Position numbers and translations under genes: made by a program
The notes under the pieces: generated by a model
The model's input: the letters and a program-made list of their open reading frames with translations, nothing else
The model's database searches: none
Told to the model about the DNA's origin: nothing
Assembly: GCA_947488235.1 (NCBI GenBank)
Contig: CANLAQ010000014.1
Span: 1-55,669, forward strand
DNA length: 55,669 bases
Origin: Flavobacteriales bacterium
GTDB lineage: Bacteria; Bacteroidota; Bacteroidia; Flavobacteriales_D; Crocinitomicaceae
Reading direction: 5' to 3'
In this document: positions 1 through 55,669 of the stretch, piece by piece
Layout: each line of letters opens with the position of its first letter
Numbering within the stretch: position 1 is the first letter of the stretch

Positions 1-2102
1 AAGATATCATCTTCTTTTATCTTATCATAATCAGCTTCATTAGCAAAAGTCAAACCCAACATTCCTTGCTTTTTCAAATTGGTCTCGTGAATTCTCGCAA
101 ATGATTTTACTAGCACCGCTTTAACACCCAAATGTCTTGGCTCCATTGCAGCGTGCTCACGAGAAGATCCTTCACCATAATTGTGATCTCCTACAACAAT
201 CGAAGGAATTCCAGCCGCTTTATAAGCTCTTTGCACTGCTGGCACTTCACCATAAGTTCCAGTTAACTGATTCTTCACTGTATTTGCTTTACCATTAAAA
301 GCATTCTCAGCACCAATTAATAGGTTATTGGAAATATTATCTAAATGACCACGATATTTTAACCAAGGTCCCGCCATGGAGATATGATCTGTAGTACATT
401 TCCCTTTTGCTTTAATCAAAAGTTTTGCATTTTCGATATTTTCGCCATCCCAAATCGGAAAGTTTTCAAGTAATTGAAGTCGAGAAGAATCTGCAGAAAC
501 ATTTATTTGCACACCACTTCCATCTGCCGCAGGTGCTTGATATCCATTGTCTTCTACTGCAAAACCTTTTGTGGGTAATTCATCACCATGAGGAGCTGTC
601 AATTTAACAGCTTCTCCTTTATTATTCATTAAGGTATCTGTTAAAGGATTAAACCCTAAATCTCCAGAAATTGCAATTGCAGCTACCATTTCAGGGGAAG
701 CAACAAAGGCATGTGTATTTGGATTTCCATCGGCTCTTTTAGAGAAATTGCGGTTGAAGGAGTGAATGATTGTATTTTTTTCTTGCTTCTCAGAGCCTTC
801 TCTCGACCATTGACCAATACAAGGTCCACAAGCGTTGGTGAAAATCTTGGTGCCCATTTTCTCAAAGTCATCTAAGATTCCATCTCGTTCTGCTGTAAAT
901 CGAACTTGTTCAGAACCTGGATTGATTCCAAAGGCAGCCTTTGGTGAAATTCCATTCGCTACTGCTTGTTTTACGATAGAGGCAGCTCTCGCTAAATCTT
1001 CATAAGAAGAGTTGGTACAAGATCCAATTAATCCCCATTCTACTTTTGTAGGCCAATCATTTGCTAATGCTTCAGCTTTCATTTGTGAAATTGGTGTTCC
1101 TCTATCTGGTGTAAATGGTCCGTTAATATGTGGTTCTAATTCACTTAAGTTAATTTCTATCAGTTCATCAAAATAGTCTGCTGGATTGGCATATACTTCT
1201 GGATCTCCCGTCAAGTGAGCTGCAATCGCATCGGCAGCCTCTGCTACTTCAGTTCTTCCAGTGGCTTTTAGATAACGACTCATAGCATCATCATAACCAA
1301 AAGTTGAGGTGGTTGCTCCAATTTCTGCGCCCATATTACATATAGTACCTTTACCTGTACAAGAAAGTGAAATGGCACCGTCTCCAAAATATTCAACGAT
1401 GGCACCTGTCCCGCCTTTAACAGTAAGAATATCTGCTACTTTCAAAATGACATCCTTTGCAGAAGTCCATCCATTCAATTTTCCTGTTAATTTAATTCCA
1501 ATAAGTTTTGGGAATTTTAATTCCCAAGCCATTCCTGCCATAACATCTACAGCATCTGCACCACCAACTCCAATAGCTACCATTCCAAGTCCACCAGCAT
1601 TTACTGTATGTGAATCGGTTCCAATCATCATTCCACCAGGAAATGCATAATTTTCTAATACTACTTGATGAATAATCCCTGCTCCTGGTTTCCAGAATCC
1701 TATTCCATATTTATTTGAAATAGAAGAAAGAAAATTAAATACTTCATTATTTTGATTCAAGGAGTCTTGTAAATCTTTACTCGCTCCAACGCGAGCTTGA
1801 ATTAAATGGTCAGCATGAACAGTTGAAGGAACTGCTACGCTTTTTTTGCCAGCTTGCATGAATTGTAAAAGCGCCATTTGTGCTGTTGCATCCTGCATCG
1901 CTACTCTATCTGGTGCAAAATCAACATATGATTTTCCTCGCTCATAGGCTTGTGCTGCATTACCTTCCCAAAGATGGGCATAAAGTATTTTTTCAGACAA
2001 GGTTAAAGGTCGACCAACTTTTTTTCTAGCCGCTTCAATGCGCTCTGGATAAAGGGAATAAACCCTTTTTATCATTTCAATATCGAAAACCATCATATTC
2101 AT
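1..2102 (-). CDS. acnA: Aconitate hydratase, 3' end cut by window edge
   Basis: This is the TCA-cycle enzyme that isomerises citrate to isocitrate through an iron-sulfur cluster. The reverse-strand frame is open from the ATG at 2102 to the window edge, about 700 codons. The N-terminus reads [20 protein letters not shown], then a [18 protein letters not shown] stretch. Both iron-sulfur cysteine motifs are visible: SCTNSSYED (near 1010) and ACGPCIGQW (near 820). Bacteroidota aconitases of this type are about 755 residues, so roughly the last 50 are missing. ATGs at 2096 and 2093 are alternative starts. A promoter-like TAAATTCG lies just upstream. The family assignment is secure; acnA versus another aconitase name is convention. 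Confidence 0.93.
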
Positions 2103-2117
2103 TTATTATTTGCAATG

Positions 2118-2125
2118 CGAATTTA
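2118..2125 (-). promoter_or_regulatory. Possible -7 element for aconitase
   Basis: The minus strand reads TAAATTCG, one mismatch from TAnnTTTG, 15 bases before the aconitase start. No convincing upstream TTG was found. Confidence 0.35.
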
Positions 2126-2217
2126 AGAAATTTGATTGATGTCTTCTTATTAGAAGGGGATAGATTTTCAGAAATTTGGTCAAATTTATTATTTGGTGTA
2201 ATTTGTACTCCTAAATT

Positions 2218-2583
2218 ATGCCTATGAAATGGTTTGTATTCGCTTTTATTTCTCCTTTTCTTTTTCTTCTTTCGGATTTACCCCAAGGAACAGCTTCTTA
2301 CTATGGCGCTAATTTTCAAGGTCGAAGAACTTCTTCAGGGGAGCGTTTTCATGTGGATAGTTTAACCGCCGCTCACAAAAATTATCTTTTCGGAACTGTT
2401 GTCCGCGTTAAGAATTTAAAAAATGATTCCATTGTCTTGGTGAAAATTAATGACAGATTACCGCAAGGATCTTCTCGGATTATTGACTTAAGTTATGCCG
2501 CCGCAAAAAAGTTAAATTTTATTCGAGCTGGTCTCACTAAAGTGAGTCTTGAGATCATAGATACTGTACCTTTGCATAAGTAA
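2218..2583 (+). CDS. RlpA-like double-psi beta-barrel protein
   Basis: A 121-residue exported protein. Residues 1-25 form a hydrophobic leader (MPMKWFVFAFISPFLFLLSD). The rest is the RlpA double-psi beta-barrel fold: GTASYYGANFQGRRTSSGE, then a conserved LTAAHK segment, VRVKNL, NDRLP and RIIDLSYAAAKKL. Full RlpA proteins are septal lytic transglycosylases that often carry a SPOR domain; this one is barrel only, so a peptidoglycan role is likely but unproven. It sits divergent from aconitase, and the CoA transferase begins 14 bases after its stop. Confidence 0.82.
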   Translation: MPMKWFVFAFISPFLFLLSDLPQGTASYYGANFQGRRTSSGERFHVDSLTAAHKNYLFGTVVRVKNLKNDSIVLVKINDRLPQGSSRIIDLSYAAAKKLNFIRAGLTKVSLEIIDTVPLHK

Positions 2584-2597
2584 TTTAATCTTGTATT

Positions 2598-3653
2598 TTG
2601 TTTTCTCATCTAAAAATTCTTGATCTTTCAACGGTACTTGCAGGACCTGCAGTGGCTACTTTTTTTGCTGAATTGGGTGCTCAAGTTTTGAAAATTGAAA
2701 ATAAAAAAGCTCCAGATGTAACCCGATCATGGAAATTAAAAGGAGAAGCAAATGAGAATGTTTCCGCCTATTTTTCAAGCGTAAATTTCTCCAAGAAATA
2801 CACTCAATTAGATTTGTTGAATTCTGATGATTATCAATTTCTCCTGAAATTGGTGGAAGATGCTGACATTCTGATTTCGAATTTCAAATTTGGTGATGCA
2901 GAAAAACTTAAGGTATCCGATAAGTTATTACATCAAATTAATCCAAAATTAATCATTGGAAAAATCGAAGGGTTTGGTGCTGCTGAGGATAGAGTTGCTT
3001 ATGATTTGATTCTTCAAGCAGAAACGGGTTACATGTCAATGAATGGTACTCCGGATAGTGGTCCTGTAAAAATGCCCGTTGCACTCATAGATGTTTTAGC
3101 AGCCCATCAACTTAAAGAAGGTTTGCTATTGGCTTTACTTCAAAGGCATTCTCATCCTGTGCCGCAATCTATTTCTGTTTCTCTTTATGATGCTGCTATT
3201 TGTAGTTTATCCAATCAGGCATCTAATTTTTTAATGCAGCATAAAGTCCCCGAGCGCATGGGAAGTCTGCATCCTAATATTGCGCCCTATGGTGAATTGT
3301 TTCAGACTGCTGATCATAAGACCGTCACCTTTGCGATCGGAAGTGATCTGCATTTTGAAAAACTTTGTACTTATTTGAATAAGGTTCAAATTTTTGAAAA
3401 TCCCTTATATAATTCTAATCAAAATAGAGTAGTGCACCGTCAAAGCTTATATGAAGAGCTTCTTCCTGTAATTGCTGCTCTAAATGCTGCTGATTTAATG
3501 GTGGACATGAAAAATCTACATATTCCTTTTGGAATGATAAAGAATCTAAAAGATGTGTTTGAGCATCCAGCTGCATTGAAATTAGTGCGCGAAGAAATGA
3601 TTGAGAATACCCCGACAAAAAGAATTACTCAAATAGCATTTAAATGGAATTAA
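2598..3653 (+). CDS. CaiB/BaiF family (class III) CoA transferase
   Basis: Family III CoA transferases move CoA between carboxylic acids. The 351-residue protein begins with the usual LKILDLSTVLAGPAVATFF segment and a FAELGAQVLKIE motif; the probable catalytic Asp lies in VALIDVLAAHQ. At 351 residues it is slightly shorter than the typical 380-400. The start appears to be TTG at 2598: an in-frame stop lies at 2586 and no ATG precedes the conserved start of the domain. The stop overlaps the next gene by 10 bases, suggesting co-transcription with the GNAT gene. The substrate is unknown. Confidence 0.8.
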   Translation: MFSHLKILDLSTVLAGPAVATFFAELGAQVLKIENKKAPDVTRSWKLKGEANENVSAYFSSVNFSKKYTQLDLLNSDDYQFLLKLVEDADILISNFKFGDAEKLKVSDKLLHQINPKLIIGKIEGFGAAEDRVAYDLILQAETGYMSMNGTPDSGPVKMPVALIDVLAAHQLKEGLLLALLQRHSHPVPQSISVSLYDAAICSLSNQASNFLMQHKVPERMGSLHPNIAPYGELFQTADHKTVTFAIGSDLHFEKLCTYLNKVQIFENPLYNSNQNRVVHRQSLYEELLPVIAALNAADLMVDMKNLHIPFGMIKNLKDVFEHPAALKLVREEMIENTPTKRITQIAFKWN

Positions 3654-4078
3654 CGGTACGCGCTCCTCAAACGGAAAGTGAGTGGACTGCATACTACGAT
3701 TTGCGGTTTAGGGTTTTGCGTCAACCTTGGGGACAAAGTGTGGGTAGTGAAAAAGATAACAATGAAGAAAGTGCTTATCATTTTGCACTATATAAAGAAA
3801 CTACCTTAATCGCTGTTGTGCGTTTAGACGAAAAAAACCAAAGTGAATTTCAAGTCCGATATATGGCAGTTGAACCCAGCTATCAAGGTCAAGGAATGGG
3901 GAAGATTTTATTTGAGTATGTTATGGGTTTTTGTGCTTCAAAAAATGCTACAGAAATCATATTAAATGCAAGAGAAATAGCGCTTCCTTTTTACAGAGCA
4001 ATGAATTTTGAAATAGTTGAAAAATCGCATTTACTCTTCAATGAAATTCAGCATTATCTGATGCGGAAAATAGATTAA
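3644..4078 (+). CDS. GNAT family N-acetyltransferase
   Basis: A 144-residue acetyltransferase of the GNAT fold. The acetyl-CoA loop is visible as YQGQGMGKILFEYV (residues about 85-98), followed by the C-terminal LPFYRAMNFEIV segment typical of the family. The N-terminal YYDLRFRVLRQPWGQ resembles the ElaA/YitI-type subgroup. The substrate cannot be told from sequence. It overlaps the CoA-transferase stop by 10 bases and ends 7 bases before the convergent subtilase stop. Confidence 0.83.
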   Translation: MELTVRAPQTESEWTAYYDLRFRVLRQPWGQSVGSEKDNNEESAYHFALYKETTLIAVVRLDEKNQSEFQVRYMAVEPSYQGQGMGKILFEYVMGFCASKNATEIILNAREIALPFYRAMNFEIVEKSHLLFNEIQHYLMRKID

Positions 4079-4085
4079 AATTCTA

Positions 4086-6221
4086 TTACAGCACTACAAA
4101 TTTTATCGCTTCTTTTAATACTTCATTACTAAAGAATTGGATGAAGTAAACGCCACTGCTTGGTGCAACAAAGGTTGTATTATTGCTATTGATTTCCTGT
4201 TGCGCAATTATTTTTCCTTGAAAATCTAAAATTCTAATTTCATTAGCACCATCGTTTTCAATGTGTATGGTATTACCACCATTGCTTGGATTTGGAAACA
4301 CTTTGAAGGATGAATTAGCATTTTCTTGAATACCATTGAATAGGTTATCTTCAATTACATCAAAGTTACTAGTCAATACACAGCCATTTTGATCGGTAAT
4401 GCTTACTGAATATATTCCAGCATTCAGTTGGTTAATTTGCTGTGTTGTTGCACCAGTATTCCAAAGGTAAGTGTATAATGGTGTTCCACCAGTAACATTT
4501 AAATTGATGGAACCTGAATTATTACCATTAGAATTGGTAACATTTGAGACTAAATTTAAAGTTGCAGGTTCGCTTATTAAATATGATTTATAAGTAACAC
4601 ATCCGTTTCCATCTGTAAAAGTCAAGCGATAATTTCCTGCTGACAAATCTGTAATATCTTGTGTTGAACTCCCGTTGTCCCATGCATAGATATAATTTGG
4701 TGTGCCTTGAAGAACTGTTACATCAATAGAACCATTATTCATTCCATTGCAACTGATGTTTTGAGTTGAAGCTGAGATCTGAGTAGCTAGAGATACGGCG
4801 ATTGAGAATGTCGTGTCTCTTGTACATCCGTGCGCATCAGTAACGATTACTTGAAAAACTCCATTTGTTATACTGTCTTGAGTTGAACCAATAAAATTGT
4901 TAGACCATTGAATGTGGTAAGGTGTTTGTCCACCTGTTGGATTGATTCCAATTTCTGAAAGTAAATCTGAACAGGTAAAATTATTTATTGCATGAAGTTC
5001 CAAAGGATCTGAAAATTGAAGTGCCATTGCTACTGCCGCTGCCGCATCCAATCTACCCGTTCCAATTTTGCCAACATAATTTGGATTTGTAGTATCGATA
5101 TTTTGTGAACTATTTTTCAATATATTTTCAATATCTAAATTACTCAAGCATGGATTTACTGAAAGCATAAGTGCAACAGTTCCGCTTACTTGTGGTGCCG
5201 CAAAGGAAGTTCCTGAACTTGTTAAATACCATCCTGGAGCAGCACTAATAGCCACATTGTAACCAGGAGCACTCAAGTCTACTGCAGCATTGTGCTGGTG
5301 CGTTGATAAAGGATCACCAATAATTTTTTGATGATTATCAGTTGCTCCAATACTTGTAACTGAAAACACATGGTCCAATGATGCTGGATAAACGAGTTGA
5401 TCTGCTCCTCCGCAGGTTGATCCATTTCCAGCTGCTGCAACAATAAAGCTCCCATTTCCATAAGCTTCATTAATTATATCTTGCATAATTTGATTGTAAA
5501 AGCATCCAGAAGTCCAACTGATATTGATTATATCATATCCTGCATAAGAAGCTGCTAATACTTCGTTAAAATTCATTTGATAAAGCGCTAGGGAACTATT
5601 AAATCCAATAGCACTTTTTCCAACTTGATTGTCTGTATTTCCTGCTGCTAAAATTGACACGGCTGTTCCGTGGGTAGAAGTTGTCGTGTTATTTGTATTG
5701 TAATATACCACCTTTCCAACTAATTCTTCGTGAGCGACATTAAAATTTTGGTCAGAAATTGCAATAGCAATAGCACTGTCACCATGGGTTGTATTCCAAG
5801 CCCCTTGAGCGTTAATTAGATCTAAGGCATAATCATTTGCAAATTCAACATTATAATCATCTGGCGTATACAAGGGCGCATAATTTGGCCCTGCAACCAC
5901 TTGACTAACAAAAGTATTTAATTTTGAAATACCTTCCATTAATGCTGCTTCATTACAATTACATGTTATTTCATACACTTTTAAAAGTTCTGTATTTTTT
6001 GAAGAGGGAACTACTTGTTCAAATTTTGTAATGTTCAATGATGCAATAAGTGCATTCAACTCAATATTTGAAGAAGTCAATTGATTATTTGAAGAAACGG
6101 GTAGTACTTTACTATCTTCGATTCGCGCCCATACTTTCCCTTGAACTTGTCCAAAAGACAGATTGGTCAACACTATCATTGAAATGATAAAACTGTTGGT
6201 AAGTAGAATAAGTGCTCTCAT
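4086..6221 (-). CDS. Secreted subtilisin-like (S8) protease with T9SS sorting domain
   Basis: A 711-residue secreted serine protease. Residues 1-24 are a signal peptide ending LSFGQ. The S8 catalytic triad is visible as Asp157 (AISDQNF), His184 (STHGTAV) and Ser339 (SSGTSFAAP), with Asn266 of AAAGNG as the oxyanion residue. After residue about 405 come three tandem domains of roughly 75 residues sharing GGTPxYxxxWxxG and TDxxGC motifs, resembling SprB repeats. The end (FKVFPNPSNGG to KFVVL) is a type A T9SS sorting domain. It is therefore probably exported by the type IX system and exposed or released at the surface. The downstream neighbour is convergent. Confidence 0.92.
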   Translation of the reverse strand: MRALILLTNSFIISMIVLTNLSFGQVQGKVWARIEDSKVLPVSSNNQLTSSNIELNALIASLNITKFEQVVPSSKNTELLKVYEITCNCNEAALMEGISKLNTFVSQVVAGPNYAPLYTPDDYNVEFANDYALDLINAQGAWNTTHGDSAIAIAISDQNFNVAHEELVGKVVYYNTNNTTTSTHGTAVSILAAGNTDNQVGKSAIGFNSSLALYQMNFNEVLAASYAGYDIINISWTSGCFYNQIMQDIINEAYGNGSFIVAAAGNGSTCGGADQLVYPASLDHVFSVTSIGATDNHQKIIGDPLSTHQHNAAVDLSAPGYNVAISAAPGWYLTSSGTSFAAPQVSGTVALMLSVNPCLSNLDIENILKNSSQNIDTTNPNYVGKIGTGRLDAAAAVAMALQFSDPLELHAINNFTCSDLLSEIGINPTGGQTPYHIQWSNNFIGSTQDSITNGVFQVIVTDAHGCTRDTTFSIAVSLATQISASTQNISCNGMNNGSIDVTVLQGTPNYIYAWDNGSSTQDITDLSAGNYRLTFTDGNGCVTYKSYLISEPATLNLVSNVTNSNGNNSGSINLNVTGGTPLYTYLWNTGATTQQINQLNAGIYSVSITDQNGCVLTSNFDVIEDNLFNGIQENANSSFKVFPNPSNGGNTIHIENDGANEIRILDFQGKIIAQQEINSNNTTFVAPSSGVYFIQFFSNEVLKEAIKFVVL

Positions 6222-6396
6222 AATCGTTCGTTTTAATAATTACTATACAAAGAGAAAGTAATTGAACAAGCTATGAAATCAAATTGTCTGAAAGGATTGA
6301 AAAATATACAAGCCTGCGTAGACTTTTGTAGGTGTTTTTGTCCATGGCACTAAGTAGAAATACTTAGTCCAAAGGATAGGCTAGTAATTAGGGGAT

Positions 6397-7473
6397 CTAT
6401 TTTTGAGCTAATTTAAATAAGGCAAGTGCTACGAGAGAAAAAATCATATTGGGTACCCAAACTGCTAGGTAGGTAGGAAATCCAACATTCATAGAAGCAA
6501 CGGTCATCACTTTCATTGCAAAAATATAGATAAAGACAAAGCCTAATCCAATCGCAATATTAATTCCAACCCCACCTCGTTTTTTTCTTGAAGAAACTGC
6601 AACTCCAATGATCGTTAATATATAGGTTGCAAAAGGATAAGAGGTGCGTTGATAAAGCTCAATTTCATAATTTGGAACGAAGGCGGAACCCTTTGCTTTT
6701 TCTTTTTTTATCAAGGTTTTCAATTCGCTATAGGTCATTGTTTCTGCAACATTTTCTCTTTGCGCCATTTCTTCAATCCTAAAATTAAAGGAAGTGTCTA
6801 ATTTATGTTGATGTATTAAGCTTCCTTTTGGAAATCCATGTTGCTTTTTATATAAATCGGTTAATGTCCATTTATTTGTCCCTGGAATATTTTTAGCAGT
6901 GCGTGCTTTTAGGAAATTTTCAGCATGATTACTGTCATCCCATTGTTGCACTACGAAATCATTTACTTGTCCTTCTGTATTACTATAATTTGAAAAATAT
7001 ACCACTTGATTCCCGGGATATTCAGCATGGTAATTTTCCACTAGCATTTCATCTCGATAATATTTTTCTTCAAATGCTAAACGCACTTTATTGGCCCTTG
7101 GAACAATAAAATGATTGAGTAATAGGGATAACAACATTAATATAGTGGACGCGAGTACATAAGGTCTTAGGAATCTGTTAATAGGTCTTCCACTGAACCA
7201 AATAGGAATTATCTCGGTGTCTTGGGCCATTTTTGCAGTAAACCAAATCACAGAGATAAAAATAATCATGGAAGAAAACATATTTCCGTGAAAGATGATA
7301 AAGCCCAAGTAATATTCGAAAACAATAGCAGAAAACGGAGCTTTATTGGATATGAATTCACTTAATTTTTCAGACACATCAAACACCATTGCGAGGAGCA
7401 TAATGATGCCCAGCATGAAGAAAAAAGTCGTAAGGAACTTCTTTATGATGTATTTATCAATAATTGATAACAC
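6397..7473 (-). CDS. lptG: LptF/LptG family LPS export permease
   Basis: A 358-residue inner-membrane permease of the YjgP/YjgQ family, which with LptB powers lipopolysaccharide transport to the outer membrane. The protein starts with MLSIIDKYIIKKFLTTFFFML and has about three N-terminal membrane segments, a beta-rich periplasmic middle (about residues 130-260), and three C-terminal segments. Placement directly after tgt (3-base gap) is a frequent Bacteroidota arrangement. LptF and LptG are hard to separate by eye; the tgt linkage favours LptG. Confidence 0.85.
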   Translation of the reverse strand: MLSIIDKYIIKKFLTTFFFMLGIIMLLAMVFDVSEKLSEFISNKAPFSAIVFEYYLGFIIFHGNMFSSMIIFISVIWFTAKMAQDTEIIPIWFSGRPINRFLRPYVLASTILMLLSLLLNHFIVPRANKVRLAFEEKYYRDEMLVENYHAEYPGNQVVYFSNYSNTEGQVNDFVVQQWDDSNHAENFLKARTAKNIPGTNKWTLTDLYKKQHGFPKGSLIHQHKLDTSFNFRIEEMAQRENVAETMTYSELKTLIKKEKAKGSAFVPNYEIELYQRTSYPFATYILTIIGVAVSSRKKRGGVGINIAIGLGFVFIYIFAMKVMTVASMNVGFPTYLAVWVPNMIFSLVALALFKLAQK

Positions 7474-7476
7474 TTC

Positions 7477-8607
7477 TTATCGTCTTTGTGATAATTGTTT
7501 AACCATAGTATTTTTCCAAGATAAAAAATCTCCCGCCTTAATATGTTGTCTTGCCTGTTCTACTAACTCTAAGTAAAAGGCTAAATTGTGAATGGTAGCA
7601 ATTTGAATCCCCAAATATTCTTGCGCTTTAATGAGATGTCTAAGATAAGCTTTCGTATAGACTTGATCAACCCATACTTTTGAGTTCTCATCAATTGGAC
7701 TAAAATCATCCGCCCATTTTAAATTCTTAATATTGATAGTCCCTTCCCAAGTAAATAGCATGCCATGTCTTGCGTTTCTGCTCGGCATCACACAGTCGAA
7801 CATATCAATTCCTAAAGCTATGCATTCTAGTATATTCCAAGGAGTACCAACACCCATGAGATAGCGTGCTTTATCCTTTGGAAGTATACTGCAAACATGT
7901 TCCGTCATTTCATACAATTCATCTTCTGGTTCTCCAACAGATAATCCTCCAATGGCATTTCCAATGGTACCAAATTCTGCAATAGTTTCAGCAGAAATTG
8001 TTCTTAAGTCTTTGTAAGTACTCCCTTGTACAATGGGAAATAAACATTGTTCGTGGGCATACAAGCCCTTTGTTTGATCCATGTGGTCATAGCATCTTTT
8101 CAACCATCTATGGGTTAATTCCATAGAGTTTTTAGCATATTTATAGTCGCATGGATAGGGCGTGCATTCGTCAAATGCCATAATAATATCTGCACCGATA
8201 CTTCTCTGTATCTCGATTGCTTTTTCTGGCGTAAAATATAAATAACTTCCATTGAGATGTGATTGAAATCGCACCCCATCTTCATTTATTTTTCTCGAGC
8301 CGGCTAAAGAATAAACTTGGTAACCTCCACTATCGGTCAGAATTGGTCTTTCCCAACCCATGAATCCATGTAAACCTCCTGCTTTTTCTAAAATATCAGT
8401 TCCAGGGCGTAAAAATAAGTGGTAGGTATTTCCCAGTATGATTTGTGCCTGAATATCATCTCTAAGTTCTTGCTGATGTACACCTTTTACACTCCCAACA
8501 GTGCCTACTGGCATAAATATCGGAGTAGTAATTGTTCCGTGATCTGTATGCAATAGTCCTAGACGCGCATTGGTTTCTTTATCTTGATGGAGTAACTCGA
8601 AGTGCAT
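7477..8607 (-). CDS. tgt: tRNA-guanine transglycosylase (queuine tRNA-ribosyltransferase)
   Basis: Exchanges guanine 34 for a queuosine precursor in tRNAs with GUN anticodons. At 376 residues it has family length. Visible motifs are IILGNTYHLFLRPG, LTDSGGYQVYSL, IMAFDECTPYPCDY, AIGGLSVGE and FDCVMPSRNARHG. The usual C-terminal CxCxxC zinc cysteines are not seen; that region reads SPIDENSKVWVDQVYTKAY, although a later H (ATIHNL) is kept. I chose ATG 8607 because MHFELLHQDKETNARLG matches the family N-terminus; a longer frame from 8634 would run through the -7 element. Confidence 0.94.
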   Translation of the reverse strand: MHFELLHQDKETNARLGLLHTDHGTITTPIFMPVGTVGSVKGVHQQELRDDIQAQIILGNTYHLFLRPGTDILEKAGGLHGFMGWERPILTDSGGYQVYSLAGSRKINEDGVRFQSHLNGSYLYFTPEKAIEIQRSIGADIIMAFDECTPYPCDYKYAKNSMELTHRWLKRCYDHMDQTKGLYAHEQCLFPIVQGSTYKDLRTISAETIAEFGTIGNAIGGLSVGEPEDELYEMTEHVCSILPKDKARYLMGVGTPWNILECIALGIDMFDCVMPSRNARHGMLFTWEGTINIKNLKWADDFSPIDENSKVWVDQVYTKAYLRHLIKAQEYLGIQIATIHNLAFYLELVEQARQHIKAGDFLSWKNTMVKQLSQRR

Positions 8608-8631
8608 AACAATGTTGAAAAATACCTGGTG

Positions 8632-8639
8632 CAAAGATA
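8632..8639 (-). promoter_or_regulatory. -7 promoter element for tgt-lptG
   Basis: The minus strand reads TATCTTTG, a perfect TAnnTTTG, 24 bases before the tgt start. The nearest upstream TTG is only 15 bases away, so the second element is uncertain. Confidence 0.55.
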
Positions 8640-8685
8640 CGCGTATTTAATTTGCAATCTCATCTTTGTAAAAATTGTAAAGCTT

Positions 8686-9822
8686 ATGTCTTTGATCCCG
8701 ACGCTGTCGTGGAATATCTTTTCGATATTTTTCTTTATCCTCTGTTTTTTTGGATCAGTTCAATTGTTGTTTGTTCTAATGATTCACGGTCGCTTGGCTT
8801 TTTTTAAAGGAAAGAAATCTAGTGAGAACCCAATAGAAATCCCTGTGAGTATTATCATTGCGGCTCGAAATGAGTCAGATAATTTATATGAAAATTTACC
8901 GTCAATTTTAGCTCAAGATTATCCAAATTTCGAGGTGATCGTCGTAAATAATCAATCTATAGACGACAGTAGTTGGTTGCTCAATGCTTTCTGTCGCGAA
9001 TACACAAATTTAAAAGTGCTTGAATTAGGTAAGAACAAACATTTGCGCCCAGGGAAGAAACTTTCTATTACACTCGCTATAAAGGGTGCCAAGTATGAGC
9101 ACTTTATTTTGACAGATGCTGATTGTAAACCGGCATCCAATCAATGGTTACGAAAAATGGCAGGAACTTTTTCTAAAACCAAACAAGTTGTTTTGGGATA
9201 TGGACCTTCATCGGTTCAAAAGGGATTTTTAAACAAGGTGGTTCGGTTCGATACCGCTTGGATTGGAGTGAATTATATGTCGATGGCCCTCGCGCGATTA
9301 CCATACATGGGGGTCGGTCGAAATTTGGCTTATACCAAACAAGTTTTTGAATCGGTTAATGGTTTTAAATCCCATTATGGTTTGCCTTCTGGTGATGATG
9401 ATTTGTTTATACAGGAAGCTGCAAGGAAATCTAATTATACCATTCAAATTGACCCAGCGACATATTGTTTTTCTCCTCCTCCTAATACATGGAAAACTTG
9501 GCAAAGACAAAAGAATCGGCATTACTCTACTTCAAGTAGATATAAGTTTATTAAAAAATCATTGTTAGGAATATATCCTTTATCTCTGTTATTGATGTGG
9601 ATATCCTTTGTTATTTTGCTCTGTAATTTTAGTTGGGCCATTATTGCAAGTATTATTTTCGGTTTTATACTTTTAATAAAGTGGATTTTACAAGCAAGAT
9701 GCCTACTCAAATTACACGAAAAAGGATTCGTATGGGCTTTTCCTTTATGGGATTTAGGTTATGCAATACTAGCACCAATGATGTATTATATTTCTGATCG
9801 CAAACGATATTATAAATGGTAG
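8686..9822 (+). CDS. Membrane-associated family 2 glycosyltransferase
   Basis: A 378-residue GT2 enzyme. An N-terminal membrane segment (about residues 8-30) is followed by the GT-A domain: PVSIIIAARNESDNL, NFEVIVVNNQSIDDS, the LTDADCKP acid motif and SGDDDLFIQEA. A QRQKNRH segment resembles the QxxRW signature. Two or three C-terminal membrane segments follow. Donor and acceptor are unknown. ATG 8686 is chosen because the frame upstream overlaps tgt's start and promoter. Its end overlaps the sigma-factor start by 7 bases. Confidence 0.87.
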   Translation: MSLIPTLSWNIFSIFFFILCFFGSVQLLFVLMIHGRLAFFKGKKSSENPIEIPVSIIIAARNESDNLYENLPSILAQDYPNFEVIVVNNQSIDDSSWLLNAFCREYTNLKVLELGKNKHLRPGKKLSITLAIKGAKYEHFILTDADCKPASNQWLRKMAGTFSKTKQVVLGYGPSSVQKGFLNKVVRFDTAWIGVNYMSMALARLPYMGVGRNLAYTKQVFESVNGFKSHYGLPSGDDDLFIQEAARKSNYTIQIDPATYCFSPPPNTWKTWQRQKNRHYSTSSRYKFIKKSLLGIYPLSLLLMWISFVILLCNFSWAIIASIIFGFILLIKWILQARCLLKLHEKGFVWAFPLWDLGYAILAPMMYYISDRKRYYKW

Positions 9823-10421
9823 AGAACGAACATTTGTCAGACAAAGCAAAGCATGACCTCGTATTGGTTGAAGCCGCTAAGTCAGGAAAACAAAGCGCAT
9901 ACGCTGAGTTGATGGATCGCTACCGCGATTCTATTTATTATATGATGGTGAAAATGGTAAAGAATCAGGATGATGCTGATGATTTAACCATTGAAGCGTT
10001 TGGGAAAGCATTTAATCGATTAGATCAATATTCACCGAGTTTCGCCTTTAGTACATGGCTGTTTAAAATTGCTTCCAATAACTGTATTGACTTTATTAGA
10101 AAGAAACGCATTCAAGTGCTTTCTATGGATGCTGGTGTATCTACTTCTGATGGTGGATATATGAGAATTGATGCGAAATCAAATACGCACAATCCGGAGG
10201 AATCGTTGATTTATGGACAAAGACTCAGTCATATGCGCTTGCTGGTAAGTAAACTAAAACCCCGCTATAGAGAATTGGTTGAAAAACGCTATTTCGAAGA
10301 GTTGAGTTATGAAGAAATTGCGCTTGAGTTGAATCTACCTTTGGGAACTGTTAAGGCTCAGTTGTTTCGTGCTCGAGATTTCTTAGCCAATATGATGGAA
10401 AAAACCAAGGATACGATCTAG
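9816..10421 (+). CDS. ECF-type RNA polymerase sigma factor
   Basis: A 201-residue sigma-70 family protein. Region 2 spans about residues 30-95 (YRDSIYYMMVKMVKNQDDADDLTIEAFGKAF, STWLFKIASNNCIDFIRKKR) and region 4 about 135-195 (RYRELVEKRYFEELSYEEIA, LPLGTVKAQLFRAR). No anti-sigma factor is adjacent. It overlaps the glycosyltransferase by 7 bases and rsmG by 1 base, so the three genes are probably one transcript. Its target promoters cannot be inferred. Confidence 0.9.
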   Translation: MVENEHLSDKAKHDLVLVEAAKSGKQSAYAELMDRYRDSIYYMMVKMVKNQDDADDLTIEAFGKAFNRLDQYSPSFAFSTWLFKIASNNCIDFIRKKRIQVLSMDAGVSTSDGGYMRIDAKSNTHNPEESLIYGQRLSHMRLLVSKLKPRYRELVEKRYFEELSYEEIALELNLPLGTVKAQLFRARDFLANMMEKTKDTI

Positions 10422-11047
10422 TGGAACAAATAAAGCATCATTTTCCCTCTCTTTCCAGTGAACAAATCGAACAATTTACAGCATTAGAATCTCTTTATAG
10501 TCATTGGAACGAGCAAATAAATGTCATTTCCCGAAAGGACATTGAAAATTTCTACGAAAGACATGTCCTTCATTCTTTGGGGATAGCAAAGGTCCTCGAA
10601 TTTAAGAAGGGTACAGAAGTTTTGGATGTTGGAACAGGTGGAGGTTTTCCTGGAATTCCATTGGCAATTCTTTTTCCTGATACTCATTTTACATTGGTAG
10701 ATTCGATTGGCAAAAAAATTAAAGTGGTTCAAGAGGTCTCTTCAGCATTAGGATTAAAAAATGTAACCGCTATTCATCAAAGAGCGGAAGAAGTGAAAGG
10801 TAAGTTTGATTTTGTTGTGAGTAGGGCAGTAACCAAAATGTCTGATTTCATTCCCTGGGTGGAAAAAAAGATTAAACAAGAATCTATTCATTCCTTAAAA
10901 AATGGAATTTTATATCTTAAAGGCGGGGAATTAAAGGAAGAAATGCGTTTGGTGAAGCAAAAAAATAAAGCCTATCATTTACCCTTATTTTATAAGGAAG
11001 AATTTTTTGAAACCAAGCAAGTGGTTTATGTGAAATTAGTTAAGTAG
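10421..11047 (+). CDS. rsmG: 16S rRNA (guanine-N7)-methyltransferase RsmG
   Basis: Methylates G527 of 16S rRNA using S-adenosylmethionine. The 208-residue protein has the GidB features: SHWNEQINVISRKDIENFYERHVLHSL, the SAM-binding VLDVGTGGGFPGIPLAI, and VSRAVTKMSDFIPWV. The start is GTG, forming a TAGTG junction with the sigma-factor stop (1-base overlap), consistent with translational coupling. Its 3' end overlaps the convergent apaG by 12 bases. Confidence 0.94.
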   Translation: MEQIKHHFPSLSSEQIEQFTALESLYSHWNEQINVISRKDIENFYERHVLHSLGIAKVLEFKKGTEVLDVGTGGGFPGIPLAILFPDTHFTLVDSIGKKIKVVQEVSSALGLKNVTAIHQRAEEVKGKFDFVVSRAVTKMSDFIPWVEKKIKQESIHSLKNGILYLKGGELKEEMRLVKQKNKAYHLPLFYKEEFFETKQVVYVKLVK

Positions 11048-11422
11048 AATCGGATATACCATCGTGAATTCAGGTATTTTAACTTTAAACAGCTCCTCAT
11101 TGAATAAGTTTTTGAAAGTATAATAGCCCGTCATTTTTCCATAAGGCATAAAAAATTCTGTAAAACTCGAATAAGTAAACTTCCCATCAGGTAGTATTTC
11201 CGGTTGTAAACCGATTACGCCTTCTCCTTCTATTTCTGCAGCACCCAACAATAAGTGTTCGACAAACCATTGGCGGCGCAATAATTGAATAGAGTAGGGT
11301 AAGTGATTTTGAATCACAACATCATATTTAAATCTAAAAGGCCCCTCTGGAAGCAAAGATTCGTCTAAAAGAAAAGTTGTTTTCACACTGATCTCGACCT
11401 CATAAATTTCTTTTTCAATCAT
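11036..11422 (-). CDS. apaG: ApaG domain protein
   Basis: A 128-residue protein made of a single ApaG (DUF525) fold. Conserved segments include YDVVIQNHLPYSIQLLRRQWFV, GVIGLQPEILPDGKFTYSSF and GKMTGYYTFKN. The biochemical role of ApaG is not settled; it has been linked to Co2+/Mg2+ handling and nucleotide binding. It converges on rsmG with a 12-base overlap, and about 60 bases separate its start from the folC stop. Confidence 0.9.
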   Translation of the reverse strand: MIEKEIYEVEISVKTTFLLDESLLPEGPFRFKYDVVIQNHLPYSIQLLRRQWFVEHLLLGAAEIEGEGVIGLQPEILPDGKFTYSSFTEFFMPYGKMTGYYTFKNLFNEELFKVKIPEFTMVYPILLN

Positions 11423-11480
11423 AGGAAACTTTTTAACTTAAACAAAGCTAGGAGAAATTTGTGCGCAAAAATTAATAATA

Positions 11481-12698
11481 TTAATTCAACCCTGGATATT
11501 TTAAATCTGCAATTAAAAAGAAACTACCCGTTATTACGATTAAATCTTCTTCATGGCTAAGCCTTAGCACTTCTCTCAATGCTTCATTTACTTCCTCAAA
11601 TACTTTTTTCACTTGTGGAATTTGTTCTTTAATCATCTTTAAATCTGATATCTTCATGGATCTTTCATTCTTAAAAGCACAAAGATAAAGTTCAGCGTGT
11701 TTTGGAATTAGATGCATTAAATCAAGAATTGGTTTGTCTTGACTGCTGCCTAGAATGAAACTAATTTTTTTATGCCCTAAAGCCTCGACAGCTTCTATGG
11801 TCGCTTTCATTCCAGCAGGATTGTGAGAAACATCTGCAATTAGGGTTGGATTTTGCTGTAAAATTTGAAATCTACCAAAATGACCACTATTTTCTTGGAG
11901 TTTAATCAATGCTTGATGAATGGTTGCTGAAGTACATTCTTTATCTATGATTTTAACAGCTTCAATCGCAGTATTCAAATTAGACAATTGATAAAGAGGA
12001 AGTGGGAAAGGAAGATCTAGTTGGCGCGGAAAGTGTACCGGTGCATTTCTTTGATTGGCTACTTGAACCAAAAGATTTCTACTGCTTTCAGTATCATTAT
12101 TGATCAATACTGGAATATTTTCTTTGATTATACCTGCTTTTTCTAATGCAATTTCCTCCAGAGTATCACCTAAAAATTGTTGATGATCCAGTGCAATCGG
12201 TGTGATAATGCTAAGTATAGGTTTAATGACATTGCTTGCGTCTAAACGACCCCCCAAACCTGTTTCGATAACTGCGATTTCACAATTATTATTTTTGAAG
12301 TGAACCAATGCCATGGCGAAAGTGATTTCAAAGAATGAAGGTTTAATCGTTAATTCAGCACTTTTTATTGCGCTGCAAAAATGAAGTACTTCTTCTTCAC
12401 CAATCATTACACCATTAATTTTTATTCTTTCTCTGAAATCAAAGAGGTGTGGAGAGGTAAATAAGCCTACTTTTCTACCTTTTTCTATTAGAATGGAATT
12501 GATATAGGCACAGGTGGAGCCTTTCCCGTTGGTTCCGGCTACATGAATATAAGATTGATTTTCTTGTGGATTTTCAAATATTCCTAGTAAATAAGAAATA
12601 CGCTCTAAACCTGGTTTGTAGGCGCTAGCACCCTTTTCTTGATAAGAAGGAAATTGTTTGAATAACCAAGTTATTGCTTCGGAATAGTTATCGAGCAT
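11481..12698 (-). CDS. folC: Dihydrofolate synthase / folylpolyglutamate synthase
   Basis: Adds glutamate to dihydropteroate and to folates. The 405-residue protein shows the Mur-ligase ATP loop in HVAGTNGKGSTCAYINSIL, the VIETGLGGRLDASNVI motif, the SIITPIALDHQQFLGDTLEEIA segment and a C-terminal LIADVSHNPAGMKATIEA block. The length is normal. Its start overlaps the end of the tonB-like gene by 11 bases; folC after exb/tonB genes is a recurring Bacteroidota arrangement without an obvious functional link. Confidence 0.93.
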   Translation of the reverse strand: MLDNYSEAITWLFKQFPSYQEKGASAYKPGLERISYLLGIFENPQENQSYIHVAGTNGKGSTCAYINSILIEKGRKVGLFTSPHLFDFRERIKINGVMIGEEEVLHFCSAIKSAELTIKPSFFEITFAMALVHFKNNNCEIAVIETGLGGRLDASNVIKPILSIITPIALDHQQFLGDTLEEIALEKAGIIKENIPVLINNDTESSRNLLVQVANQRNAPVHFPRQLDLPFPLPLYQLSNLNTAIEAVKIIDKECTSATIHQALIKLQENSGHFGRFQILQQNPTLIADVSHNPAGMKATIEAVEALGHKKISFILGSSQDKPILDLMHLIPKHAELYLCAFKNERSMKISDLKMIKEQIPQVKKVFEEVNEALREVLRLSHEEDLIVITGSFFLIADLKYPGLN

Positions 12699-13449
12699 GC
12701 AGGCTAACGGTCAAGTAGGTGAAGGCTAAACCAGCATCTTTGTCCTTTTTGTAATGAACTTGCTTAATAACTTCTCGAATAACCTCGTTAATAATTTTAA
12801 GATCAATAGTGGTTCCTATAGATCTAATGTAGGATGCATTTACCACATCACCATTGGCATTGATGGTTAATTTTAGATTGATTTTACTATCAAAATCAAT
12901 AGCATATTCAGGTAACTTAGGATCATTCAATCTTACTCTATTTTTTCCATCACCAACACCATTTCCTTCACCATTTCCTTCACCACCTCCATTGCCACCA
13001 AAAGGGCCGTTTCCTGAACCATTTCCACCGCCATTTCCTCCTGATCCAAATGGATTGTTTCCAACATGTGATGTTGATGGACCATTCTGCGTGTTATTAC
13101 CGTTTGTTTTATTTGAATTTCCTGAATTAACTTTTACATTAATGTTGTTATTTCCTGTAATTAATTGTTGAACTTGCTCTTTTGGAGTGTCTAATTTATC
13201 ATTAGTTGCCGTTCCTCCGCCTGACAAACCGCCATCTGTTTTTAGTTCAAGATATTTTTCAGGGATAGATAAGGCTTGAATTACTTCATCGGATTTAAAT
13301 GGAGGAATATCTTTTGGAACAGGAGCGTAAATAGAAAAAGTAATGAAGTAAGAAACGACAAGAAGCAAGGTAATGGATAGAAAAGAAGCCACCAAAGCAA
13401 TTTGCTGATCCTTTATCTCATCCTTATGTGTTATTTGAAAAATTTCCAT
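12688..13449 (-). CDS. TonB-like energy transducer
   Basis: A 253-residue protein with one membrane segment (about residues 19-41), a Gly/Asn-rich linker (about 75-170) in place of the usual Pro-rich TonB linker, and a C-terminal TonB-type domain (LPEYAIDFDSKINLKLTIN through AFTYLTVSLHAR). It should span the periplasm and pass ExbB/ExbD energy to outer-membrane receptors such as the one at 47189-49822, although a Tol-like role is also possible. It follows exbD at a 73-base gap and overlaps folC by 11 bases. Confidence 0.83.
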   Translation of the reverse strand: MEIFQITHKDEIKDQQIALVASFLSITLLLVVSYFITFSIYAPVPKDIPPFKSDEVIQALSIPEKYLELKTDGGLSGGGTATNDKLDTPKEQVQQLITGNNNINVKVNSGNSNKTNGNNTQNGPSTSHVGNNPFGSGGNGGGNGSGNGPFGGNGGGEGNGEGNGVGDGKNRVRLNDPKLPEYAIDFDSKINLKLTINANGDVVNASYIRSIGTTIDLKIINEVIREVIKQVHYKKDKDAGLAFTYLTVSLHAR

Positions 13450-13522
13450 CTCTTATTGAATTACTTTCTAGTGGACTTAACGCAATTTTATCTCGAAAGT
13501 TACTAGTGTATAGTAGTTTTTA

Positions 13523-13918
13523 TCAATCTTGCTTGGTAGCAATAATAATCTTAAGATCATGATCCATCCCTAATTTCAGTAAATCCACTAATTCTTGAAC
13601 TTGTGAATCAAAAGGAATGCGTAAAATGACAGTTTTGTCACCTATTCTATCAGTTTCAGCGATTAGTAAATCCTCTACTTGATCAAATGGCACTTCTTTT
13701 TTATCGACAAAGTATTTCTTTTCAGAGGTTACCGTTAGGGTGATATGACTTGACTCTGTTTTTTCATTAGCATCTGATTTGGGCAGAGGAACCTTAATTA
13801 CATTAGGATTCGCTAAGGTCGAAATGATCAAGAAAAACAACAACAAGAAGAACATGATATCACTTAACGCAGAAGTAGCAACTTCGGCATGAAATCTTCT
13901 ATTTCGTTTGATCGCCAT
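13523..13918 (-). CDS. ExbD/TolR family biopolymer transporter
   Basis: A 131-residue protein with one N-terminal membrane segment (ALSDIMFFLLLFFLIISTL) and a small periplasmic domain. The channel Asp of the family is in LSDIMFFLL. It works with ExbB as the proton channel driving TonB. Its start overlaps the exbB stop by 20 bases, indicating coupled translation. ExbD versus TolR cannot be decided by eye; the TonB-like neighbour favours ExbD. Confidence 0.88.
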   Translation of the reverse strand: MAIKRNRRFHAEVATSALSDIMFFLLLFFLIISTLANPNVIKVPLPKSDANEKTESSHITLTVTSEKKYFVDKKEVPFDQVEDLLIAETDRIGDKTVILRIPFDSQVQELVDLLKLGMDHDLKIIIATKQD

Positions 13919-14654
13919 TGCTAGGTCTTTGAATTAAGTTAACGAAGTCTAAATTTACTTTTTGGATCGCAAGCGCATAGCTATCAATCATTCCATTCAG
14001 AAGGTGATACGCTGAAAAAGCAACGATACCAACGATTAACCCTGAACCACTACTGATCATTTTTTCGTATAGTCCACCTGAGATATTTCCAATAGAAACA
14101 TTTTCGGTAATCGAAATACTATAGAAAATTTTAATTACTCCAGAAATGGTACCGATAAATCCAAGCGTTGGTGCGATACCAGCAATCAATCCAAGATGAC
14201 CGATGCTTTTTTCCATTTTTCCAATTTCAATATTCACCACTTTTTCCATATTGGATTCAATCTGTGCTACTGGTCGACCTACAGTAAGAACACCTTCTCT
14301 TACAACATTTCCAAAGGCAGTTTCATCGCGTGATAATACTTCAAGCACTGGAGCAATATTTCCAGCTTGTAAATTCGGTTTAATTTCATTTAGCATATGC
14401 ATGTTGTATTTTGACATTCTTCTAATATATCGGTAACGGTTTACAATCACAATGATAGTGTAAAACAAAAGCAATCCAATTGGGATTAAAAACACCCCAC
14501 CTTTCATTAACATGTTAAAGATGGACAAGGACTCAGGTTTAGCAGCCGTTTTAGCACCTTCATTTACTACCTCTGCGGCTACACCTTGTGTGAAAGCAAA
14601 AAATGTAAAAAAGATAAACCCGAGGGTAAAAATGTATTTGATTTGTTTTTTCAT
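13899..14654 (-). CDS. ExbB/TolQ/MotA family proton channel
   Basis: A 251-residue inner-membrane protein. It has an N-terminal signal-like segment (MKKQIKYIFTLGFIFFTFFAF), a membrane helix near residues 55-75, a cytoplasmic stretch and two further helices (HLGLIAGIAPTLGFIGTISG and SGLIVGIVAFSAYHLLNG). It forms the proton channel with ExbD. I prefer ATG 14654 because it gives the signal-like N-terminus; an in-frame ATG at 14702 would add 16 polar residues. The preceding truncated relative is unusual. Confidence 0.86.
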   Translation of the reverse strand: MKKQIKYIFTLGFIFFTFFAFTQGVAAEVVNEGAKTAAKPESLSIFNMLMKGGVFLIPIGLLLFYTIIVIVNRYRYIRRMSKYNMHMLNEIKPNLQAGNIAPVLEVLSRDETAFGNVVREGVLTVGRPVAQIESNMEKVVNIEIGKMEKSIGHLGLIAGIAPTLGFIGTISGVIKIFYSISITENVSIGNISGGLYEKMISSGSGLIVGIVAFSAYHLLNGMIDSYALAIQKVNLDFVNLIQRPSNGDQTK

Positions 14655-14796
14655 TGTCTTTAAAATAGGTTGATGTAAAAATACTTTTTCATTGTTATGC
14701 ATATACCTCCGACATTACTTAGATATCCACATTTGATTGTTATAAATAGTCCTCGGTAAAAAGTTACAAATCACACTAGAAATATTTTTGAAAAAA

Positions 14797-15147
14797 TCAG
14801 TCAATTTTCACCTCTGTGGTATTCCTCACGAGCTCTTCAAGCATCTTTGCCATGGGTGTTTCTGAAGATTTACATAGCGCTAAGGCTTCTTCAATTTCAT
14901 TGTTTAACAACAATTTTTTCACTTCTTCACTCAGTTTATCCGCTTCTTTTTTAGCGGCTCTAATGGTCAGAATCCTTTCCACAAAAATAAAAACACTATA
15001 CCCAAAAAGTAGGAGTAATAGTAGGTTAACTACCCAACCAATTCCACTATTTGATTGCTTTATGATTTCCCATATCGGGACCTCCTTAAGTAATGTCTTA
15101 GGGAGTTTAGCAGTACTGATTACATTAAAAAATAATGGTAAGTCCAA
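14797..15147 (-). CDS. Truncated ExbB/TolQ-like protein
   Basis: A 116-residue frame whose layout matches only the N-terminal part of an ExbB/TolQ protein: a short lead, one membrane helix (GWVVNLLLLLLFGYSVFIFVE), then a cytoplasmic segment ending EALALCKSSETPMAKMLEELVRN before a TGA stop. The two C-terminal channel helices are absent, and I found no remnant of them in the 142 bases before the full-length exbB. It may be a decayed paralogue or a retained small membrane protein. It begins 15 bases after nhaD. Confidence 0.65.
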   Translation of the reverse strand: MDLPLFFNVISTAKLPKTLLKEVPIWEIIKQSNSGIGWVVNLLLLLLFGYSVFIFVERILTIRAAKKEADKLSEEVKKLLLNNEIEEALALCKSSETPMAKMLEELVRNTTEVKID

Positions 15148-15162
15148 TTTAGTAGGTAATTA

Positions 15163-16497
15163 TTAATGTAAAATTAAAAAAACGCCGATTCCAGCAAAGT
15201 ATCCAATGATTGCGATCCAAGAAATATTTTTCAAGTACCAAATGAATGAAATGTTTTCCATACCCATAGCTACCACACCTGCAGCAGAACCAATCAATAA
15301 TATAGAACCGCCTGTCCCTGCAGTATAAGCAATTAAATGCCATAGGTTGGAGTCGCTTGGAAATTGAAACATACCAATACTAGCCGCAACCAGTGGGACA
15401 TTGTCAATCACAGAGGACGCCAATCCGAGAAGAACAATAAAGGATTTATCGGAAATAGATTGCGCTACCGAAGTTCCAAAATTTAATATCATGCCACTTG
15501 ATTCCATTGCAGCAATGGTCATTAATATTCCAAGAAAAAACAAAACAGATGGGATTTCAATTTTTGTAAGTGCTTTCTTCGTAGGTCCTGGAATTGCATT
15601 AGATTCCTCCGTTTCATTTAATTGCATAGTGAATTTTCTCTTGCTTACTATTTCTGCAATTAGAGAAAACAAGGCCAATGAAAGCATCATCCCCATATAA
15701 GGTGGTAAGTGGAATACGATTTTAGAAATGGGAACGAGCAGCAATAAGATTAATCCTATGAATACCATTAAAGTTGCTTTGGGTGTACTTTCTTTCGCGA
15801 AGGCAACATTAATATTCCCTTTTAATGCAGGAGAAAAGGATATGATACTTAGCGGAACAAGAAGACAGACTAAAGCGGGTAAGAAAGTGTTGATTACTAA
15901 GGGCAGGGCACTTACTTTTCCAGCAATCCACAACATAGTTGTCGTTATATCTCCAATCGGAGACCAAGCGCCTCCGGCATTTGCGGCAATTATTATGAGA
16001 CCAATAAAGTAAAGTCTAGTTTCTTTTTCAGTAACTATTTTGCGCAGAATAGTAATGAGTACAATGGTAGCGGTGAGGTTATCGATGAGGGCAGAAAGAA
16101 AAAAGCCAATTGCGGCGATGATCCACAAGATCTTGACCTTATTTTTGGTTTGAATCCATTTTTGAATGACACTAAAACCATCGAAATAATCTATGATTTC
16201 AACAATTGCCATCGCGCCAATCAGAAAGATTAAGATTTCAGCTGTTTTACCAAAATGATGTAATAAAGTTGATTCAATGAGCGCACTTTTAGCACCCATA
16301 AAATTCGGAATTACATTTATCAGCTCTATATTATTGGGATCTAACCAAAAAGTTATTGCTTCAGAATTCATTAACAGCAGCCCCCAAGTACAAGCCATCA
16401 TCAGCAAAGCCGGTATTAGTTTGTCTATTTTAAGGGCATGTTCAAAAGTAATCGCAAGGTAACCTAGAATAAAAATTGCGAGAATAGAGATTACCAT
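15163..16497 (-). CDS. nhaD: NhaD family sodium/proton antiporter
   Basis: A 444-residue polytopic inner-membrane protein (about 11-13 hydrophobic segments) of the NhaD/ion-transporter superfamily, exchanging Na+ for H+. Supporting segments include LIDNLTATIVLITILRKI, ANAGGAWSPIGDITTTMLWI, VIDNVPLVAASIGMF and GGSILLIGSAAGVVAMGM, which carry the paired conserved DN and GG motifs. It follows the dehydrogenase gene by 19 bases and precedes the truncated exbB-like gene by 15, so these may be co-transcribed. NhaD is common in marine and saline-adapted Bacteroidota. Confidence 0.9.
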   Translation of the reverse strand: MVISILAIFILGYLAITFEHALKIDKLIPALLMMACTWGLLLMNSEAITFWLDPNNIELINVIPNFMGAKSALIESTLLHHFGKTAEILIFLIGAMAIVEIIDYFDGFSVIQKWIQTKNKVKILWIIAAIGFFLSALIDNLTATIVLITILRKIVTEKETRLYFIGLIIIAANAGGAWSPIGDITTTMLWIAGKVSALPLVINTFLPALVCLLVPLSIISFSPALKGNINVAFAKESTPKATLMVFIGLILLLLVPISKIVFHLPPYMGMMLSLALFSLIAEIVSKRKFTMQLNETEESNAIPGPTKKALTKIEIPSVLFFLGILMTIAAMESSGMILNFGTSVAQSISDKSFIVLLGLASSVIDNVPLVAASIGMFQFPSDSNLWHLIAYTAGTGGSILLIGSAAGVVAMGMENISFIWYLKNISWIAIIGYFAGIGVFLILH

Positions 16498-16516
16498 AGC
16501 AATAATATTAAACTTC

Positions 16517-17746
16517 TTATACGAGTTGCTTCAGTGCAATTTCAAAGGCAGCTTTTGCAATTCCTGTTTTTCCTGAATGAACAGCATGGGTTTTTTGCAG
16601 TGCTTGTTGAATGATTACACTGGTATCTTCAAAAATTCCTTTGTCGCTTATTACGCGAATGTCATTACTCATCAAGTAGGCGAAAACTCTTGCCATGCCA
16701 CAATTTGCAATAAAATCAGGAATTAATGATATCGAACGATCCGCTTTTTCAGCAATAGCACCAAAGAAAATTTCTGAATCAGCAAAAGGAACATTGGCAC
16801 CTGATGAAATAACAGATACGCCAGCTTTGAGCATTCGATTCAATTGCTCCTCGGTTATCATTCTACTTCCAGCACAAGGGATAAAAATATCTGCTTGGGT
16901 ATCCCAGATTTGCGCATTTACATCATCATAGCTCAATAAATTTGGATGCGATAGCGCAGTACCTTGTTTATTCAGAAACAAATCTTTCACTTCATCAAAG
17001 CTATATCCATCAGTATGGATTAATCCACCAAAACGATCGATAATTCCAACGATTAAAGCACCTTTTTGAGCTAAATAATATGCAGCGGAGGAACCAACAT
17101 TTCCCCAACCTTGCACTATTACCTTCTTACCTTTCAGTTCACCTCCCCAAATGGAATAATAATGTGCAATTGACATCGCTACACCATATCCAGTAATCAT
17201 ATCTGCGATTAAATATTTGCGGGCAATTAAGGGTGAATATTCTGGATCCTCAATTACTTTAGAAACTCCCTGTCTTAATTGACCAATTCTATTTATTTTT
17301 TGTGATTCTTTAGGTTGAAAATGTCCGTTAAATACGCCTTCTTGTGGATGCCATACGCCGCAATCTTCCGTTATTGGAATTACTTCATGAATTTCATCTA
17401 CATTGAGATCGCCACCCGTTCCGTAATAATGTTTTAACAAGGGGGATACTGCACTGTACCATCTTCTTAGTACGCCTTCTTTTCTTGGGTCCGTTGGGTC
17501 AAAGTTAATACCCGATTTTGCTCCACCAATGGGAGGTCCTGCTACCGTAAACTTTACTTCCATTGTTTTCGCTAAAGATTCGACTTCTCTTTTGTCTAAT
17601 CCTTTTCGCATTCTTGTTCCTCCACCAGCAGCACCACCTCTAAGACTATTTATCACTACCCAACCTTCAGCTTCTGTTTCTGGATCTTTCCATTCAAAGA
17701 CAATTTCAGGTCTTTTATTTTCAAATTTCTCTAGTAAATCTTTCAT
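16517..17746 (-). CDS. Glu/Leu/Phe/Val dehydrogenase
   Basis: A 409-residue NAD(P)-dependent amino-acid dehydrogenase that interconverts an amino acid with its 2-oxo acid and ammonia. The catalytic lysine region is GPPIGGAKSGINFDP, followed by YGTGGDLNVDE, and the Rossmann nucleotide loop is VIVQGWGNVGSSAAYYLA. GANVPF and DFIANCGMARVF are also family segments. Substrate preference (glutamate or branched chain) cannot be settled by eye. The start ATG 17746 is followed directly by recognisable sequence, and a -7 element lies 34 bases upstream. Confidence 0.88.
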   Translation of the reverse strand: MKDLLEKFENKRPEIVFEWKDPETEAEGWVVINSLRGGAAGGGTRMRKGLDKREVESLAKTMEVKFTVAGPPIGGAKSGINFDPTDPRKEGVLRRWYSAVSPLLKHYYGTGGDLNVDEIHEVIPITEDCGVWHPQEGVFNGHFQPKESQKINRIGQLRQGVSKVIEDPEYSPLIARKYLIADMITGYGVAMSIAHYYSIWGGELKGKKVIVQGWGNVGSSAAYYLAQKGALIVGIIDRFGGLIHTDGYSFDEVKDLFLNKQGTALSHPNLLSYDDVNAQIWDTQADIFIPCAGSRMITEEQLNRMLKAGVSVISSGANVPFADSEIFFGAIAEKADRSISLIPDFIANCGMARVFAYLMSNDIRVISDKGIFEDTSVIIQQALQKTHAVHSGKTGIAKAAFEIALKQLV

Positions 17747-17780
17747 TATTCGGTATACATGAATTAATTATTGCAAAACA

Positions 17781-17788
17781 CAAAAGTA
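17781..17788 (-). promoter_or_regulatory. -7 promoter element for the amino-acid dehydrogenase
   Basis: The minus strand reads TACTTTTG, matching TAnnTTTG. No TTG is seen at the usual distance upstream. Confidence 0.5.
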
Positions 17789-17858
17789 GGGAATGCTAGC
17801 GTTTGCTTATGTATTTAGAACTTTAGTTACGAACAGCAGCTTTGTGTATAAGTGTATT

Positions 17859-18929
17859 TTAGGGCATATGCAATACTCCGGAAATCACCTCCTTACGCGC
17901 ACCTGTTGCTTGTGGATTGGTATTCGGTTTTCCCATTAAATAACGAAGGCCCAAAAAGGCAAAAATAATGGCCTCTTTATAGTCAATTATTGCCGGAGCA
18001 GGGATGATGATTTCCCCTGTATAATAATACTGCAGGCGCTCCATTAGAAACTTGTTTTTAGCACCACCTCCTGTAACAAATACGCTGCTGAGGTTTTCTT
18101 CATTGAGTACTTTAGCAATCTGAATGGCTTCATGTTCCACCAAAGTTCTCATCACAGCGCTGGCTGTATTGTAGTGTTCCATCAAAGGCAGAAACTCTGC
18201 TTCTAACCATTCTGTCCCTAATGATTTTGGTGCTATTTCATTATAATAACTTAAGTCATTAAAATGAGACAATAAGACCTCGTCTAATACACCACTTTTA
18301 GCTATTTTTCCTTCATGATCGTACTCTAAATCATACTTGTTGGCCATTAAATTAAGTGGAATATTTCCAGGTGAAATGTCAAATGCCACCATTTTATCTT
18401 CTCTTTTGAAACTTATATTGGTGAATCCACCAATATTTAAAAAAGAGTGGGCTGTATTTTTAAATAACAGGTCATCACCAATTGGAACTAAAGGAGCTCC
18501 TTGTCCACCCGCTAGAATGTCCTTATTCCTAAAGTCATTAATTACCTTTATTCCAGTATGAAAAGCCAAACTCGTTCCGCAACCAATTTGGGTCGAAAAG
18601 CCAAGAGTAGGTTGATGAAAAATGGTTTGACCGTGCGAAGCGATAGCGGTAATATTAACCTTGTCTATATGGTAAATTTCAATAAATCGATTCACTTCTT
18701 GGGCATAAAAAAGCCCGATTTTTTTATCGAGTTCAAATATTTTTCGTGCACTTAATGTTTCAATTTGATTGAGTTGGTCTAATAATTCGCTAGGGTAGCA
18801 AACGGTTGAATAGCTGATTAAATCAAAAGAATACTCCTTTGAAGAAATGTCAAAGCTTACCAAAGCGATATCTAATCCATCTTTAGAAGTACCCGACATT
18901 AAACCAATAATTTGAACCTTATCTGTCAT
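17859..18929 (-). CDS. anmK: Anhydro-N-acetylmuramic acid kinase
   Basis: Phosphorylates 1,6-anhydro-N-acetylmuramic acid while opening the anhydro ring, recycling cell-wall muropeptides. The 356-residue protein begins with the family's ATP site IGLMSGTSKDGLDIALV and contains ASHGQTIFHQP, a LNIGGFTNIS block and VFVTGGGAKNKFLM. I chose ATG 18929 (MTDKVQIIGL) over the ATG at 18950 because it fits the conserved N-terminus. It is divergent from the acyl-CoA dehydrogenase. Confidence 0.92.
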   Translation of the reverse strand: MTDKVQIIGLMSGTSKDGLDIALVSFDISSKEYSFDLISYSTVCYPSELLDQLNQIETLSARKIFELDKKIGLFYAQEVNRFIEIYHIDKVNITAIASHGQTIFHQPTLGFSTQIGCGTSLAFHTGIKVINDFRNKDILAGGQGAPLVPIGDDLLFKNTAHSFLNIGGFTNISFKREDKMVAFDISPGNIPLNLMANKYDLEYDHEGKIAKSGVLDEVLLSHFNDLSYYNEIAPKSLGTEWLEAEFLPLMEHYNTASAVMRTLVEHEAIQIAKVLNEENLSSVFVTGGGAKNKFLMERLQYYYTGEIIIPAPAIIDYKEAIIFAFLGLRYLMGKPNTNPQATGARKEVISGVLHMP

Positions 18930-18932
18930 TAT

Positions 18933-18965
18933 TTGATAATAAAAGCACAAAATACGCTATTTTTG
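18933..18965 (+). promoter_or_regulatory. Promoter of acyl-CoA dehydrogenase gene
   Basis: TTG at 18933-18935, a 22-base spacer, then TATTTTTG (18958-18965), matching the Bacteroidota TTG / TAnnTTTG form. The start codon follows 28 bases later. Confidence 0.6.
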
Positions 18966-18993
18966 TAAAAGTAATACCAATATAAATAAGACT

Positions 18994-20136
18994 ATGAATT
19001 TCGAATTAACAGAAGAACAAATAGCGGTTAAAGAAGCAGCAAGAGATTTCGCTCAAAATGTACTTAAGCCAGGGGTGATTGAAAGAGACAATCAGCAAAA
19101 ATTTCCTACTGAAGAGATTAAGCAATTGGCTGAACTTGGATTTATGGGAATGATGGTGGATCCAAAATATGGCGGAAGCGGTATGGATACTCTATCCTAT
19201 GTTTTAGCAATGGAAGAAATTTCTAAAGTTGATGCTTCAACTTCTGTTTGTATGTCTGTAAACAATTCATTAGTGTGTTGGGGAATTGAAAAATTTGGAA
19301 CAGAAGAACAAAAACAAAAGTATTTGGTTCCATTAGCAACAGGTGAGAAAATCGGTGCTTTTTGTTTGTCCGAACCAGAAGCTGGTTCAGATGCAACTTC
19401 GCAACAAACTACTGCAATTGATATGGGTGATCATTACCTTTTGAATGGAACGAAAAATTGGATTACCAATGGTTCTTCCGCATCAATCTATTTAGTAGTT
19501 GCTCAGACCAATAAAGAATTAGGTCACAAAGGAATTAATGTTGTAATTGTTGAGCGTGGTATGGAGGGATTCATAGTAGGTGCAAAAGAAGATAAGTTAG
19601 GAATTAGAGGAAGTGATACACATACTTTACTTTTCAATGATGTAAAAGTTCCGAAAGAAAATAGAATTGGTGAAGATGGATTTGGATTCACTTTTGCAAT
19701 GAAAGTATTAAGTGGTGGAAGAATTGGTATTGCAGCACAAGCTTTGGGAATTGCAGGAGGAGCATTTGAATTGGCTTTAGCGTATTCTCAAGAAAGAAAA
19801 ACTTTTGGTAAAGAAATCTATAAGCACCAGGCAATAGCATTTAAGTTGGCTGATATGGCTACAGAAATTGAGGCTGCTAAATTATTAGTGTATCGCTCTG
19901 CATCGGACAAAGATAATGGTCGAAATTATGATCAATCTAGTGCAATGGCCAAATTGTATGCTTCAAAGGTAGCTATGGAACAAACAGTGGAAGCGGTTCA
20001 AATACACGGTGGATATGGTTTTGTAAAAGAATACCATGTGGAACGCCTGATGAGAGATGCTAAAATCACTCAGATTTATGAGGGAACTTCAGAAATTCAG
20101 AAAATCGTTATTTCTAGAGGCTTACTTAAATCATAA
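18994..20136 (+). CDS. Acyl-CoA dehydrogenase
   Basis: An FAD enzyme introducing the trans-2 double bond in fatty-acid or amino-acid acyl-CoAs. The 380-residue protein is family length. Visible motifs: FCLSEPEAGSDATSQQTTA (FAD and substrate), WITNGSSASIYLVVAQ, and the C-terminal ITQIYEGTSEIQKIVISRG, whose Glu is the usual catalytic base of the short/medium-chain group. Chain-length preference is unknown. Its 3' end overlaps the convergent peroxiredoxin gene by 6 bases within an inverted repeat. Confidence 0.93.
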   Translation: MNFELTEEQIAVKEAARDFAQNVLKPGVIERDNQQKFPTEEIKQLAELGFMGMMVDPKYGGSGMDTLSYVLAMEEISKVDASTSVCMSVNNSLVCWGIEKFGTEEQKQKYLVPLATGEKIGAFCLSEPEAGSDATSQQTTAIDMGDHYLLNGTKNWITNGSSASIYLVVAQTNKELGHKGINVVIVERGMEGFIVGAKEDKLGIRGSDTHTLLFNDVKVPKENRIGEDGFGFTFAMKVLSGGRIGIAAQALGIAGGAFELALAYSQERKTFGKEIYKHQAIAFKLADMATEIEAAKLLVYRSASDKDNGRNYDQSSAMAKLYASKVAMEQTVEAVQIHGGYGFVKEYHVERLMRDAKITQIYEGTSEIQKIVISRGLLKS

Positions 20137-20149
20137 GGTTTTAAGTAAG
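20121..20149. terminator. Inverted repeat at the convergent gene ends
   Basis: CTTACTTAAA (20121-20130) and TTTAAGTAAG (20140-20149) are perfect complements around a 9-base loop. The hairpin covers both stop codons of the convergent acyl-CoA dehydrogenase and peroxiredoxin genes. No U tract follows, so termination is only a possibility. Confidence 0.4.
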
Positions 20150-20583
20150 GCTAAGGCCTTGTCGATATGACCATTTGGGTCTAACATAGAATTGTATATC
20201 CCACAAACGATTCCTTTTTTGTTGATGACATAACTCACCCTACCAGGAAGTAATCCAAGTAAATTTGTCGGAACGCCAAAAAGTTTTCTAGCAATTTTGT
20301 GCTGATCGGCTAATAGATTAAAATTCAATTGATATTTATTGGAGAATTTTTTATGGGCAGTAACACTGTCTGAAGAAATACCAATTACAGTAGCTCCTAA
20401 ATCTAAAAATTCTTGATTTGCATCTCTAAATGAGCAAGCTTCAATGGTACAGCCACGCGTATTGTCTTTGGGATAGAAATAGATAACGATATTCTGCTTT
20501 CCAAGTATGGATTGGATGTCAAATAAAACTCCATCTTGATTCGGTAATTCAAAAATGGGACAAGAATCGCCAATTGCTATCAT
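20131..20583 (-). CDS. bcp: BCP/PrxQ-type thiol peroxiredoxin
   Basis: A 150-residue thioredoxin-fold peroxidase reducing hydrogen peroxide and organic peroxides. The active-site stretch is YFYPKDNTRGCTIEACSFRD, with the peroxidatic Cys and the second Cys five residues later, as in atypical 2-Cys PrxQ. It is the last gene of the carotenoid/photolyase operon, overlapping the photolyase stop by 4 bases. This placement suggests a role in photo-oxidative defence. Confidence 0.92.
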   Translation of the reverse strand: MIAIGDSCPIFELPNQDGVLFDIQSILGKQNIVIYFYPKDNTRGCTIEACSFRDANQEFLDLGATVIGISSDSVTAHKKFSNKYQLNFNLLADQHKIARKLFGVPTNLLGLLPGRVSYVINKKGIVCGIYNSMLDPNGHIDKALALLKTL

Positions 20584-21917
20584 GATATTTCGTTTAGTGC
20601 TGTTTTATATCGATTAATTACTCGATCTCGAGCAAAAGTATGTTCAATTATTGGTTCAGGGTATTCTTTAGTATCAAATTCTGGAATCCATTTTTTTATG
20701 TACTCCATTTTAGGATCAAATTTTTGTTGTTGCAAGGTTGGGTTGAAAACTCTGAAATAAGGTGCTGCATCGCAACCACAACCAGCAGCCCATTGCCAAC
20801 CACCGATGTTACTTGCCTCCTCATAATCTAATAATTTTTCAGCAAAATACGCAGCGCCCCATTTCCAATCCAACAATAGATGTTTGCAAAGAAAACTAGC
20901 AACAACCATCCGAACTCTATTGTGCATAAATCCTGTGGTGTTGAGTTCCCGCATTCCGGCATCCACTAAGGGATAACCAGTTTTTCCTTCACGCCAAGCA
21001 TTAAAGTGGTTTTCATTATGTTCCCATTCTATTCTTTCGTATTTCACTTTAAATGCCTGCTCCACGGATTGTGGAAAGTGATGTATGATCATTTGATAAA
21101 AGTCACGCCAAATCAATTCATTTAAGTATACTGAATTTTTAGTAAGGGCTACTTGTGCTAATTGCCTAATGCTTATGGTGCCAAAGCGCAGATGAATACT
21201 TAGTTTACTAGTGCCTTTTATATAGGGCAAATCTCTTGTTTCATGATAATTTTTCAGGATTTCATTAGGAATGAGACGCGATGGAAATTGTATTTTATCA
21301 TTTTCTTTAAACCCGATTTCCTCGAATGAAAGCATCTTTTGAGCTGAAATAGGAGTCAATAATTGATCATAATAATTTTCAGTTGGGATACTTGCATAAT
21401 CTTGACTATTTAACTTTTCTCTCCATTTATTTGCATACGGAGTATAGATCGTATAGGGCAATCCATCGCCTTTTGTTATCTCCTCTTTCTCAAAAATAAC
21501 ATGATCTTTTGCCCCAATAAATTTAATTTTGTTTTCTTCAAGCAGTTCGTAAATTCTTTTATCTCTCTTAACTGCCTTTGGTTCATAATCTCTATTGGTA
21601 TAAACCGCTTCGGCGCCCATTTCAAGCGCCAATTTTGGAATTAATGCAATTGGATCGCCATATAAAACCAATAAATCAGCACCCAAAGATTGATATTCTG
21701 CTTTTAAGCGTACTATTTCACGATAGATAAAAGTGATCCTTGCATCCTCTTTACTGGTGAGTAATTTGAGAATATTAGCATCAAAAATAAATACAGATTG
21801 AATTTTATTTCCTGAAGTCAAGGCCTTATAAAGTCCTGAATTATCATTTATTCTTAGATCTCTTCGATGCCAAAAAAGATTAACTTTATTGGAACTTTTT
21901 GAATTATTTTCCATCAT
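20580..21917 (-). CDS. phrB: Deoxyribodipyrimidine photolyase / cryptochrome family
   Basis: A 445-residue flavoprotein that uses blue light to repair pyrimidine dimers. The N-terminal antenna domain begins NLFWHRRDLRINDNSGLYKA. The FAD domain shows LSIHLRFGTISIRQL, ELIWRDFYQMI, TGYPLVDAGMRELNTTGFMHNRVRM and EEASNIGGWQWAAGCGCDAAPYFRVFNP in pieces typical of class I photolyases. Length and motifs fit an active photolyase rather than a plant-type cryptochrome. It overlaps the pterin synthase gene by 14 bases and the peroxiredoxin by 4. Confidence 0.92.
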   Translation of the reverse strand: MMENNSKSSNKVNLFWHRRDLRINDNSGLYKALTSGNKIQSVFIFDANILKLLTSKEDARITFIYREIVRLKAEYQSLGADLLVLYGDPIALIPKLALEMGAEAVYTNRDYEPKAVKRDKRIYELLEENKIKFIGAKDHVIFEKEEITKGDGLPYTIYTPYANKWREKLNSQDYASIPTENYYDQLLTPISAQKMLSFEEIGFKENDKIQFPSRLIPNEILKNYHETRDLPYIKGTSKLSIHLRFGTISIRQLAQVALTKNSVYLNELIWRDFYQMIIHHFPQSVEQAFKVKYERIEWEHNENHFNAWREGKTGYPLVDAGMRELNTTGFMHNRVRMVVASFLCKHLLLDWKWGAAYFAEKLLDYEEASNIGGWQWAAGCGCDAAPYFRVFNPTLQQQKFDPKMEYIKKWIPEFDTKEYPEPIIEHTFARDRVINRYKTALNEIS

Positions 21918-22311
21918 AGAAAACGATATTGTTTTCTGTTTCCCATAGTTTCAAGCTAAGCTCGTATTTAGACTCTAATTTAGCGCGTAGAATATTGTAA
22001 CATACCAAGGCTATATTTTCAACTGTTGGGTTTAGGTCTGCAAATTCAATACAATCTAAGTTTAAGTTCCTATGGTCAAAGCGTTCCAAAATTTCTTCTT
22101 TGATCATTTCTTTGACTAATTTGAGATCCACTAGATATCCAGTTTCAGGATCAATTTTTCCCTCCACCCAAACTTCCAGGGTGTAGTTATGACCATGAAA
22201 ATTTGGATTGTTACATTTTCCAAAGACAGCATTGTTTTTTTCATCCGACCAATCAGGACGAAAAAGCCTGTGAGCGGCATTAAAGGTAGTCCTTCTGCAA
22301 ACTTTCATCAT
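21904..22311 (-). CDS. 6-pyruvoyl-tetrahydropterin synthase family protein
   Basis: A 135-residue T-fold pterin enzyme acting on dihydroneopterin triphosphate. The zinc histidines are His14-region FNAAHRL and the HGHNY pair. The catalytic Cys lies in GKCNNPNFHGHNY, whose spacing resembles true (BH4-type) PTPS more than QueD. RFDHRNLNLD and PTVENIA supply the other active-site residues. It lies inside the carotenoid/photolyase operon, overlapping idi by 4 bases and the photolyase by 14. A link to pterin chromophore or cofactor supply is inference; QueD (queuosine) is the alternative. Confidence 0.85.
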   Translation of the reverse strand: MMKVCRRTTFNAAHRLFRPDWSDEKNNAVFGKCNNPNFHGHNYTLEVWVEGKIDPETGYLVDLKLVKEMIKEEILERFDHRNLNLDCIEFADLNPTVENIALVCYNILRAKLESKYELSLKLWETENNIVFYDGK

Positions 22312-22826
22312 TGGAATTGAAATTTATCGATATATGAATTTATAATTATTTTGAACCAAATGGTAAAATCATTTGGTTGTGTATGCATTCGTTCTTTGAG
22401 TTCTGGAAGACTGATCCATTGGTACGCTGCAACTTCTTCTTCATTTATGAGGGGTTCAGCATTGGAGTATCCTAAAAACACATGATCCAGTTCATATTCT
22501 TCAATAGTTTCGTTAATGCGTTCTTTATAGATAAATGAAAATTGCTCTTTTAATTCACACTGCATTCCCATTTCTTCTTCCAATCTTCTGTTAGCAGCAT
22601 CTAAGTTGGTTTCTTCTGGGAAGGGGTGACTGCAACAGGTATTGGTCCAAAGTCCAGGAGAGTGATATTTATCAAAAGCTCTTTGATGTATGAGCAATTC
22701 TTTTTGGTCATTGAAAATGAAAATGGAGAACGCACGGTGTAAGGCTCCTTTTAAGTGAGCTTCCAATTTTTCCATTGTTCCAAGAACCTCATCATTTTCG
22801 TTGACAAGAATTACTTTTTGTATCAT
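22308..22826 (-). CDS. idi: Isopentenyl-diphosphate delta-isomerase, type I
   Basis: Interconverts IPP and DMAPP, feeding carotenoid synthesis. The 172-residue Nudix-fold protein has HRAFSIFIFND, LLIHQRAFDKYHSPGLWTNTCCSHPF with the active-site Cys, and RRLEEEMGM, the Nudix-like glutamate box. It overlaps crtB and the pterin synthase gene by 4 bases each, showing tight co-translation in the operon. Confidence 0.93.
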   Translation of the reverse strand: MIQKVILVNENDEVLGTMEKLEAHLKGALHRAFSIFIFNDQKELLIHQRAFDKYHSPGLWTNTCCSHPFPEETNLDAANRRLEEEMGMQCELKEQFSFIYKERINETIEEYELDHVFLGYSNAEPLINEEEVAAYQWISLPELKERMHTQPNDFTIWFKIIINSYIDKFQFQ

Positions 22827-23659
22827 AAGCTATTGAGGTTGTGACGAACATATGAAGATAAAAGCAGTCTAAACTTTTTATTGTTAGGGATGCGGATTCT
22901 TTTATTCATTAGGGTTTCTGGCGAACTATTTTTTATTTTATTAAATAATTTAAAATAATATACATACGCTAAATACACTCCTAATCTAGCATTTTTCGGA
23001 AGTTGTTTGACTCCTTCATATCCTAAAGAAAAATCGAGTGAAATATCTTTTTCAATTTCTTTTTTCGTAGCTTCATCAAAGGTATTGATATCAAATCCAG
23101 GAAAATAAGCACGCCCTAATTCTGTATAATCCGCTTGTAGGTCTCTTAAAAAATTAATTTTTTGAAATGCAGAACCCAATTTCATTGCATAATGCTTAAG
23201 TCTTTCAAATTCTGCCGTATCTCCTTCAACAAAAACTTGCAAGCACATTAATCCAACTACTTCAGCAGATCCAAGAATATATGTTTCATATTCAACTTGC
23301 TCATAATCTGTTGAATTTAAGTCCATTTCCATGGAGTTTAAAAAAGTTTCAATAAGATCTAATGGAATATTGTAGGTATTTACGGCCCATTGAAAGCTAT
23401 TTAATATTGGATTTAAAGATATTTTTTCTTCAATAGCGCGATAGGTTTGAGTTTTAAAGTCAGCTAACAAGAATTCTTTATCAAATCCATGAAATGAATC
23501 TACAATTTCATCTGCAAATCTAACAAAACCATAGATGGCATAGATTGGCTTTTGTATTTTTTTATTTAATAAACTTATCCCTAACGAAAAAGAAGTACTG
23601 TATCTTTTTGTAGTTAATTGGCTTATTTCTTGACTTATGTCATCAAAAATCGACTTCAT
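22823..23659 (-). CDS. crtB: Phytoene synthase (squalene/phytoene synthase family)
   Basis: Condenses two geranylgeranyl diphosphates to phytoene. The 278-residue protein contains the two aspartate-rich motifs, YGFVRFADEIVDSF and KINFLRDLQADYTELGRAYFP, plus the YETYILGSAEVVGLMCLQVF helix of the family. It joins crtI with a one-base overlap at 23659 and idi with a 4-base overlap. Product specificity is inferred from the crtI neighbour. Confidence 0.93.
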   Translation of the reverse strand: MKSIFDDISQEISQLTTKRYSTSFSLGISLLNKKIQKPIYAIYGFVRFADEIVDSFHGFDKEFLLADFKTQTYRAIEEKISLNPILNSFQWAVNTYNIPLDLIETFLNSMEMDLNSTDYEQVEYETYILGSAEVVGLMCLQVFVEGDTAEFERLKHYAMKLGSAFQKINFLRDLQADYTELGRAYFPGFDINTFDEATKKEIEKDISLDFSLGYEGVKQLPKNARLGVYLAYVYYFKLFNKIKNSSPETLMNKRIRIPNNKKFRLLLSSYVRHNLNSL

Positions 23660-25131
23660 TATTTCGAATACTGTTTAATTATTTCATTGGCAACAACTTC
23701 CCCCGAAATTATTGATGGAGGTACTCCTGGACCAGGAACAGTTAATTGACCCGTGTAATAAAAGTTTTTTAATTTTTTGTTCTTCAGACTAGGCTTTAAA
23801 ATCGCAGTTTGTTTTAATGTGTTGGCTAATCCGTATGCATTTCCTTTGAACGCATGGTAATCATTTTTAAAATCTTCAATGCAAAAGCTTCTTTTGTATA
23901 CGATATTGTCTTTTATATCATTTCCTGTAATTGCTTTTAATCTTTGTAATAAAATTTCAAAATAATATTCTCTTGTGGCATCATCATCCTTTAAATCAGG
24001 CGCAATGGGCACTAGAAAAAAGAGATTCTCATGTCCAGCAGGCGCAACACTATCATCTGTAACCGAAGGAACTGATAAATAAAACAAAGGTTTAGTTGGC
24101 CATTTTGGGTTTTTATAAATTTCTTTACCATGATCATCAAGCGATTCATCGAAGAATAAGTTATGATGTCTGAGGTTATCAACTCTTTTATTGATACCTA
24201 CATAGAAGATCAAACAAGAAGGAGCCATGGTTCTTTTGTCCCAATAAGAATCAGTGTAATTTGCCTTGTCACCTAATAATTTATCATCTGTATGTTGGTA
24301 ATCTGCTCCAGAAATAAATACATCTGAAGGAAAAACTTGATCTTTAGTTCTTGCAGCAATTACTTTCCCACCTTCACAGTCAAAGGAAGTAACTTCAGCG
24401 TCTTTTATTATCTTAACTCCTTGCTCTAGAGCAATTTTTTCAAAGGCTTCAATAAATTTGAACATGCCTCCCATTGGATACCAAGTTCCTAGAGAAATAT
24501 CTGCATAATTCATTAGTGAGTAGAGCGCAGGAGTTTCGTTAGGCATAGCACCTAAAAAAAGTACAGGAAATTCAAGCATGGAAATAAGCTTCGGATGCTT
24601 AAAGTACTTTCTGATGTATTTAGAAAATGGTTTGGTTAAATCTAATTGAAAGAGCCCTTTTAATATTCGCATGTCTGCAAATTCTAATAAGGATAAACTC
24701 GGTCTAAAGACTAGGTCTTTCATTCCAACATCATATTTGTATTCAGCTTCTTTGAGAAAAGTTTTTAATTGAATTGAACTCCCTGGCTCTAACGATTCGA
24801 ACCATTTTTCCATTTCTGAATAATTCGCTGGGATGTCTGTGTAATCATGGTCAGGCCAATAAATCCTATAGGATGGGTCTAATCTTTTTAAGGTGTAGAA
24901 ATCAGCACTTGTATGGCCAAATTGTGCGTAGAATCGCTCAAAAACATCTGGCATCCAATACCAACTTGGTCCCATATCAAATACAAAACCGTCTGTTTTG
25001 AATTGCCTCGCTCTTCCGCCAATAGTACTATTTTTTTCAAGTATCGTCACATCATATCCTGCTTTGGCTAAAAATGAAGCAGCTGATAAACTGGCAATTC
25101 CAGCTCCAATAAGGGTGACTTTTTTACTCAT
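23659..25131 (-). CDS. crtI: Phytoene desaturase (CrtI)
   Basis: An FAD-dependent desaturase converting phytoene toward lycopene. The 490-residue protein opens with the dinucleotide-binding motif VTLIGAGIASLSAASFLAKA, then LEKNSTIGGRARQF. The C-terminal carotenoid-desaturase block is NFYYTGQLTVPGPGVPPSII with SGEVVANEI. Its start immediately follows the sigma-factor stop (25132). No lycopene cyclase or hydroxylase is present in the operon, so the final carotenoid cannot be deduced here. Confidence 0.94.
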   Translation of the reverse strand: MSKKVTLIGAGIASLSAASFLAKAGYDVTILEKNSTIGGRARQFKTDGFVFDMGPSWYWMPDVFERFYAQFGHTSADFYTLKRLDPSYRIYWPDHDYTDIPANYSEMEKWFESLEPGSSIQLKTFLKEAEYKYDVGMKDLVFRPSLSLLEFADMRILKGLFQLDLTKPFSKYIRKYFKHPKLISMLEFPVLFLGAMPNETPALYSLMNYADISLGTWYPMGGMFKFIEAFEKIALEQGVKIIKDAEVTSFDCEGGKVIAARTKDQVFPSDVFISGADYQHTDDKLLGDKANYTDSYWDKRTMAPSCLIFYVGINKRVDNLRHHNLFFDESLDDHGKEIYKNPKWPTKPLFYLSVPSVTDDSVAPAGHENLFFLVPIAPDLKDDDATREYYFEILLQRLKAITGNDIKDNIVYKRSFCIEDFKNDYHAFKGNAYGLANTLKQTAILKPSLKNKKLKNFYYTGQLTVPGPGVPPSIISGEVVANEIIKQYSK

Positions 25132-25644
25132 TTAGTTGGCAGAATAAGAATATTCAGGAAGTAAACTCATTAATTTTTTGCGTGCAAAAAATATTCTGCT
25201 CTTGACTGTCCCAATGGGAATATGTAATTTTTCAGAAATCTCTTTATATTTAAATCCTTCGAAATGCATTAAGAATGGAGTTCTGTATTCGGCCTCTAAA
25301 ATATCAATTTTTTTGTTAATATCCTTAGTTGAAATGATTTCAATCGCAGTTTCGCTACTTCCAGAAGAATTTGAAATTAAATACATCTCATTAGAAGTAT
25401 CAAAAATTGTTCTTGATTTAACTTTTCTTCTGTATTGATTGATAAACAAATTTCTCATTATGGTAAATGTCCATGCCTTGAAATTTGTTTGAGGCGTATA
25501 ATATTTTCTGTAGGTAATCGCTTTAAGCATTGTTTCTTGTGTAAGGTCTAAAGCATCATCTTTATTTCGTGTAAAACTCATAGCAAATGATTGCAAATGC
25601 CCTTCCAAACTAATAAGCGCTTCATTGAATTCTAAAGTTGACAT
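25132..25644 (-). CDS. ECF sigma factor heading the carotenoid/photolyase operon
   Basis: A 170-residue sigma factor. Region 2: FAMSFTRNKDDALDLTQETMLKA and FKAWTFTIMRNLFINQYRR. Region 4: LEAEYRTPFLMHFEGFKYKEI with LHIPIGTVKSRIFFARKKL. No anti-sigma gene lies next to it. It is the first gene of a seven-gene operon ending at 20131 and is preceded by a four-part GTTTAAC-type operator. A role in light- or oxidation-induced expression, possibly of its own operon, is inferred from the gene set. Confidence 0.9.
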   Translation of the reverse strand: MSTLEFNEALISLEGHLQSFAMSFTRNKDDALDLTQETMLKAITYRKYYTPQTNFKAWTFTIMRNLFINQYRRKVKSRTIFDTSNEMYLISNSSGSSETAIEIISTKDINKKIDILEAEYRTPFLMHFEGFKYKEISEKLHIPIGTVKSRIFFARKKLMSLLPEYSYSAN

Positions 25645-25652
25645 AATGTTTT

Positions 25653-25713
25653 GTTTAACGATTCACTTGTAAAGTTAAACATATTGTTTAACAAACAAAC
25701 AAAAAGATTAAAC
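25653..25713. promoter_or_regulatory. Four-half-site operator upstream of the carotenoid operon
   Basis: Half-sites are GTTTAAC (25653-25659), GTTAAAC (25674-25680), GTTTAAC (25686-25692) and ATTAAAC (25707-25713). Centres are 21, 12 and 21 bases apart, so the array is symmetric: two inverted pairs each with a 14-base spacer, repeated at 33 bases. This is the pattern of a dimeric or tetrameric repressor. MerR-type light/B12 regulators (CarH/LitR) control carotenoid genes in other bacteria; that assignment here is inference. Confidence 0.6.
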
Positions 25714-25763
25714 AAAATAATTTTTTTTATATTTCTTATTGATTATCATTAGTTCTTTTAATC

Positions 25764-26696
25764 TTAAAGATTCTCTAACATGACTTGCACCATTCCATCT
25801 AAATCAAATTTGGGTTCCCAGCCCCAATGTTTTTTACTCATAGAATCATCAATTGAATTTGGCCAACTGTCTGCAATGGCTTGTCTGAAATCCGGATTAT
25901 ATTCAATTTCGAAGTTGGGTATTACTTTTTGAATAGCTTTTGCAAGTACTGCGGGGGTAAAGCTTATTCCAGCAAGATTATAGGAAGATTTAATTTTAAC
26001 ATTTTCTATTGGTGCTTCCATCAACTCAATGGTTGCTCTAATCGCATCATCCATAAACATCATTGGAAGTGCTGTATCTTCTTTTAGAAAACAAGTAAAT
26101 TTTTTATTTTCCTTGGCCTTGTAGAATATATCTACTGCATAATCTGTTGTTCCGCCACCGGGTAAACTTTTGTAAGATATTAATCCTGGATAGCGAATAC
26201 TTCTAACATCTACTCCAAATTTTAAATTATAATATTCACACCATCTTTCTCCTGCCTGTTTAGAGATTCCATAAACGGTTGTAGGTTCCATTATGGTATG
26301 TTGGGGAGTTTGATCCATAGGTGTTGTTGGACCAAATACAGCAATAGAACTTGGCCAAAATATTTTATCAATATGTTTTTCCTTGGCCAGATCTAAAATT
26401 ATAAAAAGACCTTCCATATTAAGTTTCCATGCAAATTCAGGATTTTTCTCTGCTGTAGCGGATAGAAGGGCTGCCAATAAATAAACCTCTTTAATATTAT
26501 TTTCAATGATATAAGCACGAATACTTTGCTTGTCAAGCGCATCTAATTGAATGTAGGGTCCATTACTAATAATCTCTGGACATTCACTTTTTAAATCTGC
26601 GGCAATCACAGTTTCTTCTCCTTTTAATTGTCTAAGTGTGAGGACTAATTCTGTTCCTATTTGTCCGCAGGCACCCAATACTAGTATTTTTTTCAT
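25764..26696 (-). CDS. NAD-dependent epimerase/dehydratase family, L-threonine 3-dehydrogenase-like
   Basis: A 310-residue extended short-chain dehydrogenase. The Rossmann loop is ILVLGACGQIGTELV and the catalytic YxxxK is YGISKQAGE. Segments FWPSSIAVFGPTTP, SIRYPGLISYKSLPGGGTTDYAVDIF and LPMMFMDDAIRATIELM match the SDR-type threonine dehydrogenase, which oxidises L-threonine to 2-amino-3-oxobutyrate. ATG 26696 (MKKILVLG) is preferred over 26714. It is divergent from hmgA, so a shared amino-acid catabolic region is plausible. Confidence 0.83.
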   Translation of the reverse strand: MKKILVLGACGQIGTELVLTLRQLKGEETVIAADLKSECPEIISNGPYIQLDALDKQSIRAYIIENNIKEVYLLAALLSATAEKNPEFAWKLNMEGLFIILDLAKEKHIDKIFWPSSIAVFGPTTPMDQTPQHTIMEPTTVYGISKQAGERWCEYYNLKFGVDVRSIRYPGLISYKSLPGGGTTDYAVDIFYKAKENKKFTCFLKEDTALPMMFMDDAIRATIELMEAPIENVKIKSSYNLAGISFTPAVLAKAIQKVIPNFEIEYNPDFRQAIADSWPNSIDDSMSKKHWGWEPKFDLDGMVQVMLENL

Positions 26697-26814
26697 CCAA
26701 TTGAATTTGGACAAATTTAACTTTTGCTTTTTGATTTATGTCCATGTTAGAAAAAAATAGTCCATAAGATGATAAAACTGATTAAAATCATTTATTATAA
26801 GTATCTTAAATTCT

Positions 26815-26822
26815 TACATTTG
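26815..26822 (+). promoter_or_regulatory. -7 promoter element for hmgA-hppD
   Basis: TACATTTG matches TAnnTTTG and lies 24 bases before the hmgA start. A TTG at normal spacing was not found. Confidence 0.5.
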
Positions 26823-26846
26823 TTATAGAAACAAAAAAGACTTGTT

Positions 26847-28007
26847 ATGCCATTTTATCATAAATTAGGAAATATACCCCACAAGCGCCATACAGTATTC
26901 CGAAAGGAAAACGGCGACTTATATCATGAACAATTATTTGGAACTGCTGGATTTGACGGCATGTCATCTTTGTTGTATCATTTATATCCACCAACAATTG
27001 TAAAGGAAGTTTTAGGTCAAAAAGACTGCGCTCCTAAAATTGCCGTAGGAAAAAATATGCAAATGCGTAGTTTTCAAGGTTTTAAAGTCGAGCCGAAGGC
27101 AGATTATTTAGAAAGTCGTAAACCCATGTTGGTTAATAATGATGTTTATCTTGAGTTAGCTGCACCAACAAGTTCTACCACAGATTATTTTTATAAGAAT
27201 GCGGATGCGGATGAGGTGATTTTTATTCACCGGGGAACAGGAAAGGTTAAAACTCAATTGGGGAATATTGAATTTAAATATGGAGATTACATCGTAATCC
27301 CTCGGGGTATGATTTACCAGATTTATTTTGATACTTCAGACAACAAGTTATTGATTTTTCAATCTTTTCATCCTGTTTTCACGCCCAAGCGATACAGAAA
27401 TTTATTTGGTCAATTGTTAGAACATTCACCATATTGTGAGCGTGATATGCGTCCACCAAGTGAATTAGAAGTACATGACGAGAAAGGAGATTTTCTTGTT
27501 AAAATTAAAAAACAAGATGTGCTGTACGATTATGTGTATGGATCTCATCCATTTGATGTAGTAGGTTGGGACGGATTTAATTTCCCTTATGCTTTTAGTA
27601 TTCATGATTTCGAACCCATAACAGGTCGTGTACATCAGCCGCCTCCAGTGCATCAAACCTTTGAGACGAGTGCTTTTGTAATTTGCTCCTTTGTACCTCG
27701 TTTATACGATTATCATCCTCAGGCAATTCCTGCGCCTTACAATCACAGTAATATAGATTCTGATGAAGTTTTATATTATGTAGATGGAGATTTTATGAGT
27801 AGAAATCATATTGAAAAAGGTCAAATTACCTTGCATCCTTCAGGTTTACCTCACGGTCCACACCCTGGTGCGTATGAAAGAAGTATAGGAAAAACAGCAA
27901 CAGATGAATTAGCGGTAATGATTGATACCTTTAAACCATTACAACTTACTACCTTTGCAATGGGAATTGAAGATCCTGATTATTCAAAATCGTGGTTACC
28001 ACTTTAA
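26847..28007 (+). CDS. hmgA: Homogentisate 1,2-dioxygenase
   Basis: Opens the homogentisate ring to maleylacetoacetate in tyrosine breakdown. The 386-residue protein is the shorter bacterial form. Cupin-type iron-ligand segments are visible: NHSNIDSDEVLYYVDGDF and HPSGLPHGPHPGAYE, preceded by HQPPPVHQTFET and FVPRLYDYHPQAIPAPYNH. An N-terminal half with HRGTGKVKTQLG and YGDYIVIPRG fits the family. hppD follows after 10 bases, giving the two adjacent steps of the pathway. Confidence 0.93.
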   Translation: MPFYHKLGNIPHKRHTVFRKENGDLYHEQLFGTAGFDGMSSLLYHLYPPTIVKEVLGQKDCAPKIAVGKNMQMRSFQGFKVEPKADYLESRKPMLVNNDVYLELAAPTSSTTDYFYKNADADEVIFIHRGTGKVKTQLGNIEFKYGDYIVIPRGMIYQIYFDTSDNKLLIFQSFHPVFTPKRYRNLFGQLLEHSPYCERDMRPPSELEVHDEKGDFLVKIKKQDVLYDYVYGSHPFDVVGWDGFNFPYAFSIHDFEPITGRVHQPPPVHQTFETSAFVICSFVPRLYDYHPQAIPAPYNHSNIDSDEVLYYVDGDFMSRNHIEKGQITLHPSGLPHGPHPGAYERSIGKTATDELAVMIDTFKPLQLTTFAMGIEDPDYSKSWLPL

Positions 28008-28017
28008 AAATAGTATT

Positions 28018-29181
28018 ATGTCAACAGAAATAAAAAATTTAAAAGACCTTCAAAACACAGAATATGGTTTGAAGAAATTATTTGCAGATGCTGCAGATTT
28101 TTTACCGCTTTTAGGCACGGATTATGTCGAATTATATGTTGGAAACGCTAAGCAATCCGCTTTATATTATAAGACTGCTTTTGGATTTCAATCGGAAGCT
28201 TTTATGGGTTTAGAAACTGGAGTGAAAGATCGGGTTTCTTATGTTTTGAAACAGGATAAGATTCGTTTGGTACTGACTACTCCATTGACCAAAGATGGCG
28301 TAATCAATGAGCATATCAACAAGCATGGTGATGGTGTTAAGGTTATTGCATTGTGGGTTGAAGATGCTACAAAAGCATTTGAAGAAACGACTAAAAGAGG
28401 TGCAAAACCATTTATGGAGCCTACCCGTGAAGAGGATGAAAACGGTTATGTGATTCGATCTGGAATATATACCTATGGAGAAACGGTTCATATTTTTGTA
28501 GAGCGTTCCAATTACACTGGTGTATTTTTACCCGGATATAAAACATGGAAATCTCATTACAACCCAGAAACTGTTGGATTAAAATTTATTGACCACATGG
28601 TTGGGAATGTAGATTGGAACGAAATGAATACCTGGTGTCAGTTTTATGCTCATGTTATGGGATTTGCCCAAATTATTTCCTTCGATGACAATGATATTTC
28701 TACAGATTACACCGCCTTAATGAGTAAGGTAATGAGTAATGGAAACGGACGCATTAAATTCCCCATTAACGAACCGGCAGAAGGTAAGAAGAAATCTCAA
28801 ATTGAGGAGTACATTGACTTTTACAATGGCCCAGGGGTACAACACATAGCTGTTGCTACGAATGATATTGTCACCACTGTTTCAGCAATGCGCGATAGAG
28901 GTGTAGAGTTTTTATATGTTCCAGACAGTTATTATGAAGATTTATTGGAGCGTGTTGGAGAGATTGATGAAGATATTGAGTTATTAAAGCAACATGGTAT
29001 TTTAATAGATAGAGATGACGAAGGTTATTTATTACAATTATTTACCAAGCCTGTTGTAGATCGTCCGACGATGTTCTTTGAAATAATTCAACGCAAAGGA
29101 GCGCAGTCTTTTGGGAAAGGAAATTTTAAAGCTTTATTTGAAGCCATCGAAAGAGAGCAAGAAAATAGAGGGACCTTATAA
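28018..29181 (+). CDS. hppD: 4-hydroxyphenylpyruvate dioxygenase
   Basis: Converts 4-hydroxyphenylpyruvate to homogentisate, the substrate of the upstream enzyme. The 387-residue protein has two vicinal-oxygen-chelate halves; iron-ligand segments are FIDHMVGNVDWNEM, GPGVQHIAVATNDI and FFEIIQRKGAQSFGKGNF. I chose ATG 28018 (MSTEIKNL), 10 bases after the hmgA stop; the frame upstream to 27922 lies inside hmgA. A strong terminator follows. Confidence 0.95.
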   Translation: MSTEIKNLKDLQNTEYGLKKLFADAADFLPLLGTDYVELYVGNAKQSALYYKTAFGFQSEAFMGLETGVKDRVSYVLKQDKIRLVLTTPLTKDGVINEHINKHGDGVKVIALWVEDATKAFEETTKRGAKPFMEPTREEDENGYVIRSGIYTYGETVHIFVERSNYTGVFLPGYKTWKSHYNPETVGLKFIDHMVGNVDWNEMNTWCQFYAHVMGFAQIISFDDNDISTDYTALMSKVMSNGNGRIKFPINEPAEGKKKSQIEEYIDFYNGPGVQHIAVATNDIVTTVSAMRDRGVEFLYVPDSYYEDLLERVGEIDEDIELLKQHGILIDRDDEGYLLQLFTKPVVDRPTMFFEIIQRKGAQSFGKGNFKALFEAIEREQENRGTL

Positions 29182-29200
29182 TTAACTTGGGTTAAAAAAC

Positions 29201-29228
29201 AAAAAAGGGAGCGAAGGCTCCCTTTTTT
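29201..29228. terminator. Bidirectional rho-independent terminator
   Basis: AAAAAAGGGAGC (29201-29212), loop GAAG, GCTCCCTTTTTT (29217-29228): a 12-base perfect stem with A and U tracts on both sides. It lies between the convergent hppD and frr genes and can end both transcripts. Confidence 0.9.
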
Positions 29229-29245
29229 TATGTTTGAAAATACCA

Positions 29246-29809
29246 TTAGATGGTCATAATGTCTTTTTCTTTTATTTCTAAAATCTCGTCTATTTGTTTG
29301 ATGGCTTGATTGGTAAAATCTTGAATAGCACTCTCTGCATCTTTCGCAAGATCTTCTGATAAACCATCATTCTTGAGTGTTTTAACAAAATCAATGGCGT
29401 CTTTTCTGTTATTACGGATACCAATTTTTGCAGTTTCTCCTTCTGCTTTTGCCTTTTTAACCAATTCTCTTCTTCGTTCTTCTGTTAATGGAGGCACGGA
29501 GATTAATAATTGTTCACCATTACTTTGAGGATTCAAACCTAGGTTAGCATTCAAAATACCTTTTGCGATATCATTAATACTTTGTTTTTCCCAAGGTTGA
29601 ACTGTAATTGTTCTGGCGTCGAGTGTACTGACATTTGCAATTTGTTGCAGGGGGGTCATGGCGCCATAATACTCCACCATTACACCGTTGAGCATGGCAG
29701 GTGTTGCTTTACTTGCTCGTATTTTTAACAATTCAGTTTCGAAATGACTTAAGGATTTTCCGTTTGATTCCTTTAAATCATCATATATCATTTGTAAATC
29801 TTCTGTCAT
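29246..29809 (-). CDS. frr: Ribosome recycling factor
   Basis: Splits post-termination ribosomes together with EF-G. At 187 residues it has exact family length. Motifs include LLKIRASKATPAMLNGVMVEYYG, the TITVQPWEKQSI loop, GLNPQSNGEQLLISVPPLTEERRRELVKKAK and RNNRKDAIDF. It starts 10 bases after the pyrH stop; pyrH-frr is a conserved pair. Confidence 0.97.
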   Translation of the reverse strand: MTEDLQMIYDDLKESNGKSLSHFETELLKIRASKATPAMLNGVMVEYYGAMTPLQQIANVSTLDARTITVQPWEKQSINDIAKGILNANLGLNPQSNGEQLLISVPPLTEERRRELVKKAKAEGETAKIGIRNNRKDAIDFVKTLKNDGLSEDLAKDAESAIQDFTNQAIKQIDEILEIKEKDIMTI

Positions 29810-29819
29810 CTTATGTTGC

Positions 29820-30527
29820 TTAATTATGAACTAGAGTTCCTACATTATCTGTGGTAAGTACTTTCATTAAATTTCCTGGAGTATCCATGTCAAATACGAT
29901 TATGGGAAGGTCATTTTCTTTGCATAGGGTAAACGCTGTTAAATCCATTACATTTAACCCTTTTGCATAGACTTGGTCAAAAGTTATTGTTGTAAATTTA
30001 GTTGCAGTAGGATCTTTTTCTGGATCTGCTGTATAAATTCCATCAACGCGAGTACCTTTTAATATTACTTCAGCATTGATCTCAATGGCTCTTAAGGATG
30101 CAGCGGAATCAGTGGTGAAGAATGGATTTCCAGTTCCGGCTCCGAATATTACAACCCTTCCTTTTTCTAGATGTCGCACTGCCTTTCTTCTTATAAAAGG
30201 TTCGGATATCTTATTCATTTCAATGGCTGATTGTAATCTTGTGCTAACACCTGCAGCTTCTAAAGCCGATTGTAAAGCCATAGAATTAATCATCGTGGCC
30301 AACATGCCCATATAATCACCATGTGTACGATCCATCCCGCCTTCTTCTGCTTGAACTCCTCTGAAAATATTTCCACCACCGATAACAATAGCGATTTCAA
30401 CACCTTGTTTGTAGATTTCTTTTATTTGTAAGGCGTAGGAATTAATTTTATTATTGTCGATACCGAATTGCTTTTCTCCCATTAGAGATTCTCCGCTTAA
30501 TTTGAGAAGGATGCGTTTATATTTCAT
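29820..30527 (-). CDS. pyrH: UMP kinase
   Basis: Phosphorylates UMP to UDP as a hexamer. The 235-residue protein starts [20 protein letters not shown] and shows [31 protein letters not shown] and [19 protein letters not shown], all diagnostic of bacterial PyrH. A perfect -7 element lies 19 bases upstream; frr follows closely, and the tsf terminator separates the pair from the ribosomal operon. Confidence 0.97.
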
Positions 30528-30546
30528 AGTTAAATTAGATGTAACA

Positions 30547-30554
30547 CAAATATA
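30547..30554 (-). promoter_or_regulatory. -7 promoter element for pyrH-frr
   Basis: The minus strand reads TATATTTG, a perfect TAnnTTTG, 19 bases before pyrH. No clear TTG was found upstream at the usual distance. Confidence 0.55.
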
Positions 30555-30591
30555 GGATGATTAATTAAAATGAGGTGAAACTTTTTGGACA

Positions 30592-30627
30592 AAAAAAATC
30601 CCTTAATGCAAGCATCAAGGGATTTTT
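30592..30627 (-). terminator. Rho-independent terminator after tsf
   Basis: AAATCCCTT and AAGGGATTT arms flank an inner ATGC/GCAT pairing, with a T-rich run on the minus strand. It ends the rplM-rpsI-rpsB-tsf transcript 15 bases past the tsf stop. Confidence 0.85.
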
Positions 30628-30642
30628 AAAGTTTTGAAGTTC

Positions 30643-31473
30643 TTAACTCATTGCAAAACGCTTAAAAGTTGTTACCGTTAAACCTTTTTCAGTACTGTTT
30701 AAGAATTGCTCTACAGTTACTTTGTTATCTCTAACAAATGCTTGAGACAATAGGGTATTTTCTTGGAAAAATTTATTCAATCTACCCATAGCAATTTTTT
30801 CAGCCATTTCAGCAGGTTTCCCTTCTTGGATTGCTAAATCTTTTCCTACTTCTATTTCTTTTTCAATTACAGCAGCGTCAACACCATCTTTATTGATGGC
30901 AATTGGATTCATTGCTGCGATTTGCATAGCCACTTGACGACCAGCTTCTGCGATATCTGCAGAAGATTTGTTCAATCCAACTAAAGTTGCTAATTGATTT
31001 CCTGGGTGGTTGTAAGCAATAACATTCTCAGCGCTAATGGTAGCATAAGCTGAAAGGTCAAGCTTTTCTCCAACTACACCAACTTGTTCGATTATTTTTT
31101 CCTCTAAAGAAAGTTTACCATCATAAGACAACGCTTTCAATGCCTCAACAGAATTAGGAAGATTTGCAAGAGCAAGATCAACAATTGATTGAACGAAATT
31201 TACATAACCTTCATTTTTTGCAACGAAGTCCGTTTCGCAATTCAATGTTAACATTACACCAGTCTTACCATCCGCAGTTGTTTGCGCAAGGATTAATCCT
31301 TCTTTGGCATCATTATCACCTCTTTTGGCAGCGATTTTTTGCCCTTTTTTTCTTAAGATATCGATTGCTGTATCAAAATCACCATTGGATTCAACCAAGG
31401 CATTCTTGCAGTCCATCATACCTGCACCAGTTTGTTGACGTAATCTGTTTACATCGGAAGCTGTAATAGCCAT
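30643..31473 (-). CDS. tsf: Elongation factor Ts
   Basis: Guanine nucleotide exchange factor for EF-Tu. The 276-residue protein opens with ITASDVNRLRQQTGAGMMDC and KNALVESNGDFDTAIDILRKKG (the UBA-like domain), then the LTLNCETDFVAKNEGYVNFV signature and MQIAAMNP. The length is normal. It follows rpsB by 26 bases and closes the ribosomal operon. Confidence 0.97.
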   Translation of the reverse strand: MAITASDVNRLRQQTGAGMMDCKNALVESNGDFDTAIDILRKKGQKIAAKRGDNDAKEGLILAQTTADGKTGVMLTLNCETDFVAKNEGYVNFVQSIVDLALANLPNSVEALKALSYDGKLSLEEKIIEQVGVVGEKLDLSAYATISAENVIAYNHPGNQLATLVGLNKSSADIAEAGRQVAMQIAAMNPIAINKDGVDAAVIEKEIEVGKDLAIQEGKPAEMAEKIAMGRLNKFFQENTLLSQAFVRDNKVTVEQFLNSTEKGLTVTTFKRFAMS

Positions 31474-31499
31474 GACATTTAAATATTAAAAGTTATAAA

Positions 31500-32450
31500 T
31501 TATTCTGCTGCTTGTTCTTCACTTGCAGCTTCTTCAGTTGCAGGAGTTTCTTCAACAACTACTTCTTCAACTGCAGGAGTTTCTTCAACTGCAACTGCTT
31601 CAGCTACAGGAGCTTCTTCAACTGCAGGAACTTCTTCAACTGCAACTACTTCAGCTACGGGAGCTTCTTCAGTGGCAGCTGTTGCACCTTTTCTAGCTCT
31701 AGTAGTTTTTTCTGCTGGAGCTGATGCTGGAGTTTCCGCTTCATCTTTATCTGTTTTAGAATTCTTACGATCTTCTAAACCTTCTCTAATTGCTTCACAG
31801 ATTTGCTCCATGATTAAAGAAATAGATTTTGTAGCATCATCATTTGCAGGAATAGGGAAATCAACCAATTTAGGGTTTGAATTCGTATCTACCATTGCAA
31901 AAGTTGGAATGTTTAATCTGTGTGCTTCAGCTAAAGCGATGTGTTCTTTCAAAATATCAACGATAAAAATAGCTGCTGGTTGACGCGTCATTTCTGCAAT
32001 CGAACCAAAAGTTTTTTCTAATTTCTCTCTTTGACGCGTTTTAAATAATTTCTCACGCTTGTTCAAAGTCTCCCATGAACCGTCAGATTTCATTTTATCA
32101 ATCATCACCATTTTACGGATAGATTTACGCGTTGTTTGGAAGTTAGTTAACATTCCACCCGTCCATCTTTCAGTAACATAAGGCATGTTGATTTTGGTAA
32201 CATGATCAGAAACGATTTCTTTCGCTTGCTTTTTAGTGGCAACAAAAAGTATCTTTTTTCCAGATCTTGCAATTTGTTTCATTGCAGCACACGCTTGATC
32301 TAAATGAACAATTGTTTTGTTCAAGTCGATAATGTGTATTCCTTTTTTCTCCTCAAAAATGTAAGGAGCCATTGCAGGGTTCCACTTTCTTTTTAAGTGA
32401 CCGAAGTGTACTCCAGCCGCTAGAAGTGTTTCAAAATTTAATTTAGACAT
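31500..32450 (-). CDS. rpsB: 30S ribosomal protein S2 with acidic repetitive C-terminal tail
   Basis: Residues 1-230 are standard S2: LLAAGVHFGHLKRKWNPAMA, KKGIHIIDLNKT, VTERWTGGMLTNFQT and AIFIVDILKEH with PTFAMVDTNSNPKLVD. Residues about 231-316 are an extra tail rich in Ala, Glu, Val and Pro, with repeated VEEXPAVEE and APVAE units and an internal basic patch (TTRARKG). Most S2 proteins end near residue 240. The function of the tail is unknown. Confidence 0.95.
   Translation of the reverse strand: MSKLNFETLLAAGVHFGHLKRKWNPAMAPYIFEEKKGIHIIDLNKTIVHLDQACAAMKQIARSGKKILFVATKKQAKEIVSDHVTKINMPYVTERWTGGMLTNFQTTRKSIRKMVMIDKMKSDGSWETLNKREKLFKTRQREKLEKTFGSIAEMTRQPAAIFIVDILKEHIALAEAHRLNIPTFAMVDTNSNPKLVDFPIPANDDATKSISLIMEQICEAIREGLEDRKNSKTDKDEAETPASAPAEKTTRARKGATAATEEAPVAEVVAVEEVPAVEEAPVAEAVAVEETPAVEEVVVEETPATEEAASEEQAAE
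31506..31668. repeat. Imperfect repeats encoding the S2 tail
   Basis: Imperfect reiterations of a gcaggagtttcttcaac-like unit, encoding the Ala/Val/Glu/Pro tail of S2. The repeats are in-frame and coding, not a CRISPR array. Confidence 0.75.
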
Positions 32451-32514
32451 AATATATATTTGTTTACTTTCCTAATTTGTGCAACAATTGAGGGGTCCTT
32501 TGACAAGTGCTCAA

Positions 32515-32533
32515 GAGTTTGGATGCTAAACTC
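32515..32533 (-). other. Small hairpin between rpsI and rpsB
   Basis: GAGTTT and AAACTC arms around a 7-base loop in the 93-base gap between rpsI and rpsB. No U tract follows. It may be a processing or regulatory element for rpsB-tsf, which is speculative. Confidence 0.3.
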
Positions 32534-32543
32534 CCAATTTCGA

Positions 32544-32930
32544 TTAACGCTTCGAGAACTGGAATTTCTTTCTTGCTTTTGGTTGACCTGGTTTCTTACG
32601 CTCCACCATTCTTGGATCACGCGTCATCAATCCATCTGCCTTAAGCAAGGGTTTGTTATCTGCTGATAATTCAACAAGTGCACGAGAGATACCTAAACGA
32701 ATAGCTTCTGCTTGCCCGTTGATTCCACCACCCATTACATTAACATTAACATCGAATTTTCCAACATTATCAGTTAATACAAATGGTTGATTAATTTTTG
32801 CTTGCAATACATCAATTGGAAACATTTCAGCCATTGGCTTCTTGTTGATTGATATAACACCTTTTCCTTTGGATAAATATACACGAGCAACTGCCGTCTT
32901 TCTTCTTCCTAGCGCGTTTATTACTTCCAT
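32544..32930 (-). CDS. rpsI: 30S ribosomal protein S9
   Basis: A 128-residue ribosomal protein. It starts MEVINALGRRKTAVARVYLS and ends with the basic tail QPKARKKFQFSKR, matching the universal C-terminal KR that reaches the P site. GGGINGQAEAIRLGISRAL is the family core. It follows rplM by 2 bases. Confidence 0.97.
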   Translation of the reverse strand: MEVINALGRRKTAVARVYLSKGKGVISINKKPMAEMFPIDVLQAKINQPFVLTDNVGKFDVNVNVMGGGINGQAEAIRLGISRALVELSADNKPLLKADGLMTRDPRMVERKKPGQPKARKKFQFSKR

Positions 32931-32932
32931 AA

Positions 32933-33388
32933 TTACTTAAGAGTATCTAATTTTAATAATGTAGGTTGTTGTGCTTCATGCTTGTGCGTATCGCCAACAT
33001 ATACCTTTAAATTTGTGAATAATTTTCTTCCTAATGTATTCTTAGGTAACATACCCTTGATAGCCTTCTCAATTAAACGCTCAGGATGATTTTTCAACAT
33101 GCTTTCAGCAGAAGTAAAACGCTGTCCACCTGGATAACCAGAATAACGGATATATTCTTTATTCTCAAGTTTTGTACCTGAAAATGCTATTTTCTCTGCG
33201 TTAATAACTATAACATTGTCACCGCAGTCAGCATGAGGTGTGTAACAAGTCTTGTATTTACCACGAATGATTTTCGCTACCTTACTTGCTAGACGACCAA
33301 CTGTTTGACCGTCGGCATCAACGATAAACCACTTCTTATCAGCAGTTTGCGCATTACCAGAGATTGTTCTATAACTTAATGTATCCAC
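32933..33388 (-). CDS. rplM: 50S ribosomal protein L13
   Basis: A 151-residue ribosomal protein: WFIVDADGQTVGRLASKVA, GDNVIVINAEKIAFSG, YIRYSGYPGGQRF and AIKGMLPKNTLGRKL. The start is GTG at 33388, encoding the common N-terminus MDTLSYRTIS. It is the first gene of the rplM-rpsI-rpsB-tsf run and has a strong promoter and a 5' leader with a small hairpin. Confidence 0.97.
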   Translation of the reverse strand: MDTLSYRTISGNAQTADKKWFIVDADGQTVGRLASKVAKIIRGKYKTCYTPHADCGDNVIVINAEKIAFSGTKLENKEYIRYSGYPGGQRFTSAESMLKNHPERLIEKAIKGMLPKNTLGRKLFTNLKVYVGDTHKHEAQQPTLLKLDTLK

Positions 33389-33416
33389 GTTGTACTCTTT
33401 ATATTATCACTAAAAA

Positions 33417-33430
33417 CCCTAAAATTAGGG
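33417..33430 (-). promoter_or_regulatory. Hairpin in the rplM leader
   Basis: CCCTAA-AA-TTAGGG palindrome; in the minus-strand transcript it is followed by TTTTT. It lies just after the transcription start and before rplM, so it could act as a weak attenuator or an r-protein leader. Leaders for L13 operons have been proposed in Bacteroidia, from memory. Confidence 0.4.
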
Positions 33431-33433
33431 GTG

Positions 33434-33463
33434 CAAAGATAGGATTATAGTTTTTATTAACAA
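33434..33463 (-). promoter_or_regulatory. Promoter of the rplM-rpsI-rpsB-tsf operon
   Basis: On the minus strand: TTG (33463-33461), a 19-base spacer, then TATCTTTG (33441-33434). Both elements and the spacing match the Bacteroidota housekeeping consensus. The start codon is 45 bases downstream. Confidence 0.85.
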
Positions 33464-33492
33464 AGGAAATTGAAAAAAAATAAAAGAATTTA

Positions 33493-34260
33493 TCAACGAT
33501 TTTTAAAACTAGCTATTGCTTGTCGCGTAAAGTCGCTCAAAACAAGGGTTCCGCTGATTCCAGCGCGCTCCATTAACAAAGTGTCCCAATGCTCGGTTCC
33601 TTGCCAAAAAATTTCTTTCAGCGCTTGCATTGCAGCTGGATTTGATTTAGATAATTTTAAAGCTAAAATCGCTATTTGTTCGTCCATTTCAGGAATGGTT
33701 TCATAAATTTCGGCATAAAGTCCTTTTTCTTTAGCCCATTGAGCAGAGCGCCATTCTGTTGCATTAATCGCTAATTCACTCATCGCAGCCAATCCCATTT
33801 TTCTTTCCACTGCTGGACCGACCACAAAGGGTCCTATTCCGACCGCTAATTCAGATAATTTTACGGAAGCAGTAGTGGTAGCCAAACAATAATCGACAGC
33901 TGAAGCAATTCCTACCCCACCTCCAACTGCTTTGCCTTGAATTCTTCCAATAATTAATTTGGGACATTTTCTACAGGCATTGATCACATTTGCAAAGCCA
34001 GAAAAGAATTTTTTTCCCGTATCGAGGTCATTGATTGCAATTAATTCATCAAAACTTGCACCTGCACAAAATGTTTTTTCGCCTTGAGTAGATAGAATAA
34101 TAACTTTTACGGATGCGTCTTTTCCATAAGCGGTAATCTTTTCTGCAAGTTGTTGCAAAACAGCACCTGGTAACGAATTACTTGAGGCATGTCCAAAAGT
34201 AATTGTTGCAATATTGGTTTCTTGATTAATTGATCCAATTACAGCTCCATTCTCCCACAT
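33493..34260 (-). CDS. Enoyl-CoA hydratase/isomerase family protein
   Basis: A 255-residue crotonase-fold enzyme. The oxyanion-hole segments are TFCAGASFDELIAI and IIGRIQGKAVGGGVGIASAVDY; the SELAVGIGPFVVGPAVERKMG block follows. The usual catalytic glutamate positions cannot be confirmed by eye. Similar short crotonases in Bacteroidota act in acyl-CoA or phenylacetate metabolism, but the substrate here is unknown. It follows the coiled-coil membrane protein by 9 bases. Confidence 0.85.
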   Translation of the reverse strand: MWENGAVIGSINQETNIATITFGHASSNSLPGAVLQQLAEKITAYGKDASVKVIILSTQGEKTFCAGASFDELIAINDLDTGKKFFSGFANVINACRKCPKLIIGRIQGKAVGGGVGIASAVDYCLATTTASVKLSELAVGIGPFVVGPAVERKMGLAAMSELAINATEWRSAQWAKEKGLYAEIYETIPEMDEQIAILALKLSKSNPAAMQALKEIFWQGTEHWDTLLMERAGISGTLVLSDFTRQAIASFKNR

Positions 34261-34269
34261 AACTTGCTT

Positions 34270-35220
34270 TTATTTAAGTGTGAAACTATCTGTTCCAATG
34301 ACACTGCCATCGCAAATTACACGAACCTTATAATTTCCTTTCGCTGCATTTTCTTTCAAATCAAAGTAAATAGATAAATCAATCGCTTGATTTTGATAAT
34401 CAATTTCTTTTTTGTCAGAATATGCTACATTTCCTTGATCTGTATCGGTTGTATAACTAGATCTCGCTTGAAGTACTTTCCCTTCTGGATTGGTAATTTG
34501 AAGATAAACTGTTTTTTTACCTGCAGTCGTAAGTGGATTTTGAGCGATGGTGAAGCTAGATTTAATTTGAACAGCATTTTTAGCTTTCACTGTTTCTTCA
34601 GAAGTATTGTTCATTTTTTGTCTCAGTGCAACAGAGTTAAATTGATAAGCTTGTAATCGAGCCCCTTTTTTAACTTGTTCTGTTTTCTCCTCCGCTACTT
34701 TTTTAAACTCATCGCGCTCTACAGTGGTAGTTGTAAGTTTTGAAGAAGTTTCATCCAACTTAGAAGTCAAAGAAATATTTAAGGTATTTAAAGAGTCAAT
34801 TTGTTTAACATAACTCCTCATTATTCCTCTTAAAGTCTCATTTTCTTTAGATAATTTGTACAATTGATTTGCTGAAAGTCTTTTGTTTGAATTGAGTTGG
34901 TTCAATAGCACTTGAATTTTTTCTTTCTGCTTGTTTAAACTGTCTGCTTTGGTATGATCCTTCTCGATTAATTTATCATAAGTATTCAACATGTTTTTAA
35001 AGTCAGTTTTCAAATCATTTGAAAGATTACCAACATAGCCTGACATCATCTGATTCATGCCTTCCATATCCGACTTTAAGGTTAGATTTTCATTGGTGCA
35101 ATCATTCAATTCACCTCTTTTAGAAGACCACATATAAGAAAGAACTCCTAGAGCGGCTAATAAGATGAAAATAAGGATCATATAGATGCCATTACTTCCT
35201 TTTGTGTTGTTTTCAGTCAT
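34270..35220 (-). CDS. Membrane-anchored coiled-coil protein of unknown function
   Basis: A 316-residue protein I do not recognise. One membrane helix (about residues 9-28, IYMILIFILLAALGVLSYMW) is followed by a long predicted coiled coil (about 30-190, rich in Leu, Lys, Glu, with LTSKLDETSSKLTTTTVERD). The C-terminal part (about 200-316) looks beta-rich (AVQIKSSFTIAQNPLTTAGK, VYLQITNPEGKVL) like an Ig-type domain. It probably sits in the inner membrane facing the periplasm. ATG 35220 is chosen because a promoter box lies upstream of it. Confidence 0.8.
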   Translation of the reverse strand: MTENNTKGSNGIYMILIFILLAALGVLSYMWSSKRGELNDCTNENLTLKSDMEGMNQMMSGYVGNLSNDLKTDFKNMLNTYDKLIEKDHTKADSLNKQKEKIQVLLNQLNSNKRLSANQLYKLSKENETLRGIMRSYVKQIDSLNTLNISLTSKLDETSSKLTTTTVERDEFKKVAEEKTEQVKKGARLQAYQFNSVALRQKMNNTSEETVKAKNAVQIKSSFTIAQNPLTTAGKKTVYLQITNPEGKVLQARSSYTTDTDQGNVAYSDKKEIDYQNQAIDLSIYFDLKENAAKGNYKVRVICDGSVIGTDSFTLK

Positions 35221-35238
35221 ACGATTATGTTTATATAA

Positions 35239-35270
35239 CAAAGGTATGAAATTGAATTATAAATATTCAA
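35239..35270 (-). promoter_or_regulatory. Promoter for the coiled-coil protein gene
   Basis: On the minus strand: TTG (35270-35268), a 21-base spacer, TACCTTTG (35246-35239). The gene starts 18 bases later. Confidence 0.65.
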
Positions 35271-35355
35271 TAAACTTATAAGAAATAAAGGATATCGTGT
35301 TTAGAGTAACTTGTTAAATAATAAGTGCTCCATTTAAAATAATTTTTGGAATCAG

Positions 35356-35395
35356 TTGCTTTGGTAAGCAATAGTCAATCCTTTAGAATTTTCTA
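35356..35395 (-). terminator. Two small inverted repeats after purS
   Basis: TTGCTT-TGGT-AAGCAA (35356-35371) and TTAGAA-TT-TTCTAA (35382-35395) follow the purS stop. Neither has a strong U tract, so they are weak terminator candidates. Confidence 0.35.
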
Positions 35396-35396
35396 A

Positions 35397-35648
35397 TCAG
35401 CAAGCAGATACGCTGAAAGAATAATGCTCCATAATTTGATTGGCCAACATCTTTTTACACGCTTCATCAACTTTTTGCTCAGCAACTTTCTGGTCTACTG
35501 CTTCAATAAATAAGCGTACATGTCTACCAATTCTAACGCCTTCTATTTCTGGAAGACCTACATTTTGCATAGCATTGGTCACCGCTTTACCTTGTGGGTC
35601 AAGAAGTGCATCTAAGGGCATAATATCAATTTCAGCTTTGAATTTCAT
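35397..35648 (-). CDS. purS: Phosphoribosylformylglycinamidine synthase subunit PurS
   Basis: Small subunit of the three-part FGAM synthase in purine synthesis. The 83-residue protein reads MKFKAEIDIMPLDALLDPQG, then AVTNAMQNVGLPEIEGVRIGRHV and VDEACKKMLANQIMEHY, matching PurS. I chose ATG 35648 over a longer frame from 35672. It overlaps the pssA stop by 17 bases. purL and purQ are not nearby. Confidence 0.88.
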   Translation of the reverse strand: MKFKAEIDIMPLDALLDPQGKAVTNAMQNVGLPEIEGVRIGRHVRLFIEAVDQKVAEQKVDEACKKMLANQIMEHYSFSVSAC

Positions 35649-36468
35649 GTTTTTTGTTTTGACGATTTTCAATTATTGAGAATAATAAGTACAAAAATAC
35701 TATTATCGGAATAGACCAGAGGAATAAAAATAAAATACTTACTAACGAACTTATCAGAAATACATATCTAAAGATGTTATCTGACCAATTCCAAGTTTTA
35801 AATTTTAGAGCAATTAAAGGGATATTTGAGATTAGTAAGAAAGCAAATACAGTACTTATTCCTGCAATAAAATAACAATCAAAGATTTGTTTCACCCATG
35901 CCGCTTGTAGATTCCATTGCGTAAATTGAAGGCAAAAGTATATTGGGAAGAACAATAAAAATAGGGTGTTCAATGGCGTTGGAACTCCAATAAATTTATC
36001 ACTTTGGCGGGTGTCTAAATTAAATTTAGCCAATCTAAACATAGAAAGAAAAGGTATCAGCAGCGCCAAAAATGGTAAAAACTTTATCGAGGCATCAAAT
36101 TGATTCGGAATATTATAAAATACGGCTTGTTGCCATGCTTGAATTTGAAAATAAACATAAGAACTTACAGCGCCATTGTAATCTTCAATGGCAATCGGAG
36201 CTTCGTTAACACCCAGAATAATCATTACCAATGTTATAATTCCTGGCGCTACACCAAAGGAAACTAAGTCTGCAAGGGAATCTAATTGTTGGCCTAGTTC
36301 CGATTTAATATGCAACATGCGAGCTGCAAAACCATCCAAGAAATCAAAGATCATTGCCAGAATTAGCAGAAAAGAAGCAATGTCAATTCTTCCAGATAAG
36401 GTAAAAAGTATGCATAGTATACCACAAATTAGGTTGAATCCTGTTAAAAGGTTAGGAAGTCTAAACAT
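35632..36468 (-). CDS. pssA: CDP-diacylglycerol--serine O-phosphatidyltransferase
   Basis: Makes phosphatidylserine, the precursor of phosphatidylethanolamine. The 278-residue inner-membrane protein has the CDP-alcohol phosphotransferase motif DFLDGFAARMLHIKSELG followed by QQLDSLAD, with all four conserved aspartates in place, and about seven membrane segments. It starts MFRLPNLLTGFNLICGIL, typical of PssA. purS overlaps its 3' end. Confidence 0.93.
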   Translation of the reverse strand: MFRLPNLLTGFNLICGILCILFTLSGRIDIASFLLILAMIFDFLDGFAARMLHIKSELGQQLDSLADLVSFGVAPGIITLVMIILGVNEAPIAIEDYNGAVSSYVYFQIQAWQQAVFYNIPNQFDASIKFLPFLALLIPFLSMFRLAKFNLDTRQSDKFIGVPTPLNTLFLLFFPIYFCLQFTQWNLQAAWVKQIFDCYFIAGISTVFAFLLISNIPLIALKFKTWNWSDNIFRYVFLISSLVSILFLFLWSIPIIVFLYLLFSIIENRQNKKHEIQS

Positions 36469-36602
36469 ATGTCCTTATGAAATGCTAATTTTGTAGTGAA
36501 TCATAGATAAATCTATTATATTTATCGTCGTTTAATTATCAAATACAAATAACACAATTTTTATTCAATTAAGAGGTTATTAGCGGTCTAAAATTTTTAA
36601 CA

Positions 36603-37688
36603 ATGAGATATTTCTTAACTTCTTTATTACTTTATTTTTCCTTTATCACTTTCTCGCAAACTTCTAAATATTCCAACGAATTTTTAGCCATTGGAGTAGG
36701 AGGAGAGGCTTTCGGAATGGGAAATTCTGTGGTTGCTCAATGTAACGATGTCACCTCTGCCTATTGGAATCCTGCGGGCTTGGTTGGCGTAAAAGGCTGG
36801 GTAGAAGCAAGTGTAATGCACTCAGAATTTTTTGCGGGCATTGCAAAGTATGATTATGTTGGCATTGCCCACAGCATTAATGACAAAAGCAGTATTGGTT
36901 TTTCTTTTATTCGATTTGGAGTGGATGATATCCCCAATACAACTCAATTGATTGATAATAATGGCGTAATTAATTATGATAATGTCACCTCCTTTACCGC
37001 TGGAGATTATGCTTTTATGGGCACCTATGCAACAAAACTTAAAGTTGAAGGAATGAGTCTTGGTGGTACTTTCAAGGTGATTCATAGAAAGGTAGGTGAC
37101 TTTGCCAATTCATGGGGTTTTGGACTTGACGCAGGTTGGCAATACAAAAGAAATGAGCATTGGCGCTTTGGCTTGATGGCTAGAGATGTAAGTTCTACTT
37201 TTAATGCTTGGGTGTTTAATATTGATCCGCAAATGCAACAAGTATTTTTAGCTACAGGAAATGAAATTCCAAGTAATGGTTTGGAAGTCACACTTCCGCG
37301 CATTATTTTAGCTACTGCCTTCAATCAAAATATTGGAACCAAAGGAATGAATTTTGGTGGAGAAATAGATTTAGACATCACCACAGACGGAAGAAGGAAT
37401 ACCTTAATTAGCAGTGATCCTTTCTCCATTGATCCTCATGCAGGAATGCAATTGTCATACAAAAATATCGTGAAATTAAGAGGTGGTATTTCTGGGATCC
37501 AGTCGTTCAAAAATATGGACAATTCCACTTATTGGGGAGTACAACCCAATCTCGGATTAGGTATTGGTATCAAAGGATTCAATCTTGATTATGCCTTTAC
37601 TAGATTAGGCGATGCAAAAGCAAATTTTTACACCCATGTTTTTTCGGTGAAGGTGAAACTCTCAAAACCCAAAAACGCTATTAAATGA
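36603..37688 (+). CDS. PorV/PorQ family outer-membrane protein (probable PorV2)
   Basis: A 361-residue outer-membrane beta-barrel of the FadL-like PorV family, which carries T9SS substrates to the sortase. A signal peptide (residues 1-19, ending TFSQT) precedes the family start SNEFLAIGVGGEAFGMGN and AYWNPAGLVGVKGW. The ATGA overlap with the following PorU-like gene supports joint function. The full T9SS usually has other porV copies; pairing with a 1,722-residue PorU-like protein suggests the PorV2 type. Confidence 0.85.
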   Translation: MRYFLTSLLLYFSFITFSQTSKYSNEFLAIGVGGEAFGMGNSVVAQCNDVTSAYWNPAGLVGVKGWVEASVMHSEFFAGIAKYDYVGIAHSINDKSSIGFSFIRFGVDDIPNTTQLIDNNGVINYDNVTSFTAGDYAFMGTYATKLKVEGMSLGGTFKVIHRKVGDFANSWGFGLDAGWQYKRNEHWRFGLMARDVSSTFNAWVFNIDPQMQQVFLATGNEIPSNGLEVTLPRIILATAFNQNIGTKGMNFGGEIDLDITTDGRRNTLISSDPFSIDPHAGMQLSYKNIVKLRGGISGIQSFKNMDNSTYWGVQPNLGLGIGIKGFNLDYAFTRLGDAKANFYTHVFSVKVKLSKPKNAIK

Positions 37689-40600
37689 GGTTTGTTTATT
37701 CGTTCTTTCTAATCCTGCTTTCTGTGCATCATATCAGCGCACAGACCTACGGCAATGAATGGATCAATTACAACCAAAAATATTATAGCTTTCCCATAAC
37801 ACAAGCTGGACTTTATAAAATTGATGCTGCTGCATTAATCGCTGCTGGAATTCCTGTTACTTCTTTTACCGCTGGGAATATGCAAGTGTTTGGTAGACAA
37901 AAAGAAGTTCCTTTATTTGTTCAGGACGGAGGGGACAATACATTTGATCCGGGAGATTTTTTGATTTTTTATGCAGATAAAAATGATGGGTGGTTAGACT
38001 CTACTTTATATGATGATCCGTCTTGGATGGGAAATCCTAAATTTAGTTTATACAACGACACTATAAATTATTTTTTCACTTGGAATAGTATAGAAGCCAA
38101 TCAGCGTTATTTGAATGAATCTGATGTTGATTTCTCGAGTTATTCTGCTGCCAATTTTGTTTTATTTGAAAAATCTCAATCTTATTCGCAGGCTTATAAC
38201 GAGGGCGAAAAGTCATCTGAAGCTTCCAGTTCATTTTATGTAAATGGTGAAGGTTGGGGGAGTACCATGCAGAATGGTAATAATGGTTATACCTGGAATT
38301 TCTCCTCTACTGTTTTTGAAAGTCTTTATCAAGGATTAGATGCCCCATTGATTCATTACAAAGCAGTTACCGTTGGTGCATCGAATGCTAATTATACGGG
38401 TTTGGGAAATCACCATACCCAGCATACCATTGGAGCCTCTAATTTTGTTTTGTTAGACACCATTTTTCAAGGTTATACCTCGATTCAAATCAATAAATTT
38501 TTCTCGCCAAATATACTTACTTCCAATACAGCCAATAATTTTAAAGTTAATATCATTGGAGATCTTGGCGTTGCAACTGATTATCAATCTATAAATTTCT
38601 GGTCTTTTGTTTATCCAAGAACCCCTTCTTTTTTAAATACCAATAAAACGGCTTTTTCCATTCTAAATGCCTCAGGACAATCGAAAGTTCGTTTGAGTAT
38701 GACGAATATCAATCTTCCCAATCCTTATCTATTTGTATTGGGTTCTGTTCCTAGAAAAATCCCGGTCGTTCAAACCGCTACAGGAATTTATCAAGCATTG
38801 ATTCCGAATGATTTGAGTGTGTCAACTCAAAGTGTTCTATTGCAAGATGCCTCCACTGTATTGAATATATCGACACTTGTCCCTGTTAATGGAACGGGTA
38901 CTTTTACAGATTTCTCGGCTTTGACCAACTTGGATAATGCGCTGCTATTTGTCTATCAAGCCAAGCTTTCCTCTGTAGTTCAAGAATATAAAGTGTATCG
39001 CAATTCGCCTCTTGGTGGTGGATATAATGTAATCGCTGCTGAAACAAATGAGTTGTACCAACAATTTGGCGGTGGTATTCCCAAGCATATAAACGGTGTC
39101 AGAAGATTTGCACATTTTATTTATGATCAGTCTACTCAAAAACCTCTTGGTTTATTCTTGATTGGTAAAGGAATCCGAGAAGCAAATGTGGTTTCGGCTT
39201 TATCTACTGGACCTGGCTCTAGAACCAGTAGTGCCAATTATAGTCTATCTCTTGTTCCTTCATTTGGACAACCTTCTTGTGATGTTTGTATTACTTCTAA
39301 TTTAAATGGAACAGATAAATGGACTCCATTAATTCCTACGGGAAGAATTGCGGTTAATACTCCCGAAGAGTTAACCACCTATTTAAATAAAGTGAAAGCA
39401 TTTGAATTGAATCAAGATCCTTCAAGTACTTACAATTCGGAAACCAAAGATTGGCAGAAACAAATTCTGCATTTTTCAGGCGGTAGCAATGCAAGTGAGC
39501 AGTTGTTATTTCAATATTATCTGAATCAAATGAAAAGTGTTATTGAGGATGATTATTTTGGTGGACATACCCAACTGATTGCGAAACAAACCGGAAATCC
39601 TTTAAGTCCAGCTGAATTCCAAGCAATTCAAGATCGTATTGAAAACGGTGTTTCCATCCTGAATTTCTTTGGTCATGCTTCTTCTTCTGTAAGTGGATTT
39701 GACATCAATTTAGACGAGCCAGAATCGTGGAATAATCAAGGGAAATATCCACTTTTAATTGCAAATTCCTGTTATAATGGAAATATTTTTCAAAGTTTGC
39801 CTACCAAATCAGAACAATTTGTTCTCACGCCTAATGCAGGTGTTATTGCTTATTTAGGGACGCTTAGTTATGGATTTACAGATCCCTTGTATCAATTTTC
39901 AAATCAATTTTACCGTCAGTTGAGTCGTCATAATTATGGTGGAACTATTGGAGATCATATCCAAAATGTAATTGATAGTGTAATGAATTCCAGTTCGTCT
40001 TTAATTACAGAGGCTACTTTTTCTCAAATGACTTTGCACGGCGATCCGATGTTGACCATCAATAAACATCTTAATCCGGAAATAGAGCTCAGAGATGACC
40101 GTGTTGTTTTTGGACCTGAAAACATAACCTTGGCTACGGATTCAATTTCAATTGATATTACCCTTCGAAATTTAGGTCAATCTATTCCGGGTGATTTTTC
40201 GTTGCAAGTTTCACGAGATTTTCCTGGAAGTACTATCGACTCCAATTATTTTTATGTGGTTCAAGGAATTGATTATGAAAAAACAATTCAAATTAAAATT
40301 CCCTTTTCTCCTTCGATTGGAATTGGATTGAATAAATTTAATATTTCAGTTGATTTACCTTCAGTTGTCCAAGAACAATATGATGAGGTCAATAACAACC
40401 AAATCTTGAAGAATTTTAACATTAACATTGATGGAATCGAACCTATTTTACCCATTGACTTTGCTGTTGTCCCAAGGGATACCTTAAGTTTATATGCTTC
40501 TACCATTGATCCAGCAGCAGGTGTACATACCTATCGATTTGAAATTGATACTTTACCTACTTTTAATAGTGGATTTAAAAGGTATGCTTTAAAAACTGAA

Positions 40601-42853
40601 TTAGGCGGTGTAAAGGAAGTGGCTTGGCAGGAGTGGATTGCTGCTAGTAGTAATTTGAGTGCTCCTTTGTATCTGACGGACAGTACCGTTTATTATTGGC
40701 GTGTTGCACTCGATGAAATTAATTTGCAATGGAAAACGAGATCCTTTCAATATATACCTGGAAAAGAGGGGTGGGGACAAGATGCTTTTCATCAGTTTAC
40801 TTTTAACACTGCGCTTGGACTTAATCTCAATCCAATTAATTCCTTTAGAGAATTTATCCCCATTGAAAAACACATTACTTGTCTTACTAGAGCAATAACC
40901 ACTTCACCGGGAATCTATGATAATGCTTGGTATTTGGATGACGAGCAACAAGATTATGAAATCTGTACCATGACGCCAAAGTTTCATGTTGCAGTAATTG
41001 ATAAAGCAAGTTTAAGTCCCTGGGCTACGCGTTATACTTATTCCAACGGAAATGTAGCCAATCCGAATCGCAATTATGGCAATGCTAATGATAATGGTGC
41101 ATGTAATGCACGACCGATGAAGTACTTTACTTTCAATCAAAATAATCCAGCGCAAATTGATGCTTTTCAAAACATGGTCGAAAATGAAGTTCAGCAAGGG
41201 GATTACATTTTAATATACACTCCTTTAACCACACGCTATGATTGGTGGAATCAATACGATGCGGGACTCTATCAAACCTTTGCAAATTTGGGAAGCGATA
41301 GTATCGTTCCAGGTAGAGTGAATCGCCCCTTGATTTTTCTAACGAGAAAAGGGGATCCGAATTTTGTGGTTGAAATTTTCTCTCAAAATAATGAAGATAT
41401 TTTTCTAGATACTCTAATTACAGGTTCTCAACTGTTTGGTAAAGAAACTACGCCTATAATTGGTCCTGCTGCTGAATGGAAATCTATCTTTTGGAAAAGA
41501 GATCCACTTGAAACAACTCCTGGTGATTCGAGCTTATTGCATATTAATGTTTACAATCCAAACGGGGCGTTGCAATATGTTATTGACACCCTGATGTCGC
41601 CTCATGATTCTATTATTCAATTGAATAATTTGATTGATGCACAATTATACCCCACCATTAGATTGGTAGCTGAATACTATGACTCTCTTACACAAACTCC
41701 TGCGCAGTTGGATTTTTGGCATGTCGTATTTGCTCCACTTCCTGAAGCTGCAATTGATGGTTCTAATGGAATCACTTGGTCTGTTGTCAATGATACTTTG
41801 CAAGAGGGAGCTACAGCAAATTTTGCAATTGATGTGAAAAACATCAGTGATTATGGGATGGATTCTCTATTGATCAATTATTATTTGGTGGATAAAAACG
41901 AGGTGATCCACCCCATCAATTATCCTCGAAAAGGTCCTCTTCCCGCTGGAGCTATTTTGCGTGATACCTTGGAAATTCAAAGTCTTGGTTTGGTGGGTAA
42001 CAACTGGCTACACATGGAGGTGAATCCATATATGGACCCGCAGCAAGTGTTTACGGATCAACCTGAACTTACTCATATTAATAACATCTTACAATTTCCT
42101 TTCACCGTGATTTCAGAGGATTTAAATCCGATTTTGGATGTTAGTTTTGATGGGCAACATTTATTGAATAATGACATTGTTTCTCCAAGTCCTGAAATTG
42201 TGATCACTTTAAAAGATGAAAATCCTTACTTGTTAATGAGTGAAGATGCGGACACTTCCTTATTTGGTATTTATTTAACCGATCCAGACGGCAATCAAGT
42301 TCGAGTTCCTTTTATGGATGCCAATGGAAATACTATTATGCAATGGATTCCTGCTGAAGGGCAAAATAAAAAGTTTAAAATTATTTATCCTGCTCAATTG
42401 GTAAAAGATGGTGTTTACACTCTTTTAGTTCAGGGGACAGATAAGTCCGGTAATTTATCAGGTGATTTATCTTATAAAATCAATTTTGAAGTGATTCATG
42501 AAGCGGCAATTACCAACTTTTTAAATTACCCAAATCCATTTTCAACAAGTACTCGTTTTGTATTTACCTTGACAGGAGAAGAGGTTCCAGATGATATCCA
42601 GATACAAATTATGACCATCAATGGAAGAGTAGTTCGAGAAATTGATGAATTTGAATTGGGACCTTTGCGCATCGGTAAAAACATCACCAGTTATGCTTGG
42701 GACGGTAAAGACCAGTTTGGGGATCAATTGGCCAATGGAGTTTATTTGTATCGTGTCCGCGTGAAATTGGGCGGTGAAGACATGCGCCATATAGATTCAA
42801 AAGCAGATAACTTTTCTCAGAAAGGTTTGGGTAAAATGTATTTAATCCGTTAA
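37685..42853 (+). CDS. PorU-type T9SS sortase (probable PorU2), very long
   Basis: A 1,722-residue secreted protein. A signal peptide (ending HHISAQ) and an N-terminal PorU-like domain lead to a gingipain-type C25 protease domain; the catalytic pair is His664 (FFGHASSS) and Cys696 (IANSCYNG). The long remainder has beta-sandwich, CARDB-like stretches and ends in a FlgD/sorting-like domain (YPNPFSTSTRFVFTL, VYLYRVRV). Classical PorU is about 1,100-1,300 residues; this length fits PorU2. It removes sorting domains from T9SS cargo or anchors them. It overlaps the porV-like gene by 4 bases. Confidence 0.86.
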   Translation: MRFVYSFFLILLSVHHISAQTYGNEWINYNQKYYSFPITQAGLYKIDAAALIAAGIPVTSFTAGNMQVFGRQKEVPLFVQDGGDNTFDPGDFLIFYADKNDGWLDSTLYDDPSWMGNPKFSLYNDTINYFFTWNSIEANQRYLNESDVDFSSYSAANFVLFEKSQSYSQAYNEGEKSSEASSSFYVNGEGWGSTMQNGNNGYTWNFSSTVFESLYQGLDAPLIHYKAVTVGASNANYTGLGNHHTQHTIGASNFVLLDTIFQGYTSIQINKFFSPNILTSNTANNFKVNIIGDLGVATDYQSINFWSFVYPRTPSFLNTNKTAFSILNASGQSKVRLSMTNINLPNPYLFVLGSVPRKIPVVQTATGIYQALIPNDLSVSTQSVLLQDASTVLNISTLVPVNGTGTFTDFSALTNLDNALLFVYQAKLSSVVQEYKVYRNSPLGGGYNVIAAETNELYQQFGGGIPKHINGVRRFAHFIYDQSTQKPLGLFLIGKGIREANVVSALSTGPGSRTSSANYSLSLVPSFGQPSCDVCITSNLNGTDKWTPLIPTGRIAVNTPEELTTYLNKVKAFELNQDPSSTYNSETKDWQKQILHFSGGSNASEQLLFQYYLNQMKSVIEDDYFGGHTQLIAKQTGNPLSPAEFQAIQDRIENGVSILNFFGHASSSVSGFDINLDEPESWNNQGKYPLLIANSCYNGNIFQSLPTKSEQFVLTPNAGVIAYLGTLSYGFTDPLYQFSNQFYRQLSRHNYGGTIGDHIQNVIDSVMNSSSSLITEATFSQMTLHGDPMLTINKHLNPEIELRDDRVVFGPENITLATDSISIDITLRNLGQSIPGDFSLQVSRDFPGSTIDSNYFYVVQGIDYEKTIQIKIPFSPSIGIGLNKFNISVDLPSVVQEQYDEVNNNQILKNFNINIDGIEPILPIDFAVVPRDTLSLYASTIDPAAGVHTYRFEIDTLPTFNSGFKRYALKTELGGVKEVAWQEWIAASSNLSAPLYLTDSTVYYWRVALDEINLQWKTRSFQYIPGKEGWGQDAFHQFTFNTALGLNLNPINSFREFIPIEKHITCLTRAITTSPGIYDNAWYLDDEQQDYEICTMTPKFHVAVIDKASLSPWATRYTYSNGNVANPNRNYGNANDNGACNARPMKYFTFNQNNPAQIDAFQNMVENEVQQGDYILIYTPLTTRYDWWNQYDAGLYQTFANLGSDSIVPGRVNRPLIFLTRKGDPNFVVEIFSQNNEDIFLDTLITGSQLFGKETTPIIGPAAEWKSIFWKRDPLETTPGDSSLLHINVYNPNGALQYVIDTLMSPHDSIIQLNNLIDAQLYPTIRLVAEYYDSLTQTPAQLDFWHVVFAPLPEAAIDGSNGITWSVVNDTLQEGATANFAIDVKNISDYGMDSLLINYYLVDKNEVIHPINYPRKGPLPAGAILRDTLEIQSLGLVGNNWLHMEVNPYMDPQQVFTDQPELTHINNILQFPFTVISEDLNPILDVSFDGQHLLNNDIVSPSPEIVITLKDENPYLLMSEDADTSLFGIYLTDPDGNQVRVPFMDANGNTIMQWIPAEGQNKKFKIIYPAQLVKDGVYTLLVQGTDKSGNLSGDLSYKINFEVIHEAAITNFLNYPNPFSTSTRFVFTLTGEEVPDDIQIQIMTINGRVVREIDEFELGPLRIGKNITSYAWDGKDQFGDQLANGVYLYRVRVKLGGEDMRHIDSKADNFSQKGLGKMYLIR

Positions 42854-44082
42854 AAGAATTTACAACTAATTATAGCGGTATCATCACCATAATTGAGTTT
42901 ACCTCTCCACTCATCCAGCTTTGAAAAAATGATGTTATTCATGTCTTCCATTTTCAAGGGTGCGTAGGCTTGAATGTTTTTGATTAAGCGCTCTACACCA
43001 AATTGTTCTCCATCTTCATTTTCAATTTCTACAACACCGTCCGTAAACAAAACTAAAGTCGAATTATTAGGAACAGTAAGTTTACCTATATTGATACTCG
43101 GTAATTCGTCTAGCATTCCTAATCCAATGCATCCTTGATTGAGTGCTTGACTCTTTCTCCCCATCAACAACAATGGATGGTTGTGTCCGGCATTGATATA
43201 GGTCATTTTTCTGCTGTGTGCATTATAATGTGCGAGGAAGAAAGTGATAAATTTTTCTCCTTTGGCATTGCGCATTACTTTCTTATTGAGTTCTTCGATC
43301 AGAAAGGACAATTCGTAGCGTTGGTATTTGAATAAAGTTCTTACGGTCGCTTGAAAATTAGCCATTAATAAGGCTGCGCTTATTCCTTTCCCTGAAACAT
43401 CGGCGATACAAATGATATATTCATCATCTCCTAAAGGAATAAAATCATAGTAATCACCCCCTACGGCATGTCTTGGAATGTATTTGGCAGAGATATCCAT
43501 TTTTCTATCCGAAGGTAAGTCGGCAGGGAACAAAAGTTTCTGTAATGCGGAAGCAACCTCTAAATCTTTTGAAATTAATTCTTTTACGATATTACTTTTT
43601 ACCAATCTTTTATTCTCGATGGCCACAGCGATAATATTCGTAAGTGTTTGCGCGAAACTCAAATGAACCTCTTTGTCATTAATGTCTTTTCGATTTTCTT
43701 GTACTTCGGCAAGTAATAAAAAGGCTAGAGGTTTTCCTAAATGAAGTACCGGAAGAATAACATCAAACTCTTTTAACAAAGTAGAATTTGAAGCTGCTAA
43801 AAGCGTTGTTTCTTTAAACCTCAATAAATCTGGCAGATGGTCATCAAGGGTTATTTTTCCTTTAAAACCTATTTTCTTAATACACTGCCAACCTTCTTGC
43901 TGAATAAAGAGTACAAATTTTCTGTAACTTAATTGTTCTTTTAGAATGAAAGCATAAATATTAAGCAGTTGTTCGGTACTTAGATTATCATTTATAGCTG
44001 AGGTAATTTCTAAGAGCGAATTGAGTTTTATTTCTTGTAAAGAAATCTGTTGGTTGAGATGAAGTGTATTGGTTTCTGTCAT
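42850..44082 (-). CDS. PP2C-type (SpoIIE/RsbU) serine/threonine phosphatase
   Basis: A 410-residue protein. The N-terminal half looks like a GAF-type sensor (about residues 15-160). A short helix leads into the SpoIIE/RsbU phosphatase domain: AVGGDYYDFIPLGDDEYII, IADVSGKGISAALLMANF, INAGHNHPLLLM and LVLFTDGVVEIENEDG carry the metal-binding aspartates and glycines. Such proteins control partner-switching regulators (anti-anti-sigma factors). No partner genes lie adjacent. Its 3' end overlaps the convergent porU-like gene by 4 bases and lpxD's stop overlaps its start by 4. Confidence 0.88.
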   Translation of the reverse strand: MTETNTLHLNQQISLQEIKLNSLLEITSAINDNLSTEQLLNIYAFILKEQLSYRKFVLFIQQEGWQCIKKIGFKGKITLDDHLPDLLRFKETTLLAASNSTLLKEFDVILPVLHLGKPLAFLLLAEVQENRKDINDKEVHLSFAQTLTNIIAVAIENKRLVKSNIVKELISKDLEVASALQKLLFPADLPSDRKMDISAKYIPRHAVGGDYYDFIPLGDDEYIICIADVSGKGISAALLMANFQATVRTLFKYQRYELSFLIEELNKKVMRNAKGEKFITFFLAHYNAHSRKMTYINAGHNHPLLLMGRKSQALNQGCIGLGMLDELPSINIGKLTVPNNSTLVLFTDGVVEIENEDGEQFGVERLIKNIQAYAPLKMEDMNNIIFSKLDEWRGKLNYGDDTAIISCKFF

Positions 44083-44984
44083 CTTTGTTCCTCTAAAAAT
44101 TTCGGTAAATTTCTTAAGGCAGCCATTTCTTTAAATTTAACCTTTACTTCACCGCAAGGACTTCCAAAATAAGTTCCATTGGCAGCCAAATCTTTAGAAA
44201 CACCACTTTGTGCTAATAAGGTCACTTTATCTCCGATGGAAACACCGCTAGCAATTCCAACTTGACCCCAAAGGGTTACATCATTCCCAATTTTAACACA
44301 CCCTGCAATGCCAACTTGAGCAGCAATCAAGCAATTTTCTCCAATTTGTGTATCGTGACCCACTTGCACTAAGTTGTCAATTTTGGTCCCTTTTCCAATG
44401 CGGGTAGTTCCCGTAACCCCTCTATCAATTGTGCACGAAGCACCGATTTCAACATTGCTTTCGATGTGCACCATTCCGCAAGAATTCAAGCGGGTGAAAG
44501 CGCCTTCTTTTTTTTGATAGTAAAAAGCATCATGTCCTATAACCGTATTGGCTCCAATGATCACACCATCTTCAATGATGCAATTGTCTAGAATACAAAC
44601 TCCAGGATACAAGGTGATGTTTTTGCCAAGTTGTACATTTTTCCCGATAAAAACATTAGGAAAAGTCACTGTCTCTTCTGAATTTTTTGAGTCAGATTTA
44701 TTGGAAAAATAAAGAATGACTTGATTAAATGCTTCAAAAGGTTTTGGATGAATCAGCAGCGATTTCCCTTCTGGGAATTCAGTTTCTAAATCAATTATTA
44801 TGGTAGTAGCGGCAGAATGAAGTGCCTTTTCATAATATTTTGGATGGTCGACAAAAACCAGATCACCTTCCTCAACCATATGAATTTCATTGATTCCAGT
44901 TACTAATTGATTCTCATCTCCACGAAAGGCACAGCCAAGTATTTCGGCGATTTGTTTCAGTGTATGAGGTGCTTCTAATTTCAT
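44079..44984 (-). CDS. lpxD: UDP-3-O-acylglucosamine N-acyltransferase
   Basis: Adds the N-linked acyl chain in lipid A synthesis. The 301-residue protein has an N-terminal uridine-binding domain (LKQIAEILGCAFRGDE) and a left-handed beta helix of hexapeptide repeats (IGKNVQLGKNITLYPGVCIL through CLIAAQVGIAGCVKIG). The DAFYYQKKEGAF and VQVGHDTQIG segments carry the expected catalytic His. It is shorter than the usual 330-350 residues but complete. A -7 element lies just upstream. Confidence 0.88.
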   Translation of the reverse strand: MKLEAPHTLKQIAEILGCAFRGDENQLVTGINEIHMVEEGDLVFVDHPKYYEKALHSAATTIIIDLETEFPEGKSLLIHPKPFEAFNQVILYFSNKSDSKNSEETVTFPNVFIGKNVQLGKNITLYPGVCILDNCIIEDGVIIGANTVIGHDAFYYQKKEGAFTRLNSCGMVHIESNVEIGASCTIDRGVTGTTRIGKGTKIDNLVQVGHDTQIGENCLIAAQVGIAGCVKIGNDVTLWGQVGIASGVSIGDKVTLLAQSGVSKDLAANGTYFGSPCGEVKVKFKEMAALRNLPKFLEEQR

Positions 44985-45002
44985 TGCGGGTTGTGTCTTC
45001 TA

Positions 45003-45010
45003 CAAATTTA
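45003..45010 (-). promoter_or_regulatory. -7 promoter element for lpxD
   Basis: The minus strand reads TAAATTTG, a perfect TAnnTTTG, 18 bases before lpxD. Confidence 0.5.
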
Positions 45011-45099
45011 AGCAACAATTCCGCCACTTAAATTTAGGTCATCTGTAGTTATCACCCTACCTTTGTTAAAATACCTACTAAAAATGTTGCCCTAAATTA

Positions 45100-45129
45100 T
45101 TGTAGTTTAAAAAGAATTACCTAAATTCG
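45100..45129 (+). promoter_or_regulatory. Possible promoter for the L31 gene
   Basis: TTG (45100-45102), a 19-base spacer and TAAATTCG (45122-45129), one mismatch from TAnnTTTG. The L31 start is 26 bases later. Confidence 0.5.
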
Positions 45130-45155
45130 CAGTCCGATTTGATAAATACAAAAAG

Positions 45156-45410
45156 ATGAGAAACGAAATTCACCCAGAAGATTACCGATATGTTGTTTTT
45201 AAAGACATGTCAAATGACTATGCATTTATTTGCCCTTCTTGCGCATCCTCAAGAGAAACAATTCTTTGGGAAGATGGAAAAGAATATCCATTAGTGAAAT
45301 TAGATATCTCTCATAAATCACATCCATTCTTTACAGGTATCGCTCAGTTCGTGGATACTGCTGGTAGAATTGACAAATTCAAAAACCGTTATGGTCGTCA
45401 TATGAAATAA
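45156..45410 (+). CDS. rpmE2: 50S ribosomal protein L31, type B-like
   Basis: An 84-residue L31. EIHPEDYRYVVFKDMSNDY, then EYPLVKLDISHKSHPFFTG and VDTAGRIDKFKNRYG match the longer type B form. It also carries a CPSC motif (FICPSCASS, about residues 24-32), whereas type B proteins typically lack the zinc cysteines; a full four-Cys site is not present. A strong terminator follows. The start is clear from the conserved N-terminus. Confidence 0.93.
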   Translation: MRNEIHPEDYRYVVFKDMSNDYAFICPSCASSRETILWEDGKEYPLVKLDISHKSHPFFTGIAQFVDTAGRIDKFKNRYGRHMK

Positions 45411-45431
45411 TCAATGACCTAAAAATATACG

Positions 45432-45461
45432 AGCCTCTTTTTTTAAAGGGGCTTTTTTTTT
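45432..45461 (+). terminator. Rho-independent terminator after L31
   Basis: AGCCTCTTT / AAAGGGGCT stem (45432-45453) with one G-T wobble, a short T loop, and a run of nine T residues. Confidence 0.85.
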
Positions 45462-45466
45462 GCTGA

Positions 45467-46414
45467 TTATTTTGCTGTTGCTCTATCTAAACGATCGTTG
45501 ATGGTATTTCCAAGCTCAAGATCTGGAAATTTTTCGATGAAGAGTTGCGCATATCCTTGACTGTCTAAAGCATGTAAGGTGCTGTAAAGTTTTCGAGCAG
45601 CTTCTTTTAAATCTCCTTGTTCACTTAAAATCACGACAGTACTTGAGTTAAATTTTTCTGGAACTTCCTTGTAAAAAATGTACGCCGCATTGGCATCTAT
45701 AGGTGATTCAGGATGATAAAAACTCAAAGGAGTTTCTGGAGCATAATGATGTTTAACCATTCCGCTGGCAACAGTTTGCGCTTCTTTATTTTTAATTGGT
45801 GGAATATAGCCTAAATGCAGTGTCAATTCTTCCAGTGTAATTCCACCCAAGCGATAAACAACAACTTGACCATTTTCTGCTCCGATAATGGTAGATTCAA
45901 GACCATAAGCGCAGGGACCACCTTCTAAAATACATTCAATCTTTCCATCCAATTCATGCAATACATGTTGACTGGTAGTCGGACTAATACTTCCATATCG
46001 ATTAGCGCTCGGAGCTGCAAGGGGAAAAGGAAGATCCATCAGTAACGCTTGTAATACAGGATGTGCAGGAACTCTTATTGCCACGCGATCATGTCCCGCC
46101 GTAATTAAAGGAGAAACCAAATTGCTTTTAGGTAACAGAACTGTTAATGGTCCTGGCCAAAATACAGCGCATAATGAAGACAAGGCCTCTGGAAATTCTG
46201 TGATGTAATTTTGTGTTGCCTCTTGAGAGGAGAAATGTAGAATTAATGGATTCGCATTGGGTCTTTGCTTTGCATCAAATATTTTTTGAATGGCAATTTC
46301 ATTGGTCCCGTCTCCCGCTAAGCCATATACTGTTTCAGTAGGCACTGCAACTACATCGCCTTGAATTAATAGCGCTCTTGCAATCTCAATATTTTCTGTA
46401 ACAATCGTTTTCAC
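45467..46414 (-). CDS. L-threonylcarbamoyladenylate synthase (Sua5/YwlC type)
   Basis: Makes threonylcarbamoyl-AMP for the t6A37 tRNA modification. The 315-residue protein has the YrdC-domain motifs VAVPTETVYGLAGDG, AKQRPNANPLILHF, FWPGPLTVLLPKS and PSANRYGSISPTTSQHV, then a linker with VKHHYAPETPL leading into a C-terminal Sua5 domain, so it is the long Sua5 form. The start is GTG at 46414; a perfect -7 element ends only 4 bases upstream, so the message may be leaderless. Confidence 0.9.
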   Translation of the reverse strand: MKTIVTENIEIARALLIQGDVVAVPTETVYGLAGDGTNEIAIQKIFDAKQRPNANPLILHFSSQEATQNYITEFPEALSSLCAVFWPGPLTVLLPKSNLVSPLITAGHDRVAIRVPAHPVLQALLMDLPFPLAAPSANRYGSISPTTSQHVLHELDGKIECILEGGPCAYGLESTIIGAENGQVVVYRLGGITLEELTLHLGYIPPIKNKEAQTVASGMVKHHYAPETPLSFYHPESPIDANAAYIFYKEVPEKFNSSTVVILSEQGDLKEAARKLYSTLHALDSQGYAQLFIEKFPDLELGNTINDRLDRATAK

Positions 46415-46418
46415 AGTA

Positions 46419-46426
46419 CAAATTTA
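46419..46426 (-). promoter_or_regulatory. -7 promoter element abutting the Sua5 start
   Basis: The minus strand reads TAAATTTG, followed by TACT and the GTG start. Confidence 0.45.
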
Positions 46427-46487
46427 GCAAAAGCAAAGATTGAATTAATTTATTGTTTCAATTAGTTTCTAATTGTAATTTCTTGCT

Positions 46488-46495
46488 TACCTTTG
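46488..46495 (+). promoter_or_regulatory. -7 promoter element for the response regulator
   Basis: TACCTTTG matches TAnnTTTG, 26 bases before ATG 46522. No correctly spaced TTG was found. Confidence 0.45.
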
Positions 46496-46521
46496 TCTTG
46501 TTTATAATAATTCTAAATAAG

Positions 46522-47196
46522 ATGTCGGTCATCATCGCAGATAGTAATGATATTGTTCGAATAGGTTTAAGGACCTTATTATCGAATGATCCTCAAATTC
46601 AGATTGTCGGTGACGCCAAAAACAATGAAGAATTAATTTCTTTAATCAGTTCATTTGAAACACGAACTATTTTAATCGATTTCACTTCAATTGGTTTCTC
46701 CATCGATATTATTTCTAAAATCCATCAATTAGACAAAGACATCAGTTTTGTTGCTATAACACCTGATCAAAGTGCTCAGACCTTAGTAGATGCCTTGCGC
46801 ATTGGGGTGAGTAGTTATGTGAAAAAGGATTGTGATTTAGCAGAAATTCTTGATGCTGTTAAGGAAACTCAAAGAGGCAATCGATATTTTTGTGGACAAA
46901 TTTTGGAGACCATTCAGAAGGCAAATATCGATATTCAAGATTTAGATATGGATGGATTCACTTGTGAGGCAGTAGTTTTGACAGCAAGAGAGAGTGAAAT
47001 TATCATATTAATAGCGGAAGGACTTACCAATATTCAAATTGCCACCAATTTGTTTTTAAGCAATCATACCGTAAATACGCATCGTAAAAATATCATGGCC
47101 AAGTTGGGTGTGAAAAATACTGCTGGGATTGTAATGTATGCTGTTAAAACTGAGCTGGTAATGCCGAATAAATTCCTATTTGCTCCGACTATTTAA
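46522..47196 (+). CDS. LuxR/NarL-type response regulator
   Basis: A 224-residue regulator with an N-terminal receiver domain (residues about 1-120) and a C-terminal LuxR HTH (LTARESEIIILIAEGLTNIQ, FLSNHTVNTHRKNIMAKLGV). The receiver is divergent: the acidic pair is ADSN rather than the usual DD, the phospho-acceptor Asp may be that in LIDFTS, and the conserved Lys is in VKKDC. I chose ATG 46522 over 46453 because the domain begins there. No histidine kinase is adjacent, so it is an orphan. Its end overlaps the convergent receptor gene by 8 bases. Confidence 0.87.
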   Translation: MSVIIADSNDIVRIGLRTLLSNDPQIQIVGDAKNNEELISLISSFETRTILIDFTSIGFSIDIISKIHQLDKDISFVAITPDQSAQTLVDALRIGVSSYVKKDCDLAEILDAVKETQRGNRYFCGQILETIQKANIDIQDLDMDGFTCEAVVLTARESEIIILIAEGLTNIQIATNLFLSNHTVNTHRKNIMAKLGVKNTAGIVMYAVKTELVMPNKFLFAPTI

Positions 47197-49822
47197 TCTT
47201 ACAAATTAGCTTTAAGTTGAACCTTCTTTGGGTTAAGTAATTTGGAATCGCATAATATTTTCCCTCAATATCTTGAATCCATTGTTTCGACAAGACATTA
47301 TTGATACCAAGCAGATTAAAGATCTCAAAAGATAATACGGCGTCAGAAAAAGTACTGGACCAAAATGTCTTTTTTCCCGTGGGTTTTTCTGAAATTAAAT
47401 CATACGAAAGTCCTAAATCGACTCTGAAATAGGACTTCATGCGCAAGGTATCTTTATATCTGGTATGATCTGGTGGACCATAAGGTAACCTAGAGGCAAA
47501 TTGTAATCCCATCTGAACCGTAAAATTTTCGAATCCAGGCATTTGATCCTGTACCAAAGCCCCAAAATTAAAAAGTTGATCTGTTGGCCTCGGAATATAA
47601 CCTGGGAAAATAGTGGCGCTGTCAACAACTGTTTGGTCGATGCTGTATCCAAAAATTATTTTTTCACCTGCGGCATTGTAATATTCCTTGTAATAATCAT
47701 CTAGAAGATTCTCCTTAGTCGACATCAATCCAAACTTAAAGAAAGATTCAATTCCAGGTACAAATTCACCGTGAACATTGACATCTAAACCATAAGCATA
47801 AGCAATGGCATTGTTTTCTGCATAATATCTCGTGCGTACATTTTCTATTTCATAAGGGTTCACATCCCACAAATACTTGTAGTACAATTCTCCACTTAAT
47901 TTAAAAGGCATATCGCGATTCCACATATTAAAATAAAAGTCTGTTCCAGCAACAAAGTGAAAAGATTTTTGAGATTTTACATTCGTATTTAGATTTCCTT
48001 CGATGGTTCTAAATTCGCGATAAAAAGGAGGTTGGTAATATAGTCCAGATGCCAATCGATAACTTAAACGGCGCTTCATGACTTGGCCGTTTTTAACCAA
48101 GAATGCACGGGGGTAAAAGGTAAGTGCAGCACGGGGCGTTAGGTAGAATTCTTTGTTCACCGTAGTATAGCCACTTCTTAATCCAAGGGAAAGCGCCCAT
48201 TTTTTCGTAATTTCAGATAATGTGTCCAGATAGTTCACACTTGTTTTTATGTCATTAATTCTAATTTTTTTAGTGACTTTCACTTCTTGGTTTCTTAAAG
48301 TGTTTGCCCAACTCAAATTCCATTGAGCGAAACCTGTGATGCGTTCCCCTTTTAGGTTGAGATTACTTTTAATGGTTTCAAATAACTGCACTTCATTCGG
48401 ACTGTTTTGAGGAACACTGTATCCTGCAGAATCAATCATTTTCCATTCACTTAACACATCTGTGAATTGATCATATTGAAAATTCGCACCCCATTTCAGC
48501 GTAGAGCTTTTGTAATGGCTCTTTTCAAAATCTGTGTAATTAGCATAAAAACGATGTTCCCCTTGGTGGTAGACATTGCTAATGGTGGCGTTGAGTTGAT
48601 TGCGTGCATGGTTCAAAAAGGAACCAATTCCAAGAACTGCGATGGAATCGCCATATTCTTCCTTAGAAGGATCCGTTTCTAATTCGTTGATATAATACTG
48701 TCCTTGAATATCAAAAAATTCTCTTTCATTCGAATTGAACACTGTGGTATAGAAATCTAGGTCTGTATTTTTCGTAGGTTTATATTTGAGCGCAAGTCCC
48801 CCCATCATCGTTTGAAATCGGGTACTTTCTTTTCCATCAAAATAAATACGGAACGAATAAGCTTCATTTGCGGTACCGAAATCTGTTACAGATGTTTGTG
48901 GACTAAACTGGTAGTCATTGGAAGAAAAATGTCCTAAAACAGAAAAAGTTAATTTGGGATTAATCTCATAATTCGTAAGCAATTGAGCATCCATAAAAAC
49001 AGGATTATAACTGCCTTTTGTAGGTAATGAATTCAAAAGATAACCGTTAGCCCGGTAGCGTGCTCCTACCAAATAATTGAATTTTTTATTAACTGCTTCT
49101 TCCACATGCGCTTCCGCACCTAAAAGAGACAATAGGGCAGAGGCTTTAAATTTGGATGGGGTTTTATAAGTGATATCCAATACAGAGCTCAATTTATCGC
49201 CATATTGCGCATCAAATCCACCTGCTGAAAAGCGTACAGACTCCACCAATGCTGAGTGAATAAAACTCATTCCTTCTTGTTGACCACTGCGCGTAAGAAA
49301 GGGACGGTAGACCATAAATCCATTTACATACACTAGATTTTCGTCGTAATTTCCACCGCGCACATTATAGTTGCTGGTAAGTTCATTATTTGAAACTGCT
49401 GCTGTAACTAAAGTTAATGTCTTTTCGACCGTGGCGATGCGTTGATGATCCAACATCGGCAATCTATCTAGGGTAAAGGGATCGTCTTTTGATTTTAGAA
49501 TGGTTACGCCTCTTTCTTGTTGAATTGGAAAGCGAATGGCTTGCATTTTTATTGAAGGCTGCTGATTATAAATAACAGTCCTTTTTTCTTTGTATTTATC
49601 AATCGTAAAAGTGATCAAGAGCGTATCGAAAAGCGCGATTTTGGCACGAAATATTCCTAGTGAATCTGTAAAAATATTCAAGGGTGGCGTGCTATTTAGT
49701 TGGACTACTACATTTTCAATTGGATTCCCTTTTTTATCGATGCAACTCCCAGTAATATCAACCTGTTGGGCACTCAAAAATAGGGGTAAAGCAATAAAAA
49801 TAAAAAAGTAGCAATACTTCAT
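47189..49822 (-). CDS. TonB-dependent receptor with carboxypeptidase-like N-terminal domain
   Basis: An 877-residue outer-membrane transporter. A signal peptide (ending PLFLSAQQ) is followed by a carboxypeptidase-regulatory-like domain (ITGSCIDKKGNPIENVVVQL), a plug domain (SNYNVRGGNYDENLVYVNGF, AGGFDAQYGDKLSSVLDITY) and a 22-strand-type barrel ending FNLKLICKIK. No SusD-like partner is adjacent, so the ligand is unknown. It should be energised by the TonB/ExbB/ExbD set. ATG 49822 is chosen because the alternative TTG start at 49831 overlaps the promoter box. Confidence 0.92.
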   Translation of the reverse strand: MKYCYFFIFIALPLFLSAQQVDITGSCIDKKGNPIENVVVQLNSTPPLNIFTDSLGIFRAKIALFDTLLITFTIDKYKEKRTVIYNQQPSIKMQAIRFPIQQERGVTILKSKDDPFTLDRLPMLDHQRIATVEKTLTLVTAAVSNNELTSNYNVRGGNYDENLVYVNGFMVYRPFLTRSGQQEGMSFIHSALVESVRFSAGGFDAQYGDKLSSVLDITYKTPSKFKASALLSLLGAEAHVEEAVNKKFNYLVGARYRANGYLLNSLPTKGSYNPVFMDAQLLTNYEINPKLTFSVLGHFSSNDYQFSPQTSVTDFGTANEAYSFRIYFDGKESTRFQTMMGGLALKYKPTKNTDLDFYTTVFNSNEREFFDIQGQYYINELETDPSKEEYGDSIAVLGIGSFLNHARNQLNATISNVYHQGEHRFYANYTDFEKSHYKSSTLKWGANFQYDQFTDVLSEWKMIDSAGYSVPQNSPNEVQLFETIKSNLNLKGERITGFAQWNLSWANTLRNQEVKVTKKIRINDIKTSVNYLDTLSEITKKWALSLGLRSGYTTVNKEFYLTPRAALTFYPRAFLVKNGQVMKRRLSYRLASGLYYQPPFYREFRTIEGNLNTNVKSQKSFHFVAGTDFYFNMWNRDMPFKLSGELYYKYLWDVNPYEIENVRTRYYAENNAIAYAYGLDVNVHGEFVPGIESFFKFGLMSTKENLLDDYYKEYYNAAGEKIIFGYSIDQTVVDSATIFPGYIPRPTDQLFNFGALVQDQMPGFENFTVQMGLQFASRLPYGPPDHTRYKDTLRMKSYFRVDLGLSYDLISEKPTGKKTFWSSTFSDAVLSFEIFNLLGINNVLSKQWIQDIEGKYYAIPNYLTQRRFNLKLICKIK

Positions 49823-49828
49823 AGGTAA

Positions 49829-49836
49829 CAAAGATA
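49829..49836 (-). promoter_or_regulatory. -7 promoter element abutting the TonB receptor start
   Basis: The minus strand reads TATCTTTG, then TTACCT and the ATG. The leader would be only a few bases. Confidence 0.45.
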
Positions 49837-50039
49837 ATCCTTAACGATGTATGTGGAAATTTATTCTTTACAATTTATCCTTTTTGCCCTAAGAATTCTG
49901 TTTTAATATGTTGAATTAATAGCCTTAAAGGGATCAATTTTCTCTTGTCTTTTTTCATTTTTATCTATTGGCCTTGGCCTTATATAAATAATCTCAACTG
50001 CGAGCTGCGCTTTCCTCTTTTAAAAAAATAGCGTAATAC

Positions 50040-50071
50040 TTGTTCAAATAAGAGAGAAATCATTATATTTG
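50040..50071 (+). promoter_or_regulatory. Promoter of tRNA-His
   Basis: TTG (50040-50042), a 21-base spacer, TATATTTG (50064-50071). The tRNA begins 13 bases after the box. Confidence 0.7.
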
Positions 50072-50083
50072 CACTCGTTAAAT

Positions 50084-50158
50084 GGAGGTTGTAGCTCAGT
50101 TGGTTAGAGCGTCGGTTTGTGGTACCGAAGGTCGCGGGTTCGAGACCCGTCTCCCTCC
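50084..50158 (+). tRNA. tRNA-His (anticodon GTG)
   Basis: A cloverleaf with the extra 5' G of tRNA-His (50084) opposite C73 (50158). The D arm GCTC...GAGC, anticodon stem TCGGT/ACCGA with loop TTGTGGT (anticodon GTG), a 5-base variable loop and T arm GCGGG-TTCGAGA-CCCGT are normal. The acceptor stem GAGGTTG pairs with CTCCCTC except at two adjacent pairs (5-68 T/C and 6-67 T/T). Only CA of the CCA end is encoded. Confidence 0.9.
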
Positions 50159-50159
50159 C

Positions 50160-50187
50160 AAAAAGTCCCTTAGTGGGACTTTTTTTG
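50160..50187 (+). terminator. Terminator after tRNA-His
   Basis: AAAAGTCCC (50161-50169), loop TTAGT, GGGACTTTT (50175-50183) with a following T run. Confidence 0.88.
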
Positions 50188-50296
50188 TTTATGTAAAAGG
50201 AGTAGGTTCATTTTAGGGATTTAGAAGCCCTTTGTAAACAAATTCACATTATTTATTAATGTCAGTTTTTCAGACAAGCGAAAATAATATTGTCCT

Positions 50297-50304
50297 TATA
50301 TTTG
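50297..50304 (+). promoter_or_regulatory. -7 promoter element for the DUF1573 gene
   Basis: TATATTTG, a perfect TAnnTTTG, 15 bases before ATG 50320. Confidence 0.5.
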
Positions 50305-50319
50305 TTTAAAATATTGGAA

Positions 50320-50811
50320 ATGAAATCCACTTTTATTTTAATTAGTTTGATGCTTTGTTTTGCTTGTGAAGACAATAAAGAAACTCAAAGCACACAAATT
50401 GTATCCAGTATCGAAGCTAATGAAGACTCAGAACGCGCATTAGAGGCAAATTTAAAGGAAGCTGCTGCAGAGGAAAAAGATCGTTTAGCGCATTTAACGA
50501 CTTTAGTTTTTGATCGATTAGAGCATGATTTCGGAACTATAAAAGCTGAATCCGATAACAGAACAAGTTTTAGAGTAAGCAATACAGGTAAGCACCCATT
50601 GGTGATCTTAAATGTAAAAGCAAGTTGTGGTTGCACCACACCAATTAAGCCCAAAAAACCTATCCCTCCGGGTAAATCAGATGTGATTATTGTGAATTTT
50701 CATCCAGGATATAGTCCAACAAAAGAACAAGAGAAAAAAGTAACCGTTGAAACCAATACTAAGACTGTGTTAACCGTCCTTACGATTAAAGCATTGGTAG
50801 AGAAAAACTAA
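50320..50811 (+). CDS. DUF1573 domain lipoprotein
   Basis: A 163-residue probable lipoprotein. The signal peptide ends in a lipobox-like LCFAC, so Cys16 would be lipidated. The DUF1573 domain follows from about residue 65: HDFGTIKAESDNRTSFRVSN, VKASCGCTTP with its conserved CGCT, and IPPGKSDVIIVNFHPG. This Ig-like domain is common in Bacteroidota envelopes but has no settled role. I chose ATG 50320 instead of the TTG at 50290. The MBL gene starts 5 bases after its stop. Confidence 0.87.
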   Translation: MKSTFILISLMLCFACEDNKETQSTQIVSSIEANEDSERALEANLKEAAAEEKDRLAHLTTLVFDRLEHDFGTIKAESDNRTSFRVSNTGKHPLVILNVKASCGCTTPIKPKKPIPPGKSDVIIVNFHPGYSPTKEQEKKVTVETNTKTVLTVLTIKALVEKN

Positions 50812-50816
50812 GAGCA

Positions 50817-51668
50817 ATGAAAATACATGTAATCGATACTGGTAATTTTAAGTTAGATGGAGGCGCTATGTTCGGCGTAGTTCCTAAGTCGCTTTGGCAA
50901 AAAACCAATCCAGCAGACGAACAAAACATGTGTTCTTGGGCCATGCGATGCTTGCTCATTGAGGATGGAAATCGCTTGATGTTAATCGACACAGGAATTG
51001 GAGACAAGCAAACTGAAAAGTTTTTCGCTCATTATTATTTATATGGCTCAGCCAGTTTATCGCGCAGTCTGCATCAATTAGGCTTTCATGAAGATCAAAT
51101 CACCGATGTGTTTTTGACCCATTTACATTTTGATCATTGTGGCGGCGCGATTGCATGGAATGATTCAAAATCTGCTTATCGGCCGGTATTTAAAAATGCC
51201 AAATATTGGAGCAATGAGCAACATTGGCAATGGGCAACGGTTCCCAATTCAAGAGAAAAGGCCTCTTTCTTATCAGAAAATATTCTTCCCATTCAAGAGA
51301 GTGGTCAATTAGCATTCATTGATCGAAAGGAAAATTTAACCCAAGCTGTTTTTCCAAATATGGATGTTCTTTTTGTTGATGGTCACACCGATAGTATGAT
51401 GTTACCGCATATCTCCTATAAAGGAAAGACGATAGTTTTTATGGCTGATTTATTACCAAGTGTTGGGCACATTCCTTTACCTTATGTAATGGGTTATGAC
51501 ACGCGACCACTCATAACCATGGAGGAGAAGGCTAAGTTTTTAGATAAAGCGGCAGCTGAATCCTACATATTATTTATGGAACATGATAGTGTGAATGAAT
51601 GTTGTACGGTGATGGCGACTGAAAAAGGGGTGCGCTTGAAAGACACCTTCAGTTTTTCTGAGATATAA
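50817..51668 (+). CDS. MBL-fold metallo-hydrolase
   Basis: A 283-residue metallo-beta-lactamase fold enzyme. Metal-binding motifs: THLHFDHCGG (HxHxDH), VDGHTDSMM, MADLLPSVGHIPLPYVMGYD and EHDS near the end. The LIEDGNRLMLIDTGIGDKQ start is typical of lactonase or hydrolase members. Substrate is unknown. It follows the DUF1573 gene by 5 bases, suggesting an operon. Confidence 0.88.
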   Translation: MKIHVIDTGNFKLDGGAMFGVVPKSLWQKTNPADEQNMCSWAMRCLLIEDGNRLMLIDTGIGDKQTEKFFAHYYLYGSASLSRSLHQLGFHEDQITDVFLTHLHFDHCGGAIAWNDSKSAYRPVFKNAKYWSNEQHWQWATVPNSREKASFLSENILPIQESGQLAFIDRKENLTQAVFPNMDVLFVDGHTDSMMLPHISYKGKTIVFMADLLPSVGHIPLPYVMGYDTRPLITMEEKAKFLDKAAAESYILFMEHDSVNECCTVMATEKGVRLKDTFSFSEI

Positions 51669-51793
51669 ATTATTTCTTTCACTTGAGCTATTGATATTTA
51701 ACCCTTCGAGGAACTAATTCATTTGTTTAGGTTAAGACAATCAATTCTTTAGGAAAAAAAGAACACAATTTTCCACTTTTTAATTAAAATCCC

Positions 51794-51823
51794 TTGTTAA
51801 TTCAAAAAATCAGCTTATTTTTG
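51794..51823 (+). promoter_or_regulatory. Promoter of tRNA-Asp
   Basis: TTG (51794-51796), a 19-base spacer, TATTTTTG (51816-51823). About 70 bases of leader with a CCAGA-TGTT-TCTGG hairpin (51861-51874) precede the tRNA. Confidence 0.75.
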
Positions 51824-51901
51824 TATCCGCTTTAGCAATAAGGTTCACACGATTTTGAATCCAGATGTTTCTGGAGATCGTCGTAAGATGGTTAAAAAAT
51901 T

Positions 51902-51975
51902 GGTTTGGTAGTTCAGTTGGTTAGAATACATGCCTGTCACGCATGGGGTCGCGGGTTCGAGTCCCGTCCAGACCG
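51902..51975 (+). tRNA. tRNA-Asp (anticodon GTC)
   Basis: Intact cloverleaf: acceptor GGTTTGG/CCAGACC (one T-G wobble), D arm, anticodon stem CATGC/GCATG with loop CTGTCAC (anticodon GTC), T arm GCGGG-TTCGAGT-CCCGT, discriminator G at 51975. CCA is not encoded. Its 3' half is repeated twice further downstream. Confidence 0.96.
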
Positions 51976-52026
51976 CTCAGAACGCTAAAGCGTTAAAAAG
52001 AAACGCCTCTATGGCTGGAGGATTAG

Positions 52027-52065
52027 AAAACCCTAAGATGTATCAAATATCTTAGGGTTTTTGTT
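52027..52065 (+). terminator. Terminator after tRNA-Asp
   Basis: A 13-base perfect stem, AAAACCCTAAGAT (52027-52039) and ATCTTAGGGTTTT (52049-52061), with a 9-base loop and T-rich tail. Confidence 0.9.
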
Positions 52066-52085
52066 TTTAGTTTAAGTCATACTCT

Positions 52086-52352
52086 ATGGAAGTATATTCA
52101 GTTTATATAATTTGTAATCCCCAAAAAATTTATTACAAAGGCTTTACAAGCGATGTTTTGCGTCGATTGGATGAACATAATTCCTCTCTAGGAAAATACA
52201 CTTCTGAAAAAGGGCCATGGATTTTGGTGTTCCAACATTCATTTATTTTCAAGTCAGAGGCTTTGAAGTATGAACGGATGCTCAAACGTCAAAATCACAA
52301 ATACCTGGATTGGTTAATCGCATCAGATAAAAATGAAATAACTAGAATTTAA
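52086..52352 (+). CDS. Small GIY-YIG nuclease
   Basis: An 88-residue protein that is essentially one GIY-YIG nuclease domain. The two motif halves are SVYIICNPQ (GIY) and IYYKGFTS (YIG); Arg26/Arg27 in DVLRRLDEHN and Glu63 in LKYERMLKR occupy the usual catalytic positions. Single-domain members of this UPF0213/UvrC-like family usually have no known biological substrate. It sits between an intact tRNA-Asp and a damaged tRNA-Asp copy, downstream of a strong terminator, with no clear own promoter. Confidence 0.85.
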   Translation: MEVYSVYIICNPQKIYYKGFTSDVLRRLDEHNSSLGKYTSEKGPWILVFQHSFIFKSEALKYERMLKRQNHKYLDWLIASDKNEITRI

Positions 52353-52356
52353 TGCC

Positions 52357-52406
52357 GCATAAATGGGGTCGTCTCGGCTCAGCCGAGAAGTGCCCGTCCA
52401 GACCGC
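52357..52406 (+). pseudogene. Damaged tRNA-Asp 3' half with inserted palindrome
   Basis: Contains GCAT and ATGGGGTCG (52363-52371) and CCCGTCCAGACCGC (52393-52406), both identical to tRNA-Asp, but the anticodon loop is lost and the T arm (11 bases) is replaced by 21 bases holding TCTCGGCT-C-AGCCGAGA (52372-52388). CCA is encoded after a C, as GCCA at 52405-52408. Confidence 0.75.
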
Positions 52407-52420
52407 CAGAGCTAAAGTTT

Positions 52421-52460
52421 AAACCCTGTAAGTCACTGATTTACAGGGTTTTATTTTGTC
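52421..52460 (+). terminator. Terminator after the damaged tRNA copy
   Basis: AAACCCTGTAA (52421-52431) and TTACAGGGTTT (52441-52451), 9-base loop, T-rich tail. The stem has the same AAACCCT/AGGGTTT edge as the terminator after the intact tRNA. Confidence 0.85.
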
Positions 52461-52472
52461 CTAAAATTCGTC

Positions 52473-52496
52473 GGGGGACGGATTGGGGGACGGATT
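52473..52496. repeat. Tandem 12-base repeats
   Basis: GGGGGACGGATT occurs twice back-to-back (52473-52484 and 52485-52496), GC-rich against AT-rich surroundings. They could be recombinase arm-type sites, which is inference. Confidence 0.7.
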
Positions 52497-52553
52497 TATC
52501 CAAAAAATTTTTCTGAATTTTCGTTTTTCATTGTTGATAACTTTCTTTTTTGC

Positions 52554-52570
52554 AGTCCGGTTCAGACCGC
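52554..52570 (+). repeat. Third tRNA-Asp 3'-end copy
   Basis: AGTCCGGTTCAGACCGC matches the tRNA-Asp end (51960-51976) at 15 of 17 positions. It lies directly next to the stop of the minus-strand gene at 52580, as an attachment-site remnant would. Confidence 0.6.
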
Positions 52571-52579
52571 AAAGGTTTT

Positions 52580-53722
52580 CTAGTCAACAAACTCAACCAA
52601 TTCCCGATTCAATAAAATCTTATGGGTTCCATGAGGGGTGAAGGTGATACTATAATCTTTTGCTTGTTCTTCACCTACCGCATGTTTGAATTTCGCTCGA
52701 ATTCTAGCCATTACTTCATTCATGTTATTATCTGTTATGTCTACCAAAAGATTAATTGCTTGATCAATTAATTCATTGGTTGCCTGATTGCTAATCTGAG
52801 CATAATAGGATCTCAGTTCGGTTTTATAATCGATGAGGTAACTGCGTTGAATTCCTTCTGGATGATTCAAATACAGCAAATAAAGTGCTCTTTCTTTTGG
52901 ATTGAGGTTGATTTGTAAATCTCCCAAATCAGTCAAGTAGATGGTTTTACTCATTCCTCTGATTTCCATTTTACTCAAACGCATTAGTAAATGCGAACGC
53001 TGACGAAACATAATATTGTCCCTGAGTCCATCCATGATATCAAACAATTGACGCAGATGTGTCTTGATCGCATCACGCTTTTCTAAAATCCCAAGGCATT
53101 CAGGACATAGGTCAGCCGTGCGCATTTTCAGGACAATTTGGGTTTTATCGACGCAAAAATCCATCATACATCCACGAGGTTCCTCGTGCACATGATCCAT
53201 AATGTCATTTTGTTTCTGAAACATCATGCTGCGCAAAAGCCAAGATACAATCTCATAAGTTACCGGAAATCTATCGTCAATGGAATTCCCGAAATACCAA
53301 TCCCAATCATTGGTTTGCACAAAGTAGTTTTTCATGGTTGCATCTACACATCCAAACCAATTCTTGTCATTTGGAACATCATTCAAGAGGATGATGTGAT
53401 CGTTTTCATCTATTTGTTGGTCTCTTCTATATTTTTTACAAACTTCAAATAATTGATCCCACGAAAGAGTTGGTCTCCTGTGAGGAAATGAAATTTCTTT
53501 TTTAGGTTCAAATTCTTCTGAGAATAATCCCATCTGCGGAAATGGCTCCTTAGTTTCAAAGTCCTTCTTCGTGTTATAAATTTCTTCTTGATCAGATTCA
53601 GGCATCAAAATAGGTTCAGAAGGTACAAATTCTATGCTGCCTCTGTATTTTCTTAATAAATTAAGCACATTGTTAAAATCTTCAATGTCATAATTTTTAG
53701 AGCGAATTAAATGTACCTTCAT
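52580..53722 (-). CDS. Uncharacterised protein with a His/Cys (probable zinc) motif
   Basis: A 380-residue protein I cannot assign. Residues 1-110 are charged with no clear domain. Residues about 120-210 form a block with NWFGCVDATMKNYFVQTNDW, then His177/His179, EEPRGCMMDFC (Cys185, Cys190) and RTADLCPECLGIL (Cys206, Cys209), resembling a zinc site. Residues about 265-345 include INLNPKERALYLLYLNHPEG and LIDYKTELRSYY, a segment I associate with uncharacterised Bacteroidota proteins. There is no signal peptide. The VWA gene ends 11 bases before its start, so they are probably one operon. Confidence 0.8.
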   Translation of the reverse strand: MKVHLIRSKNYDIEDFNNVLNLLRKYRGSIEFVPSEPILMPESDQEEIYNTKKDFETKEPFPQMGLFSEEFEPKKEISFPHRRPTLSWDQLFEVCKKYRRDQQIDENDHIILLNDVPNDKNWFGCVDATMKNYFVQTNDWDWYFGNSIDDRFPVTYEIVSWLLRSMMFQKQNDIMDHVHEEPRGCMMDFCVDKTQIVLKMRTADLCPECLGILEKRDAIKTHLRQLFDIMDGLRDNIMFRQRSHLLMRLSKMEIRGMSKTIYLTDLGDLQINLNPKERALYLLYLNHPEGIQRSYLIDYKTELRSYYAQISNQATNELIDQAINLLVDITDNNMNEVMARIRAKFKHAVGEEQAKDYSITFTPHGTHKILLNRELVEFVD

Positions 53723-53733
53723 GAACCTTATTG

Positions 53734-54399
53734 TTAAATTTCTTTCTTTCTTCTTTCTTTTTCCTTAAAAATATCAAAAATATCTCGTTTAAGGTTACCT
53801 GAAGATTTTTCATGTGCATAAGTTCTAATAGAATCGCTCACATCATCCATGAAACCTCTGTATTCACTTTTGCTGAAGTTCATAACATTCTCCTTTCTAA
53901 TATTAAGCATTTTAGAGGTGTGAATGGCATCAAAATCAGCTCCTAAAAAACTAAAAGTCCATTTACCAGTTTCATCTAATTGTTCAATTAATTTGGCAAT
54001 ATCGTGATAGGAATAAAGTCTCGAAGAATTTTCATGACCATCTGTAATAATAACCAATACAATCGATATCTCATCATCACTTAGTGCTGCACCAAATTGT
54101 TTTTTGATCGTATAAATCGATTTCCCTATGGCATCTAATAGGGCAGTAGTTCCACTGGGAAAATAATTTTGGTTGGATAAAGGTTGGATAGCGTCTATCT
54201 GACCAAATTGAATTCGATCTTGAATTTCATTATTAAAAAAGGTAAGTGAGCACAGATACTCTTGATCCGGCAGTTCCTTTTTAAGTTGTTGAATGGTATT
54301 CAACTGCGTGTTAAATCCAGCGACCGTTTGAAGTTCTAATCCTGCCATAGAACCACTTTGATCTACAATAAAGTGGTAAAGTGTTGTTTTGTTTTTCAT
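53734..54399 (-). CDS. VWA (von Willebrand factor A) domain protein
   Basis: A 221-residue cytoplasmic protein that is almost entirely one VWA domain. The metal-ion-dependent adhesion site is complete: DQSGS (Asp13), Thr84 in FPSGTTALLDA, and Asp120 in VIITDGHENSS. VWA proteins usually assemble with a partner, often an AAA ATPase, which is absent here. The next gene downstream (Cys/His protein) starts 11 bases after its stop. Resembles VWA modules of TerY-like or phage-related clusters. Confidence 0.88.
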   Translation of the reverse strand: MKNKTTLYHFIVDQSGSMAGLELQTVAGFNTQLNTIQQLKKELPDQEYLCSLTFFNNEIQDRIQFGQIDAIQPLSNQNYFPSGTTALLDAIGKSIYTIKKQFGAALSDDEISIVLVIITDGHENSSRLYSYHDIAKLIEQLDETGKWTFSFLGADFDAIHTSKMLNIRKENVMNFSKSEYRGFMDDVSDSIRTYAHEKSSGNLKRDIFDIFKEKERRKKEI

Positions 54400-54459
54400 A
54401 ATATATGTTTTTAATGGTTGGTCAAATTTTTCTTCTTTTTAGGTCAGAAAGCTAATTCC

Positions 54460-54471
54460 TGCAAGCTTGCA
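54460..54471. promoter_or_regulatory. 12-base palindrome in the divergent intergenic region
   Basis: TGCAAGCTTGCA is a perfect palindrome between the VWA and deacetylase genes. CTTTGCA at 54503-54509 is the complement of its TGCAAAG edge. Operator function is a guess. Confidence 0.4.
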
Positions 54472-54545
54472 AAGAATAAAATATCCAGTAAAAGCTCGTG
54501 ACCTTTGCAGTGACAAACACAAATTATTAACTAAAAATTCAAGCT

Positions 54546-55508
54546 ATGAGCAACAGGACCAAAAAAATTCTAACCTTTTACACAGACCAACAAGTTTGTA
54601 CTGATCAAATTCAAAATGCTTCTTTTTCAAAATCACCCCTCAAGCCTTATTTGTTGATGCAACGCATAAAAACTAAAGGATTGAATACGATTTTTAAGCG
54701 AAATTCAAATTTTGCTCCCTTTACCAAAGAAGACTTCAAAATCGCTCACACGGAAACCTACATCAATAATTTTTTTCAAGGTGAGGGCAACTATCTGTCC
54801 AATTCACTCCCTTGGTCCAAAAACTTAGTGCACAGTGTCTGTTACACCAATGCCGCACTTTATGAAGCTAAAAAGCACAGCATACTAAATCCGCAAACGG
54901 TTTGCTTTGCTCCAGTTTCAGGAATGCATCATGCACAACCACATCGAGGGAGTGGTTTTTGTACTTTTTCTGGACAAGTAATCTCAGCAATCAAACTATA
55001 CAATGAATTGGGCGTGAGTGGGGCTTATTTTGATCTTGATGGTCACTTTGGAAATAGCATTGAAGACAGCAGAGTTTTTAACCCCATTCTGGACCAAGCA
55101 ATTCCGGTAGGTTGCAACATCAATCCTTACGGCAAAAATGAGGATTATTTAGAATCGTTTAAAGAGGGGTTAAAACATGTGGGGAAACTCATCAAGGCTG
55201 GAAAAATTCACTATGTAGTTTTTGCGCATGGAGCTGATTCGCATGAAGATGATGACATAGGTGGTGGCTGTAACACTAAAAATTGGCTCCTTTGCGCTTC
55301 TATCTTTGCTGATTGGGTGAACGAAATCTCTGAAGAGACGGGCAAATTCCTCCCTGTAACCTTAGCTTTATTTGGTGGTTACCGCGCGGATAATTACAAT
55401 GCTGTACTCGATTTACATATTAAATCGCTCTTGCAATGCGCCAAAACTATTTGCCAAAATGAGGTGAAAAATGAAGTGGTGATAGCAAGAAAATTAGTTC
55501 GAATCTAA
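54546..55508 (+). CDS. Histone-deacetylase-fold (acetylpolyamine/lysine deacetylase-like) protein
   Basis: A 320-residue protein of the HDAC/arginase-like fold. Conserved residues: the His pair in VSGMHHAQPHRGSGFCTFSG (His128/129), the zinc ligands Asp163/165 and His167 in FDLDGHFGNS, and Asp231 in AHGADSHEDDDIGG. FCTFSG replaces the usual FCYFND, and HFG replaces HHG, so it is a divergent member. Substrate is unknown (acetyl-lysine, polyamine or other). It is divergent from the VWA pair. Confidence 0.83.
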   Translation: MSNRTKKILTFYTDQQVCTDQIQNASFSKSPLKPYLLMQRIKTKGLNTIFKRNSNFAPFTKEDFKIAHTETYINNFFQGEGNYLSNSLPWSKNLVHSVCYTNAALYEAKKHSILNPQTVCFAPVSGMHHAQPHRGSGFCTFSGQVISAIKLYNELGVSGAYFDLDGHFGNSIEDSRVFNPILDQAIPVGCNINPYGKNEDYLESFKEGLKHVGKLIKAGKIHYVVFAHGADSHEDDDIGGGCNTKNWLLCASIFADWVNEISEETGKFLPVTLALFGGYRADNYNAVLDLHIKSLLQCAKTICQNEVKNEVVIARKLVRI

Positions 55509-55530
55509 TTTGATTTGGATGATCATTTTC

Positions 55531-55668
55531 TTACTCCGCTTGCGCTATATTTTGAACGCCTTCAAGGAGTATTTCATAATAATTGAAGTCGTTTTTAGTT
55601 GGGTTTTCTTCTTCAATTAAATCAACAATGCAATCTTTTGTGGGAAGGGGCTCAAAATACAGACTGAA
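55531..55668 (-). CDS. C-terminal end of an unidentified gene, cut by the window edge
   Basis: The minus-strand frame is open from the window edge to TAA at 55531-55533 and gives 45 residues ending YYEILLEGVQNIAQAE. The acidic sequence has no feature I recognise. It converges on the deacetylase gene 22 bases after its stop. Confidence 0.55.
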   Translation of the reverse strand, partial: FSLYFEPLPTKDCIVDLIEEENPTKNDFNYYEILLEGVQNIAQAE

Positions 55669-55669
55669 T

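Follow-up and report, generated by a model that had tools for sequence, protein, structure and literature searches.

Why does a small nuclease gene lie between an intact tRNA gene and a partial copy of the same tRNA? The window, a 55,669-nt stretch of a Flavobacteriales bacterium (Crocinitomicaceae; contig CANLAQ010000014.1, positions 1 to 55,669, forward strand), raises this question at an intact tRNA-Asp(gtc) gene (51902-51976; ARAGORN; Rfam RF00005, 66.4 bits). An earlier note on this DNA had proposed a minimal unit that moves to tRNA genes without an integrase, from three copies of the tRNA-Asp end and a single-domain GIY-YIG gene between the first two. We observed the following features at this locus:

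51902..51976, plus strand: intact tRNA-Asp(gtc) gene adjoining the unit (ARAGORN, Rfam RF00005)
51963..51976, plus strand: tRNA end copy 1 (B, CCCGTCCAGACCGC), left direct repeat of the unit (repeat comparison)
51977..52085, plus strand: trailer T1 (inverted-repeat listing and sequence)
52086..52352, plus strand: single-domain GIY-YIG nuclease gene, 88 codons (Pfam PF01541, 5e-13)
52363..52371, plus strand: A', tRNA-Asp positions 42-50 (ATGGGGTCG), left part of the broken copy (alignment)
52372..52388, plus strand: hairpin TCTCGGCT-C-AGCCGAGA inside the broken tRNA copy (alignment)
52393..52406, plus strand: tRNA end copy 2 (B, exact 14-base CCCGTCCAGACCGC), right direct repeat of the unit (repeat comparison)
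52407..52466, plus strand: trailer T2, with a terminator-like hairpin at 52421-52451 (sequence; counterpart in the sister genome G065)
52554..52570, plus strand: third tRNA-end-like copy, 15-of-17, outside the unit (segment common to G065)

All three end copies are real, as is the position of the nuclease gene (PF01541, E 5e-13) between copies 1 and 2; neither the exact 14-mer nor the 15-of-17 copy appeared in mononucleotide shuffles of 51977-52600 (each 0/3000). The direct repeat has a period of 430 bp from copy 1 to copy 2. Copy 2 extends beyond the 14 bases described earlier: nine more tRNA bases and a hairpin precede it. This hairpin is a perfect 8-bp stem with a one-base loop, and on alignment it takes, together with AGTG (52389-52392), the place of the 5' half of the T stem and the T loop. 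The hairpin in the broken tRNA copy, which the earlier note had overlooked, is the most telling part of the locus.

The two trailers T1 and T2 differ. The claim that copies 1 and 2 share trailer sequence and similar terminators held for the trailers as a loose likeness and failed for the terminators, as each trailer has its own terminator-like hairpin of different sequence (that of T1 has arms at 52027-52039 and 52049-52061, followed by a T run). T2 probably belonged to the tRNA before insertion, to judge from its sequence, because a nearly identical stretch trails a tRNA-end copy in G065. Copy 3 does not belong to the unit: G065 carries it without a unit at this tRNA, and it lies in a separate downstream segment common to that genome. 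Between T2 and copy 3, GGGGGACGGATT occurs twice in tandem (52473-52496); similar paired motifs lie close to tRNA ends in G065 and at loci L036 and L037, and are perhaps integrase arm sites. Rfam matches near the hairpins (plastid 3'UTR, trpB and BTnc005 families) were below gathering scores and were taken as chance.

Relatives of the nuclease are widespread. A search with the window protein gave matches in 25 of 60 genomes (own included), several of them tandem. Scanning named genomes yielded seven loci, whose titles all read Flavobacteriia, Flavobacteriales, Flavobacterium or Chryseobacterium. We built a search profile, A1, from 25 of the 35 small GIY-YIGs then collected; truncated, extended, near-duplicate or divergent members (L015, L016, L021-L024, L026 and L036-L038) were left out of it, and were still counted in the tally of tRNA neighbours. 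A1 had matches in 156 of the 246 genomes searched from the order and in 160 of 247 from a phylum sample (own genome included in each), counts of protein matches irrespective of a tRNA at each. The window's own genome (2.45 Mb, 100 contigs, 89% complete) carries a single small GIY-YIG gene of this kind and a single such hairpin; its other two GIY-YIG matches sit in open frames of 574 and 598 codons. Arrays were also seen, with five copies every 450 bp in G505 and up to 22 matches in one genome (G322). A scan of viral sequences with a protein of the tRNA-Val family gave 16 pattern stretches and no relative.

We assessed the tRNA neighbours of these genes at 148 loci, which include 100 further places from the matches listed in the order-level search (other than the last three listed, G131:C19, G088:C29 and G236:C287, and all unlisted matches). 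At these loci, 121 of 170 distinct small GIY-YIG genes had an intact same-strand tRNA within 700 bp; for the opposite strand the count was 0 of 170. The result was similar for genes flanked on each side by 700 bp or more of DNA (same strand 90/113, opposite strand 0/113) and at 29 phylum-level loci (same strand for 28 of 37 genes, opposite strand 0). The closest tRNAs included Asp, Val, Phe, Met, Asn, Arg, Ala, Leu, His, Pro and Gly isotypes. Many of the 49 genes without a same-strand tRNA in this range lie close to contig ends. The related small GIY-YIGs at L021, L022 and L026 (..GWSRKKKEAL..) had no tRNA neighbour in the DNA examined, and appear to be a separate subfamily without a tRNA; L026 is at a contig end. 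These tallies strongly support the claim of a minimal, integrase-free unit at tRNA genes, flanked by partial tRNA copies. The earlier note had allowed that no other tRNA-flanked copies might exist; such copies abound.

The window and many of its relatives share one order of elements: A-B (the intact tRNA), trailer, nuclease gene, A', hairpin, B and trailer, where A denotes the part of the tRNA that precedes the affected arm and B the remainder. The same tRNA thus recurs with one arm or loop swapped for a hairpin, across the ORF or on the tRNA's side of it. A loose scan at a score of at least 20 found a broken copy in 74 of 112 gene-tRNA pairs, compared to 0 of 124 with the tRNA reversed; at a score of at least 15, the counts were 80/112 and 7/124. 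Strict review, which asked for a non-native hairpin matched on both sides, retained 60 of the 112 pairs, from nine isotypes.

This review dropped 14 of the 74 pairs with a score of at least 20. The supposed copy is a tRNA end with a terminator after it in L015, L119, L184 and L196, the hairpin is also inside the called tRNA in L116, L126 and L188, and one flank is weak or misplaced in L018, L031, L073, L099, L105, L128 and L139. We think that several of the pairs with a weak or misplaced flank are real. In TGCTGA-type copies only one side matches the tRNA, and none of them is in the strict 60. Of the 112 pairs, 52 escape the strict scan. The window's own pair is among these; the window copy fails the automatic rule because AGTG separates its hairpin from B, and its relative L112 passes.

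Within the strict set (n = 60), the part exchanged for the hairpin overlaps the anticodon loop (39 cases), the T loop (11), the D loop (8) or none of these (2: L168 and L170, under the loop windows used). The hairpin starts with TCC and ends with GGA in 46/60, with one outer base per side allowed. The tRNA lies upstream of the ORF and the hairpin copy downstream in 35 cases; tRNA and copy are both upstream in 16, the copy is upstream and the tRNA downstream in 7, and the order is another in 2. In the reverse direction, a Val-type broken-tRNA pattern had 11 exact matches in the 246 genomes, of which 10 adjoin a GIY-YIG gene. The exception (L269:1501, in G239:C32) lies near a tRNA-Ala with no GIY-YIG gene in the DNA examined, which suggests a relic or a non-autonomous unit.

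Other hairpin arrangements were seen beside these. Two Flavobacterium loci (L039:2920-3290 and L040:2900-3330) carry a piece, GGTTTAGTAGT..TGAAAAGC, on both flanks of the nuclease gene just downstream of tRNA-Asp, plain on one side and hairpin-bearing on the other. In L034, a larger double hairpin (CCCGACGC..GTCGGG..) sits in the loop of a small stem of T1, in both trailer copies (1815-1864 and 3360-3409); it is a hairpin-in-loop insertion without a nuclease gene.

To compare sites with and without the unit, we searched 86 genomes of the genus (the window's own among them) for the tRNA-Phe of G015 and its upstream flank. We inspected the 14 longest-matching loci; the remaining genomes matched mostly across the tRNA alone. 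Among the 14 were 5 filled sites, 6 empty sites, 2 with a remnant of the ORF start only and 1 cut by a contig end:

Filled: G015 (two full units and one truncated), G196, G080, G200, G199
Empty: G204, G031, G069, G035, G519, G002
ORF-start remnant only: G521, G202
Cut by contig end: G526

Four more filled tRNA-Phe sites lie outside the inspected 14 (L008, L092, L101 and L114). The arrangement is not fixed in all relatives, and it was fixation that the earlier note had set against its own proposal; filled, empty and remnant sites within one genus, like the tandem arrays, support the mobile unit.

The filled site of G199 differs from the empty site of G031 by one 328-bp insertion after the tRNA, without an integrase. 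Nothing lies in the insertion beyond a repeated tRNA end, a trailer, the ORF, the hairpin and some ten bases of tRNA. The aligner places it in the T loop, and any point of the repeat of tRNA end and trailer fits equally well. Beyond it, the flank aligns closely to G031 for ~80 bases and then patchily. The tRNA-Phe beside the unit in G199 is identical to that of G031 (one pair compared). Trailers 1 and 2 carry the same spacer variant within each of the 5 filled sites, and the variants differ between genomes. Matching trailers mean duplication on insertion or later conversion, and their identity within a genome is equally compatible with gene conversion and with a fresh insertion. The two full units of G015 have a period of 329 bp and do not differ in their nuclease genes; the third, truncated copy of that genome carries a different trailer.

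At the window's own site, the sister genome G065 has 98.1% DNA identity over 1815 bp, which breaks off precisely at the final tRNA base; the two become similar again at copy 2. Here G065 has a 13.5-kb island (L201:1816-15362) with an integrase-like gene, whose protein has Arm-DNA-bind_5 and Phage_int_SAM_5 domains. Because this island occupies the same tRNA-Asp, G065 documents that the unit is absent but does not provide a clean empty site. The island also encodes an Eco57I/MmeI-like restriction-methylation protein. Close relatives of the window unit at L035-L038 had no intact tRNA in the DNA examined and are truncated in L036-L038; L038 begins at a contig end, and the units of L036 and L037 adjoin an integrase-like gene (judged by eye). 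This suggests that these units were stranded by island insertion.

The nuclease itself resembles repair-type proteins. Eight residues are invariant in 25 aligned members, the window included (Y7, Y17, G19, R27, H31, T39, E63 and K67), and some of them presumably have the catalytic roles known from other GIY-YIG enzymes. Pfam gave no second domain within the 88 residues, and the AlphaFold2 model of the window nuclease has a mean pLDDT of 88.5. Profile comparison with solved proteins placed UPF0213 (1zg2, 1e-17) and SLX1 (3e-9) nearest, and I-TevI (0.019) and UvrC (0.19) gave only weak or marginal matches. The top eight Foldseek matches are UPF0213 and SLX1, of which only two UPF0213 structures were under E 0.001. 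GIY-YIG is a fold of homing nucleases, and SLX1 is a branched-DNA nuclease. No family was found for the window nuclease in NCBIfam. Reading frames are broken in a few members (L024, L148 and L152), and some ORFs extend into tRNA sequence (L025).

We next set hairpin and tRNA against the nuclease tree. On a protein tree with few columns and many unresolved forks, where shared descent inflates contrasts in change counts, hairpin class took 9 changes, where 300 shuffles averaged 34.6 and never fell below 29, with classes set by eye from the stem (68 rows, score at least 15; 14 'other' rows dropped). On the same 68 rows, tRNA isotype took 16 changes compared to 47.4. The tRNA label over 145 rows (14 labels, 'none' and 'odd' included) took 50 changes compared to a shuffled mean of 101.7, with 0 of 200 shuffles as low; without 'none' and 'odd' it took 25, a count without a shuffled comparison. 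Arm position gave 17 changes compared to 25.9, a weak test. The TGCTGA-type hairpin, found in one clade, accompanies Met, His and Val tRNAs. Since one clade's hairpin type goes with different tRNAs, the hairpin seems to belong to the nuclease, and the tRNA seems to be the exchangeable part. The stem of the window hairpin recurs in its relatives L034, L035 and L112.

Overall, we consider it fairly likely that the window holds one member of a family of single-gene units, each a GIY-YIG gene with a hairpin-interrupted tRNA copy, that spread by nuclease-driven insertion. We infer that the nuclease drives the movement of the unit, with the hairpin and not the intact tRNA gene as its target. In the mechanism that we propose, the SLX1-like nuclease would cut the hairpin of its own unit, not the intact tRNA gene; extruded as a cruciform or folded in a single strand, the hairpin would be a branched substrate of the kind on which SLX1 relatives act. 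The freed ends would carry tRNA sequence and could pair with a matching tRNA gene, and repair would leave the unit at that gene beside one intact tRNA. Arrays, deletions and truncated copies could then arise when the B-trailer repeats recombine. The hairpin is preferred as the target for three reasons: the unaltered intact tRNA offers no self-protection, branched-DNA nucleases are among the relatives of the enzyme, and hairpin and nuclease are associated on the tree. Taken further, and held tentatively, the units may represent a new class of transposable element, in which an SLX1-type GIY-YIG protein would serve as a transposase that cuts its cognate hairpin and the hairpin-split tRNA copy would serve as the end; each jump would leave the host tRNA intact at low cost to the cell, and clades would have swapped tRNA targets and kept the hairpin.

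The nuclease might instead home by cutting the intact tRNA gene, with the hairpin as the mere mark of a resistant scar. Homing is possible, if rather unlikely: GIY-YIG is established as a homing nuclease fold (PMC1564403), presence and absence occur at the same site within one genus, and the choice of tRNA is clade-specific. Against it, filled G199 and empty G031 have the same tRNA sequence, and a carrier would thus be expected to cut its own gene. The relatives of the nuclease are SLX1 and UPF0213 and not I-TevI, its 88 residues carry no second Pfam domain, and the tracking of nuclease clade by hairpin type would be left unexplained. A passive origin is less probable still, in which ordinary recombination between tRNA-end repeats copied the units, or integrase islands with the same tRNA end as their site carried them, and the nuclease was incidental. 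The difference of 328 bp between G199 and G031 consists of the unit only, and such copying creates neither a junction hairpin nor a spread to many isotypes. The domain-typical residues are invariant in 25 members, though a few frames are broken (L024, L148 and L152). In favour of passive copying, tRNA-Asp is an island site, occupied in G065 by the 13.5-kb island with its integrase-like gene; L035-L038 are whole or truncated units without an intact tRNA in the DNA examined; and unequal recombination can yield tandem arrays.

We find least reason to expect a role at the RNA level, which we regard as very improbable. Here the protein would act on the tRNA or on a transcript of the broken copy, as with a decoy or a toxin and its guard RNA, and the location would reflect co-transcription. 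The strictly same-strand arrangement, the ORFs that run into the tRNA (L025) and the retention of much of the tRNA in broken copies agree with this. However, characterised GIY-YIG enzymes, to our knowledge, act on DNA, a terminator-like hairpin separates the tRNA from the ORF in the window, and there is no fixed transcript order (copy and tRNA both upstream in 16/60, copy upstream and tRNA downstream in 7/60). Nuclease-driven insertion, with the hairpin as the target, remains our preferred reading.

We also compared the unit with known kinds of mobile element. The defining features of homing genes, introns, REP/RAYT, IS200/IS605 and integrase elements are established knowledge, and the unit departs from each kind tested in at least one of them. 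Free-standing GIY-YIG homing genes of the I-TevI lineage are alike in having a single nuclease gene, a fixed target and presence or absence at the same site; a nuclease of the homing fold is present in the unit (PF01541, typical residues invariant in 25 members). However, the unit leaves its target intact and carries a hairpin-broken copy of it, and its protein is single-domain and SLX1/UPF0213-like. The altered, cutting-resistant target of a homing-gene carrier is absent, as the tRNA-Phe of G199 equals that of G031 (one pair). No group I intron was found in an Rfam scan of 50000-53000, which gave two tRNAs and weak matches below gathering scores.

Tyrosine-integrase islands at tRNA genes also repeat the tRNA end on both sides and keep an intact tRNA, and the direct repeat of the tRNA 3' end is present at both ends of the unit. 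In contrast to these islands, the unit is 328-430 bp long and has no integrase, for which there is no room beyond the nuclease ORF in the 328-bp G199 and 430-bp window units, and its tRNA copy is hairpin-broken in an arm or loop. The SLX1/UPF0213 nucleases are alike in fold and sequence. Prokaryotic members of the Slx1 family are described in PMC1564403 as minimal variants without auxiliary domains, and this 2006 survey infers strong conservation and mainly vertical descent with few exceptions. Compared to the family as surveyed there, the unit genes are present in multiple copies, have a patchy distribution and are linked to tRNA copies. The main text of PMC1564403 has no word beginning with 'Bacteroid' or 'hairpin'. 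We found no description of such units in the open-access literature.

If the proposal is true, these units would be a very common and apparently unnamed mobile element, hitherto annotated as scattered GIY-YIG genes, and an unusually small one. A repair-type nuclease of fewer than 100 residues could then serve as a transposase, partial tRNA copies in these genomes would be accounted for, and the units would offer a natural tool for harmless insertion at tRNA genes.

REP/RAYT and IS200/IS605 systems are alike in that small palindromes are tied to a cognate small nuclease and matched to its clade. The unit differs from them in that its hairpin lies within a tRNA copy and in that it has no HUH (Y1) transposase; GIY-YIG is the only recognisable protein in it. 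REP-like dispersal of the window hairpin was rejected, since the hairpin occurs once in its own genome with up to one mismatch allowed. A REP-like palindrome that resembles the unit hairpins, TCCCGATAGCTATCGGGA, occurs exactly at at least 11 places in another genome, G119. Hairpins of the TCCCGA..TCGGGA class, to which the window hairpin belongs, outnumber their reversed control in some other genomes, with 31 against 3 in G119, and do not exceed it in the window's own genome, with 3 against 6.
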